Virus record (IMG/VR): IMGVR_UViG_3300048837_000290 | Location: 1-28,413 of that record | Source of the DNA: a virus | Length of the DNA: 28,413 bases | Reading direction: 5' to 3' (one strand) | Shown: one piece after another, positions 1 to 28,413 of the stretch | Numbering within the stretch: position 1 is the stretch's first letter | Layout of the letters: each line of letters opens with the position of its first letter | Position numbers and translations under genes: made by a program | The notes under the pieces: model-generated | Database searches by the model: none | Seen by the model: the letters and a program-made list of their open reading frames with translations, nothing else | What the model was told of the DNA's origin: nothing

Positions 1-148
1 CAATCAACTGCCACCCTGTCCAGTCCGGCCAATGAACCCGGGATATCCCGGCGAATGTCATTCCGCCCTTGTCGCCTTTCACCGTGTGGAGGAGATATCC
101 ACCCTCTGCATTAAGCGTCTTTTCAAACGCTATATCAAAAATTGCCAT
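1..148 (-). CDS. GH108-type endolysin (N-terminal part, runs off the window)
   Basis: Only the first 49 codons are inside the window. The start ATG (146-148) follows an AGGA ribosome binding site by 7 bases and lies just downstream of the lipoprotein gene. The N-terminus reads MAIFDIAFEKTLNAEGGY, followed by a Gly/Lys-rich stretch and then TFAGISRVHWPDWTGW. This matches the opening of glycosyl hydrolase family 108 (secretion-activator or ZliS-type lysozymes), where the Glu of the EGGY motif (residue 15 here) is the presumed catalytic acid and the segment around AGISR is conserved. Such enzymes cleave the peptidoglycan glycan backbone at the end of phage infection. The position after a membrane protein and a lipoprotein fits a lysis cassette. 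No signal peptide is seen, so release would need a holin. The C-terminal peptidoglycan-binding part is outside the window. Confidence 0.8.
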   Translation of the reverse strand, partial: MAIFDIAFEKTLNAEGGYLLHTVKGDKGGMTFAGISRVHWPDWTGWQLI

Positions 149-159
149 TATTGTTCCTT

Positions 160-786
160 TTATTCGTTAGGGATATACGGTTCAACAAGCACAACGTCCT
201 TTTCGATGATGATAGGCGGCTGTGGTTCCGGTTGAGTTACAACTGTCGGTTCTGGCTGTGTAACGATTGTTGGATCCGGCTGATTAACAATGGTCGGATC
301 AGACACAGCAGAATGATCTGATTTATCAGTTATTGTTGACGATTTATCAACCGAATCACTGGCAATACGGTCAGACCTGTCAACAACTGCGGTGCCGTCT
401 CCTGAATTATTTACGCTTATGTCACCTGCTGCCCCCGCAACACCGCGAACTATACTGTAAGCGGCAGTGCCAATAATCCCGTATTTTATAACATCCGTGA
501 CAGGAGCAATAATTTGATTTTTATGCTGACGAATAACCGGGGCAGGTGGGGGAACTTGTGAATTGATTGTTATTATAGTTCCGTCCACTTGCTGAATTGT
601 GGCGATAACCGGAGGATTTTTTATTGCGCTATAATATCCGGCCCAAGCGGTCGCCTGTTGCTCATGGAAAGTATCTTCAGTTGATTTTGTTACGATGTGT
701 TTATTGCCCATCGCATCGTAGCTGACTATTTTGGAGCTGCACCCCATGAGCAATATGATTGCCATGATAGAACTTGCATATTTCAT
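160..786 (-). CDS. Lipoprotein of the lysis cassette with proline-rich C-terminal repeats
   Basis: Product of 208 residues. I take the start at the ATG at 784-786, because MKYASSIMAIILLMGC is a clear lipoprotein signal peptide with Cys16 as the lipidated residue, and a G-rich ribosome binding site precedes it; the open frame extends 20 codons upstream without a good start. The mature part has a possible short membrane or amphipathic segment (around KYGIIGTAAYSIVRG), a Ser/Asp-rich stretch, and a tail of about four imperfect 8-residue repeats of the type D/E-P-T-I/V-V-N/T-Q-P. Gram-negative phages often encode an outer-membrane lipoprotein (o-spanin or Rz1-like) beside the endolysin, and those are proline-rich. 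This one is much longer than usual, so a spanin role is inference; a superinfection-exclusion or other lipoprotein is possible. Confidence 0.7.
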   Translation of the reverse strand: MKYASSIMAIILLMGCSSKIVSYDAMGNKHIVTKSTEDTFHEQQATAWAGYYSAIKNPPVIATIQQVDGTIITINSQVPPPAPVIRQHKNQIIAPVTDVIKYGIIGTAAYSIVRGVAGAAGDISVNNSGDGTAVVDRSDRIASDSVDKSSTITDKSDHSAVSDPTIVNQPDPTIVTQPEPTVVTQPEPQPPIIIEKDVVLVEPYIPNE

Positions 787-788
787 GT

Positions 789-1088
789 TTACCCCCAAAT
801 TTTTATAGCACCTATAAGCGCGATTACAAGACCAATAGCCCCCCACACCTGCGCTATATTTCTTTTAAACGAATCGGCAGGGCAGGCTGCTTGATACAAT
901 TTAATAGCTGTCACTGATCCATTTGGACCGAACTCTGCATCATATTTTCTCCACATTCCATCTACTTGAGATTTCAACGAAGATATCTTTTCCTCCTGAA
1001 CGGCAATCATTGATAATGTCCGTTCAATTCCTGAAAGGCGATCATTTAAGCTCCTAAGCTCTGCAAATAAAGAATCATGATCAGTCAT
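789..1088 (-). CDS. Small coiled-coil protein with one C-terminal membrane segment (holin or XhlA-like)
   Basis: Product of 99 residues. The N-terminal ~45 residues form a predicted coiled coil (LFAELRSLNDRLSGIERTL and on). The C-terminus has one hydrophobic segment of about 18 residues (VWGAIGLVIALIGAIKIWG) ending the protein. This soluble-coil-plus-tail-anchor layout resembles phage XhlA/haemolysin-type lysis proteins and some single-membrane-segment holins. It sits directly upstream of the lipoprotein and endolysin genes, and its stop (789-791) nearly abuts the lipoprotein start, suggesting translational coupling. Holin function is inferred from position and topology, not from a recognised signature. 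Confidence 0.6.
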   Translation of the reverse strand: MTDHDSLFAELRSLNDRLSGIERTLSMIAVQEEKISSLKSQVDGMWRKYDAEFGPNGSVTAIKLYQAACPADSFKRNIAQVWGAIGLVIALIGAIKIWG

Positions 1089-1090
1089 AA

Positions 1091-1540
1091 TTAAGCTGCC
1101 CCCAAATCAGTCCAACCTGCCGGGTAAGCAGATGGGGACCATACGTTATTGTTGATAGATGATTCATAAAGCCTTCCGTTGTAAGTCACTTTATCCCCTT
1201 TATTAAATGGATTGTTTGATTCTGGTTGTGTCCATTCAGGAATAACTCCAGGGGCAGTTTTAACAACCCATAGATTAGGTGTGATGTCTGGGGTCCAATC
1301 TGCTTGTGTAACGTGCGCCAACGTGCATTTGTAAATCTTATCGTTATATCTTCTTAAAGTCCCCTTATTTACCATTTTTTCAGTGATATCTTCTCCTACC
1401 ACCCATGGCTGAAACAAATCAGTAACTGCGTTAAGCTCATCGTCAGAAAGTTCGTCAGCAAGGACCATCTTGCCTACAACAATGCGGCCCATATCTTCAA
1501 GCAATTTTTTAACTTGATTCGTTGTTACATTTATTCTCAT
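1091..1540 (-). CDS. Tail-tip protein with two CBM5/12-like carbohydrate-binding modules
   Basis: Product of 149 residues. After an N-terminal ~60 residues of unknown fold there are two short modules of the chitin-binding type 3 / CBM5-12 style. The first is RYNDKIYKCTLAHVTQADWT followed by P..TP.LW (about residues 64-92). The second is KGDKVTYNGRLYESSINNN followed by W.P..YP.GW (about residues 114-146). In phages such modules occur at the end of the tail gene block on receptor-binding or fibre-associated proteins, where they may bind cell-surface glycans. The start overlaps the stop of the preceding gene (ATGA at 1537-1540), so the two are probably translated together. The binding target cannot be read from sequence. 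Confidence 0.65.
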   Translation of the reverse strand: MRINVTTNQVKKLLEDMGRIVVGKMVLADELSDDELNAVTDLFQPWVVGEDITEKMVNKGTLRRYNDKIYKCTLAHVTQADWTPDITPNLWVVKTAPGVIPEWTQPESNNPFNKGDKVTYNGRLYESSINNNVWSPSAYPAGWTDLGAA

Positions 1541-2034
1541 AGTGGCACCTCAATTGCTGTTATAATCAACTGTTTGGACTTAACCTCTACCCGTATCGGA
1601 CCCGGGGCATCGGCAGTTATCTCCAGCGTAGCAACATAATCAACAGGCTCTACAGCATGGACAGTTTCATTTACTGAAAAATAAACCGTTTCTTGGTCGG
1701 TATACGTTACCGTTGCATGAGTTATCCCGTCCGCTGGAATTATCCAAGTGTCTGATGATAAAGTATCAAGTACAATGGAATCAAATAAATCTTGTGCTTC
1801 CTTTGCGGCCTTTTGATCAGAGCCAAAAGCAGTTAAACTCCAAGCCCCTCCGCTGTATGTATACCATCTCCCTGAAAAGTCTTCTGGGATATTATCCACG
1901 ACATACGCCGTGAATTTATCAGGAGTACACCAAGGTGCATTAAAAGATGCACCGGACAGACCGCTTGAAGTTACTGCCAAATTGTTACCAACAAAAACTA
2001 CTTCATTTGACGATATTTCTACGATAATTATCAT
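1537..2034 (-). CDS. Unknown tail-region protein with a C-terminal Ig-like segment
   Basis: Product of 165 residues. The N-terminal ~70 residues are unrecognised and contain aromatic-rich stretches (RWYTYSGGAWSLTAFGS) reminiscent of small phage tail-fibre accessory proteins. The C-terminal part is beta-rich: IPADGITHATVTYTDQETVYF and the following strands resemble a bacterial Ig-like (BIG) domain, common on phage tail surfaces. It lies 4 bases after the putative fibre gene and overlaps the next gene by 4 bases, so it probably belongs to the host-recognition group. Functional assignment stops there. Confidence 0.55.
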   Translation of the reverse strand: MIIIVEISSNEVVFVGNNLAVTSSGLSGASFNAPWCTPDKFTAYVVDNIPEDFSGRWYTYSGGAWSLTAFGSDQKAAKEAQDLFDSIVLDTLSSDTWIIPADGITHATVTYTDQETVYFSVNETVHAVEPVDYVATLEITADAPGPIRVEVKSKQLIITAIEVPL

Positions 2035-2038
2035 AATG

Positions 2039-3796
2039 TTATCCTATATCTACATATTGCGCTGCTAAATAAGTTGTGTCTGTGTCTTTGTATACCAACA
2101 TGGCTCCATTTTCCGACAAAACACTGTTGCATAGTAAGGTGCCTGATGTTGATGTCATACCAATATCAATACTTGATTCTATTTGTAAAATGCAATCTTT
2201 TGAAGATGAAGCTCCAACAACTTTAAAAGTTAGGATACAATCGCCATAGCCATAAGCATTATAACTAAATAAAATGGTGTCTGTGTTGATAAGCCTGGCG
2301 GAGTTAGGTGTGAAGTAAGCATGTTGAGGTAAATCTATAATAGCAACCTTCTTTTTTACAAATGTCGTCCCGTTAAAATATAACAAATAAATTGCAATTC
2401 TGTAATTCTGATAGTCATCTGTTGCAAGACAAATAGCAACAGAATAGTTTCCGTCTATGGATACAATGGTGTTGAACGAAGATACGGCTGCGTTCACAAC
2501 AAATGCTGCGGTGGAGGTTAGCGTAGTCCCAGACCACGTTACTTTTCTTATGTAGTAGGCACTTGATTCTATATAGCCTACTAAAATTGAGGCAGAAGAA
2601 GAGCTCCCTGATATTAAACACGCGGATGGATATAAAATAGATGATGTACCAGAAACAGCAGTTGCAGCAGTATTACTGGATATTACAGAGCCGTTCCAGT
2701 TTAATACTTGATAATATAGGTCCGTTGATGACAGATAATAGTATACGAATATTCTGCCAGTAGTATCACTTTCGTTTATTGATATAACAGATACTTTTGA
2801 TATTGTAGCTGCATCTGCAAATTCGTAAGTATGTGTGCTTGTTAATGTGTCTATGCCGTCATATGTTATTGCAGTGCATTTCCCGTCATTATCAACATCG
2901 CCATATGCTATTATTGCGGTTGTGTCAGACATACGGCATACTGATATCTGGCTCGCATATGTTGTATCAAATTCTAGAATATCAGCCACTTCAATTGATG
3001 CCCCGGAGTATGTCAAAACAGCGCAAAACCCGTCACTGTCGGCCCCTTGCCATGCTACGAAAACTTCGGTTTCTGTAAGCTTACATGTATCAAGATGGTC
3101 TATAGTAGCATTGCTATTACATATCGTTTTAATCCGGTTCATCAGCAAATCAGCACCACTTGACGCCTGCCATACTCCAGCCGCCGTGGAATTATCGGTA
3201 AGGCTTATTCTGCCTTGACCATACGCGGAAATGGAACAAATAAAATTCCCTGACGAGTCTTTTACGCCAAGCCTATATGCCCCTTTGTTAAAAAAAACAA
3301 AAGTATCTTTGCTTTTCTGAAAAACTCTGGCATCTGGCAGGACCGCAAACTTGTCGGCAGCTGTTATTGTGATAACTTGTATTTGTTTTGAAGCGGCAGT
3401 TAATGTGATATCAACAGCGGAGCTTATAGTATCAGCACCGGTATTACCAAATGTCTCTCTCCAATATGTCCCATCATCTTCAGCCGGAGTGTTGCCTGTG
3501 TTAGAACCCTGTTGACTGGTGTACATCCTGTAATTATAATTCGGATCGAGGACTTGATTCCCAGCCGAATACGTTGTCCCAGCGGCATAAATACTCACAT
3601 TTGCAGTTGCACCGGCAATATTTGCTGAAAACGTATTAATTTCTACTGCAAGTTCGTCAATAAACGTGTTTATATCGTCAGGTAGGTTCACAGAGAAATC
3701 AACCCAAGCTTGCACGTTTGTATCAAAATCATCAATGGTCTGAGTGTCTTTATTTGGTTTTATCCCTGAAAAAGGCGTTAAATCATTTATAGTCAT
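2039..3796 (-). CDS. Putative tail fibre or host-recognition protein with beta-repeats
   Basis: Product of 585 residues. The N-terminal ~65 residues are helical and could form a trimeric stalk (VDFSVNLPDDINTFIDELA and on). A carbohydrate-binding-like module follows at about residues 70-116 (YAAGTTYSAGNQVLDPNYNY, then NTGNTPAEDDGTYW). From about residue 215 to the end there are repeated units of 40-60 residues with alternating short beta strands and recurrent hydrophobic-Ala-Tyr cores (VFVAWQGADSDGFCAVLTY; AIIAYGDVDNDGKCTAITY; ILVGYIESSAYYIRKVTW), which suggests a beta-propeller. The start overlaps the stop of the preceding gene (TAATG). Its place after the tape measure and before lysis fits an adhesin. 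The propeller reading is inference from repeat spacing. Confidence 0.6.
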   Translation of the reverse strand: MTINDLTPFSGIKPNKDTQTIDDFDTNVQAWVDFSVNLPDDINTFIDELAVEINTFSANIAGATANVSIYAAGTTYSAGNQVLDPNYNYRMYTSQQGSNTGNTPAEDDGTYWRETFGNTGADTISSAVDITLTAASKQIQVITITAADKFAVLPDARVFQKSKDTFVFFNKGAYRLGVKDSSGNFICSISAYGQGRISLTDNSTAAGVWQASSGADLLMNRIKTICNSNATIDHLDTCKLTETEVFVAWQGADSDGFCAVLTYSGASIEVADILEFDTTYASQISVCRMSDTTAIIAYGDVDNDGKCTAITYDGIDTLTSTHTYEFADAATISKVSVISINESDTTGRIFVYYYLSSTDLYYQVLNWNGSVISSNTAATAVSGTSSILYPSACLISGSSSSASILVGYIESSAYYIRKVTWSGTTLTSTAAFVVNAAVSSFNTIVSIDGNYSVAICLATDDYQNYRIAIYLLYFNGTTFVKKKVAIIDLPQHAYFTPNSARLINTDTILFSYNAYGYGDCILTFKVVGASSSKDCILQIESSIDIGMTSTSGTLLCNSVLSENGAMLVYKDTDTTYLAAQYVDIG

Positions 3797-4704
3797 TATG
3801 TTGTACCTCTAATTTTTAGCGAGCATTTTGATATAGATGGCCCTGGAATAATTATATCAAACGATTCAAAAAACCCATAGATTCTTAAAGAATCATAATC
3901 AGAACCTGCATTATTCAAATCCCACAAACTCATAACACCGCTCACCTCTGCAAGTTTCCGTCTGACAATATCAACCATGCTATTTGTAATCCATAATTCC
4001 ACTTCTGCCCTATCAGCATAGTCCCCCTTGTTTAAATATGTACGACCCAGGCTATCGGTAGAATAAACTGAATAATCTTGTATACCGACACTTGCGCCAT
4101 ATTGTGTTTGGCCCAGGGTTATTTGCGATCCTATAACCATATCACCACATTCTGCGGCCCCTTGCCCAGTGGATATGCTAATAGAAAGAGACGCGTCTGA
4201 ATATTTAGGATATTCCCAAAATATTCTGTCCTTATAGTCATACTCTTCAAACAACCATACGTAATAACTTATGGAGGGAAGTGTTTTAAGACTTATTTCT
4301 TCTGTTTTTATAGTGCTTCCATTCCTGGATAGTGTCAATGTTACTGCTGATCCAGAAAGACCAAACAAACCAACAAAATCAGACTTTGCCGATCCTACGA
4401 CAACGTCTATATCAGTTGAGTCTGTGGTTGCTGAATTTATATACCCGTCAAACATGGCATGAATGTTTGATGTTCCTGTTTCAGTCCATTGTGTGGGAGA
4501 GTCTGGAGGGTAGTTTCCGGTATTAGCATCTGCAAGTGATTTGTATTCAACAACTGGAAACAGAGGGGTTGTTCCATCAGATTCAAAACTGACTTTAACC
4601 TCTGCGTCTGTAGCATATGTTGTCCCTGCCGCATATTCATCCTTTGATGAGGAAGAAACACTTGAAGATATTAATGTTATTGTTTTAGTTGGAGCAACCT
4701 TCAT
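3796..4704 (-). CDS. Unknown tail-tip protein encoded after the tape measure
   Basis: Product of 302 residues, overlapping the tape measure stop and the next start through TAATG junctions at both ends. The N-terminal ~80 residues carry the same module as the next gene product (YAAGTTYATDAEV, then NTGNYPPDSPTQWTETG at about residues 24-77). The middle and C-terminus are beta-rich with aromatic clusters (YYVWLFEEYDYKDRIFWEYP) and end in GPSISKCSLKIRGTT. In siphoviruses the gene after the tape measure usually encodes the distal tail protein or another baseplate hub component, so that is the most likely role, but I recognise no specific family. Confidence 0.55.
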   Translation of the reverse strand: MKVAPTKTITLISSSVSSSSKDEYAAGTTYATDAEVKVSFESDGTTPLFPVVEYKSLADANTGNYPPDSPTQWTETGTSNIHAMFDGYINSATTDSTDIDVVVGSAKSDFVGLFGLSGSAVTLTLSRNGSTIKTEEISLKTLPSISYYVWLFEEYDYKDRIFWEYPKYSDASLSISISTGQGAAECGDMVIGSQITLGQTQYGASVGIQDYSVYSTDSLGRTYLNKGDYADRAEVELWITNSMVDIVRRKLAEVSGVMSLWDLNNAGSDYDSLRIYGFFESFDIIIPGPSISKCSLKIRGTT

Positions 4705-7700
4705 TACGCTATCTCCCTGACTCTCATTTCTGTACCACCTTGAGTCACCCTATCCAAAAGTCTATTGGTCTGGATAGTCAACTTATTAACATTTCCACCA
4801 GTATCTCGTATCGAGATTAGGATGTCTTTGACTTCCCCTAAAACTTCCTTCACCTCTGTCATCTCTGAATCTGGGGTAATATGCTCAGTGCCGTGGAAAG
4901 TAGTTGGTAAAAAATAGCCAGAGTCTGGCCCTGTAACCGTCCCACCATTAGAAAAACCATATTCTGCTTTTAATGCTTCGGGATCTCCTCCCCACCCAAC
5001 AGCGTCAAAAATATTCGTGCCAAAAGCATCTTCAATCCTTGAACTATATGCATTAAATGTCTCTGAACTAATACCTCCTGTGGCTGATTTATAAACAACC
5101 TTGGCTGCTTCCATTAAAAGGGCATCTTCAGTTGTGGGCATTAATTGTTCATAAAAATTTGTGGTTGAGGGATCATCAGCTATGGCAGGTATAGACGGGC
5201 TGCTTGATGCCGGGGCGGATAATGGCGATATTTTAGCAGCATATTCAGATTGGAATTTACTGAATCCTGCATTCACAGCGTCTGATAATACGCCTATATA
5301 AGCTATTACAGATTCTTCCAAGCTCATCACAGAACTGTTTATTTCAGTTAAACGATCTATTTCGTCCTGATACCATGAATAATCAAGATCAGTTTTTGCA
5401 GAATTATATGCGGCTTCGAGCTCCTCAAGAGTTCCAAGATTTTCATCTACCCCATTTACTGCGTTCAATGTTGCTTCTAACGCGGCAGTTTGAGAAGTCA
5501 ATTCATCTAAGCTTAATTCTGCGGTTGATTTTTGCTCTCCCGCAATTTGCTCGGCCTCATTTAGTATTCGCATGACATACGCAAAATCATTTTGGTAGGC
5601 ACTAAAACTGCCACTTGTTTTTTTGCTTAACTCAAGGAAATCAGAGGTGAGTGTCGGCAAATCTTCCATGCCAGACTGTATTTCCGCAGCGTCACCGGAT
5701 TGTATTTTAGCCATTGCAGCCGCTAACTCAGCACCTACAAAAGCCATTTGTGTATCTGGATTAAGCTCAGAATTTGTAACAGACGAATATTTTAATTCTT
5801 TAATTGTTTCAAGCAGATTTTCAAATGACTCGACAGTCTTTTCAGCCTCAGCAGCAGTTTCATTCAATGCGTCAATTTCGTCGTTTAGTCCATTGATGTA
5901 ATTGTCTTTAGCTGTTGACAAAGCATCTTCCAGTATTGTTTGCTCTTCCTGTAAGGATTTTATATAAGCAGTTCTGGCAGCGGCTACTGCCGAGTCATAA
6001 GCAGCTTCTTTTTGTAAATCATATGCTTTATTTAAATCATCTAATGCGATACCTAAATTTTCTGCTGATTCCTTTTGCTCTTCGTACCAATCCGTTAAAT
6101 TTTTAAGTTCATATTCTAAATCTGATAAAGTATTTTGACTGATAATATCCTGGATAGCATCATTAAATGCGTCTATTTCAGCCTGTTTTGCTTTTTCTAT
6201 AGCCTCTGCTTGTAAATCATATGCTTCAGTAAGATCTTCTATGGAAAGACCTAATTCTTCCGCAGCCGCCTTTTGTTCCTCGAACCATGCATCCAACTCA
6301 ATAAGTTGTAAATCAGCATCTGTCAGGCTGTTTTCGTTTATGATATTCTGCCATTCTTCTGCTATTCCTTCCGCCAAAGCATTTTTTTGGGCGGTTACCC
6401 ATTCGTCTATAATTGCCAAATCCTCGGCAGCCGTTACCCCTAAATCTGCAAGGCTATCATTCCATTCTTGTGCCTGTTTATTGATATCGTATATTTCTTT
6501 TTCAAAGTCAGACAAGTTGATAGTGTCAATGCCTTCTTGGATTTGAGCGAAAATAGCATCTATTTGATCTTGTGTATCGTCTGTTGATGTCCCGCCGCTA
6601 CTGGAAGATGTCCCAGAACCACTTTCTAATGAAGATTCATAATCATCAATTGCGGATACCATCGCTTGAATTTGAGATGAAGCTTCAGATCCAAAAATAT
6701 CTTCGAGAACCGCAGAACTCATATTGCCCACAACATCAATAAATTCATCGAGGGCTGAAGATATCAAGTTTCCAGAGGAGTCTATAACATCCGGCAGTGC
6801 CTCTAATTGATCGAGTGCCGCGCTGACTTCCTTTTCCGAGGTTGAGAAATCACCAGACATTGTTTCTGTTACATCTTTATAATAATCTTCCTCGTCAATC
6901 CCAACCAATTTTGCCGCTGATTCAAAGTCCCCCCAATTCGTGATTTCAACTTTTCCACCATTTGCGTTGTAATACGCTAAATCTTTTTCAGATGCCCCTG
7001 CAAGTATGGAAGATTCAAGATTTGATAATGAAACAAGGCCATCTTCTAAAGCATCCGCCCAATAACTGCTTGATGCGGATCGTCCAAACAGCCTGTTAAA
7101 TATTTCATTTACCCTATCCTCAGAGTTTGAGATACCATTAACAATCGCATCATGGATATCATTTAAGCTCAACGAGCCTTCAAGTACTTTATTTTGATAA
7201 TAGTCTGAATCCGGACTGCGGCCTAAAATGTTTTCAAACTCTGATTTTACTACATAATTAGCTATTGCTTCTTGATACCCATCTTCATCAAACACCGAGG
7301 TTGTTACTGACTCATCTCCTCTAATCTGAGAGATCGACGGGGTATCCTTGAAAAAGTCAACAACTTCTTTCATAGAATTTAGGTAAGCTTCTGTGCTTTC
7401 CTCAGACCCTATAAGATCGCCCTGGGCAGATTCTATATCAGAAATGTTTTCGTACATTTGCTGAGTTGTTTTAGTGAACGTGTCTGCCAGGTCTTGGATC
7501 ACATTGTTGAGGTCGTCACCTTCAATGCCAAGTGCCACAAAAGCATCGACAGCATTTTCAAGTTCATCGGCTGTTACGCTATCGGCTGTGATTTCAGAAA
7601 ATAAATTCATGGCTTCGATGTTACTTATCTGCCACTCCTCAAATTTCTGAGATGTTGATAATTGCCCGTCAAGAGCCAATGTTACAATCCGCATTGCCTC

Positions 7701-10700
7701 GGCTGTAGCAAGAGCATCGTTTGCAGATTCCGCCAAAATCCCGAAAGATTCTTGTAACTCTTCCAGGGCCGCTTGCGCTTCAGTCGTATCTATATCCTGC
7801 ATTGCTTCAGCTACTGCTTCAAGATCCCCGCCGGTATCAATCCAAACCTGCCCGATCTGCTCATTGATCCCTGAAATGTATTCTTCTGCTATTTTTTGAG
7901 CAATATCAGCATATGCAGCGTTTTGAATAGAGGTCTGTAAAATGCTTTCAATATCGCTTCCTTCTGATAGAGCTGATTGCAATGCGTCAGCCGTCAACCC
8001 GGTTATGTTTGCGCCCAAAACTTGGGCCATAGCGGCTTCAGCTTCTGTTATCTGTGTCGTTGTGGCATAGGCGGCTTCCAGGGAGTCAATAAGGGCATAC
8101 CAACTTTCTGTAAGGGTATTTAAAGCAGCCACTGACGATGTCGTTGCAAGTGCATCCACAGACGCTTGAATTTCATCCAAAACAGATATTACAACAAGGA
8201 TGTTTGTGAAGGCTTCCTCTACGGTAAAGCCAAATTCATCCATTTGCCTTGTGATATTTTCAACAAATCCGTCCGTTTCCTGCACAACAATGGCGAAATT
8301 GGCAAAGGTATCAAAAAGGTTTTCGCCTTCAGCTTGGAGACTTTTGAGGAACTCAAAATCAAAAATGCCAGAATCAAGGCCGATGGCTTCCATCAGGATG
8401 TCAGACAAGCCTTTTGAATATTGTCCTGAAACAGCCTCAGTTAATGGGGTAAGGATATTGTTCCAATAATCTGTATCTTCTCCATCAACTTTTACTGTTT
8501 TATATCCAGTTCCACTACTGTCACCAAACAATCCTTCAAAACTTGCTATGCTGCCGGTATAATCCCCTGAAAACGCGCTCTCAACAAGAGAATTGATCAA
8601 AGCGTTTGCATCTGTTTCGTCAAGGTCTGTAATGCGGGCCTTGCCTCTGAACGCGCTGGCCGTTACTGCATCAACTATATTGGCATCAAGTGATTCGTCA
8701 AGCGAGGCAAAAGCAGCGTCAAATATTGTCACAATCTCGTCTGTAACGGCGTCCCTGTTTGATACGGTATACGTTGCTGTTGATTCGGTAAGGCCACCGG
8801 TGGGACTTTGGACATAAATGTCGGGGTCTGCCTGGTCATGAGAACCTAAAAATTGGTCTATCGCCATAAATGCAGCTACTGCGAGACCTGCTGCTGCAGC
8901 CCCTCCCATGCCGGCCCCTGACGCAGCCCCTGTTGATGTAGCGGTACCTCCATTGGCCACTGCATAAGCAGATTCAATTGTGGAGGCGACTGTTGGGGAT
9001 ATCGTGGTGTACGCTGTACCTGCTGCTGTTGCGGCTGTTTCGCCAAACATAGCACTGCTTATGCTGCCCAACAAATCCGCTCCGACAAGGTCAGACACTG
9101 CTGCTGAAACGCCCTCTGTTACAAGGGTGTATGCCGTCTTCCCGATTGTAAAAAGACTCGAAATAGGGCTTGTCATTGAAGCAACCCCGCCGGATGACGG
9201 AGACATTCCGCTGGCCAACCCGGTTGATATACCTGCTATTTCTGCAAATTCCATGTAAATTGGTATCGCTATCTTTTGCGTCACGAATGCTGCAATAATA
9301 TCTTTGACCATGCCTTCGGCCATATCGACAAGGGTATTACCCATATCGTCCCAATCGTCTATGACGTTCCTTGTAAACCCGTATATCCCATCATAAAGCT
9401 CGTCGTATGCGTCTTGCTGGGCTTCGGCTGCTTCATCGCTGATTCTTTTTGCCTCGTCAGCCGCTTCCTGTTCAAGTTTTAATTGTTCTTCCTGTATCTT
9501 CTTTTGTGCAGCTATCTTTTGTTCTTGTGCATCGTAATAGTTCTCCACGTCTGCTTGATACAACGTGTCGTACTGGTCAGCATACCATTCTTGCAATTGC
9601 CATTCTGTTATAAGCCCTGCTTTTACAAGTTTTTCACGCTCTTTGTACATTTCATCGAGCTTTTCAACTTCATATTCGAATGTGCTTAGAGTTGCCTTTT
9701 TATAATCATCGTTGAAGCTCTCAAGAGCTCGTTTTTGTTCTTCCTTGGCTTGTTCCATGGCCCTTACTTGTTCCTCAAGCTCTTTATTGTGCGCGGCTGT
9801 TACGGATTTGTGGCCTGAAATAGAAGTGGCATTCGCTTTTTTCTCAATTGCAGATTCTTCCTCTTTTGCCTTACCGAACGTCGAAACCATCAAGTCGCGC
9901 TGCGCTTTCCAATCTGTTTGATTCCTGGAAGCGTAAGCAAGCTCTTTTTCTTGCTTCTCTAATTCTGCAATTTTTGTTTTTAAAGAATCTAATGATTTTA
10001 TGCGTTCTTCGACTTCACCTTTATACATGGTTGACATGGGTGTTGCTAACAGTTTATTGTATTCAGCTTTTACAAGCGCTACTTGAGCGGTGATAGTACT
10101 TAAATCAGAGACGTTCCCTTCAGCTGCTGTTTTTAAATCTCTGTATTTTTTTAGAGCAGCTTCAAAATCTTTTTCTGATCCGATAAAATCAGACATTGAA
10201 ATACCGCCTGACTTTAACGCGTTCAAACCATCATATAAATCGCTAAGTTCTGCCGTCAAAAAAGAAACCCCTGCTACTATCGCCATGCCATACTTCCCGC
10301 CAAGGAATGCACCAATTAGCCCCCCAGTTTGCACAGAAGCTGGCATTGATAAGAACCCTTCGGCCATAACTCCAAGAGTTTCAGCGATGAGCTTTACAAC
10401 AGGTTGAAGTTGTTTTGCTTTATCTGCTGTTTCGCCGACCATGGCCGGGATGCCTTGTGCAATTAATTCTGCATTAACATCTACCCAATCTCTGAAATCA
10501 TCTAATATATCAATAATAACAGGAGCAAGACCTTTGCCTATGCTTGCAGCTATTAAATCAACATGATTCATTGCTATCAAAAGTTGAGCTGAAAAACTTT
10601 TTGTCGCAGCCATTGACTCTTTATTTAGAGCAGTGGCATTTTCAACTTCAGCGTTCGATATCTTTAAGGCATCTGACAATAATTTTGTGTTTGTAGCCAT

Positions 10701-11633
10701 TGATGGCAATACTTTAAGAACTTCCTCCCCGCTTAAATTGAATTTTTTTAATACTTCATCTGCTGATTTTCCACTTTTTACTAAATCGCCTACGCCATCT
10801 ATCCAAGCCTTAAAAACCAATGTGGCATTGTTTTTAAATGTTTTAGTCAATTGGTCTTCTGTCATTTTTGTAACAGACATCAACAGCTTCATTTGCTCAC
10901 CGCCTGACATGATAGCGGATTCAATTTCACGCATAGCTCTGCCGATTACTGACCCGCTAAGCTCTGCCCTGACACCCATAGATGCCATTGCGGCTCCAAG
11001 GGCAGCAGCGTCAGCCGCAGAAATAGAAAAAACAGACGTGGCCTGACCTATTTCAGTTGCAAGCGACAATATTTCTTTTTCAGATGCGGCAGAGTTGTTG
11101 CCCAACGCAACCAAAACAGACCCGAAGCGCGGAACAGTTGAAATAGCTTCGTTTGTTACATTGAGCAATCTTGCAATAGACTTTGCTCCTTCTTCTCCTG
11201 TAACATCAGTAGCTGTTTCGAGTTTTGCCATTGTTTCGGTGAATGTTTCTATATTCTTCCTACCTTTAACACCGAGCTGCCCAGCTGCCTCAGCAAGTTC
11301 TAGTAAGCGTTTAGTAGACACAGGAACTGTTAATGATATTTTTGATATTGAGGAACCAAGAACTTTTATTTCAGCATCTGCTAATCCAGTCGTTTTTTGT
11401 ACGCCTATTAGACCTTTATCCAGATCAGAAAAAGCAGTAATTCCCCGAGAAATTATTTGTTGAAACGAAAAAGCGGCTGCTAAAGATGCTCCAAGCTTTA
11501 TAGCGGTTTTTGACATGGAGCCCATCTGACTTTCTACTGTCTTCCCAGAACTTCTCAGATTGTCCAAATCGTTCTTTGCTGTTTTAGCATCTGAAGAGTC
11601 TATTTTTATATTAAGACCGGCTATATCAATCAT
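4704..11633 (-). CDS. Tail tape measure protein
   Basis: A very long product of 2309 residues that spans the tail lumen during assembly and sets tail length. The N-terminal ~350 residues match the TP901-type tape-measure core (TTGLADAEIKVLGSSISKIS; LAEAAGQLGVKGRKNIETF; LGAAMASMGVRAELSGSVIG). Coiled coil follows around 600-760, then an Ala/Gly-rich hydrophobic stretch around 780-930, long helical regions, a pair of DUF4214-like motifs around 1455-1545 (ILGRSPDSDYY; LFGRSASSSYW), and a tandem coiled-coil repeat around 1700-1880. At roughly 0.15 nm per residue the tail would be near 345 nm, which is long. The start has a GGAG site 5 bases upstream and directly follows the chaperone genes, the usual G, GT, tape-measure order. 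Confidence 0.95.
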   Translation of the reverse strand: MIDIAGLNIKIDSSDAKTAKNDLDNLRSSGKTVESQMGSMSKTAIKLGASLAAAFSFQQIISRGITAFSDLDKGLIGVQKTTGLADAEIKVLGSSISKISLTVPVSTKRLLELAEAAGQLGVKGRKNIETFTETMAKLETATDVTGEEGAKSIARLLNVTNEAISTVPRFGSVLVALGNNSAASEKEILSLATEIGQATSVFSISAADAAALGAAMASMGVRAELSGSVIGRAMREIESAIMSGGEQMKLLMSVTKMTEDQLTKTFKNNATLVFKAWIDGVGDLVKSGKSADEVLKKFNLSGEEVLKVLPSMATNTKLLSDALKISNAEVENATALNKESMAATKSFSAQLLIAMNHVDLIAASIGKGLAPVIIDILDDFRDWVDVNAELIAQGIPAMVGETADKAKQLQPVVKLIAETLGVMAEGFLSMPASVQTGGLIGAFLGGKYGMAIVAGVSFLTAELSDLYDGLNALKSGGISMSDFIGSEKDFEAALKKYRDLKTAAEGNVSDLSTITAQVALVKAEYNKLLATPMSTMYKGEVEERIKSLDSLKTKIAELEKQEKELAYASRNQTDWKAQRDLMVSTFGKAKEEESAIEKKANATSISGHKSVTAAHNKELEEQVRAMEQAKEEQKRALESFNDDYKKATLSTFEYEVEKLDEMYKEREKLVKAGLITEWQLQEWYADQYDTLYQADVENYYDAQEQKIAAQKKIQEEQLKLEQEAADEAKRISDEAAEAQQDAYDELYDGIYGFTRNVIDDWDDMGNTLVDMAEGMVKDIIAAFVTQKIAIPIYMEFAEIAGISTGLASGMSPSSGGVASMTSPISSLFTIGKTAYTLVTEGVSAAVSDLVGADLLGSISSAMFGETAATAAGTAYTTISPTVASTIESAYAVANGGTATSTGAASGAGMGGAAAAGLAVAAFMAIDQFLGSHDQADPDIYVQSPTGGLTESTATYTVSNRDAVTDEIVTIFDAAFASLDESLDANIVDAVTASAFRGKARITDLDETDANALINSLVESAFSGDYTGSIASFEGLFGDSSGTGYKTVKVDGEDTDYWNNILTPLTEAVSGQYSKGLSDILMEAIGLDSGIFDFEFLKSLQAEGENLFDTFANFAIVVQETDGFVENITRQMDEFGFTVEEAFTNILVVISVLDEIQASVDALATTSSVAALNTLTESWYALIDSLEAAYATTTQITEAEAAMAQVLGANITGLTADALQSALSEGSDIESILQTSIQNAAYADIAQKIAEEYISGINEQIGQVWIDTGGDLEAVAEAMQDIDTTEAQAALEELQESFGILAESANDALATAEAMRIVTLALDGQLSTSQKFEEWQISNIEAMNLFSEITADSVTADELENAVDAFVALGIEGDDLNNVIQDLADTFTKTTQQMYENISDIESAQGDLIGSEESTEAYLNSMKEVVDFFKDTPSISQIRGDESVTTSVFDEDGYQEAIANYVVKSEFENILGRSPDSDYYQNKVLEGSLSLNDIHDAIVNGISNSEDRVNEIFNRLFGRSASSSYWADALEDGLVSLSNLESSILAGASEKDLAYYNANGGKVEITNWGDFESAAKLVGIDEEDYYKDVTETMSGDFSTSEKEVSAALDQLEALPDVIDSSGNLISSALDEFIDVVGNMSSAVLEDIFGSEASSQIQAMVSAIDDYESSLESGSGTSSSSGGTSTDDTQDQIDAIFAQIQEGIDTINLSDFEKEIYDINKQAQEWNDSLADLGVTAAEDLAIIDEWVTAQKNALAEGIAEEWQNIINENSLTDADLQLIELDAWFEEQKAAAEELGLSIEDLTEAYDLQAEAIEKAKQAEIDAFNDAIQDIISQNTLSDLEYELKNLTDWYEEQKESAENLGIALDDLNKAYDLQKEAAYDSAVAAARTAYIKSLQEEQTILEDALSTAKDNYINGLNDEIDALNETAAEAEKTVESFENLLETIKELKYSSVTNSELNPDTQMAFVGAELAAAMAKIQSGDAAEIQSGMEDLPTLTSDFLELSKKTSGSFSAYQNDFAYVMRILNEAEQIAGEQKSTAELSLDELTSQTAALEATLNAVNGVDENLGTLEELEAAYNSAKTDLDYSWYQDEIDRLTEINSSVMSLEESVIAYIGVLSDAVNAGFSKFQSEYAAKISPLSAPASSSPSIPAIADDPSTTNFYEQLMPTTEDALLMEAAKVVYKSATGGISSETFNAYSSRIEDAFGTNIFDAVGWGGDPEALKAEYGFSNGGTVTGPDSGYFLPTTFHGTEHITPDSEMTEVKEVLGEVKDILISIRDTGGNVNKLTIQTNRLLDRVTQGGTEMRVREIA
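5990..6540 (-). repeat. Tandem ~66-residue coiled-coil repeats inside the tape measure gene
   Basis: Two clear copies are NSLTDADLQLIELDAWFEEQ and NTLSDLEYELKNLTDWYEEQ. Each is followed by K..AE.LG, then I.DL..AYDLQ.EA, about 66 residues apart. A degenerate third copy begins NLSDFEKEIYDI upstream. This suggests internal duplication, which could change tail length in whole-repeat steps. Confidence 0.7.
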
Positions 11634-11647
11634 TTGGGCTCCGTTTG

Positions 11648-12444
11648 TTATTTAGCTTTTGTCTTGTCTTCTTTCTTGCTGTTCCTGACTTCGCTGTGCG
11701 CTTCCATAAAAGCCAGGTCCATCTTTGTTAATATTTCTATCTCCCAATCATAGATCAAAGGTTTTCTTACCGATAACCATGACTGTATTTCAGAATACGG
11801 AATAAGGGAGACACCAAACCCTTGAGGTCTGCGTTTTGAAAGCTCCCCGAACCAATACCAAAGATGCTCTCCTTCTGGTGGGATCTCATATTCAGGTATC
11901 TGTTGTCTCCCGGTCTGCTTTTCAATGCGCTCAAGGTGTTCAAATTTGGTACCCCCTCCTTGCATTTGCTGTTGAAGGTCGGTTGTTATCCGAACTGCGG
12001 CACATAGCAGCCCGGTTAATTCTGCAAAAAAGAGCCGCGATCCTCAAGCAAGTCACTGGCCTGCTCTCTGATCCATGGGTATTCTTTATACAAATCAATG
12101 GCAACAGCTCCCGGGGTGATGTCAATCTCTTTGCCATTCATAAAAACCTTGCCGCCATAAGTGACATCTGCCAACGAAATCATGGCCTCTTCTTCAAGCT
12201 GTGCTGCTGTCAGCTTCGCGGATCGGAACTTCTGTTGCTGTTTCAACCGGCGGTCAATGATTTTCCTCTGTGACTTTTTATATGTCTCAGAATCTGACGA
12301 ACCGATGATGAGATACATTGTCTTTGACTCTTTTGTACCGTCTTCAGTTTCTCTTTCATCGTATGTCAAAACTTCACCTGTTGCCGGGTGTCTCAAATCC
12401 ATACGTTTGCCTTCTTCTTGTACCTTCAGATTGCTTAAATCCAT
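11648..12444 (-). CDS. Tail assembly chaperone GT fusion made by -1 frameshifting
   Basis: The downstream T frame (ending 11648) is open upstream past its first ATG (11963-11965) to the end of the G frame. That ATG has no ribosome binding site, so T is best read as a frameshift extension. Reading G from 12444 to base 12025 and then T from 12025 (read twice) to 11648 gives 140 + 125 residues. The T part contains PPEGEHLWYWFGELSKRRPQ and RKPLIYDWEIEILTKMDLAF and ends in a Lys-rich tail. In lambda and many long-tailed phages G and GT bind the tape measure in fixed ratio and recruit tail-tube subunits. The tape measure gene follows 14 bases later, the classical position. Confidence 0.8.
12016..12444 (-). 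CDS. Tail assembly chaperone G
   Basis: Product of 142 residues, expressed without frameshifting. It starts at an ATG with a GAGGG ribosome binding site and ends at TAA (12016-12018), just 7 bases after the slippery site. It lies between the tail tube and tape measure genes, as gpG does in lambda-type phages. The sequence is charged and mostly helical (ETYKKSQRKIIDRRLKQQQK) with a small beta segment (TYGGKVFMNGKEIDITPG). No enzymatic motif is seen. The assignment rests on position, size and the overlapping -1 frame. Confidence 0.75.
   Translation of the reverse strand: MDLSNLKVQEEGKRMDLRHPATGEVLTYDERETEDGTKESKTMYLIIGSSDSETYKKSQRKIIDRRLKQQQKFRSAKLTAAQLEEEAMISLADVTYGGKVFMNGKEIDITPGAVAIDLYKEYPWIREQASDLLEDRGSFLQN
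12025..12031 (-). other. Slippery heptamer T TTT TTG for -1 frameshift
   Basis: On the minus strand the G frame reads GGC TCT TTT TTG CAG AAT TAA. The heptamer T TTT TTG fits the X XXY YYZ rule, so both tRNAs can re-pair one base back and continue as GCA GAA TTA in the T frame, which is open for a further 125 codons. This is the expected frameshift point for the tail chaperone pair. Confidence 0.8.
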
Positions 12445-12508
12445 TTTGCCCTCTCTTTCTTGATTTTAATAAATAGTATTCTTTTAATTCTTACCCTCTG
12501 TTTTTTAA

Positions 12509-12570
12509 TTCTTGCCTGGTTCGATGGGGAGGGCATACCCATCTATGCCTTTTACGCACCCAGGCAAGAA
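12509..12570. promoter_or_regulatory. Long nested inverted repeat between tail tube and chaperone genes
   Basis: The 145-base gap holds an 11-base perfect inverted repeat (TTCTTGCCTGG at 12509-12519 against CCAGGCAAGAA at 12560-12570). An inner stem GATGGG/CCCATC lies at 12523-12528 and 12538-12543. Neither side has a proper U-run, so it is not a standard intrinsic terminator. It could be an RNA processing or stabilising structure for the highly expressed tail tube message, or an attenuator lowering chaperone expression. Confidence 0.6.
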
Positions 12571-12589
12571 AACCAGAATTTTAGTTGTT

Positions 12590-13804
12590 TTACGCGGCGT
12601 TGTATTTCCTGATCCGGAAAGAAGACGCCAACGTTGCATCTTTGTACGGTTTAACGGTCAGGTTATCCACCAATTCCCCTGCACCTGATACCGGCCTGCC
12701 GAATGAAATAATCTTTGTGCTGGGGAACTCAATCTCATGGAAATCGGTATCAATCAATTCCTCATCTTCGTACTTGATTTGCACCTTCAGGTTGAGACTG
12801 GTTTCGTCCTGGTACTTTGATTTGATTGTCTCGTCCGTGTAGTAGGCTGTCAATGACATATCACCCATCATTTTACCATGTGAGATCGCGAACGGGTACC
12901 TGGACCCAAGCGCGAATAACGGCGTTGACTGGTTGTTAATCGTTGGTGCCATACTGGAGAAATAAATCCCTGTGGCTCCGGCCAAACTTATTGTCCCGTT
13001 GAATGAGTCGTAAAACGGCTTTGAAGTGTTGACATATGTAGCGCCGGAAACAGGATCATCAATATTGGCGCCGAGGTCAAGCTCTGTCCCTCCGATTGCC
13101 GTCATGTCGAAAGAAATTTCACCGTTGGCGTTTAGTGAAAGATTGAAGTTTGATATTTCAGTGTCGATCATACGAAGGTATTCGTCTGTGTCGGAATGAT
13201 ATATTTCCCAGGCTACCCGGCGCTGAGTTGACCCAACTTTTAGGTAGTCAGCTCCGGTTGTGGCCGTTACATCCGTATCCGAAACAACTGCGGTGCATCC
13301 TGTCGCGTTTCCGCATGTAACCGCAAGAGCTGTTACAGCCGTTACCTGGAATGATGCGTTGTTGCCAACCGCAGTGAACCCTCCAAAGGTGATAATATCA
13401 CCAACGGTGACACCATCCGTTATCCATGATCCTGTTGACCTGGTAAAAGTAAATCCGCTTGCCGCTGACGCAACGGTAACCGTCAATCCTGTAAGGGCAT
13501 ATTTTACGGCCCACGTCCCCTGGGCGGCTGCTTCAAGCAGATCGTCAAAGCATTCTGGCCGGAATTTGCCGGATAGTTTCATTTGTCCATTTACTGTCCC
13601 AGAACGTGGTTCAAGCTCGTTTCTATCCCCGGTCATTGAGTTATCATTCATCTGTTCAGCCTGGACCGTCATTTCGCCGGATGCAAATGGCACAACTGTC
13701 CATTCCGGCGTTGAATCAATAGCCCCTGCTGCTGTCTGTACTAAATATGAGATTCTGGTATTTGCACCGAATCCAACTGTCTGCAAGCCTGTCGTTACTG
13801 GCAT
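12590..13804 (-). CDS. Major tail tube protein
   Basis: Product of 404 residues with a GAGGTG ribosome binding site. The N-terminus (FGANTRISYLVQTAAGAIDS, TPEWTVVPFASGEMTVQAEQ) and the pattern NDNSMTGDRNELEPRSGTVN are typical of phage tail tube proteins of the Phage_tail_3 type. About residues 105-195 look like an inserted beta-rich, Thr/Val/Ala-rich domain (GLTVTVASAASGFTFT; GNATGCTAVVSDTDVTATTG) that would sit on the outside of the tube and makes this protein longer than usual. It follows the tail terminator gene and precedes the chaperones. The polymerised protein forms the DNA channel of the tail. Confidence 0.85.
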   Translation of the reverse strand: MPVTTGLQTVGFGANTRISYLVQTAAGAIDSTPEWTVVPFASGEMTVQAEQMNDNSMTGDRNELEPRSGTVNGQMKLSGKFRPECFDDLLEAAAQGTWAVKYALTGLTVTVASAASGFTFTRSTGSWITDGVTVGDIITFGGFTAVGNNASFQVTAVTALAVTCGNATGCTAVVSDTDVTATTGADYLKVGSTQRRVAWEIYHSDTDEYLRMIDTEISNFNLSLNANGEISFDMTAIGGTELDLGANIDDPVSGATYVNTSKPFYDSFNGTISLAGATGIYFSSMAPTINNQSTPLFALGSRYPFAISHGKMMGDMSLTAYYTDETIKSKYQDETSLNLKVQIKYEDEELIDTDFHEIEFPSTKIISFGRPVSGAGELVDNLTVKPYKDATLASSFRIRKYNAA

Positions 13805-13823
13805 AGTATCACCTCTTTTGTCA

Positions 13824-14246
13824 TTAAATTGTCATGTATGCCCGTGCAGTCACGGACAACGGTAAAACGTATTTTGTGTCTTCGCGCATCGCTGGACCGG
13901 ATTGCCCGGCCCTGATAACAATCCGCGTTGTGTTTCCTGCATTGCTCAATGATTGCCCCCTGTAAAAATAAGGGGCACCGAAAAACAGCTTCGCTATGCC
14001 ATAGGCTGATCCCCATCCGCTGATTGAAGTTACGACATCCACCTGATAAATTATTGGCCCGGCATTTGGCGCGGTTGGCCCTAAATGATGCCCATCAAAG
14101 AGCCCTGGTAATACCCATTCACGCAGATATGTGACTGTTGACGGATCGGCAATAACTCCTTCCCATTTCACTGCCAGGGATTGCGCCGTGGCAAATGTAT
14201 TCAGCAAACCTGAGAGCAGTCCATGTGCCTCGTCCATGCGGTTCAT
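13824..14246 (-). CDS. Tail terminator-like protein (DUF4128 type)
   Basis: Product of 140 residues. The segment AVKWEGVIADPSTVTYLREW, then an aromatic-rich beta core (IIYQVDVVTSISGWGSAYGI; FFGAPYFYRG) and a C-terminal beta strand fit the DUF4128 / tail terminator fold that caps the tail tube and joins it to the head. It overlaps the preceding gene by 4 bases (ATGA at 14243-14246). It sits exactly between the tail-completion protein and the tail tube gene, where siphoviruses encode this function. Confidence 0.7.
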   Translation of the reverse strand: MNRMDEAHGLLSGLLNTFATAQSLAVKWEGVIADPSTVTYLREWVLPGLFDGHHLGPTAPNAGPIIYQVDVVTSISGWGSAYGIAKLFFGAPYFYRGQSLSNAGNTTRIVIRAGQSGPAMREDTKYVLPLSVTARAYMTI

Positions 14247-14710
14247 ATTGCTTTTTCTCCAAGCTGCTGGACAATTTCTTCAAATGATATTCTGAACATA
14301 CCGCTTGGGGCTTGTTTCTGTGAATGTCCGAATTCCAGAGGAAGTATATATTCCAAGTTATTATACAAAAAAATTGTATCACCTAACTTAAATCTTCCAA
14401 CTGTATCCAATGCTTTAGCAGATGCTGAACTATCAATGCTTCCAGCATCTGCTATGGGAGAACTTTCAGTCTTATCTATTGCCAATGTCGAATATTTAGG
14501 TGTTGAGTTTATAGAAAGTTGAGTGTTAGCTTTAGCTCTGCCAGTATCGACAGGTGTCCTTTTCACAACGCGCGAATACAATTCAAATGCAATTTTTTTA
14601 ATAAACGCCTCAGAATTAGCAATCGCTTTTTCGCCAAATTTTGAAAGATCAAGCTCAAAGGAACTTGTCTCAAACGCTTTTATGGCTTCTGTTACTACTT
14701 TAGATGGCAT
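14243..14710 (-). CDS. HK97 gp10-like neck / tail completion protein
   Basis: Product of 155 residues. The conserved pattern RVVKRTPVDTGRAKANTQLS, then IFLYNNLEYILPLEFGHSQK, then APSGMFRISFEEIV is the signature of the HK97-gp10 / minor tail family: a TPVDTGxxxxN motif, a YxxxLExGxS motif and a C-terminal helix. These proteins sit at the head-tail interface. The order (DnaT-like protein, connector, gp10-like, terminator, tube) is the normal neck order of such phages. Confidence 0.85.
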   Translation of the reverse strand: MPSKVVTEAIKAFETSSFELDLSKFGEKAIANSEAFIKKIAFELYSRVVKRTPVDTGRAKANTQLSINSTPKYSTLAIDKTESSPIADAGSIDSSASAKALDTVGRFKLGDTIFLYNNLEYILPLEFGHSQKQAPSGMFRISFEEIVQQLGEKAI

Positions 14711-14713
14711 TGT

Positions 14714-15100
14714 CTATTGTTTCCTCACATGGCATTTGTAAAGGACAACCGTTCCTGCAGGGTTTACTTCTTCAACGTCTAAAATAGTCCATCCGTTTAA
14801 AATATCATTCTGCTCTGGTATGACTTCTTGTCCAGGGAAATAGTGGGCAGGAGGGGAAACAAAAGTTCCTCCAATGGGAGCTACAAGCGCTATTGAATCC
14901 CCTGATTGGATGGTAAACTTGTCTTTGTATTTTGTTGATGCTCCGACAAAAACCGCAAACACTTCGCAGGTATGGACTTGTGATGTATCATCAGCCCCTG
15001 TCGCAGGATCAAATGAACCAGGCACGGCCTTGATGAGCGTAGCTGAGGTTCCGAAGTTCTTAAGCATGTCAGTTGCTGTAGATTGTAGCCCGGAATACAT
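14714..15100 (-). CDS. Head-tail connector / head closure-like protein
   Basis: Product of 128 residues. The start overlaps the previous stop (TAATG at 15100) and has a GAGG ribosome binding site. It is a small beta-barrel-like sequence with the C-terminal pattern LNGWTILDVEEVNPAGTVVL then YKCHVRKQ, which resembles head-closure or neck proteins that test the tail-proximal side of the portal. The order of genes supports this; no individual residue is diagnostic. Confidence 0.6.
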   Translation of the reverse strand: MYSGLQSTATDMLKNFGTSATLIKAVPGSFDPATGADDTSQVHTCEVFAVFVGASTKYKDKFTIQSGDSIALVAPIGGTFVSPPAHYFPGQEVIPEQNDILNGWTILDVEEVNPAGTVVLYKCHVRKQ

Positions 15101-15537
15101 TAAGCAAGCCTCACGTTAACCACGCTGCCGCTGGTGATATAATCCCGAAGATACCGTAACAATGCAGGAAACATCTGTTTCTTGCCTCCAGGCTCGTATT
15201 GGATTTCTATTACATCAACCTTTTCACTGGCCACTCGTTGTTCAGTTTCCGGCATTAAGATCCCAGGCGTTTCATTTTCCATTCGTGACGCAAGCCTCAA
15301 TGCATTTAAAACACCGTCTGGTGGATCGGCATCCCACCACAGGGCAGTTGACGTATAAACCACCGTTGGGTCAATCCTGGTGTAATATATTGAAGATGCC
15401 CATGGCAATGACTCAATATAATCCATCGCCCTCAATACATCTGCCTCAGTTATCGTTCCGGTATATCCCCTGGCCGTGTTCCAGGTCTGAATATCTGCTA
15501 AAGATTCATATGTGTCTGTGCCGACGGTTAGTGTCAT
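15100..15537 (-). CDS. DnaT-like family neck protein
   Basis: Product of 145 residues. The opening TYESLADIQTWNTARGYTG, the helical ADVLRAMDYIESLPWAS and the downstream PPDGVLNALRLASRMENETPG with an IQYEPGGKKQMFPALLRYL segment match the phage family annotated as putative DnaT-like ssDNA-binding protein. Despite that name, it is nearly always found among head-tail joining genes and probably acts as an adaptor below the portal. It overlaps the upstream gene by ATGA (15534-15537). Confidence 0.7.
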   Translation of the reverse strand: MTLTVGTDTYESLADIQTWNTARGYTGTITEADVLRAMDYIESLPWASSIYYTRIDPTVVYTSTALWWDADPPDGVLNALRLASRMENETPGILMPETEQRVASEKVDVIEIQYEPGGKKQMFPALLRYLRDYITSGSVVNVRLA

Positions 15538-15740
15538 TCTTTAGCCTTTTTATTGGACGTTGGCTTTAGGTCTTCTGGTTCTTTGTCTATTCCTGGTTCA
15601 TCGGTTACCGGATGTTCAGTATTTGTTTCAACTTCGCACCCTTGTCTTACCCACCCGTTTTTTAAAAGCCCTGGAACATCCAAAGACCAGAATTTTTTTG
15701 GTTTTCCTGTTTTTGGATTTATTAATATTTCTTTGTTCAT
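15534..15740 (-). CDS. Small unknown structural-region protein
   Basis: Product of 68 residues if started at the ATG at 15738-15740, which has an AGGTG site 9 bases upstream; an in-frame GTG four codons earlier overlaps that site and is less likely. The N-terminus MNKEILINPKTGKPKKFWSL continues with a KNGWVRQGCE segment and ends in a charged Glu/Lys/Pro tail, all suggesting a small accessory protein. The GWV.QG pattern is common in short proteins between capsid and neck genes of phages. I do not recognise a function. Confidence 0.65.
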   Translation of the reverse strand: MNKEILINPKTGKPKKFWSLDVPGLLKNGWVRQGCEVETNTEHPVTDEPGIDKEPEDLKPTSNKKAKE

Positions 15741-15766
15741 TATTCTTTGCACCTAAATAAAACAAA

Positions 15767-15785
15767 GGCCGGGATTGCCCCGGCC
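15767..15785 (-). terminator. Hairpin after the 208-residue structural gene
   Basis: The 7-base stem GGCCGGG/CCCGGCC (15767-15773 and 15779-15785) lies 8 bases beyond the stop of the 15793-16419 gene. Read on the minus strand it is followed by TTTGTTTTATTT. It looks like a partial intrinsic terminator that could keep capsid-gene expression higher than that of the neck and tail genes. Confidence 0.6.
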
Positions 15786-15792
15786 AAAGTGG

Positions 15793-16419
15793 TTAATATC
15801 CGGCCAGGTATGACCATTGAATTGTTATCTTACCGGCAACATCGGCGGCCCCGTCTCCTGTTGTTACATCTCCAGCATCAATTTTGAGATTCAAATTAAC
15901 TGAAACGGCAGTAGTTGACCCATCGAACAACGCCATAGCTGCAAGAACGGAACTGGCATTAGCCGCGCCGACACTTGACACAAACGGGTCAATCAATGCG
16001 GCAGACGGCCCCATATTAACGTCAGTTGTTGCCAACGTCGAGTCGACTGTGGCTGTTGATCCGAATGAATAATCACCTGATCCTGCTGCCGCTATATTTG
16101 CAGACCCTGAAGCGTCGATTCTGGAAATTGTTCCTACTGCACCATGAATCCATATCCTGCCTTTTGGGAAAGTAGCAAGCTTTAGCGTGGCCCATCCACT
16201 ACTATCACCGACGACACGAGTAACAAGGAGATCGTCTTTAGTGAACTCTATAATACTTGTTCTCAAGCCGTATTCGCTGCCGTATTCTGTGATAGTAGAT
16301 ACCGTTTCTGGAACCATAAGTTTAGCAATGTTCTTTACTGCGGAATCCCCGATGATTTCATTCTTTATTTTGGTGACTCCATCGGCTCTTGCCCTGGCAA
16401 TTTTAACAGTATCCGTCAT
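15793..16419 (-). CDS. Unknown virion protein downstream of the capsid genes
   Basis: Product of 208 residues with a strong AAGGGGG ribosome binding site. It is rich in Ala, Ser, Thr and Val with little charge, as in many phage surface proteins. Features include a short helical N-terminus (VKIARARADGVTKIKNEIIG), a beta middle and a C-terminal segment SVNLNLKIDAGDVTTGDGAA then KITIQWSYLAGY. By position (after the cement protein, before the neck genes) it may be a head decoration or head-fibre protein. No family is recognised. Confidence 0.6.
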   Translation of the reverse strand: MTDTVKIARARADGVTKIKNEIIGDSAVKNIAKLMVPETVSTITEYGSEYGLRTSIIEFTKDDLLVTRVVGDSSGWATLKLATFPKGRIWIHGAVGTISRIDASGSANIAAAGSGDYSFGSTATVDSTLATTDVNMGPSAALIDPFVSSVGAANASSVLAAMALFDGSTTAVSVNLNLKIDAGDVTTGDGAADVAGKITIQWSYLAGY

Positions 16420-16428
16420 TATGCCCCC

Positions 16429-16890
16429 TTACTGGACCTGTACGCAAAAGGCAGTGTAATTAATACCTGTTGCTATTGTCCCGGCAACAACTGTGTAAAC
16501 CCTCAAATACTGATAAAAAGTGCCATTCTGCTCGTTGTCGAAGTACAACTTGTACCGTCCAGCGGCATCGTCTTTATTGCAATCTGTCCGTTTCACCTCT
16601 GCGGCGGATAGATTGATAGCTGCCAGGTCAGCGATATTTGTAGCTGTGCCGAAGGTAGAATCAGGCGATCCCTGAATAACAATATCATAAAGCTCGTCAT
16701 TGCTGGCAATCTCAAGGGCAGAAACATCAAAAAGCATGCACCCCCTGAAAAGGCCGGTTCCGACATCTATGATCTTGGCTGCGCTGTCTACTGTTGCGGC
16801 GGCGCTGGCTGCCACAAGCCCGGCATCTTTAAACTCAAGGTCACTATCGAACGTTCCGCGCGGGCCTGGCTTACTGTCTGTAAAACTCAT
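16429..16890 (-). CDS. Capsid cement / decoration protein, Bbp16-like
   Basis: Product of 153 residues with an AAGGAG ribosome binding site. It follows the major capsid gene directly. The layout is FDSDLEFKDAGLVAASAAAT, a central DELYDIVIQGSPDSTFGTAT strand-turn segment and a C-terminal YKLYFDNEQNGTFYQYLRVY. This pattern, in which a difference is computed between repeated oligomeric beta strands, matches the Bbp16 family of capsid cement proteins from Bordetella phage BPP-1-type heads. These trimeric proteins bind at the symmetry axes and stabilise the shell. Confidence 0.65.
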   Translation of the reverse strand: MSFTDSKPGPRGTFDSDLEFKDAGLVAASAAATVDSAAKIIDVGTGLFRGCMLFDVSALEIASNDELYDIVIQGSPDSTFGTATNIADLAAINLSAAEVKRTDCNKDDAAGRYKLYFDNEQNGTFYQYLRVYTVVAGTIATGINYTAFCVQVQ

Positions 16891-16903
16891 ATCAATGCTC
16901 CTT

Positions 16904-17827
16904 TTATACTACCACTGCTGCGTTGGTGATACCGCTCAACCTGGCGGCTGATTTTCCGTGCATACATGCAATGCCTGCATACCATTCAACACGGGTTCTC
17001 ATTGCTGGCTTTTCTTCAAGTTCTCCCAAATCCCTGGCGTCGATATTGCCATTTTGGATGCCTGTTACCATGCCTGTTCCAAACGACACGCAATAGATTG
17101 ACGTGTTCTGTGCAGTCCCTTCTCCATCGCATGTTTCGGTAAACGGCAAGATTTGGTCTCCTTCATTATCGTAATCTGCAATGAGGATGGGTAGATCGTT
17201 ATACATGGCAATCTGCCTACCAAACGCATCAACGGTCCAGTTAACCATCCCGCCAACGGTTGTGAGTCTGGCCGCGGCCGTAAGGCGTCTGCGCATTGTT
17301 TTATTCATTATGATGTGGGTCGGGTTCTCAACTGCATCAATCAATTCATCTAGCGTTGCAAGCGAAAGTGCGGCGCCGTTGGTGGTATCATTTTTGATCC
17401 ACTGATCACCTGTTACCCTTGTTTCAAGGCCATCAAACCCGCGCGGATCGGATGAGCTGTCGCCTTTCAGAAATTGTGCAGTCCAGGCCAACGCCAGGGC
17501 TTTGACTTTCATTGATTCTTGGACCGAACGATGGTCCATGCCCATGGTTTTCAAAATGAACATGTCAACGTCAAGGTCACCGCCTGCAATAACCAGCGGT
17601 TCGGTAACTGGATTTAGGATGCCTGTTGATTCTGTATAAGCTTCGTTAACACCACGAAAACCGATACCTGGAAGAGTTTCTTCCCTGTTATATCTAAGGG
17701 CGTTACCTTGAATGGTGTCAAACGGTAGAGCCATCAGTACGTCGCTGTTCCGAGCGTACATTTCGATAATGGCCGATTGAATTGGGTTCTGACTGCGCTT
17801 TGCAGCCTCTACTAAAGTAAGAGTCAT
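16904..17827 (-). CDS. Major capsid protein (HK97 fold)
   Basis: Product of 307 residues with a GGAG ribosome binding site 6 bases before the ATG. The N-terminus MTLTLVEAAKRSQNPIQSAI is a helical arm. GIGFRGVNEAYTESTGILNP, then PLVIAGGDLDVDMFILKTMG, then PTHIIMNKTMRRRLTAAAR, then MYNDLPILIADYDNEGDQIL and the C-terminal MRTRVEWYAGIACMHGKSAA match phage major capsid proteins with the HK97 fold. It follows the scaffold gene by 16 bases and precedes the cement protein. No N-terminal pro-domain or protease is apparent, consistent with use of a separate scaffold. Confidence 0.9.
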   Translation of the reverse strand: MTLTLVEAAKRSQNPIQSAIIEMYARNSDVLMALPFDTIQGNALRYNREETLPGIGFRGVNEAYTESTGILNPVTEPLVIAGGDLDVDMFILKTMGMDHRSVQESMKVKALALAWTAQFLKGDSSSDPRGFDGLETRVTGDQWIKNDTTNGAALSLATLDELIDAVENPTHIIMNKTMRRRLTAAARLTTVGGMVNWTVDAFGRQIAMYNDLPILIADYDNEGDQILPFTETCDGEGTAQNTSIYCVSFGTGMVTGIQNGNIDARDLGELEEKPAMRTRVEWYAGIACMHGKSAARLSGITNAAVVV

Positions 17828-17843
17828 TTAATGCTCCATTTTT

Positions 17844-18581
17844 TTATGGTGTTCCAGCATTTCTTGCAGCCGTGAGCCGCTCGATAGGGGATAGTTCGTG
17901 CCAATTTGTTTTTCCTGTTCCGTGCCCGTTGGGAGTTGCCCCGCCACCTGTAGCGCTCGATCCTTTCAATATACTGTCTTTGTAAGGGTATTGCTCGACC
18001 ATAGCATTAAGCGCCTCTTCAAAATCAGCCAACTCTCCAGGTCTGTCATGAGAATATATCTGGTTGCCGTGCTGGTCATATGCTACGACTTTCCCGTTTT
18101 CGATCTTGAAATTCTGGCCGAACCTGGCCTCAACAAGGTCATGTGGGATAGCCATCTTGTCAGCAATGAACTTTGACCTTGCAAATCGGCCACCGATCAA
18201 CTCTTTGGTCAATATACCGTCCTTCTCTGCAACAACGGATTGAAGTTCGTCAATTTTTGACTGCATCGCTTTTGTTACTTCTGCCTTGACCTTTTCCACT
18301 TCTCCGGCATCAATAAGCTTCTTCTGGTCAAGGTTTTTCAATGTTTCGATAGCCTTCAAAGCGTCTTCTGGGTTCTCGATCCCTTCAAACTTCTTGACCT
18401 GCTTTTCCAGCTTTGACCGAGCGTCACGCTCTTTGTTCAGGGCAGTTGTCAATCCGGTAACTTCTTCGCTTGTCTTAAACCCGCCTTCGATGTCGAGCCG
18501 GTATTTGCCGTCTCTCTCAACGTATAATCCAGAAATAGCAGCATCAAGGCCGTCGATGGTGTCAAGAATTGGTTTTAACAT
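17844..18581 (-). CDS. Capsid scaffolding protein
   Basis: Product of 245 residues. The N-terminus GLYVERDGKYRLDIEGGF is followed by a long coiled coil (about residues 40-125, TALNKERDARSKLEKQVKKF and on), then GGRFARSKFIADKMAIPHDL, a DUF6651-like segment, then a Gly/Asn-rich linker and a basic C-terminus. These are the features of scaffolds that guide procapsid assembly and then leave. It lies directly before the major capsid gene and after a putative internal promoter, so the two are probably strongly co-expressed. Confidence 0.8.
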   Translation of the reverse strand: MLKPILDTIDGLDAAISGLYVERDGKYRLDIEGGFKTSEEVTGLTTALNKERDARSKLEKQVKKFEGIENPEDALKAIETLKNLDQKKLIDAGEVEKVKAEVTKAMQSKIDELQSVVAEKDGILTKELIGGRFARSKFIADKMAIPHDLVEARFGQNFKIENGKVVAYDQHGNQIYSHDRPGELADFEEALNAMVEQYPYKDSILKGSSATGGGATPNGHGTGKTNWHELSPIERLTAARNAGTP

Positions 18582-18610
18582 GTCTCATGTTCCTTTTGTG
18601 ATTTTGTTGT

Positions 18611-18650
18611 TTGGCATCTCGCCGGTGGTGGTGTGGTTGGCATCTCGCCG
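18611..18650 (-). repeat. Two direct 14-base repeats in the scaffold gene leader
   Basis: The minus-strand sequence CGGCGAGATGCCAA occurs twice (18637-18650 and 18611-18624), 26 bases apart, between the putative promoter and the scaffold start. Each copy could form a tiny GGC/GCC stem. The arrangement suggests a binding site in the leader RNA or DNA, or a simple duplication. Confidence 0.7.
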
Positions 18651-18673
18651 AAGTATTGAATTTATATATTTGT

Positions 18674-18702
18674 TTGATAGCATTTGTCTATTATCTTGTC
18701 AA
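18674..18702 (-). promoter_or_regulatory. Putative internal promoter for scaffold and capsid genes
   Basis: On the minus strand, TTGACA (18702-18697), a 17-base spacer and TATCAA (18679-18674) form a good sigma70-type promoter in the 131-base gap after the MuF stop. Transcription would start near 18667, giving an ~85-base leader before the scaffold ATG. Confidence 0.5.
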
Positions 18703-18712
18703 GTGGTTATAT

Positions 18713-20779
18713 TCAAAGCTCATCCAGCCGATAAAGCCGACCCGTTTCAGGATCAACCAAATCCTTAAACGTAACCTTTCCGGACTGGATCAACGCAAGC
18801 CGTTTCGGGCCAACAACGTTTTTTTGGAACTGCTCTCCCCGTGATTCAAACCAACTGGCATATTCTCCCTTGTGAGATCCCCAAGTCAGTATATTGCGCC
18901 CCCCGTCTCCAATGGGGATGTCAGGGCGCGTTGTCCATGGCCTGGCCACTTCTTCAAATTCGTCTATGTCTATGCCGAGTTCGCGGAATGTCACTGTGAC
19001 AGGGATTTTGACGCATCTACAATTACTTGACAAAACCCCGTCCACATGGTACATTCCACTTAAACATTGGAGATCATAAACATGCCCAAAAAACTTTCTT
19101 GTCTTGATAGAGACAACATCTGTCAACAGTACATCTCCGGCGTAAACTCTGGTAAAATCGCTAAAGAGTTTGGAATTAACACTAACATTGTCTTGGTTGT
19201 TATCAAAAATGCCGGTATCAAACCCCTTAATGTCAAGCCTCATACATTTGATTGCCTCGGAGATAAACTCCCCATCGAAGAGATTATATCTCTTTACGTT
19301 TCTGGGATCTCTGAAAAGGCTATTGCCGGAAAGTTTAAAGTTTCCAGAAACGTCATAGCCAGGCTTTTGACCAAAAATGGGATTGAGCGGAGGGGAAAAA
19401 CATGCGCCAACCGTCTCATGATGTCTAAGCGAAGCCGTGCCGAAAACGTCAGAAACACCATGGCCGCAAATAAAGCTGTCAGATGCAAGCCGCAGCCAAA
19501 AAAGAGGAGAGAGAAGACTGCCAAAACCATCCAAGTCAAGCCCGCTAACGTTGGCAATGGAGAGGTTGAACTGGTGCAAAAACTCAGATCGAAAGGATTC
19601 AAGGTCACCCCTCAAAAGGCTTTCAAACGTTATAACCTCGACATCGCCTTTGATGAATTCCCCATCGCCGTGGAGGTGTTCGGAGGAGGCTGGCACACTT
19701 GTGGAAACCACGCCAGGCGTTTTAGAGAACGATTTGATGACATTTGCAATGCTGGAATCATTCCTGTTATTGTCTGGACCTCCAAAAATTACCCTATCAG
19801 CGACGGGATTGTGGAATATCTTGTCTCCCTTACGGATAGAATCAGCCGTGGAGAAACCTTTCCCTGTCAAGAACATGTGCTTTGGGGTAACGGTAAACCT
19901 TGCTCCGTTGGAAAGGACAAGCTCAAATACAATGCCTTCATAGGTGGCGACAAAAGCGGCGATCTTGTCAGGAGCAAAAACGGGAGTTTCAGCCGTCAAG
20001 CAATTGGGATGTAGCGGTATCGGTGGGCCCTCGCCAAGTTTATATTGATTGCCGTCATTGCAAGCACACCTGATGCAGGTCCCGGTTCCAGTCCGCATAT
20101 TGCTATTCTCCAAAACGCTCGACCACTTCCATTTTTTTACAATATCTGAATTAGCAGCCATCACAGCGCTCATAGCGGACACGTTAGCAGTCTGGACGAA
20201 AGTTCTTGCCAGTGTAACGGCTTCTTTACGGGTAAAATCTTTCATATGGCCCATGATGCTATCAACGAGCCCAGGATATCCTTTCCCCTGCAACATCCCC
20301 GCTCCGAGATCCTCAAGTAGCCCTTTCTGAACAGTTGCATCAAAGGACCGGTTCACCCAATCGCTTAAAACGTACCCACCCATGGGAGTTGTTTCAAAAA
20401 AAGACTTAAACTGTTCCGGAGATAAAGCAACGTTGTTAAATCCAGGAAGCTTACCACCAACGCTCATTGTCTGGCTATGATAGTTCGCAGATTCTGCCCC
20501 GGCCTGGCTCGCAAGGCTGGATATCTCACTTGTTACCTGTTCTCTGATGCCTGCTGTCAATGACTCAAGCTCTTTTATCAAATCTTGTCGTCTTAGCTGC
20601 TCCCATCTCCGCATCCGTTTGCTGGGATTTGACAAAATGTCATACGCGGCTTTTTCAATGGATTTCATTGCTGTTTTTAATGCAGCGATTTCCATCTTGT
20701 CGATATTGTACCGCCATATTATCTGCCGAGCCGTTTGGTATAACTCCATAAGCTCGTCCGGTTTGATATTTTTATCCAT
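18713..20779 (-). CDS. MuF / SPP1 gp7-like head morphogenesis protein interrupted by an intein
   Basis: Precursor of 688 residues; splicing would give 361 (259 + 102). MuF-type minor head proteins bind the portal and a few copies are packaged in the head. The N-extein is helical, ending in the family core CIRCACNDGNQYKLGEGPP then PLHPN. The C-extein begins CRCVKIPVTVTF and ends with the family-like FKDLVDPETGRLYRLDEL. The hallmark HPNCRC motif is split by the intein exactly between Asn259 and Cys587. It follows the portal gene by 6 bases, the usual portal-MuF-scaffold-capsid order. The ribosome binding site is weak, so translation may be coupled to the portal gene. Loss of splicing would destroy the conserved motif, so the intein must be active if the phage is viable. 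Confidence 0.9.
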   Translation of the reverse strand: MDKNIKPDELMELYQTARQIIWRYNIDKMEIAALKTAMKSIEKAAYDILSNPSKRMRRWEQLRRQDLIKELESLTAGIREQVTSEISSLASQAGAESANYHSQTMSVGGKLPGFNNVALSPEQFKSFFETTPMGGYVLSDWVNRSFDATVQKGLLEDLGAGMLQGKGYPGLVDSIMGHMKDFTRKEAVTLARTFVQTANVSAMSAVMAANSDIVKKWKWSSVLENSNMRTGTGTCIRCACNDGNQYKLGEGPPIPLHPNCLTAETPVFAPDKIAAFVATYEGIVFELVLSNGARFTVTPKHMFLTGKGFSTADSIRKGDKIFHNPVADRVIFGGPDNNRNDSSIANVIKSFSKTPGVVSTSVPASSEHLHGDGEFIKGDVEVITFESLLRGDLESFRSEFLHQFNLSIANVSGLDLDGFGSLLSPLFWLRLASDSFICGHGVSDVFGTASLRHHETVGACFSPPLNPIFGQKPGYDVSGNFKLSGNSLFRDPRNVKRYNLFDGEFISEAIKCMRLDIKGFDTGIFDNNQDNVSVNSKLFSDFTRVYAGDVLLTDVVSIKTRKFFGHVYDLQCLSGMYHVDGVLSSNCRCVKIPVTVTFRELGIDIDEFEEVARPWTTRPDIPIGDGGRNILTWGSHKGEYASWFESRGEQFQKNVVGPKRLALIQSGKVTFKDLVDPETGRLYRLDEL
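19022..20002 (-). mobile_element. Intein (327 residues) in the MuF gene
   Basis: Intein residues 260-586 of the precursor. Block A is CLTAETPVFAPDK with catalytic Cys260. Block B is ARFTVTPKHMFLT with the TxxH pair Thr298 and His301. Block F is HVYDLQCLSGMYHVDG with Asp569 and His578. Block G ends VLSSN followed by Cys587, so the C-terminal Asn586 and the +1 Cys nucleophile are present. The penultimate residue is Ser585 instead of the usual His, a substitution known in some active inteins. The central ~220 residues (about 325-545) contain no LAGLIDADG or HNH motif. Instead, the opposite strand of this stretch encodes a homing endonuclease. The insertion at the most conserved spot of the host protein is typical of inteins. 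Confidence 0.92.
19027..19055 (+). promoter_or_regulatory. Putative promoter for the antisense endonuclease gene
   Basis: Plus-strand TTGACA (19027-19032), a 17-base spacer and TACATT (19050-19055; 4 of 6 consensus bases) lie inside the sequence coding for the intein's C-terminal block. A start near 19062 would put a GGAG ribosome binding site (19069-19072) and the ATG (19082) right behind it. Confidence 0.45.
19082..20014 (+). CDS. Vsr-like (EDxHD/DUF559-type) homing endonuclease encoded antisense to the intein
   Basis: Product of 310 residues. The ATG at 19082 has GGAG 9 bases upstream; an in-frame TTG at 19067 overlaps that site and is unlikely. Two resolvase-like helix-turn-helix motifs lie at about residues 8-45 (SGKIAKEFGINTNIVLVVIK) and 63-101 (SEKAIAGKFKVSRNVIARLL), followed by a basic linker (105-157). 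A Vsr/DUF559-like nuclease core spans 158-250: Glu161/163, YNLDIAF with Asp187, IAVEVFGGGWH with Glu198, Trp204 and His205, His210, Asp219/220, and GIIPVIVW. This matches the EDxHD homing endonuclease group related to Vsr and I-Bth0305I. The gene lies codon-for-codon opposite the intein (endonuclease residue + precursor residue = 567). Its TAG stop is the complement of the MuF Leu256 codon. It would cut intein-free MuF alleles to spread the intein; that is inference. Confidence 0.82.
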   Translation: MPKKLSCLDRDNICQQYISGVNSGKIAKEFGINTNIVLVVIKNAGIKPLNVKPHTFDCLGDKLPIEEIISLYVSGISEKAIAGKFKVSRNVIARLLTKNGIERRGKTCANRLMMSKRSRAENVRNTMAANKAVRCKPQPKKRREKTAKTIQVKPANVGNGEVELVQKLRSKGFKVTPQKAFKRYNLDIAFDEFPIAVEVFGGGWHTCGNHARRFRERFDDICNAGIIPVIVWTSKNYPISDGIVEYLVSLTDRISRGETFPCQEHVLWGNGKPCSVGKDKLKYNAFIGGDKSGDLVRSKNGSFSRQAIGM

Positions 20780-20785
20780 TATCGC

Positions 20786-22258
20786 TTACGATACCGGGAA
20801 TTGAGAAGAAAGGCCTGTCAACGCACCTGTTGGGCCTGAAGTCCGAGATTCATCTTCAATCATAGCCTTGACATCTTCCCAGTCCCAATTATCCCCAATT
20901 AGTCCCCTGCGTTTAAATTCCTGGTGCGCCTGCTCCCGGGAAATAACGCCCATGTCAATAGCTTTAAGGATCAAATCCGGGTCCAGGCCGAATGCCGGGT
21001 TGAAATCTGTATTAATATTAACAAATGGTTCCTGGCCGTCTTTTATCCCCATCCACATACCTGCAAACATCAAGGCGTTATCAATCGCGTCTTTGCAGGC
21101 CATGGCCCAATCTTTAAGCACACTGGTTGACTCAGTTGTTTCCTGCTGAGATTGATATGCGGTTTTGCTGCCGGAATTATAATTTTGTTGGAGAGTAACA
21201 AGACCGTAAAGCGCCATTTTTTCCTCAAGCGCCGTTAATTCTTCCTGGCCCTTATCAACGGCATCCGGATTCACAGATACACTTTTTAGGTCAGCGCTGC
21301 TGTCCATTGAGTGGCACATTCGCCCGGGTCCGAACTCAACATTACCATCTGAATCCGTAAGGAGTTTTCCGAACCACGGCGGACGGCGTACAAAAGCCAT
21401 CAAGCTGACCTGATCGCATGTAGCTTGCCAATGCCGTTTATTTAATTGCGCTAAATCTTCGAGTGCCGGAGCGAAGGCGTCACCGATCTGTTCACCGGGT
21501 GCAAAAAAAGCAATAGGTATTTCAGGAATGCTTGTTTTCCCGTCATCATATAAAAAAACATTGCCTTTATCATCTTTGCGATAAATCTCCCACGATCCCC
21601 GGCGCAAAACACGGACCTGCTCTGTTTTAACATCGTCGTTATCAAACTCACCAGGTATATCAATCACTCTTTCAAGAATCCTGATCGTGTCCAATATCCG
21701 CTTTCCGTTTTCGTAAACAACTCTAAATCCGAGGATATCAGGCTGGTGAACAACAACAAAGAACGGGCGCCAACCTTTCTCTTCGTCAATGCCTGATGTT
21801 TTTATTCTCCATATCCCTTGTTCCGCGTCGTAAAATTCAAACCTTCCGTTTTCTGTCCTGGTTTTAACCTGCGGGTAATCAACAAGCACCGCGACCATGC
21901 CATCATCAATACCTGACTCAAAAAGCATCTGGCCCCATGTTCTTAGATTATTTCCTTGCTGATCAACGTCTGACTCTATCATCTCAAATTTTTCTTTGCT
22001 TGGAGAATCTTCGCTTATTTTAACAGGCTCTGAAAAAACAAGCCCTGTCAGGTAGTTCCTGGTGCGCTTATAGCCGTTGTAAAGATACCCACTTTTAAGC
22101 CTGACCTGGTAATCATCAAAATGCTCTGCGCTTTGCTTGGGTAGATATTCTGTCCCGGCTGAAATCATTGCAGGGGTTCCGCCTATCAATGTCTTTACAA
22201 GCTTGCACCGTTCTGCTGCGTCTTTGAAGTCGTTGCTTTTTTCAAATACTTTTTCCAT
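20786..22258 (-). CDS. Portal protein (DUF4055 type)
   Basis: Product of 490 residues, starting immediately after the large terminase stop (TAA then ATG). The sequence shows the DUF4055 portal pattern: LVKTLIGGTPAMISAGTEYL, RTRNYLTGLVFSEPVKISED, GIDDGMVAVLVDYPQVKTRT, then a middle with PEIPIAFFAPGEQIGDAFAP and LAQLNKRHWQATCDQVSLMA, and a C-terminal helical region with QQNYNSGSKTAYQSQQETTE. The portal forms the dodecameric DNA gate at one capsid vertex, docks the terminase and nucleates head assembly. The neighbours (terminase upstream, MuF downstream) are the expected ones. Confidence 0.85.
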   Translation of the reverse strand: MEKVFEKSNDFKDAAERCKLVKTLIGGTPAMISAGTEYLPKQSAEHFDDYQVRLKSGYLYNGYKRTRNYLTGLVFSEPVKISEDSPSKEKFEMIESDVDQQGNNLRTWGQMLFESGIDDGMVAVLVDYPQVKTRTENGRFEFYDAEQGIWRIKTSGIDEEKGWRPFFVVVHQPDILGFRVVYENGKRILDTIRILERVIDIPGEFDNDDVKTEQVRVLRRGSWEIYRKDDKGNVFLYDDGKTSIPEIPIAFFAPGEQIGDAFAPALEDLAQLNKRHWQATCDQVSLMAFVRRPPWFGKLLTDSDGNVEFGPGRMCHSMDSSADLKSVSVNPDAVDKGQEELTALEEKMALYGLVTLQQNYNSGSKTAYQSQQETTESTSVLKDWAMACKDAIDNALMFAGMWMGIKDGQEPFVNINTDFNPAFGLDPDLILKAIDMGVISREQAHQEFKRRGLIGDNWDWEDVKAMIEDESRTSGPTGALTGLSSQFPVS

Positions 22259-23575
22259 TTAGTTGGCCCTTACCCTGTGTATTGTTGACTGTGGACTGTT
22301 GACCGGCCACAAGTAATCAACCATGTAGCCTATGGCTGTCGTGATGTGCTGATATTTTGAGTCTTGCTCAAGGAAGGATGACCCGGTTTTGACCTGGACG
22401 GTTGCAAGTCCCTTGTGGCAATACGGCGCTTTTTGTGTGTTGACAAAAAGGCTGATTTCATTCTTTGCGTTACATATCCTGGCCCGGACTGCGTTTTGCC
22501 GGTCTTTGATTGCCGGGTGTTTTGGTTTTACCTTTCGGATGAACTTCCACCCAGACTGCCTTAAAACATCTTCAATTTCCGTGTAATCAGACGCATGGCC
22601 GTGCTTTTCTCCCGCCCTGCCTGCCGGATCACCATAAACATAAACCTGTTTGTTTTTGTGGTTTTTATACCGTTCAATAAACTCTTCTGCGGATTGCCTG
22701 CTTATTGCTGATTCAAGGACTATTTCATCAAGGAGATATAGCTTACCGGCCCTTATAACGCCTATTGCGCTCGAAAGCGGTGTGAAGTTTTGGTCATGCA
22801 TCCAATGCAAAAGTTCATGGCTTTCAATCTCTTCATTGGTGTAATTACCTGGCCCATAGTCATCATATATCCTGCCTGTTACCGTTTCAAAAGAGCCTTC
22901 ATATTCTTGCCTAAACTGTTTTGCGCTCAACCGTCTCTGAGCTTCTTCGATAACGTCATGAGGCAATATCTCAGATGATTTCCAATGAAAAAGTTTAAAC
23001 CCGTCCACCTCTTGTTTAGCAAGTTCGCAGATATCATAAAAATGGTTTAGGCCGTCTGGAACACCAAATAGCCAGCACCATGCTCTATAATCAGGTCTGT
23101 TAGGGTTTACGGTATCAAGAGCAGGAGATATATTTAACTCCCACGCATCCGGTTTAGTGTCTGCTATTTCATCAATTCCTCCACCGGTCCATGGGATCCC
23201 CTCAAACCGCTCTGGCTTATCAAACCCGATAAGGTGTATTTCAGATCCATTCGGGAAATAAATAATAAGGTCAGACTCAGACGGGCTTTTTGGAAAAGTA
23301 GATGAAAACGAAAGGCGTTTTAAGTCTTGCCAGAAAATCTTTTTTACTTGCTGATAAGTAGGTGCCCCGGCGAAGTAAAGCTCATTTGGGTTTTTCCATG
23401 CCTGTTTTACTATGAACCGTTTGAATCGTTCTGTTTTTCCGGATCGCCTTCCGGCTGGGACAACAGGGAACCTCACGCCGTTTTTGATAGCGTTCATAAG
23501 TTCTACCTGGACCGGGTGATCTATTAAATTATACCATCTGTCCCAATTAGGCTTTAATTTTAAGTCTATACTCAT
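22259..23575 (-). CDS. Terminase large subunit (packaging ATPase-nuclease)
   Basis: Product of 438 residues. The ATPase domain shows Walker A AGRRSGKT (41-48) and Walker B IDE with Asp135 and catalytic Glu136 (GGGIDEIAD). The nuclease domain contains HDQNFTPLSSAIG (acidic residue Asp261), VYVYGDPAGRAG (Asp316) and a C-terminal GYMVDYLWP with the last acidic residue. The protein pumps DNA into the procapsid and cuts concatemers. It overlaps the small subunit by ATGA (23572-23575), so the two are translationally coupled. Length is normal for the family. Confidence 0.95.
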   Translation of the reverse strand: MSIDLKLKPNWDRWYNLIDHPVQVELMNAIKNGVRFPVVPAGRRSGKTERFKRFIVKQAWKNPNELYFAGAPTYQQVKKIFWQDLKRLSFSSTFPKSPSESDLIIYFPNGSEIHLIGFDKPERFEGIPWTGGGIDEIADTKPDAWELNISPALDTVNPNRPDYRAWCWLFGVPDGLNHFYDICELAKQEVDGFKLFHWKSSEILPHDVIEEAQRRLSAKQFRQEYEGSFETVTGRIYDDYGPGNYTNEEIESHELLHWMHDQNFTPLSSAIGVIRAGKLYLLDEIVLESAISRQSAEEFIERYKNHKNKQVYVYGDPAGRAGEKHGHASDYTEIEDVLRQSGWKFIRKVKPKHPAIKDRQNAVRARICNAKNEISLFVNTQKAPYCHKGLATVQVKTGSSFLEQDSKYQHITTAIGYMVDYLWPVNSPQSTIHRVRAN

Positions 23576-24054
23576 CCTGGCAACCTATCCGCCATTTTAG
23601 CAAGAGTCTCAGCCAATGAGTCAGCAGATGCACCGCTTTGTTCCACTTTTTCACGCCATTTGTCCGGCCTACGGTTCTTAAGCCAAAAAATTTGAGCAGT
23701 AGTGTCAGGTATTACCATTTTTTTTATGTGTTCAACCCTTGTTTTTTTAATGGTCCCGTCTTCTTCATACTTAGACGATGTCTTTTCTTCTTCGTAGTTA
23801 TATCCAAGGGCTCTCTTTAAAAGGCAATCTTCAACGAGGTTGTCAACAAATTCCTTAGATTGTTTTAAGGAGTCTGAAAAAACAGGGAATTTCTTTTTCC
23901 ATGCGTGGAAAGTAGAGATAGCTACGCCCAATTCTTTTGCCATTTCAACATCTGTCAACCCTGATCTTGCCATCCACTTTGAAAGTAAAGGCGTGACATC
24001 TGGATCATATTTTGCAGGTCTTCCTAAACCATTTTTTACTTTTTTCTCCTTCAT
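23572..24054 (-). CDS. Terminase small subunit
   Basis: Product of 160 residues if started at the ATG at 24052-24054, which has AAGGTG 6 bases upstream; an in-frame GTG three codons earlier lies inside that site. The N-terminus has a helix-turn-helix (GLTDVEMAKELGVAISTFHA, then WKKKFPVFSD), the DNA-recognition part. A central helical oligomerisation region with EDCLLKRALGYNYEEEKTSS and a C-terminal KNRRPDKWREK motif are typical of the Terminase_2-like small subunits. It is the first gene of the late block and recognises the packaging start, often within or near its own gene. Confidence 0.88.
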   Translation of the reverse strand: MKEKKVKNGLGRPAKYDPDVTPLLSKWMARSGLTDVEMAKELGVAISTFHAWKKKFPVFSDSLKQSKEFVDNLVEDCLLKRALGYNYEEEKTSSKYEEDGTIKKTRVEHIKKMVIPDTTAQIFWLKNRRPDKWREKVEQSGASADSLAETLAKMADRLPG

Positions 24055-24104
24055 TTCAAACACCTTATAGTATTCAGCAATAATAAATTATACGCATATT
24101 ACAT

Positions 24105-24133
24105 CTTTTATTCTATATCAATAACAAAGTCAA
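24105..24133 (-). promoter_or_regulatory. Weak candidate late promoter upstream of the terminase genes
   Basis: On the minus strand, TTGACT (24133-24128), a 17-base spacer and TAAAAG (24110-24105) precede the small terminase gene by about 50 bases. The -10 match is poor (a TATAAT stands at 24092-24087 without a -35), so late transcription may need an activator. Confidence 0.3.
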
Positions 24134-24196
24134 GCATTTGCAATGAAAATATTATGTTTTTTTAGTAGGTTAAACACTTCACACAAGCGCATATCT

Positions 24197-24218
24197 TTTT
24201 AAAATAATTTTAAAATAA
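24197..24218 (+). repeat. Tandem 11-base AT repeat upstream of the plus-strand promoter
   Basis: TTTTAAAATAA occurs twice back to back (24197-24207 and 24208-24218), ending 3 bases before the -35 hexamer. It fits an UP element for RNA polymerase alpha subunits, or a repressor site. Confidence 0.6.
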
Positions 24219-24221
24219 TTG

Positions 24222-24250
24222 TTGACACAAAGATAAATATAAAGTATAAC
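24222..24250 (+). promoter_or_regulatory. Near-consensus sigma70 promoter of the plus-strand operon
   Basis: TTGACA (24222-24227), a 17-base spacer and TATAAC (24245-24250), with the AT repeat upstream. Transcription would start near 24257 and read the plus-strand genes at 24301-25330. It is the best promoter in the window and needs no phage factor, so the operon is probably transcribed early or constitutively. The 237-base gap 24064-24300 holds this promoter and the weak opposite one, and nothing else I can see. Confidence 0.8.
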
Positions 24251-24300
24251 TTAATCATGAGTGAGGCGTAATTTAACCCAAACAACAAAAGGAGCAAGCC

Positions 24301-24768
24301 ATGAACGAACTTACCCACAAACAATTGCTTAACAAAATAAAACAGTATGATAATATAAACAACGAGGGTGGCGAAGGTTACAACCCGTACCGCGACGAGC
24401 TTTACCGAAGACAAGACGAACATGAAAAAAACCGCGAAAAATCATTAGAAGAAAAAGAATACGCCATCCTTAAAAAAAAGACATCCGCATATCGTCCAAG
24501 CGGATGTTACACCGATGCAGAAAAAGAATATTTAGAAAACCTTGAGAACGAATTGATTGATATTAGAAAAATGCAACATGACCGTTTTCTTAACACCTGG
24601 ACAATTGAAACTACAAAGATACGGCGCGAAGAGTGGAACACATTTGCAAGGGCAGCAATGGCAAAATACTCAAAAAAAGAAATTTCAGGAGTATTATTCA
24701 AAAAACAAAGAGAACAAGGATGGACAATGGAAGAGTTGAAAAAAGCAGTTAAAACACACAACCTTTAA
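24301..24768 (+). CDS. Unknown charged helical protein, first gene of the plus-strand operon
   Basis: Product of 155 residues with an AAGGAG ribosome binding site 7 bases before the ATG. The protein is highly charged and helical (RRQDEHEKNREKSLEEKEYA; TDAEKEYLENLENELIDIRK), with a C-terminal segment AMAKYSKKEISGVLFKKQRE then GWTMEELKKAVKTHNL that could be a small helix-turn-helix-like or effector-binding end. No enzyme motif or membrane segment is present. It is transcribed opposite to the surrounding phage genes from a strong promoter, as with morons, anti-host or control genes. I do not recognise a family. Confidence 0.7.
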   Translation: MNELTHKQLLNKIKQYDNINNEGGEGYNPYRDELYRRQDEHEKNREKSLEEKEYAILKKKTSAYRPSGCYTDAEKEYLENLENELIDIRKMQHDRFLNTWTIETTKIRREEWNTFARAAMAKYSKKEISGVLFKKQREQGWTMEELKKAVKTHNL

Positions 24769-24782
24769 AATAAAACCAACAA

Positions 24783-24802
24783 GCCACGGTGAAAGCCGTG
24801 GC
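24783..24802 (+). other. Short hairpin in the leader of the next gene
   Basis: GCCACGG (24783-24789), a 6-base loop and CCGTGGC (24796-24802) form a 7-base stem between the two plus-strand genes, followed by an A/T-rich run and the AGGA ribosome binding site. There is no U-run, so it is more likely an mRNA-stabilising or processing hairpin than a terminator. Confidence 0.6.
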
Positions 24803-24823
24803 ATTAAATAAAGGAAACTTGAC

Positions 24824-25330
24824 ATGGAAAACAAAATTGTAAAAGCAGCAAAGGCGGCAAAGGCAGACGGCTTTGAATACATGACCAGCGTTGTTAAATC
24901 TGTTTACTCGACTATTTACTTTAATGTTGTTGCAATAGATGACGTGATATCTAAAGGCAAGTGGATTGCTTGCCAGAAAAAAACAGGTTTTGGGTGGCAT
25001 GGCCCCGTAGGTGTTTCAGCTTCTGAGTTACCTGATAAGTGTATCGGAAAGGCAACCGCATTGGATAGATATTGCAAACAACAAAACAAAGCCCGTTTCG
25101 CCGGGCACAACAAAAGGATAAAGACAATGGAATTCAATAAAGAATACGTAAAAACAATTTTGGAAGAAAACTTTTTAAACTATGATGATTCATTAAGCTT
25201 ACGTGACTGTACCGAGCTTGAACTTGAAAACTACCCTGAATGTTTCAACTGTTTTTTTGAAACTTCCTGGGATGAACTGACAACAAATGAACAAAAAAAA
25301 CGAAAAGAACTTATTTTGAGCATAGTTTGA
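24824..25330 (+). CDS. Unknown two-part protein, second gene of the plus-strand operon
   Basis: Product of 168 residues with AGGA 9 bases before the ATG. Residues 1-~100 are a small basic-to-mixed domain (KAAKAAKADGFEYMTSVVKS; SKGKWIACQKKTGFGWHGPV; LDRYCKQQNK). Residues ~102-168, starting MEFNKEYVKTILEENFLNYD, are acidic with DDSLSLRDCTELELENYPEC. The junction (residues about 89-101) corresponds to a hairpin plus ribosome binding site and a second ATG, so the gene looks like two former genes read through in one frame. No family recognised for either half. Confidence 0.65.
   Translation: MENKIVKAAKAAKADGFEYMTSVVKSVYSTIYFNVVAIDDVISKGKWIACQKKTGFGWHGPVGVSASELPDKCIGKATALDRYCKQQNKARFAGHNKRIKTMEFNKEYVKTILEENFLNYDDSLSLRDCTELELENYPECFNCFFETSWDELTTNEQKKRKELILSIV
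25127..25330 (+). CDS. Possible separately translated acidic protein inside the previous frame
   Basis: An in-frame ATG at 25127 (codon 102 of the larger frame) is preceded by AAAGGATAAAGACA, a good ribosome binding site, and by a hairpin (GCCCG/CGGGC at 25091-25106). This repeats the leader design seen before the previous gene. The product would have 67 residues, be acidic and contain EELS-like helices (DELTTNEQKKRKELILSIV at the end). Either the shorter protein is made alongside the long one, or the long frame is a recent read-through created by loss of the first gene's stop. Confidence 0.5.
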   Translation: MEFNKEYVKTILEENFLNYDDSLSLRDCTELELENYPECFNCFFETSWDELTTNEQKKRKELILSIV

Positions 25331-25365
25331 ACAAAACCTGTCTCATGCATGGCACAAATAAAGTC

Positions 25366-25394
25366 GCCCTGGTGTAAAAGCCAGGGCTTTTTTT
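25366..25394 (+). terminator. Intrinsic terminator of the plus-strand operon
   Basis: The stem GCCCTGG/CCAGGGC (25366-25372 and 25381-25387) with an 8-base loop is followed by seven T (25388-25394). It ends the plus-strand operon 35 bases after its last stop. Read from the minus strand it follows the MazG stop directly, with a poorer U-tract, so it may work both ways between the converging operons. Confidence 0.9.
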
Positions 25395-25722
25395 ATCTGT
25401 TATCTCCGCTGCCAATGATCGTTCCTCTATCATTCCTGTTTGCAAGTTTATCGATATTGATTTCAGCAACTCTTTCAAGGGTAAAACCCAACTCCTCTGC
25501 TATATCTGCAACATACCAAAGTACATCACCTAACTCTTTTATGATTAATTCACGATACCCAGGCGGAAAAATGCCGTCATGATCTCGCATAAGCTTCTTT
25601 ACCTTTTCACCAACCTCGCCAGCCTCCCCGTTTAGGCCAAGTGTCGGGTACCAAAGGTTTTCCCCTTTGCCTGGATAAACAGCCGTAGTCTGTGCGGCTT
25701 TTTGGTATTCATTAAAGTTCAA
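25393..25722 (-). CDS. MazG-like nucleoside triphosphate pyrophosphohydrolase
   Basis: Product of 109 residues from a TTG start at 25720-25722. That TTG follows the preceding TAG directly and has GGAG 9 bases upstream, while the nearby ATG is out of frame. The MazG fold is marked by NGEAGEVGEKVKK with Glu33 and Glu36 and KELGDVLWYVADIAEELG with Glu63 and Asp66, the acidic residues that bind magnesium. Phage MazG-like enzymes hydrolyse non-canonical or regulatory nucleotides such as (d)NTPs or ppGpp. It is the last gene of the early-type minus operon and ends at the bidirectional terminator. Confidence 0.85.
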   Translation of the reverse strand: MNFNEYQKAAQTTAVYPGKGENLWYPTLGLNGEAGEVGEKVKKLMRDHDGIFPPGYRELIIKELGDVLWYVADIAEELGFTLERVAEINIDKLANRNDRGTIIGSGDNR

Positions 25723-26274
25723 CTATCTCTGCTCCTTTAAAATGTTTCTTTTTACGTATTTAAAAGCAAGGCTCGCTGAATTACATAAATCAAAATCAAT
25801 GCACTGTTCGCCAGCCAACCTGGCACAAACAGCATCGGAGAAATCTCTATATCTCCCAAGGCTGCGTTGCCTACCGTTATTTGATATTTTTACCTCCCAC
25901 TGGCCCCTGTTATTATCCCAACTAACGCCGGTTATTCCTGATTTATTATCATTTCGCGACCCAGTGTTCTTATTATTACAAGATTGTGACACTTCTCTTA
26001 GATTATTAATTCTATTGTCAAGACGATCTCTATTGATGTGATCAACCTGATGCTCTGGGAAATAACCATTAACAAAAAACCATATCAACCTGTGAGTATA
26101 GTATGCTTTATTGCCTATATAGACCTGCCTATACCCTGTGCTTTTATCGACACAGCCGGCTTCGTCTCCTGTTGCTACACGTGGACTCCTTGGTTTTTTC
26201 CATTTAAGAACACCAAAATCAGGATTATAATCAAACAATTCACGTATTTTTTTTTGAGTTAATTTTTCCTGCAT
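25723..26274 (-). CDS. HNH endonuclease with AP2-like DNA-binding domain
   Basis: Product of 183 residues from the ATG at 26272-26274, which has AGGAG 6 bases upstream; an upstream in-frame ATG (26340) lies in the previous gene and has no such site. The HNH core is HRLIWFFVNGYFPEHQVDHI then NRDRLDNRINNLREV, with His61, Asp78, His79 and Asn residues at 87 and 90. A C-terminal AP2-like domain follows (SGITGVSWDNNRGQWEVKIS, then GRYRDFSDAV). This pairing is typical of free-standing phage homing endonucleases. It is inserted cleanly between the cysteine-rich gene and the MazG gene, with stop and start abutting the latter. Confidence 0.88.
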   Translation of the reverse strand: MQEKLTQKKIRELFDYNPDFGVLKWKKPRSPRVATGDEAGCVDKSTGYRQVYIGNKAYYTHRLIWFFVNGYFPEHQVDHINRDRLDNRINNLREVSQSCNNKNTGSRNDNKSGITGVSWDNNRGQWEVKISNNGRQRSLGRYRDFSDAVCARLAGEQCIDFDLCNSASLAFKYVKRNILKEQR

Positions 26275-26299
26275 GCAAGCTCCTGGTATTCGTAGAGTG

Positions 26300-26896
26300 T
26301 CATTTGCGTAGCCTTTCAACGGTGGTATTAGCCATATCAATTACGCCGTCTTCGTGCCCGTGCCCGTAAAAATGTTTTGCTGCCGTTTTGTAATCAAATT
26401 CCCTAATTTTTAAAGCATCATCAAGTGACATGGGTGGCATGTAAAGTCCGTATTCGTTTGAAGTCCTGATAACGCTCTCGATGTATGACCAATGCGCGTT
26501 AATCATTTCTTCTATCTTGATTTTATTCTTTGAGACAACCGACTCTTGCCGATAATCTTTATCTTTGATTTTGGCTTTAAGCCTTGCATTTGCAGCGTCA
26601 ATCTCCGATCTCAAATTGTCTGACATCAACGGAGCATCGTGTTGCAACCTGGCATCATTGCTAAACCCTGACGCGTCTTTGCAATTATCGCAATTCTCAC
26701 CGCAATTCGAGCAATTCGAGCAAAGGCCGTTAATTTCAAAGTCTTTTTTGTTTCCCTCAATTGGCTTCCACTCAGCTTCCATATCGCTCTCATCGTTTGC
26801 ATAAATGCATGAGTACGGTGGCTCTGGATCAACGCATTGAACATCTACTATGCACGGGCCTGTTTGATCGTTACAATAGTTACAACTGTATTTCAT
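26300..26896 (-). CDS. Cysteine-rich protein, possible zinc binder, unknown function
   Basis: Product of 198 residues with a strong AAGGAG site 10 bases before the ATG. The N-terminal third has two Cys groups: CNYCND near the start and, at 59-72, CSNCSNCGENCDNC, a dense CxxC series that could bind zinc or an iron-sulfur cluster. The C-terminal two-thirds is helical and charged (RSEIDAANARLKAKIKDKDY; LDDALKIREFDYKTAAKHFY). The start overlaps the stop of the broken deaminase (TAATG at 26894-26898). I recognise no family. Confidence 0.75.
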   Translation of the reverse strand: MKYSCNYCNDQTGPCIVDVQCVDPEPPYSCIYANDESDMEAEWKPIEGNKKDFEINGLCSNCSNCGENCDNCKDASGFSNDARLQHDAPLMSDNLRSEIDAANARLKAKIKDKDYRQESVVSKNKIKIEEMINAHWSYIESVIRTSNEYGLYMPPMSLDDALKIREFDYKTAAKHFYGHGHEDGVIDMANTTVERLRK

Positions 26897-27166
26897 TATT
26901 CAATATCTCCTTCAAATTTTTCGAGCAAACCATACAGCACCGTATCTGTTAACTCGTCGTTATAATAATCACGATACACAACGTTTAAGATACCGGCATT
27001 GACTATCATTTTGGCGCATATCGAGCAAGGCTTGGATGTACCCTGTGCTTATGACTCTGCGGTTTTTAATTAATACGGCACCGACTTTGCGACGGATGCA
27101 AGTTGACCGTGTTGCAGCCAATTCCGCCATGGCAATGAAGTATTGATCCCATGATAGCCGGCTCAA
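26896..27166 (-). pseudogene. Broken dCMP deaminase: internal deletion with frameshift
   Basis: The first 43 codons (from a TTG at 27164-27166 overlapping the upstream TGA) match the start of phage dCMP deaminases: WDQYFIAMAELAATRSTCIR then RKVGAVLIKNRRVISTGY. The usual continuation with the first zinc motif (HAE) and about 50-60 residues is missing. The reading then resumes one base out of frame as PCSICAKMIVNAGILNVVYR then DYYNDELTDTV, which is the second zinc motif PCxxC and the C-terminus, ending at TAA 26896-26898. The unshifted frame stops at 26969 after an unrelated tail. Without the catalytic Glu and a zinc ligand the product cannot be active. The ends of the gene and the downstream overlap are intact, so the deletion looks recent. 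Confidence 0.85.
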
Positions 27167-27393
27167 TTGCTTGCACCTAATTTCTTCCGTTTTGCATTTT
27201 TAACCCATTTCAAACACTTCCACAATTCTTTGCATTCAGCATCATAAATATCAAGAAATTCTTGGCATGTAAGGCATGACTCCCCGTATAATGATCCCAT
27301 ATCGCAATCCATAAACTCTTTTTTCAATTCGTAGAGTTCGTTCTCCGAATTTGCAAGTGCGGCCTGGACTATTTCGATTGCTTTCTGTTTCAA
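27163..27393 (-). CDS. Small unknown helical protein with several cysteines
   Basis: Product of 76 residues from a TTG start (27391-27393), preceded by AGGGA. It is helical (AIEIVQAALANSENELYELK) with Cys in CDMGSLYGESCLTCQEFLDI and KELWKCLKW, and a basic C-terminus KNAKRKKLGASN. It overlaps the deaminase remnant (TTGA). Unrecognised; typical of small phage proteins in the nucleotide-metabolism neighbourhood. Confidence 0.6.
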   Translation of the reverse strand: MKQKAIEIVQAALANSENELYELKKEFMDCDMGSLYGESCLTCQEFLDIYDAECKELWKCLKWVKNAKRKKLGASN

Positions 27394-27421
27394 AATGATC
27401 CCTTTTTGATTTATAAAAGGA

Positions 27422-27438
27422 GCTGCCCGGACGGCAGC
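27422..27438 (-). terminator. Short hairpin after the small helix-turn-helix gene
   Basis: A 6-base stem (GCTGCC/GGCAGC) with a 5-base loop lies 42 bases beyond that gene's stop. Read on the minus strand it is followed by TCCTTTTATAAATC. It is a weak terminator or attenuator before the gene starting at 27393. Confidence 0.45.
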
Positions 27439-27479
27439 CCCATGTCATTCAGCTCTTACCGGTTTGCCGTGGCTGGTGG

Positions 27480-27650
27480 CTATTCCTGTTTGATCGCATC
27501 AATATGTTTTCTGACTGTCAAGTATGAAAATCCAGTGTCATTCTTGCAATCGGTAACCGTTTTATCTGGATTCTTTTTAAGCCAGGCCCGGATAATTTCA
27601 CGGTTCTTTCTTGCAAGTTCCTTCTTATGTTCGCCTTTTCCTGATTTCAT
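27480..27650 (-). CDS. Small helix-turn-helix protein
   Basis: Product of 56 residues from the ATG at 27648-27650, which has AGGA 7 bases upstream; the frame extends 14 codons higher without a ribosome binding site. After a basic N-terminus (KSGKGEHKKELARKNRE) comes IIRAWLKKNPDKTVTDCKND then TGFSYLTVRKHIDAIKQ, a winged helix-turn-helix with the recognition helix SYLTVRKHIDAI. Such one-domain proteins in phages act as regulators or as fragments of replication proteins. It has its own candidate promoter in the gap after SSB, and a hairpin follows it. Confidence 0.7.
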   Translation of the reverse strand: MKSGKGEHKKELARKNREIIRAWLKKNPDKTVTDCKNDTGFSYLTVRKHIDAIKQE

Positions 27651-27704
27651 AGCGTTTTCCTTTTTTTGTGGGTTTATATACAAGTAAAACAAACAATGAT
27701 TTTA

Positions 27705-27731
27705 TTTATACTTTAACATACTGTTTGTCAA
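27705..27731 (-). promoter_or_regulatory. Candidate promoter for the small helix-turn-helix gene
   Basis: On the minus strand TTGACA (27731-27726) and TATAAA (27710-27705) are separated by 15 bases, slightly short. They lie just after the SSB stop and would start transcription about 50 bases before the ATG at 27650. Confidence 0.4.
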
Positions 27732-27734
27732 TAC

Positions 27735-28205
27735 CTAAAAGGGAATTTCTGAGTCCGGACCGTCATCATACCCGTTGTTCTGATTATTTTGTGGCTGTTG
27801 CCGGCCTTGACTTTGCTGCCCTGGTGCAGGCTTGTTTCCTCTTCCTGATTGCTGGCCGCCACCGTTTGACTGCTTGCCACCCCCCAAAAAGGTAAAATTC
27901 TGTACCACAATTTCAGTCGCATAATGTGCCTGGCCTTCCTTGTCGTACTGTCTCGTTTGGAGTTTTCCTTCTATGTATACCTGACTCCCCTTAACAAGAT
28001 ATTTGCCAAGAACTTCGGCCTGTTTGCCGAAAGAGACGCATCGGTGCCATTCTGTTTTTTCCTGCTTTTCTCCTGTGCTTTTGTCAGTCCAGCATTCGCT
28101 TGTTGCAATCGTCATGTTACAGATTGCCGTGCCCTGATTAGAGTATCTAACTTCCGGGTCTTTGCCTAGATTACCAATTATCGTAGCGCGATTTACACCA
28201 GCCAT
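27735..28205 (-). CDS. ssb: Single-stranded DNA-binding protein
   Basis: Product of 156 residues with a perfect AAGGAGG site. The OB fold is clear: [20 protein letters not shown], then [20 protein letters not shown], then [20 protein letters not shown] then [16 protein letters not shown] Gly/Gln/Asn-rich linker follows ([20 protein letters not shown]) and the conserved acidic tip PDSEIPF, through which SSB binds partner proteins. It coats single-stranded phage DNA during replication and recombination. Length and domain order match bacterial and phage SSB. Confidence 0.95.
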
Positions 28206-28209
28206 TTGT

Positions 28210-28359
28210 TTAATCCTCCTTTTTCAACTTTTTAAGATAATCATCAATAGCCCGTCGAACATGCTCGGCCATAGCCATGTATGTGCCTTTTTTGCCCTTA
28301 AAGAAACGTGACTTGTCGAGCTTTGTAACATCAATGCTTAGATTTAATCCAATTTTCAT
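28210..28359 (-). CDS. 49-residue protein upstream of ssb
   Basis: Too short for many gene finders, but it has a good GGGAG site 9 bases before its ATG and ends 4 bases before the ssb start, whose own ribosome binding site lies in its last codons. The product reads [20 protein letters not shown] then [20 protein letters not shown] then YLKKLKKED. The first ~28 residues resemble the start of small phage proteins often found beside recombination or SSB genes (pattern [19 protein letters not shown]). The end ([15 protein letters not shown]) looks like an amphipathic helix of a ribbon-helix-helix type. It may be a shortened or chimeric family member. Confidence 0.75.
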
Positions 28360-28360
28360 G

Positions 28361-28413
28361 CTATAAATCTCCCTTTTCTTCAATCTGGTTCAAACTTTTT
28401 ACTATGCCTTCAA
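28361..28413 (-). CDS. C-terminal end of an unknown gene at the window edge
   Basis: The last 16 codons (EGIVKSLNQIEEKGDL, then TAG at 28361-28363) end 1 base before the next ATG and contain that gene's GGGAG ribosome binding site, so they are likely coding. Nothing can be said about function. Confidence 0.6.
   Translation of the reverse strand, partial: EGIVKSLNQIEEKGDL

Follow-up and report, generated by a model that had tools for sequence, protein, structure and literature searches.

The window, as the whole stretch of viral DNA analysed here is termed (28,413 nucleotides; positions 1 to 28,413 of IMG/VR record IMGVR_UViG_3300048837_000290), encodes on its minus strand the 688-residue precursor of a MuF-like minor head protein (18713–20779), which matches the head-morphogenesis family phrog_241 (E = 6e-40) and, weakly, PF04233 (Phage_Mu_F), and is flanked by the portal (20786–22258) and scaffold (17844–18581) genes. 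Wholly opposite this frame, on the plus strand, lies a gene of 310 codons (19082–20014, from the ATG at 19082 to the stop at 20014), assigned as a homing endonuclease gene on the evidence of 102 distinct homologous loci, of selection on its frame and of a match to the nuclease I-Bth0305I (PDB entry 3r3p). The MuF-like frame is uninterrupted along its full length, confirming the initial annotation, which had claimed that it stays open through the entire antisense gene, and the two frames are exactly codon-on-codon, sense position 1 facing antisense position 3. Elsewhere in the window, an HNH endonuclease gene is found at 25726–26340 on the minus strand (phrog_99, E = 6e-63), and two plus-strand ORFs without a PHROG match (24301–24765 and 24824–25327) adjoin the terminase genes. 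An Rfam search of the window was negative for structured RNAs.

Within the LHPN/CRC sequence of MuF, a stretch of 327 residues (19022–20002, minus strand) matches PF14890 (Intein_splicing, E = 2e-7). Its first residue, C1, is encoded at 20000–20002 and its last, N327, at 19022–19024, followed by the C+1 nucleophile (19019–19021). The splicing motifs comprise T39 and H42 in block B (TPKH, 19877–19888, minus strand), HVYDL in block F, SSN in block G and the +1 Cys; C1, G23, H42, G49 and N327 are invariant among 52 intein relatives. Ser, not His, precedes the terminal Asn, and Ser is likewise found there in 32 of 89 loci. In an AlphaFold model, the terminal parts are predicted with pLDDT above 90 and the middle (residues ~129–285) mostly with pLDDT below 50; the Hint core superposes on the Mtu RecA intein with a Z score of 12.8 over 106 residues (1.6 Å). 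Judged by profile match and predicted fold, the intein that had been proposed for the MuF gene is indeed a Hint intein, its self-excision and ligation being inferred only.

Domains and distribution of the plus-strand protein

The AlphaFold2 model of the plus-strand protein (pLDDT 87.8) comprises two three-helix helix–turn–helix (HTH) units, a helical linker and an α/β nuclease. The HTH domains, residues 10–43 and 55–98 (19109–19375, plus strand; mostly pLDDT >90), support the two motifs that had been put forward in the initial annotation; HTH_7 was detected in 39 of 69 endonuclease members, alongside resolvase-type HTH matches, and a profile of these 69 members matched the tandem-HTH protein 2lvs (E = 8e-7). 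With hmmsearch, the same profile also matched I-Bth0305I (3r3p, E = 8.6e-7) and NGO0050 (3hrl, E = 6e-6), and VIA-align gave the model Z scores of 11.0 and 10.6 with Vsr (1cw0 and 1vsr), 10.5 with 3hrl and 9.5 with 3r3p. The putative Vsr/EDxHD core, residues 156–256 (19547–19849, plus strand), contains the conserved E161, Y184, D187, E198 and R217: Y184, D187 and E198 are present in all 91 endonuclease sequences, while in the 69-member alignment E161 is invariant and R217 nearly so. A His at position 205 occurs in only 51 of 72 aligned sequences, and any correspondence of these residues to the letters of the EDxHD motif is tentative. The proposed assignment as a Vsr/EDxHD-type nuclease is supported by both profile and fold, cleavage being inferred only.

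A search of phage nucleotide sequences with the intein DNA gave no match, and protein searches were therefore used. With the plus-strand protein as a query, tblastn identified 114 phage records (E <= 1e-5), the hosts including Gordonia, Mycobacterium, Salmonella, Escherichia, Klebsiella, Vibrio, Pseudomonas, Haemophilus and others. Apart from those of Acinetobacter phages, all records opened have the endonuclease antisense to an intein-bearing gene of head-morphogenesis type. Scans of IMG/VR added 115 further matches, relatives being searched for with sub-alignments of a diverse 18-member alignment. Deduplication left 102 distinct nested loci, all in the codon-on-codon register; one locus (L034), in which the sense frame stops at an apparent assembly break, was left out. 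Vibrio phage H2 had been considered to lack the endonuclease, a candidate rejected when a divergent antisense copy was found. Salmonella phage PK1 was the only record found in which the antisense ORF is annotated (1411–2220), as a hypothetical protein.

Pfam Phage_Mu_F was matched by 60 of 72 N-exteins. Near the junction, the intein host proteins of five loci (L087, L089, L090, L093 and L103) are unlike MuF and are possibly other head proteins. A few relatives, fEg-Eco06/KMB36 and Sejanus, carry the intein at other MuF sites. Loci with the element at other MuF sites are L009, L025 and L023, one of these sites (STT/CRARDG) being found in phages near carriers of the N/CRS site.

Register and selection in the two frames

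The codon-on-codon antisense register often yields long spurious open frames in high-GC or biased genes, CF81a having an open antisense frame of 940 codons, and the plus-strand frame could accordingly be no more than a shadow, open and conserved only through conservation of the sense intein. The probability left to this explanation is negligible. In the window, an open antisense frame is improbable under synonymous-codon permutation of the sense gene (p = 1.2e-4), and across the 102 loci only two of the 5079 Leu and Ser codons in the overlap are TTA, CTA or TCA, which would create antisense stops, against 964 expected from extein usage; the two, one in L079 and one in L063, are each a lone nonsense mutation of the endonuclease gene. 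A chance origin of the open antisense frame is excluded.

The strict one-to-one pairing of codons allows every change to be scored as synonymous or non-synonymous in either frame. In all 22 related pairs, the overlap differs most often at sense position 1, the wobble position of the antisense frame, whereas the exteins of the same pairs differ most often at sense position 3. In nine pairs, omega_anti is 0.26 (0.22–0.32) in the overlap versus 1.15 (1.01–1.30) in extein controls. The pairs are drawn from related phages, so that the pairwise substitution tests are not fully independent. A shadow frame would also leave unexplained that the antisense proteins resemble nucleases and HTH proteins of solved structure, that the start codon is preceded by Shine–Dalgarno and promoter signals and that a free-standing homologue exists without an opposite sense frame; the latter, together with the wobble pattern and the omega values, already refutes it.

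Non-nested copies were found only in Acinetobacter phages of Obolenskvirus type (L021, L031 and L131), in which the endonuclease gene adjoins an intact, intein-free MuF gene. The strand opposite these copies contains 12–13 stop codons in the nested register, whereas the nested loci are without sense stops. The free-standing copies branch inside the nested clade (support 0.95–0.98), a placement that makes them appear to be escapees from the nested state. The sequence HVHSL opposite their start region resembles block F and is a possible remnant of it, a likeness that is suggestive only. A fractured split intein was also considered for Acinetobacter phages IME285 and BUCT629 and was rejected; their MuF is intact and intein-free, and the endonuclease copy is therefore free-standing.

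In the sense frame, omega_sense is 0.45 over the whole overlap, 0.55–0.65 opposite the N-terminal 60% of the endonuclease and 0.21–0.28 opposite its C-terminal quarter, which corresponds to intein blocks A and B; constraint is lowest opposite the second HTH domain and linker and highest opposite the endonuclease C-terminus. The weaker constraint on the intein middle and its low model confidence are in keeping with a functional endonuclease opposite a dead, non-splicing insert held open by chance or against polar effects. Such an insert is highly improbable, however: C1, the block B His and the terminal Asn are invariant in the 52 relatives, omega_sense is low opposite the endonuclease C-terminal end, sense stops are abundant opposite the free-standing copies and absent from nested loci, and the host gene encodes a head morphogenesis protein. 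Both strands are genuinely coding, with selection acting on both frames, and since omega_sense remains below 1 in the middle, the intein linker may not be wholly passive.

It had been proposed that the two products are spatially sorted, the nuclease core and the HTH motifs lying opposite a featureless intein middle. Broadly, the omega_sense gradient agrees with such sorting, and the HTH domains and linker do face residues 129–285. The proposal does not hold, however, for the active site of the nuclease. Constraint is tight in both frames there, D187 and E198 lying opposite a conserved sense stretch (a V/I-rich strand followed by FHGDG; intein residues 109–124). The sense motif (D/H)(F/L)HGDG, residues 109–114 (19661–19678, minus strand), lies opposite the catalytic strand [VI]AVEV, and its codon position 1 retains 1.5–1.7 bits where the facing antisense residue is fourfold degenerate. 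That the motif merely mirrors the nuclease strand was considered and rejected, as site-wise sense conservation exceeds antisense demands. FHGDG sits outside the classical Hint core, and no function is known for it.

Predicted expression signals within blocks F and G

The endonuclease start codon (ATG, 19082–19084, plus strand) lies opposite the CAT codon of the block F His (intein H307), a pairing that recurs in relatives (84 of 89 loci). Upstream, a predicted Shine–Dalgarno sequence, GGAG (19069–19072, plus strand), lies opposite the DLQ residues of block F. Shine–Dalgarno complementarity extends across the family, reaching at least 4 nt in 69 of 89 loci, with a mean length of 4.6 nt versus 3.2 nt in synonymous shuffles (p = 2e-13).

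Within the 99 nt upstream of the start codon, a consensus scan further predicted a promoter on the plus strand, with a −35 element TTGACA (19027–19032) on the last intein codons (LSS of LSSN/C) and, after a 17-nt spacer, a −10 element TACATT (19050–19055) with TG upstream. This σ70-like promoter beats synonymous shuffles of the window (p = 0.005). Over 79 loci, the promoter score against such shuffles has a mean z of 1.76 (SEM 0.17), as opposed to −0.23 to 0.13 in controls taken from the sense strand of the same stretch and from antisense windows elsewhere in the gene. Individually, the promoter reaches p < 0.05 in 39–44% of members; many, above all among high-GC phages, have only a weak signal or none.

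The distance from the −10 element to the ATG clusters at 26–31 or 45 nt across the family. Among inteins with a scored promoter, those ending in SN have the near promoter, as in the window, in 19 of 21 cases, and those ending in HN have the −10 element on the GII codons, 45 nt upstream, in nine of 11. This association between penultimate residue and promoter position is partly built in, because a TTGACA that spans the junction specifies Ser-Asn, and the inteins compared come from related lineages. The promoter and Shine–Dalgarno signals within blocks F and G exceed the synonymous-shuffle expectation; antisense expression itself is inferred only.

Mobility and relation to known systems

A search for intein-positive and intein-free MuF alleles, as suggested in the initial annotation, found both, precise empty sites being present in Escherichia phage SZH-1 and Salmonella phage T102. 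The N-extein of the window itself has no relative in IMG/VR, and hence no empty allele of this phage is known. Comparison of Snoke (Kagunavirus) with Jersey (Jerseyvirus) revealed 90–98% identity across the intein in 100-nt bins, against 59–74% in upstream extein bins; downstream, identity is 78–86% over ~400 nt and then falls to 59–65%. At the protein level, the endonucleases are 95–97% and the N-exteins 73–75% identical. Such a graded downstream tract is as expected from co-conversion. With the empty sites, these alignments show that the intein element is mobile and has been transferred horizontally between genera.

Some endonuclease copies are interrupted. The closest relatives of the window (L001 and L002) carry one in-frame TGA in the endonuclease that is silent in the sense frame, and L079 and L063 each carry a single endonuclease nonsense codon opposite an intact sense intein. 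The stops in L001, L002 and L063 imply that some copies are probably inactive, and those in all four loci look like the ordinary decay of a homing endonuclease gene, probably at an early stage. According to the initial annotation, homologous inteins with a broken plus frame and a conserved intein frame would count against its proposal; these were met only as single stops in two loci.

Phage homing endonucleases can also exclude markers of co-infecting phages, and with its invariant catalytic residues the nuclease might now serve in another role of this kind rather than in homing. This remains unlikely, as homing would be expected to produce just such a recent transfer of the complete intein from one genus to another, flanked by a graded tract, and stop codons in some copies indicate that the gene is dispensable.

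The usual place of an intein's endonuclease is between splicing blocks B and F. The predicted folds, dual selection, conserved catalytic residues, enriched signals, empty sites and graded-tract transfer documented here make it very likely that the window contains a mobile intein whose homing endonuclease is encoded between these blocks by a separate gene on the opposite strand, and not as an in-frame domain. Read on the minus strand, the MuF precursor would be produced and the Hint halves (~1–65 and 286–327) would come together in one fold and remove the insert; the translated middle would be a linker, probably disordered and for the most part merely tolerated, whose sequence is set by the opposite strand. 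Read on the plus strand, the promoter and Shine–Dalgarno sequence within the block F and G codons would drive synthesis of the 310-residue protein, whose two HTH domains would recognize intein-free MuF DNA for cutting by the Vsr/EDxHD nuclease; recombination with the occupied allele would then copy in the intein and some flanking DNA. Splicing, cleavage, antisense transcription and timing are inferences, in the absence of biochemical, transcript or proteomic data.

The window intein resembles large inteins such as PI-PfuI, PI-PkoII and the Mtu RecA intein in its Hint domain, in the placement of the endonuclease between blocks B and F and in mobility between alleles. Unlike in inteins of the PI-PfuI type, however, the endonuclease is a separate opposite-strand protein that has a start codon, Shine–Dalgarno sequence and predicted promoter to itself, and translation of the precursor frame runs through the complement of its gene. 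With I-Bth0305I it shares, by profile and predicted fold, a Vsr-like catalytic core; it differs in going with an intein rather than a phage group I intron, in its two resolvase-like HTH domains and in being coded antisense to protein-coding DNA. Fractured genes, reportedly described by Dassa et al. in 2009, are said to contain split inteins whose halves are separated by a free-standing gene for an EDxHD endonuclease. They likewise combine an intein and an EDxHD-family endonuclease in phage DNA, but there the intein is split and the endonuclease has its own DNA, whereas the window has an unbroken intein and an endonuclease encoded by one and the same DNA; indeed, the sense frame has no stop opposite the endonuclease, and the locus does not qualify as a fractured split intein. 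In the nuclear S1506 group I introns of Porphyra, ORFs for His-Cys box homing endonucleases lie on the complementary strand (PMC2585584). An endonuclease gene is thus also found opposite a self-splicing element, but the intron RNA is non-coding, with the ORF in a peripheral intron extension and no double coding (PMC2585584).

No published description of an antisense endonuclease within an intein was found in the open-access literature, to which the search was limited, so that a prior description elsewhere is not excluded. The architecture, in which an intein and an endonuclease are encoded antiparallel in the same codons, is real and widespread, and apparently undescribed. Its mode of action, that of a homing intein, is of a known kind; the way of encoding is new. 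It is probable that such 'antisense inteins' form a categorically distinct class of mobile inteins, defined by a full antisense unit with signals encoded in blocks F and G and spread among the phages of at least two bacterial phyla, the endonuclease being of EDxHD type, 230–310 codons long and codon-on-codon opposite the intein.

To our knowledge, there are very few long antisense overlaps for which selection on both proteins has been demonstrated, and whether such overlaps are real in prokaryotes is disputed. Dual coding is here proved comparatively by about a hundred distinct loci from nature, with a built-in control in the free-standing copies that gained opposite-strand stops. The arrangement provides a real example of what the Rodin–Ohno hypothesis postulates, exact codon-on-codon coding on antiparallel strands. 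It also means that well-studied phages of Salmonella and E. coli harbour a nuclease gene that almost all annotations lack. Finally, it is a new means by which an intein can carry an endonuclease, the splicing motifs doubling as predicted promoter, Shine–Dalgarno sequence and start codon.

Follow-up and report, generated by a model that had tools for sequence, protein, structure and literature searches.

An intein in a phage MuF head gene, with a predicted Vsr-like homing endonuclease gene on the opposite strand

Introduction

Can a single stretch of phage DNA encode a protein-splicing element on one strand and, codon upon codon, a nuclease on the other? The question is raised by a viral sequence of 28,413 nucleotides (IMG/VR record IMGVR_UViG_3300048837_000290; "the window" here means this whole stretch). 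A sequence-only reading had noticed that an endonuclease frame lying opposite an intein avoids every codon that would put a stop into the intein. That observation is correct. It understates, however, what the locus holds.

The head gene and its intein

The minus strand carries, at 18713..20779, a 688-residue precursor of a MuF/SPP1 gp7-like minor head protein, assigned by Pfam and by its relatives, which bear MuF or head morphogenesis annotations. The two Pfam matches in the precursor, Phage_Mu_F (E 0.0028) and Intein_splicing (E 3.5e-7), both fall under the curated cut-offs. Precursor residues 260-586 (19022..20002, minus strand) form an intein of 327 residues at the site HPN|C...SSN|CRC. This placement rests on the located junctions, the site in relatives, a structural model and Foldseek; relatives in which both junctions could be located carry the intein at the same MuF site.

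The intein has the expected hallmarks: C260, a block B containing T39-P-K-H42, and the junction N586|C587. The block B region, RFTVTPKHMFLTGKGF (19850..19897, minus strand), with T39, H42, T46 and G49 fixed, lies opposite the C-terminal part of the endonuclease. The model is confident for intein residues 1-126 (apart from the short stretch 69-75) and 289-327. Its top Foldseek matches are inteins, the best at E 1.6e-3, and the fold is that of a HINT domain. Between these parts, residues 130-288 (19139..19615, minus strand) make a low-confidence linker, with pLDDT below 50. No in-frame endonuclease domain was found inside the intein polypeptide, its centre having this low pLDDT and no Pfam match to a nuclease.

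The protein on the other strand

The endonuclease gene occupies 19082..20014 on the plus strand and encodes 310 residues followed by a TAG stop. It runs antisense to precursor residues 566 (at its start) to 256 (at its stop), and so lies behind 307 of the 327 intein residues together with four N-extein codons. In the window, the stop codon is reached within the N-extein, four codons in; among the 35 clusters measured, 12 have theirs one codon to the inside of Cys1.

The AlphaFold2 model of this protein (mean pLDDT 87.7, pTM 0.64) has two helix-turn-helix (HTH) units, followed by a PD-(D/E)XK-like domain. The HTH units comprise residues 10-43 (19109..19210), seen in the model, and residues 65-98 (19274..19375), seen in the model and matched by HTH_7 at E 3.5e-4. 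The Vsr-like nuclease domain, residues 159-255 (19556..19846), contains E161, D187 and E198 and is matched by MTES_1575 at E 7.6e-4, the nuclease-family matches in the window being under the curated cut-offs. Among 56 relatives, HTH_7 was found in 36, MTES_1575 in 36, and DUF559 in 6. Foldseek against the PDB gave no match to the endonuclease model at E 0.001; the matches returned include Vsr (1cw0, probability 1.00, E 0.031) and I-Bth0305I (3r3p, probability 0.97, E 0.1).

The core has the conserved acidic residues of a PD-(D/E)XK nuclease. Over 58 clusters made at 70% identity, D187 is kept in 58, E198 in 57, and E161 in 55. The Vsr-like homing endonucleases have an EDxHD motif. The window protein has VEVFGGGWH; after E198, no His column is found among the columns that are invariant or 90% conserved. 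By Pfam, by model and by fold match, then, the antisense frame is a predicted tandem-HTH, Vsr-like nuclease. The models place its nuclease core opposite the folded N-terminal splicing domain, and its HTH part opposite the disordered linker.

Codon register and forbidden codons

The two proteins are read codon on codon, with endonuclease residue and precursor residue summing to 567, as the sequence-only reading had stated and as was checked at three codons. In this register TTA, CTA and TCA are forbidden to the endonuclease, and its 18 Leu and 19 Ser codons include none of them, just as had been counted. These codons are not rare in the phage: in its minus-strand genes TTA and CTA make up 29.9% of Leu codons, and TCA 30.8% of Ser codons. 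From this usage about ten would be expected in the window endonuclease. Their absence has P = 1.5e-6 under the phage's own codon use, and 10^-5.09 when the usage is taken from fewer, local codons (3093), so that the earlier crude estimate of about 2e-5 was of the right order and slightly conservative.

This number must, of course, be read with care. The "avoidance" of the three codons and the openness of the precursor frame are arithmetically one fact, so the P value alone is no proof that a real endonuclease exists. Independent evidence was therefore sought.

Codon bias in the phages had been named as a possible cause, and it fails as one. Over 84 loci, 471 forbidden codons were expected from the codon use of each locus and none was seen; over 58 clusters the figures are 330 and none. 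The endonuclease of Acinetobacter phage P1068 (L015), which stands free of any intein, has 12 forbidden codons where 12.1 are expected. Codon bias is ruled out by these two results.

Distribution of the nested pair

With the endonuclease as query, tblastn matched 118 phage records at an E value no higher than 0.01. In 19 annotated phage regions, 17 matches lie antisense to one long head-gene CDS, one (P1068) is free-standing, and one, in Caulobacter phage J4, is unrelated; J4 was set aside as an HTH-only match. Only in P1068 is the endonuclease annotated, one of 18 family phage regions. The family as a whole lacks conserved stretches on which a profile scan could rest, and subfamily alignments were therefore used. 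Searching IMG/VR with a subfamily profile brought in 141 relatives, and 80 of these were retained. The scan patterns were residues of the endonuclease, an open second strand not being demanded. A genome scan gave one relative, in Atlantibacter; it is nested and has no forbidden codons.

The codon-aligned antisense frame is free of stops in 102 of 103 entries, the other two antisense frames having totals of 1710 and 804. In all 85 distinct nested loci, which cover 21,696 codons, the intein frame has no stop; the two remaining antisense frames have 1415 and 649. P1068 was left out of all nested counts. A fragment (L023) and a copy of the window (L003) were dropped before the statistics on codons, start signals, promoters and intein residues were made. 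Related loci are not independent, and the versions based on the 58 clusters reduce kinship without removing it.

A scan from the intein side, biased towards close relatives and with the HGD motif among its patterns, matched 478 relatives, of which 80 were kept, representing 66 distinct loci. All 66 have the endonuclease behind an intein frame without stops; no family intein lacking the endonuclease was found among them. In 53 of these loci no stop interrupts the endonuclease core; in 13 it is broken.

Homologues with frequent stops on one strand would have spoken against selection on both. Stops do occur, on the endonuclease strand only (4 of 103 entries; the 13 of 66 intein-side loci), and the intein strand has none in any nested locus. 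This implies that the intein frame is strictly kept, while in some lineages the endonuclease decays, a fate common to homing genes. The two closest relatives, L001 (371-1300) and L002 (4001-4930), have in common a single in-frame stop in the endonuclease, with the intein frame open.

Putative expression signals behind splicing motifs

Candidate expression signals of the nested gene lie behind splicing motifs of the intein. Block F (GHVYDLQ, 19067..19087, minus strand) contains the His codon CAT (19082-19084) whose complement is the ATG of the endonuclease. A putative Shine-Dalgarno sequence, GGAG (19069..19072, plus strand), lies behind the next block F codons, and is proposed from the upstream sequence and family statistics. 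A putative promoter, TTGACA-17-TACATT with an upstream TG (19027..19055, plus strand; 10 of 12 matches), lies antisense to block G (with the +1 residue, HVDGVLSSN|C, 19019..19048, minus strand).

Codon choice is biased towards these signals. In the 65 of 84 loci that have an H-type block F, the His codon is CAT in 59, against 25.4 expected; among the 32 loci with GC of 55% or more it is CAT in 27, against 9.1; and in 41 clusters it is CAT in 38, against 15.3 +- 2.9. As a control, 49 other His codons in the C-extein are CAT in 16 cases, against 17.7 expected. The block F Leu codon is CTC in 37 of 49 loci (10.1 expected) and in 30 of 37 clusters (7.7 expected), and Shine-Dalgarno matches of five or more number 31, against 8.3. 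Over 61 loci the mean promoter score is 8.90, against 5.50 in synonymous resampling (sd of the mean 0.29), although in several loci, including the Gordonia Vivi2-type phages, the score is not above its own null. Loci without an H-type block F were left out of the start-signal, promoter and block F cluster counts. As these are 19 of the 84, the start arrangement is not universal, and such loci must start elsewhere.

Selection on both strands, and other explanations

An open frame opposite a conserved gene need not, of course, encode anything. The antisense frame might be a by-product, a mirror of the conserved intein from which no protein is made, and codon-aligned antisense frames do have few stops in GC-rich genomes: for the 28 loci with GC of at least 60% the expectation was just 47 forbidden codons. 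In the 26 loci with GC below 50%, however, 266 were expected and none was seen. Further, in pairs of loci (at 50-99% identity) the endonuclease strand is the more conserved in 155 of 155, and has more third-position than first-position changes in 153 of 155; in BLOSUM sums three pairs are slightly reversed, with the intein strand ahead. A frame with this pattern evolves as a protein gene. The nuclease and HTH families, the confident model, and the codon bias at the start and Shine-Dalgarno sites also stand against a by-product. Conservation and structure lead us to reject a mirror-frame artefact, and an origin without a protein product is extremely improbable.

The opposite case is that selection acts on the endonuclease alone as a protein, and that the intein strand is merely kept free of stops for the sake of the head protein. 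Identity on the intein strand is indeed lower everywhere, and intein residues 130-288 are modelled as disordered. This description is true of the linker, but not of block B or of the HGD motif (intein residues 111-113; 19664..19672, minus strand), which lies exactly opposite endonuclease residues 195-197, adjoining the catalytic E198. Intein residues here are fixed despite the synonymous freedom of the endonuclease: over 58 clusters, T46 is kept in 57 (10.8 expected), T39 in 56 (13.2), G49 in 58 (15.6), H42 in 58 (30.0), and in HGD the D in 57, the G (G112) in 57 (18.1) and the H in 54, against 18-21 expected for the motif. Since the modal residue was picked post hoc, the z values are inflated. 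Of the 66 intein-side loci, 64 retain HGD, among them all 13 whose endonuclease cores are broken. Selection for the endonuclease alone is accordingly quite improbable. It is also conceivable, though unlikely, that the endonuclease was once active and is now carried along by the overlap, or that its role is to regulate the head gene in antisense. The core stops in 13 of 66 relatives, and the one stop each in L001 and L002, would agree with this; but in the window the endonuclease is unbroken and retains D187 and E198, 53 of the 66 are free of core stops, and across the 58 clusters the catalytic residues vary little or not at all. Both frames are thus conserved and under selection at the protein level. 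The earlier proposal that selection keeps both strands open is supported, though the two are held unequally, the intein frame without exception in 85 loci and the endonuclease frame with stops in some.

A relative that probably left the intein

P1068 has a MuF gene without an intein, and beside it the endonuclease gene stands by itself (2914-3807). Such a gene might be taken for the ancestor of the nested ones; against this stands its placement in the tree, where it groups inside the nested relatives with support 0.997. That placement suggests a secondary escape from the nested state. Upstream of the P1068 endonuclease is an apparent remnant of block F (HVHSLM*), a weak hint only.

A second case, with an unrelated nuclease

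The IMG/VR relatives L001 and L024 also have an intein in the terminase gene TerL, inserted at the P-loop (HHN|SGK), with a 302-residue HNH_3 endonuclease antisense to it. In L001 the locus is at 3622-5292; in L024, TerL is at 640-2988 on the minus strand and the nuclease at 1971-2879 on the plus strand. Pectobacterium phages Taid (L110) and Ymer (L108) have the same TerL arrangement with an ORF of 232 residues, and Taid has 44.6% identity to L024 over 97% of the query. In these TerL loci another register is the open one, with no stops against 15 and 19, 11 and 11, and 12 and 11 in the alternatives. The TerL and MuF cases differ, then, in nuclease family, in host gene and in register.

Three further observations belong here. 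TTGACT-17-TATAAT and GGAG are found upstream of the TerL-antisense HNH_3 ORF. Pseudoalteromonas phage PHS3 (L107) has at 2459-3169 an HNH endonuclease, akin to that antisense to TerL, which stands alone beside a terminase gene. In Mycobacterium phage Murica (L111), a related HNH match at 1375-3183 lies on the strand of the annotated DNA methylase, a contrast in the sense orientation.

Comparison with known systems

The fractured genes that Dassa is said to have described in 2009 reportedly have split inteins, with a free endonuclease gene of the Vsr-like family between the halves, and the host gene itself is split. They resemble the present locus in pairing a Vsr-like nuclease with phage inteins; unlike theirs, the intein here is contiguous and dual-coded. 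With Vsr and the catalytic domain of I-Bth0305I the window protein shares the nuclease domain fold (probabilities 1.00 and 0.97). It differs from both in its low sequence identity to them (E 0.03-0.1), its tandem HTH units, and its position antisense to an intein.

In-frame mobile inteins are known from TerL of mycobacteriophages, where the endonuclease is a domain of the intein itself (PMC5050341). Like those, the present element has a HINT splicing domain, is inserted in an essential phage gene at a conserved position, and has a nuclease between the splicing blocks. Unlike those, in which the nuclease is in the same polypeptide, its nuclease is a separate gene on the opposite strand, and overlaps the splicing blocks themselves. 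The L2066 group I intron of Didymium (PMC9548176) has an antisense endonuclease gene with its own expression signals, and cleavage was shown. Here, too, a predicted endonuclease gene is nested antisense in a self-splicing element and has putative expression signals of its own. In Didymium, however, no protein lies opposite the gene, which is placed in a peripheral RNA segment; here the host element has protein-splicing motifs, and over the nested frame each strand codes, and must code, for protein.

Thus, in-frame intein endonucleases and antisense group I intron endonucleases are each known. No description of the protein-coding combination, an antisense endonuclease gene within an intein, was found in the literature covered, which includes passages of PMC6669764, PMC2988022, PMC12613952, PMC10448857 and PMC8966425, and has subscription journals and preprints outside its scope; in PMC3229294 the corresponding terms are absent.

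Proposed explanation

The reading that we prefer, with a probability of roughly 0.87, assigns a protein to each strand. The minus strand would encode a MuF head protein that splices out its intein. The plus strand would encode a tandem-HTH, Vsr-like nuclease, expressed from the promoter behind block G and translated from the Shine-Dalgarno sequence and ATG behind block F. Antisense transcription would make the nuclease, which would cut MuF genes that lack the intein, at the HPN|CRC site or close to it; repair would then copy the intein and the nuclease gene together, and splicing would spare the head protein. The intein frame would never be broken because the head protein needs it, and the endonuclease frame would break in some lineages, as is expected of homing genes after fixation. 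To judge from sequence and models, the nuclease probably spreads the intein.

Significance

Long antisense overlaps of two folded, conserved proteins have rarely been documented beyond doubt. Here, the overlap is conserved over scores of phage lineages, and there is a natural control in which it has been lost. Expression signals of one gene appear to sit inside conserved protein motifs of the other. The arrangement also hides the endonuclease gene from standard annotation.

We lean towards a broader view, with rather less assurance than for the window itself: that these loci represent a widespread class of mobile inteins, whose splicing protein and mobilising nuclease are encoded on opposite strands, folded domain facing folded domain. 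In this class splicing motifs would double as the promoter, ribosome-binding site and start codon of the nuclease gene. It would have had two or more origins, unrelated in nuclease, host gene and register, and it may make expression of the nuclease and of the head gene exclude one another in time. With it, the gain and loss of endonucleases by inteins becomes testable in a new arrangement.
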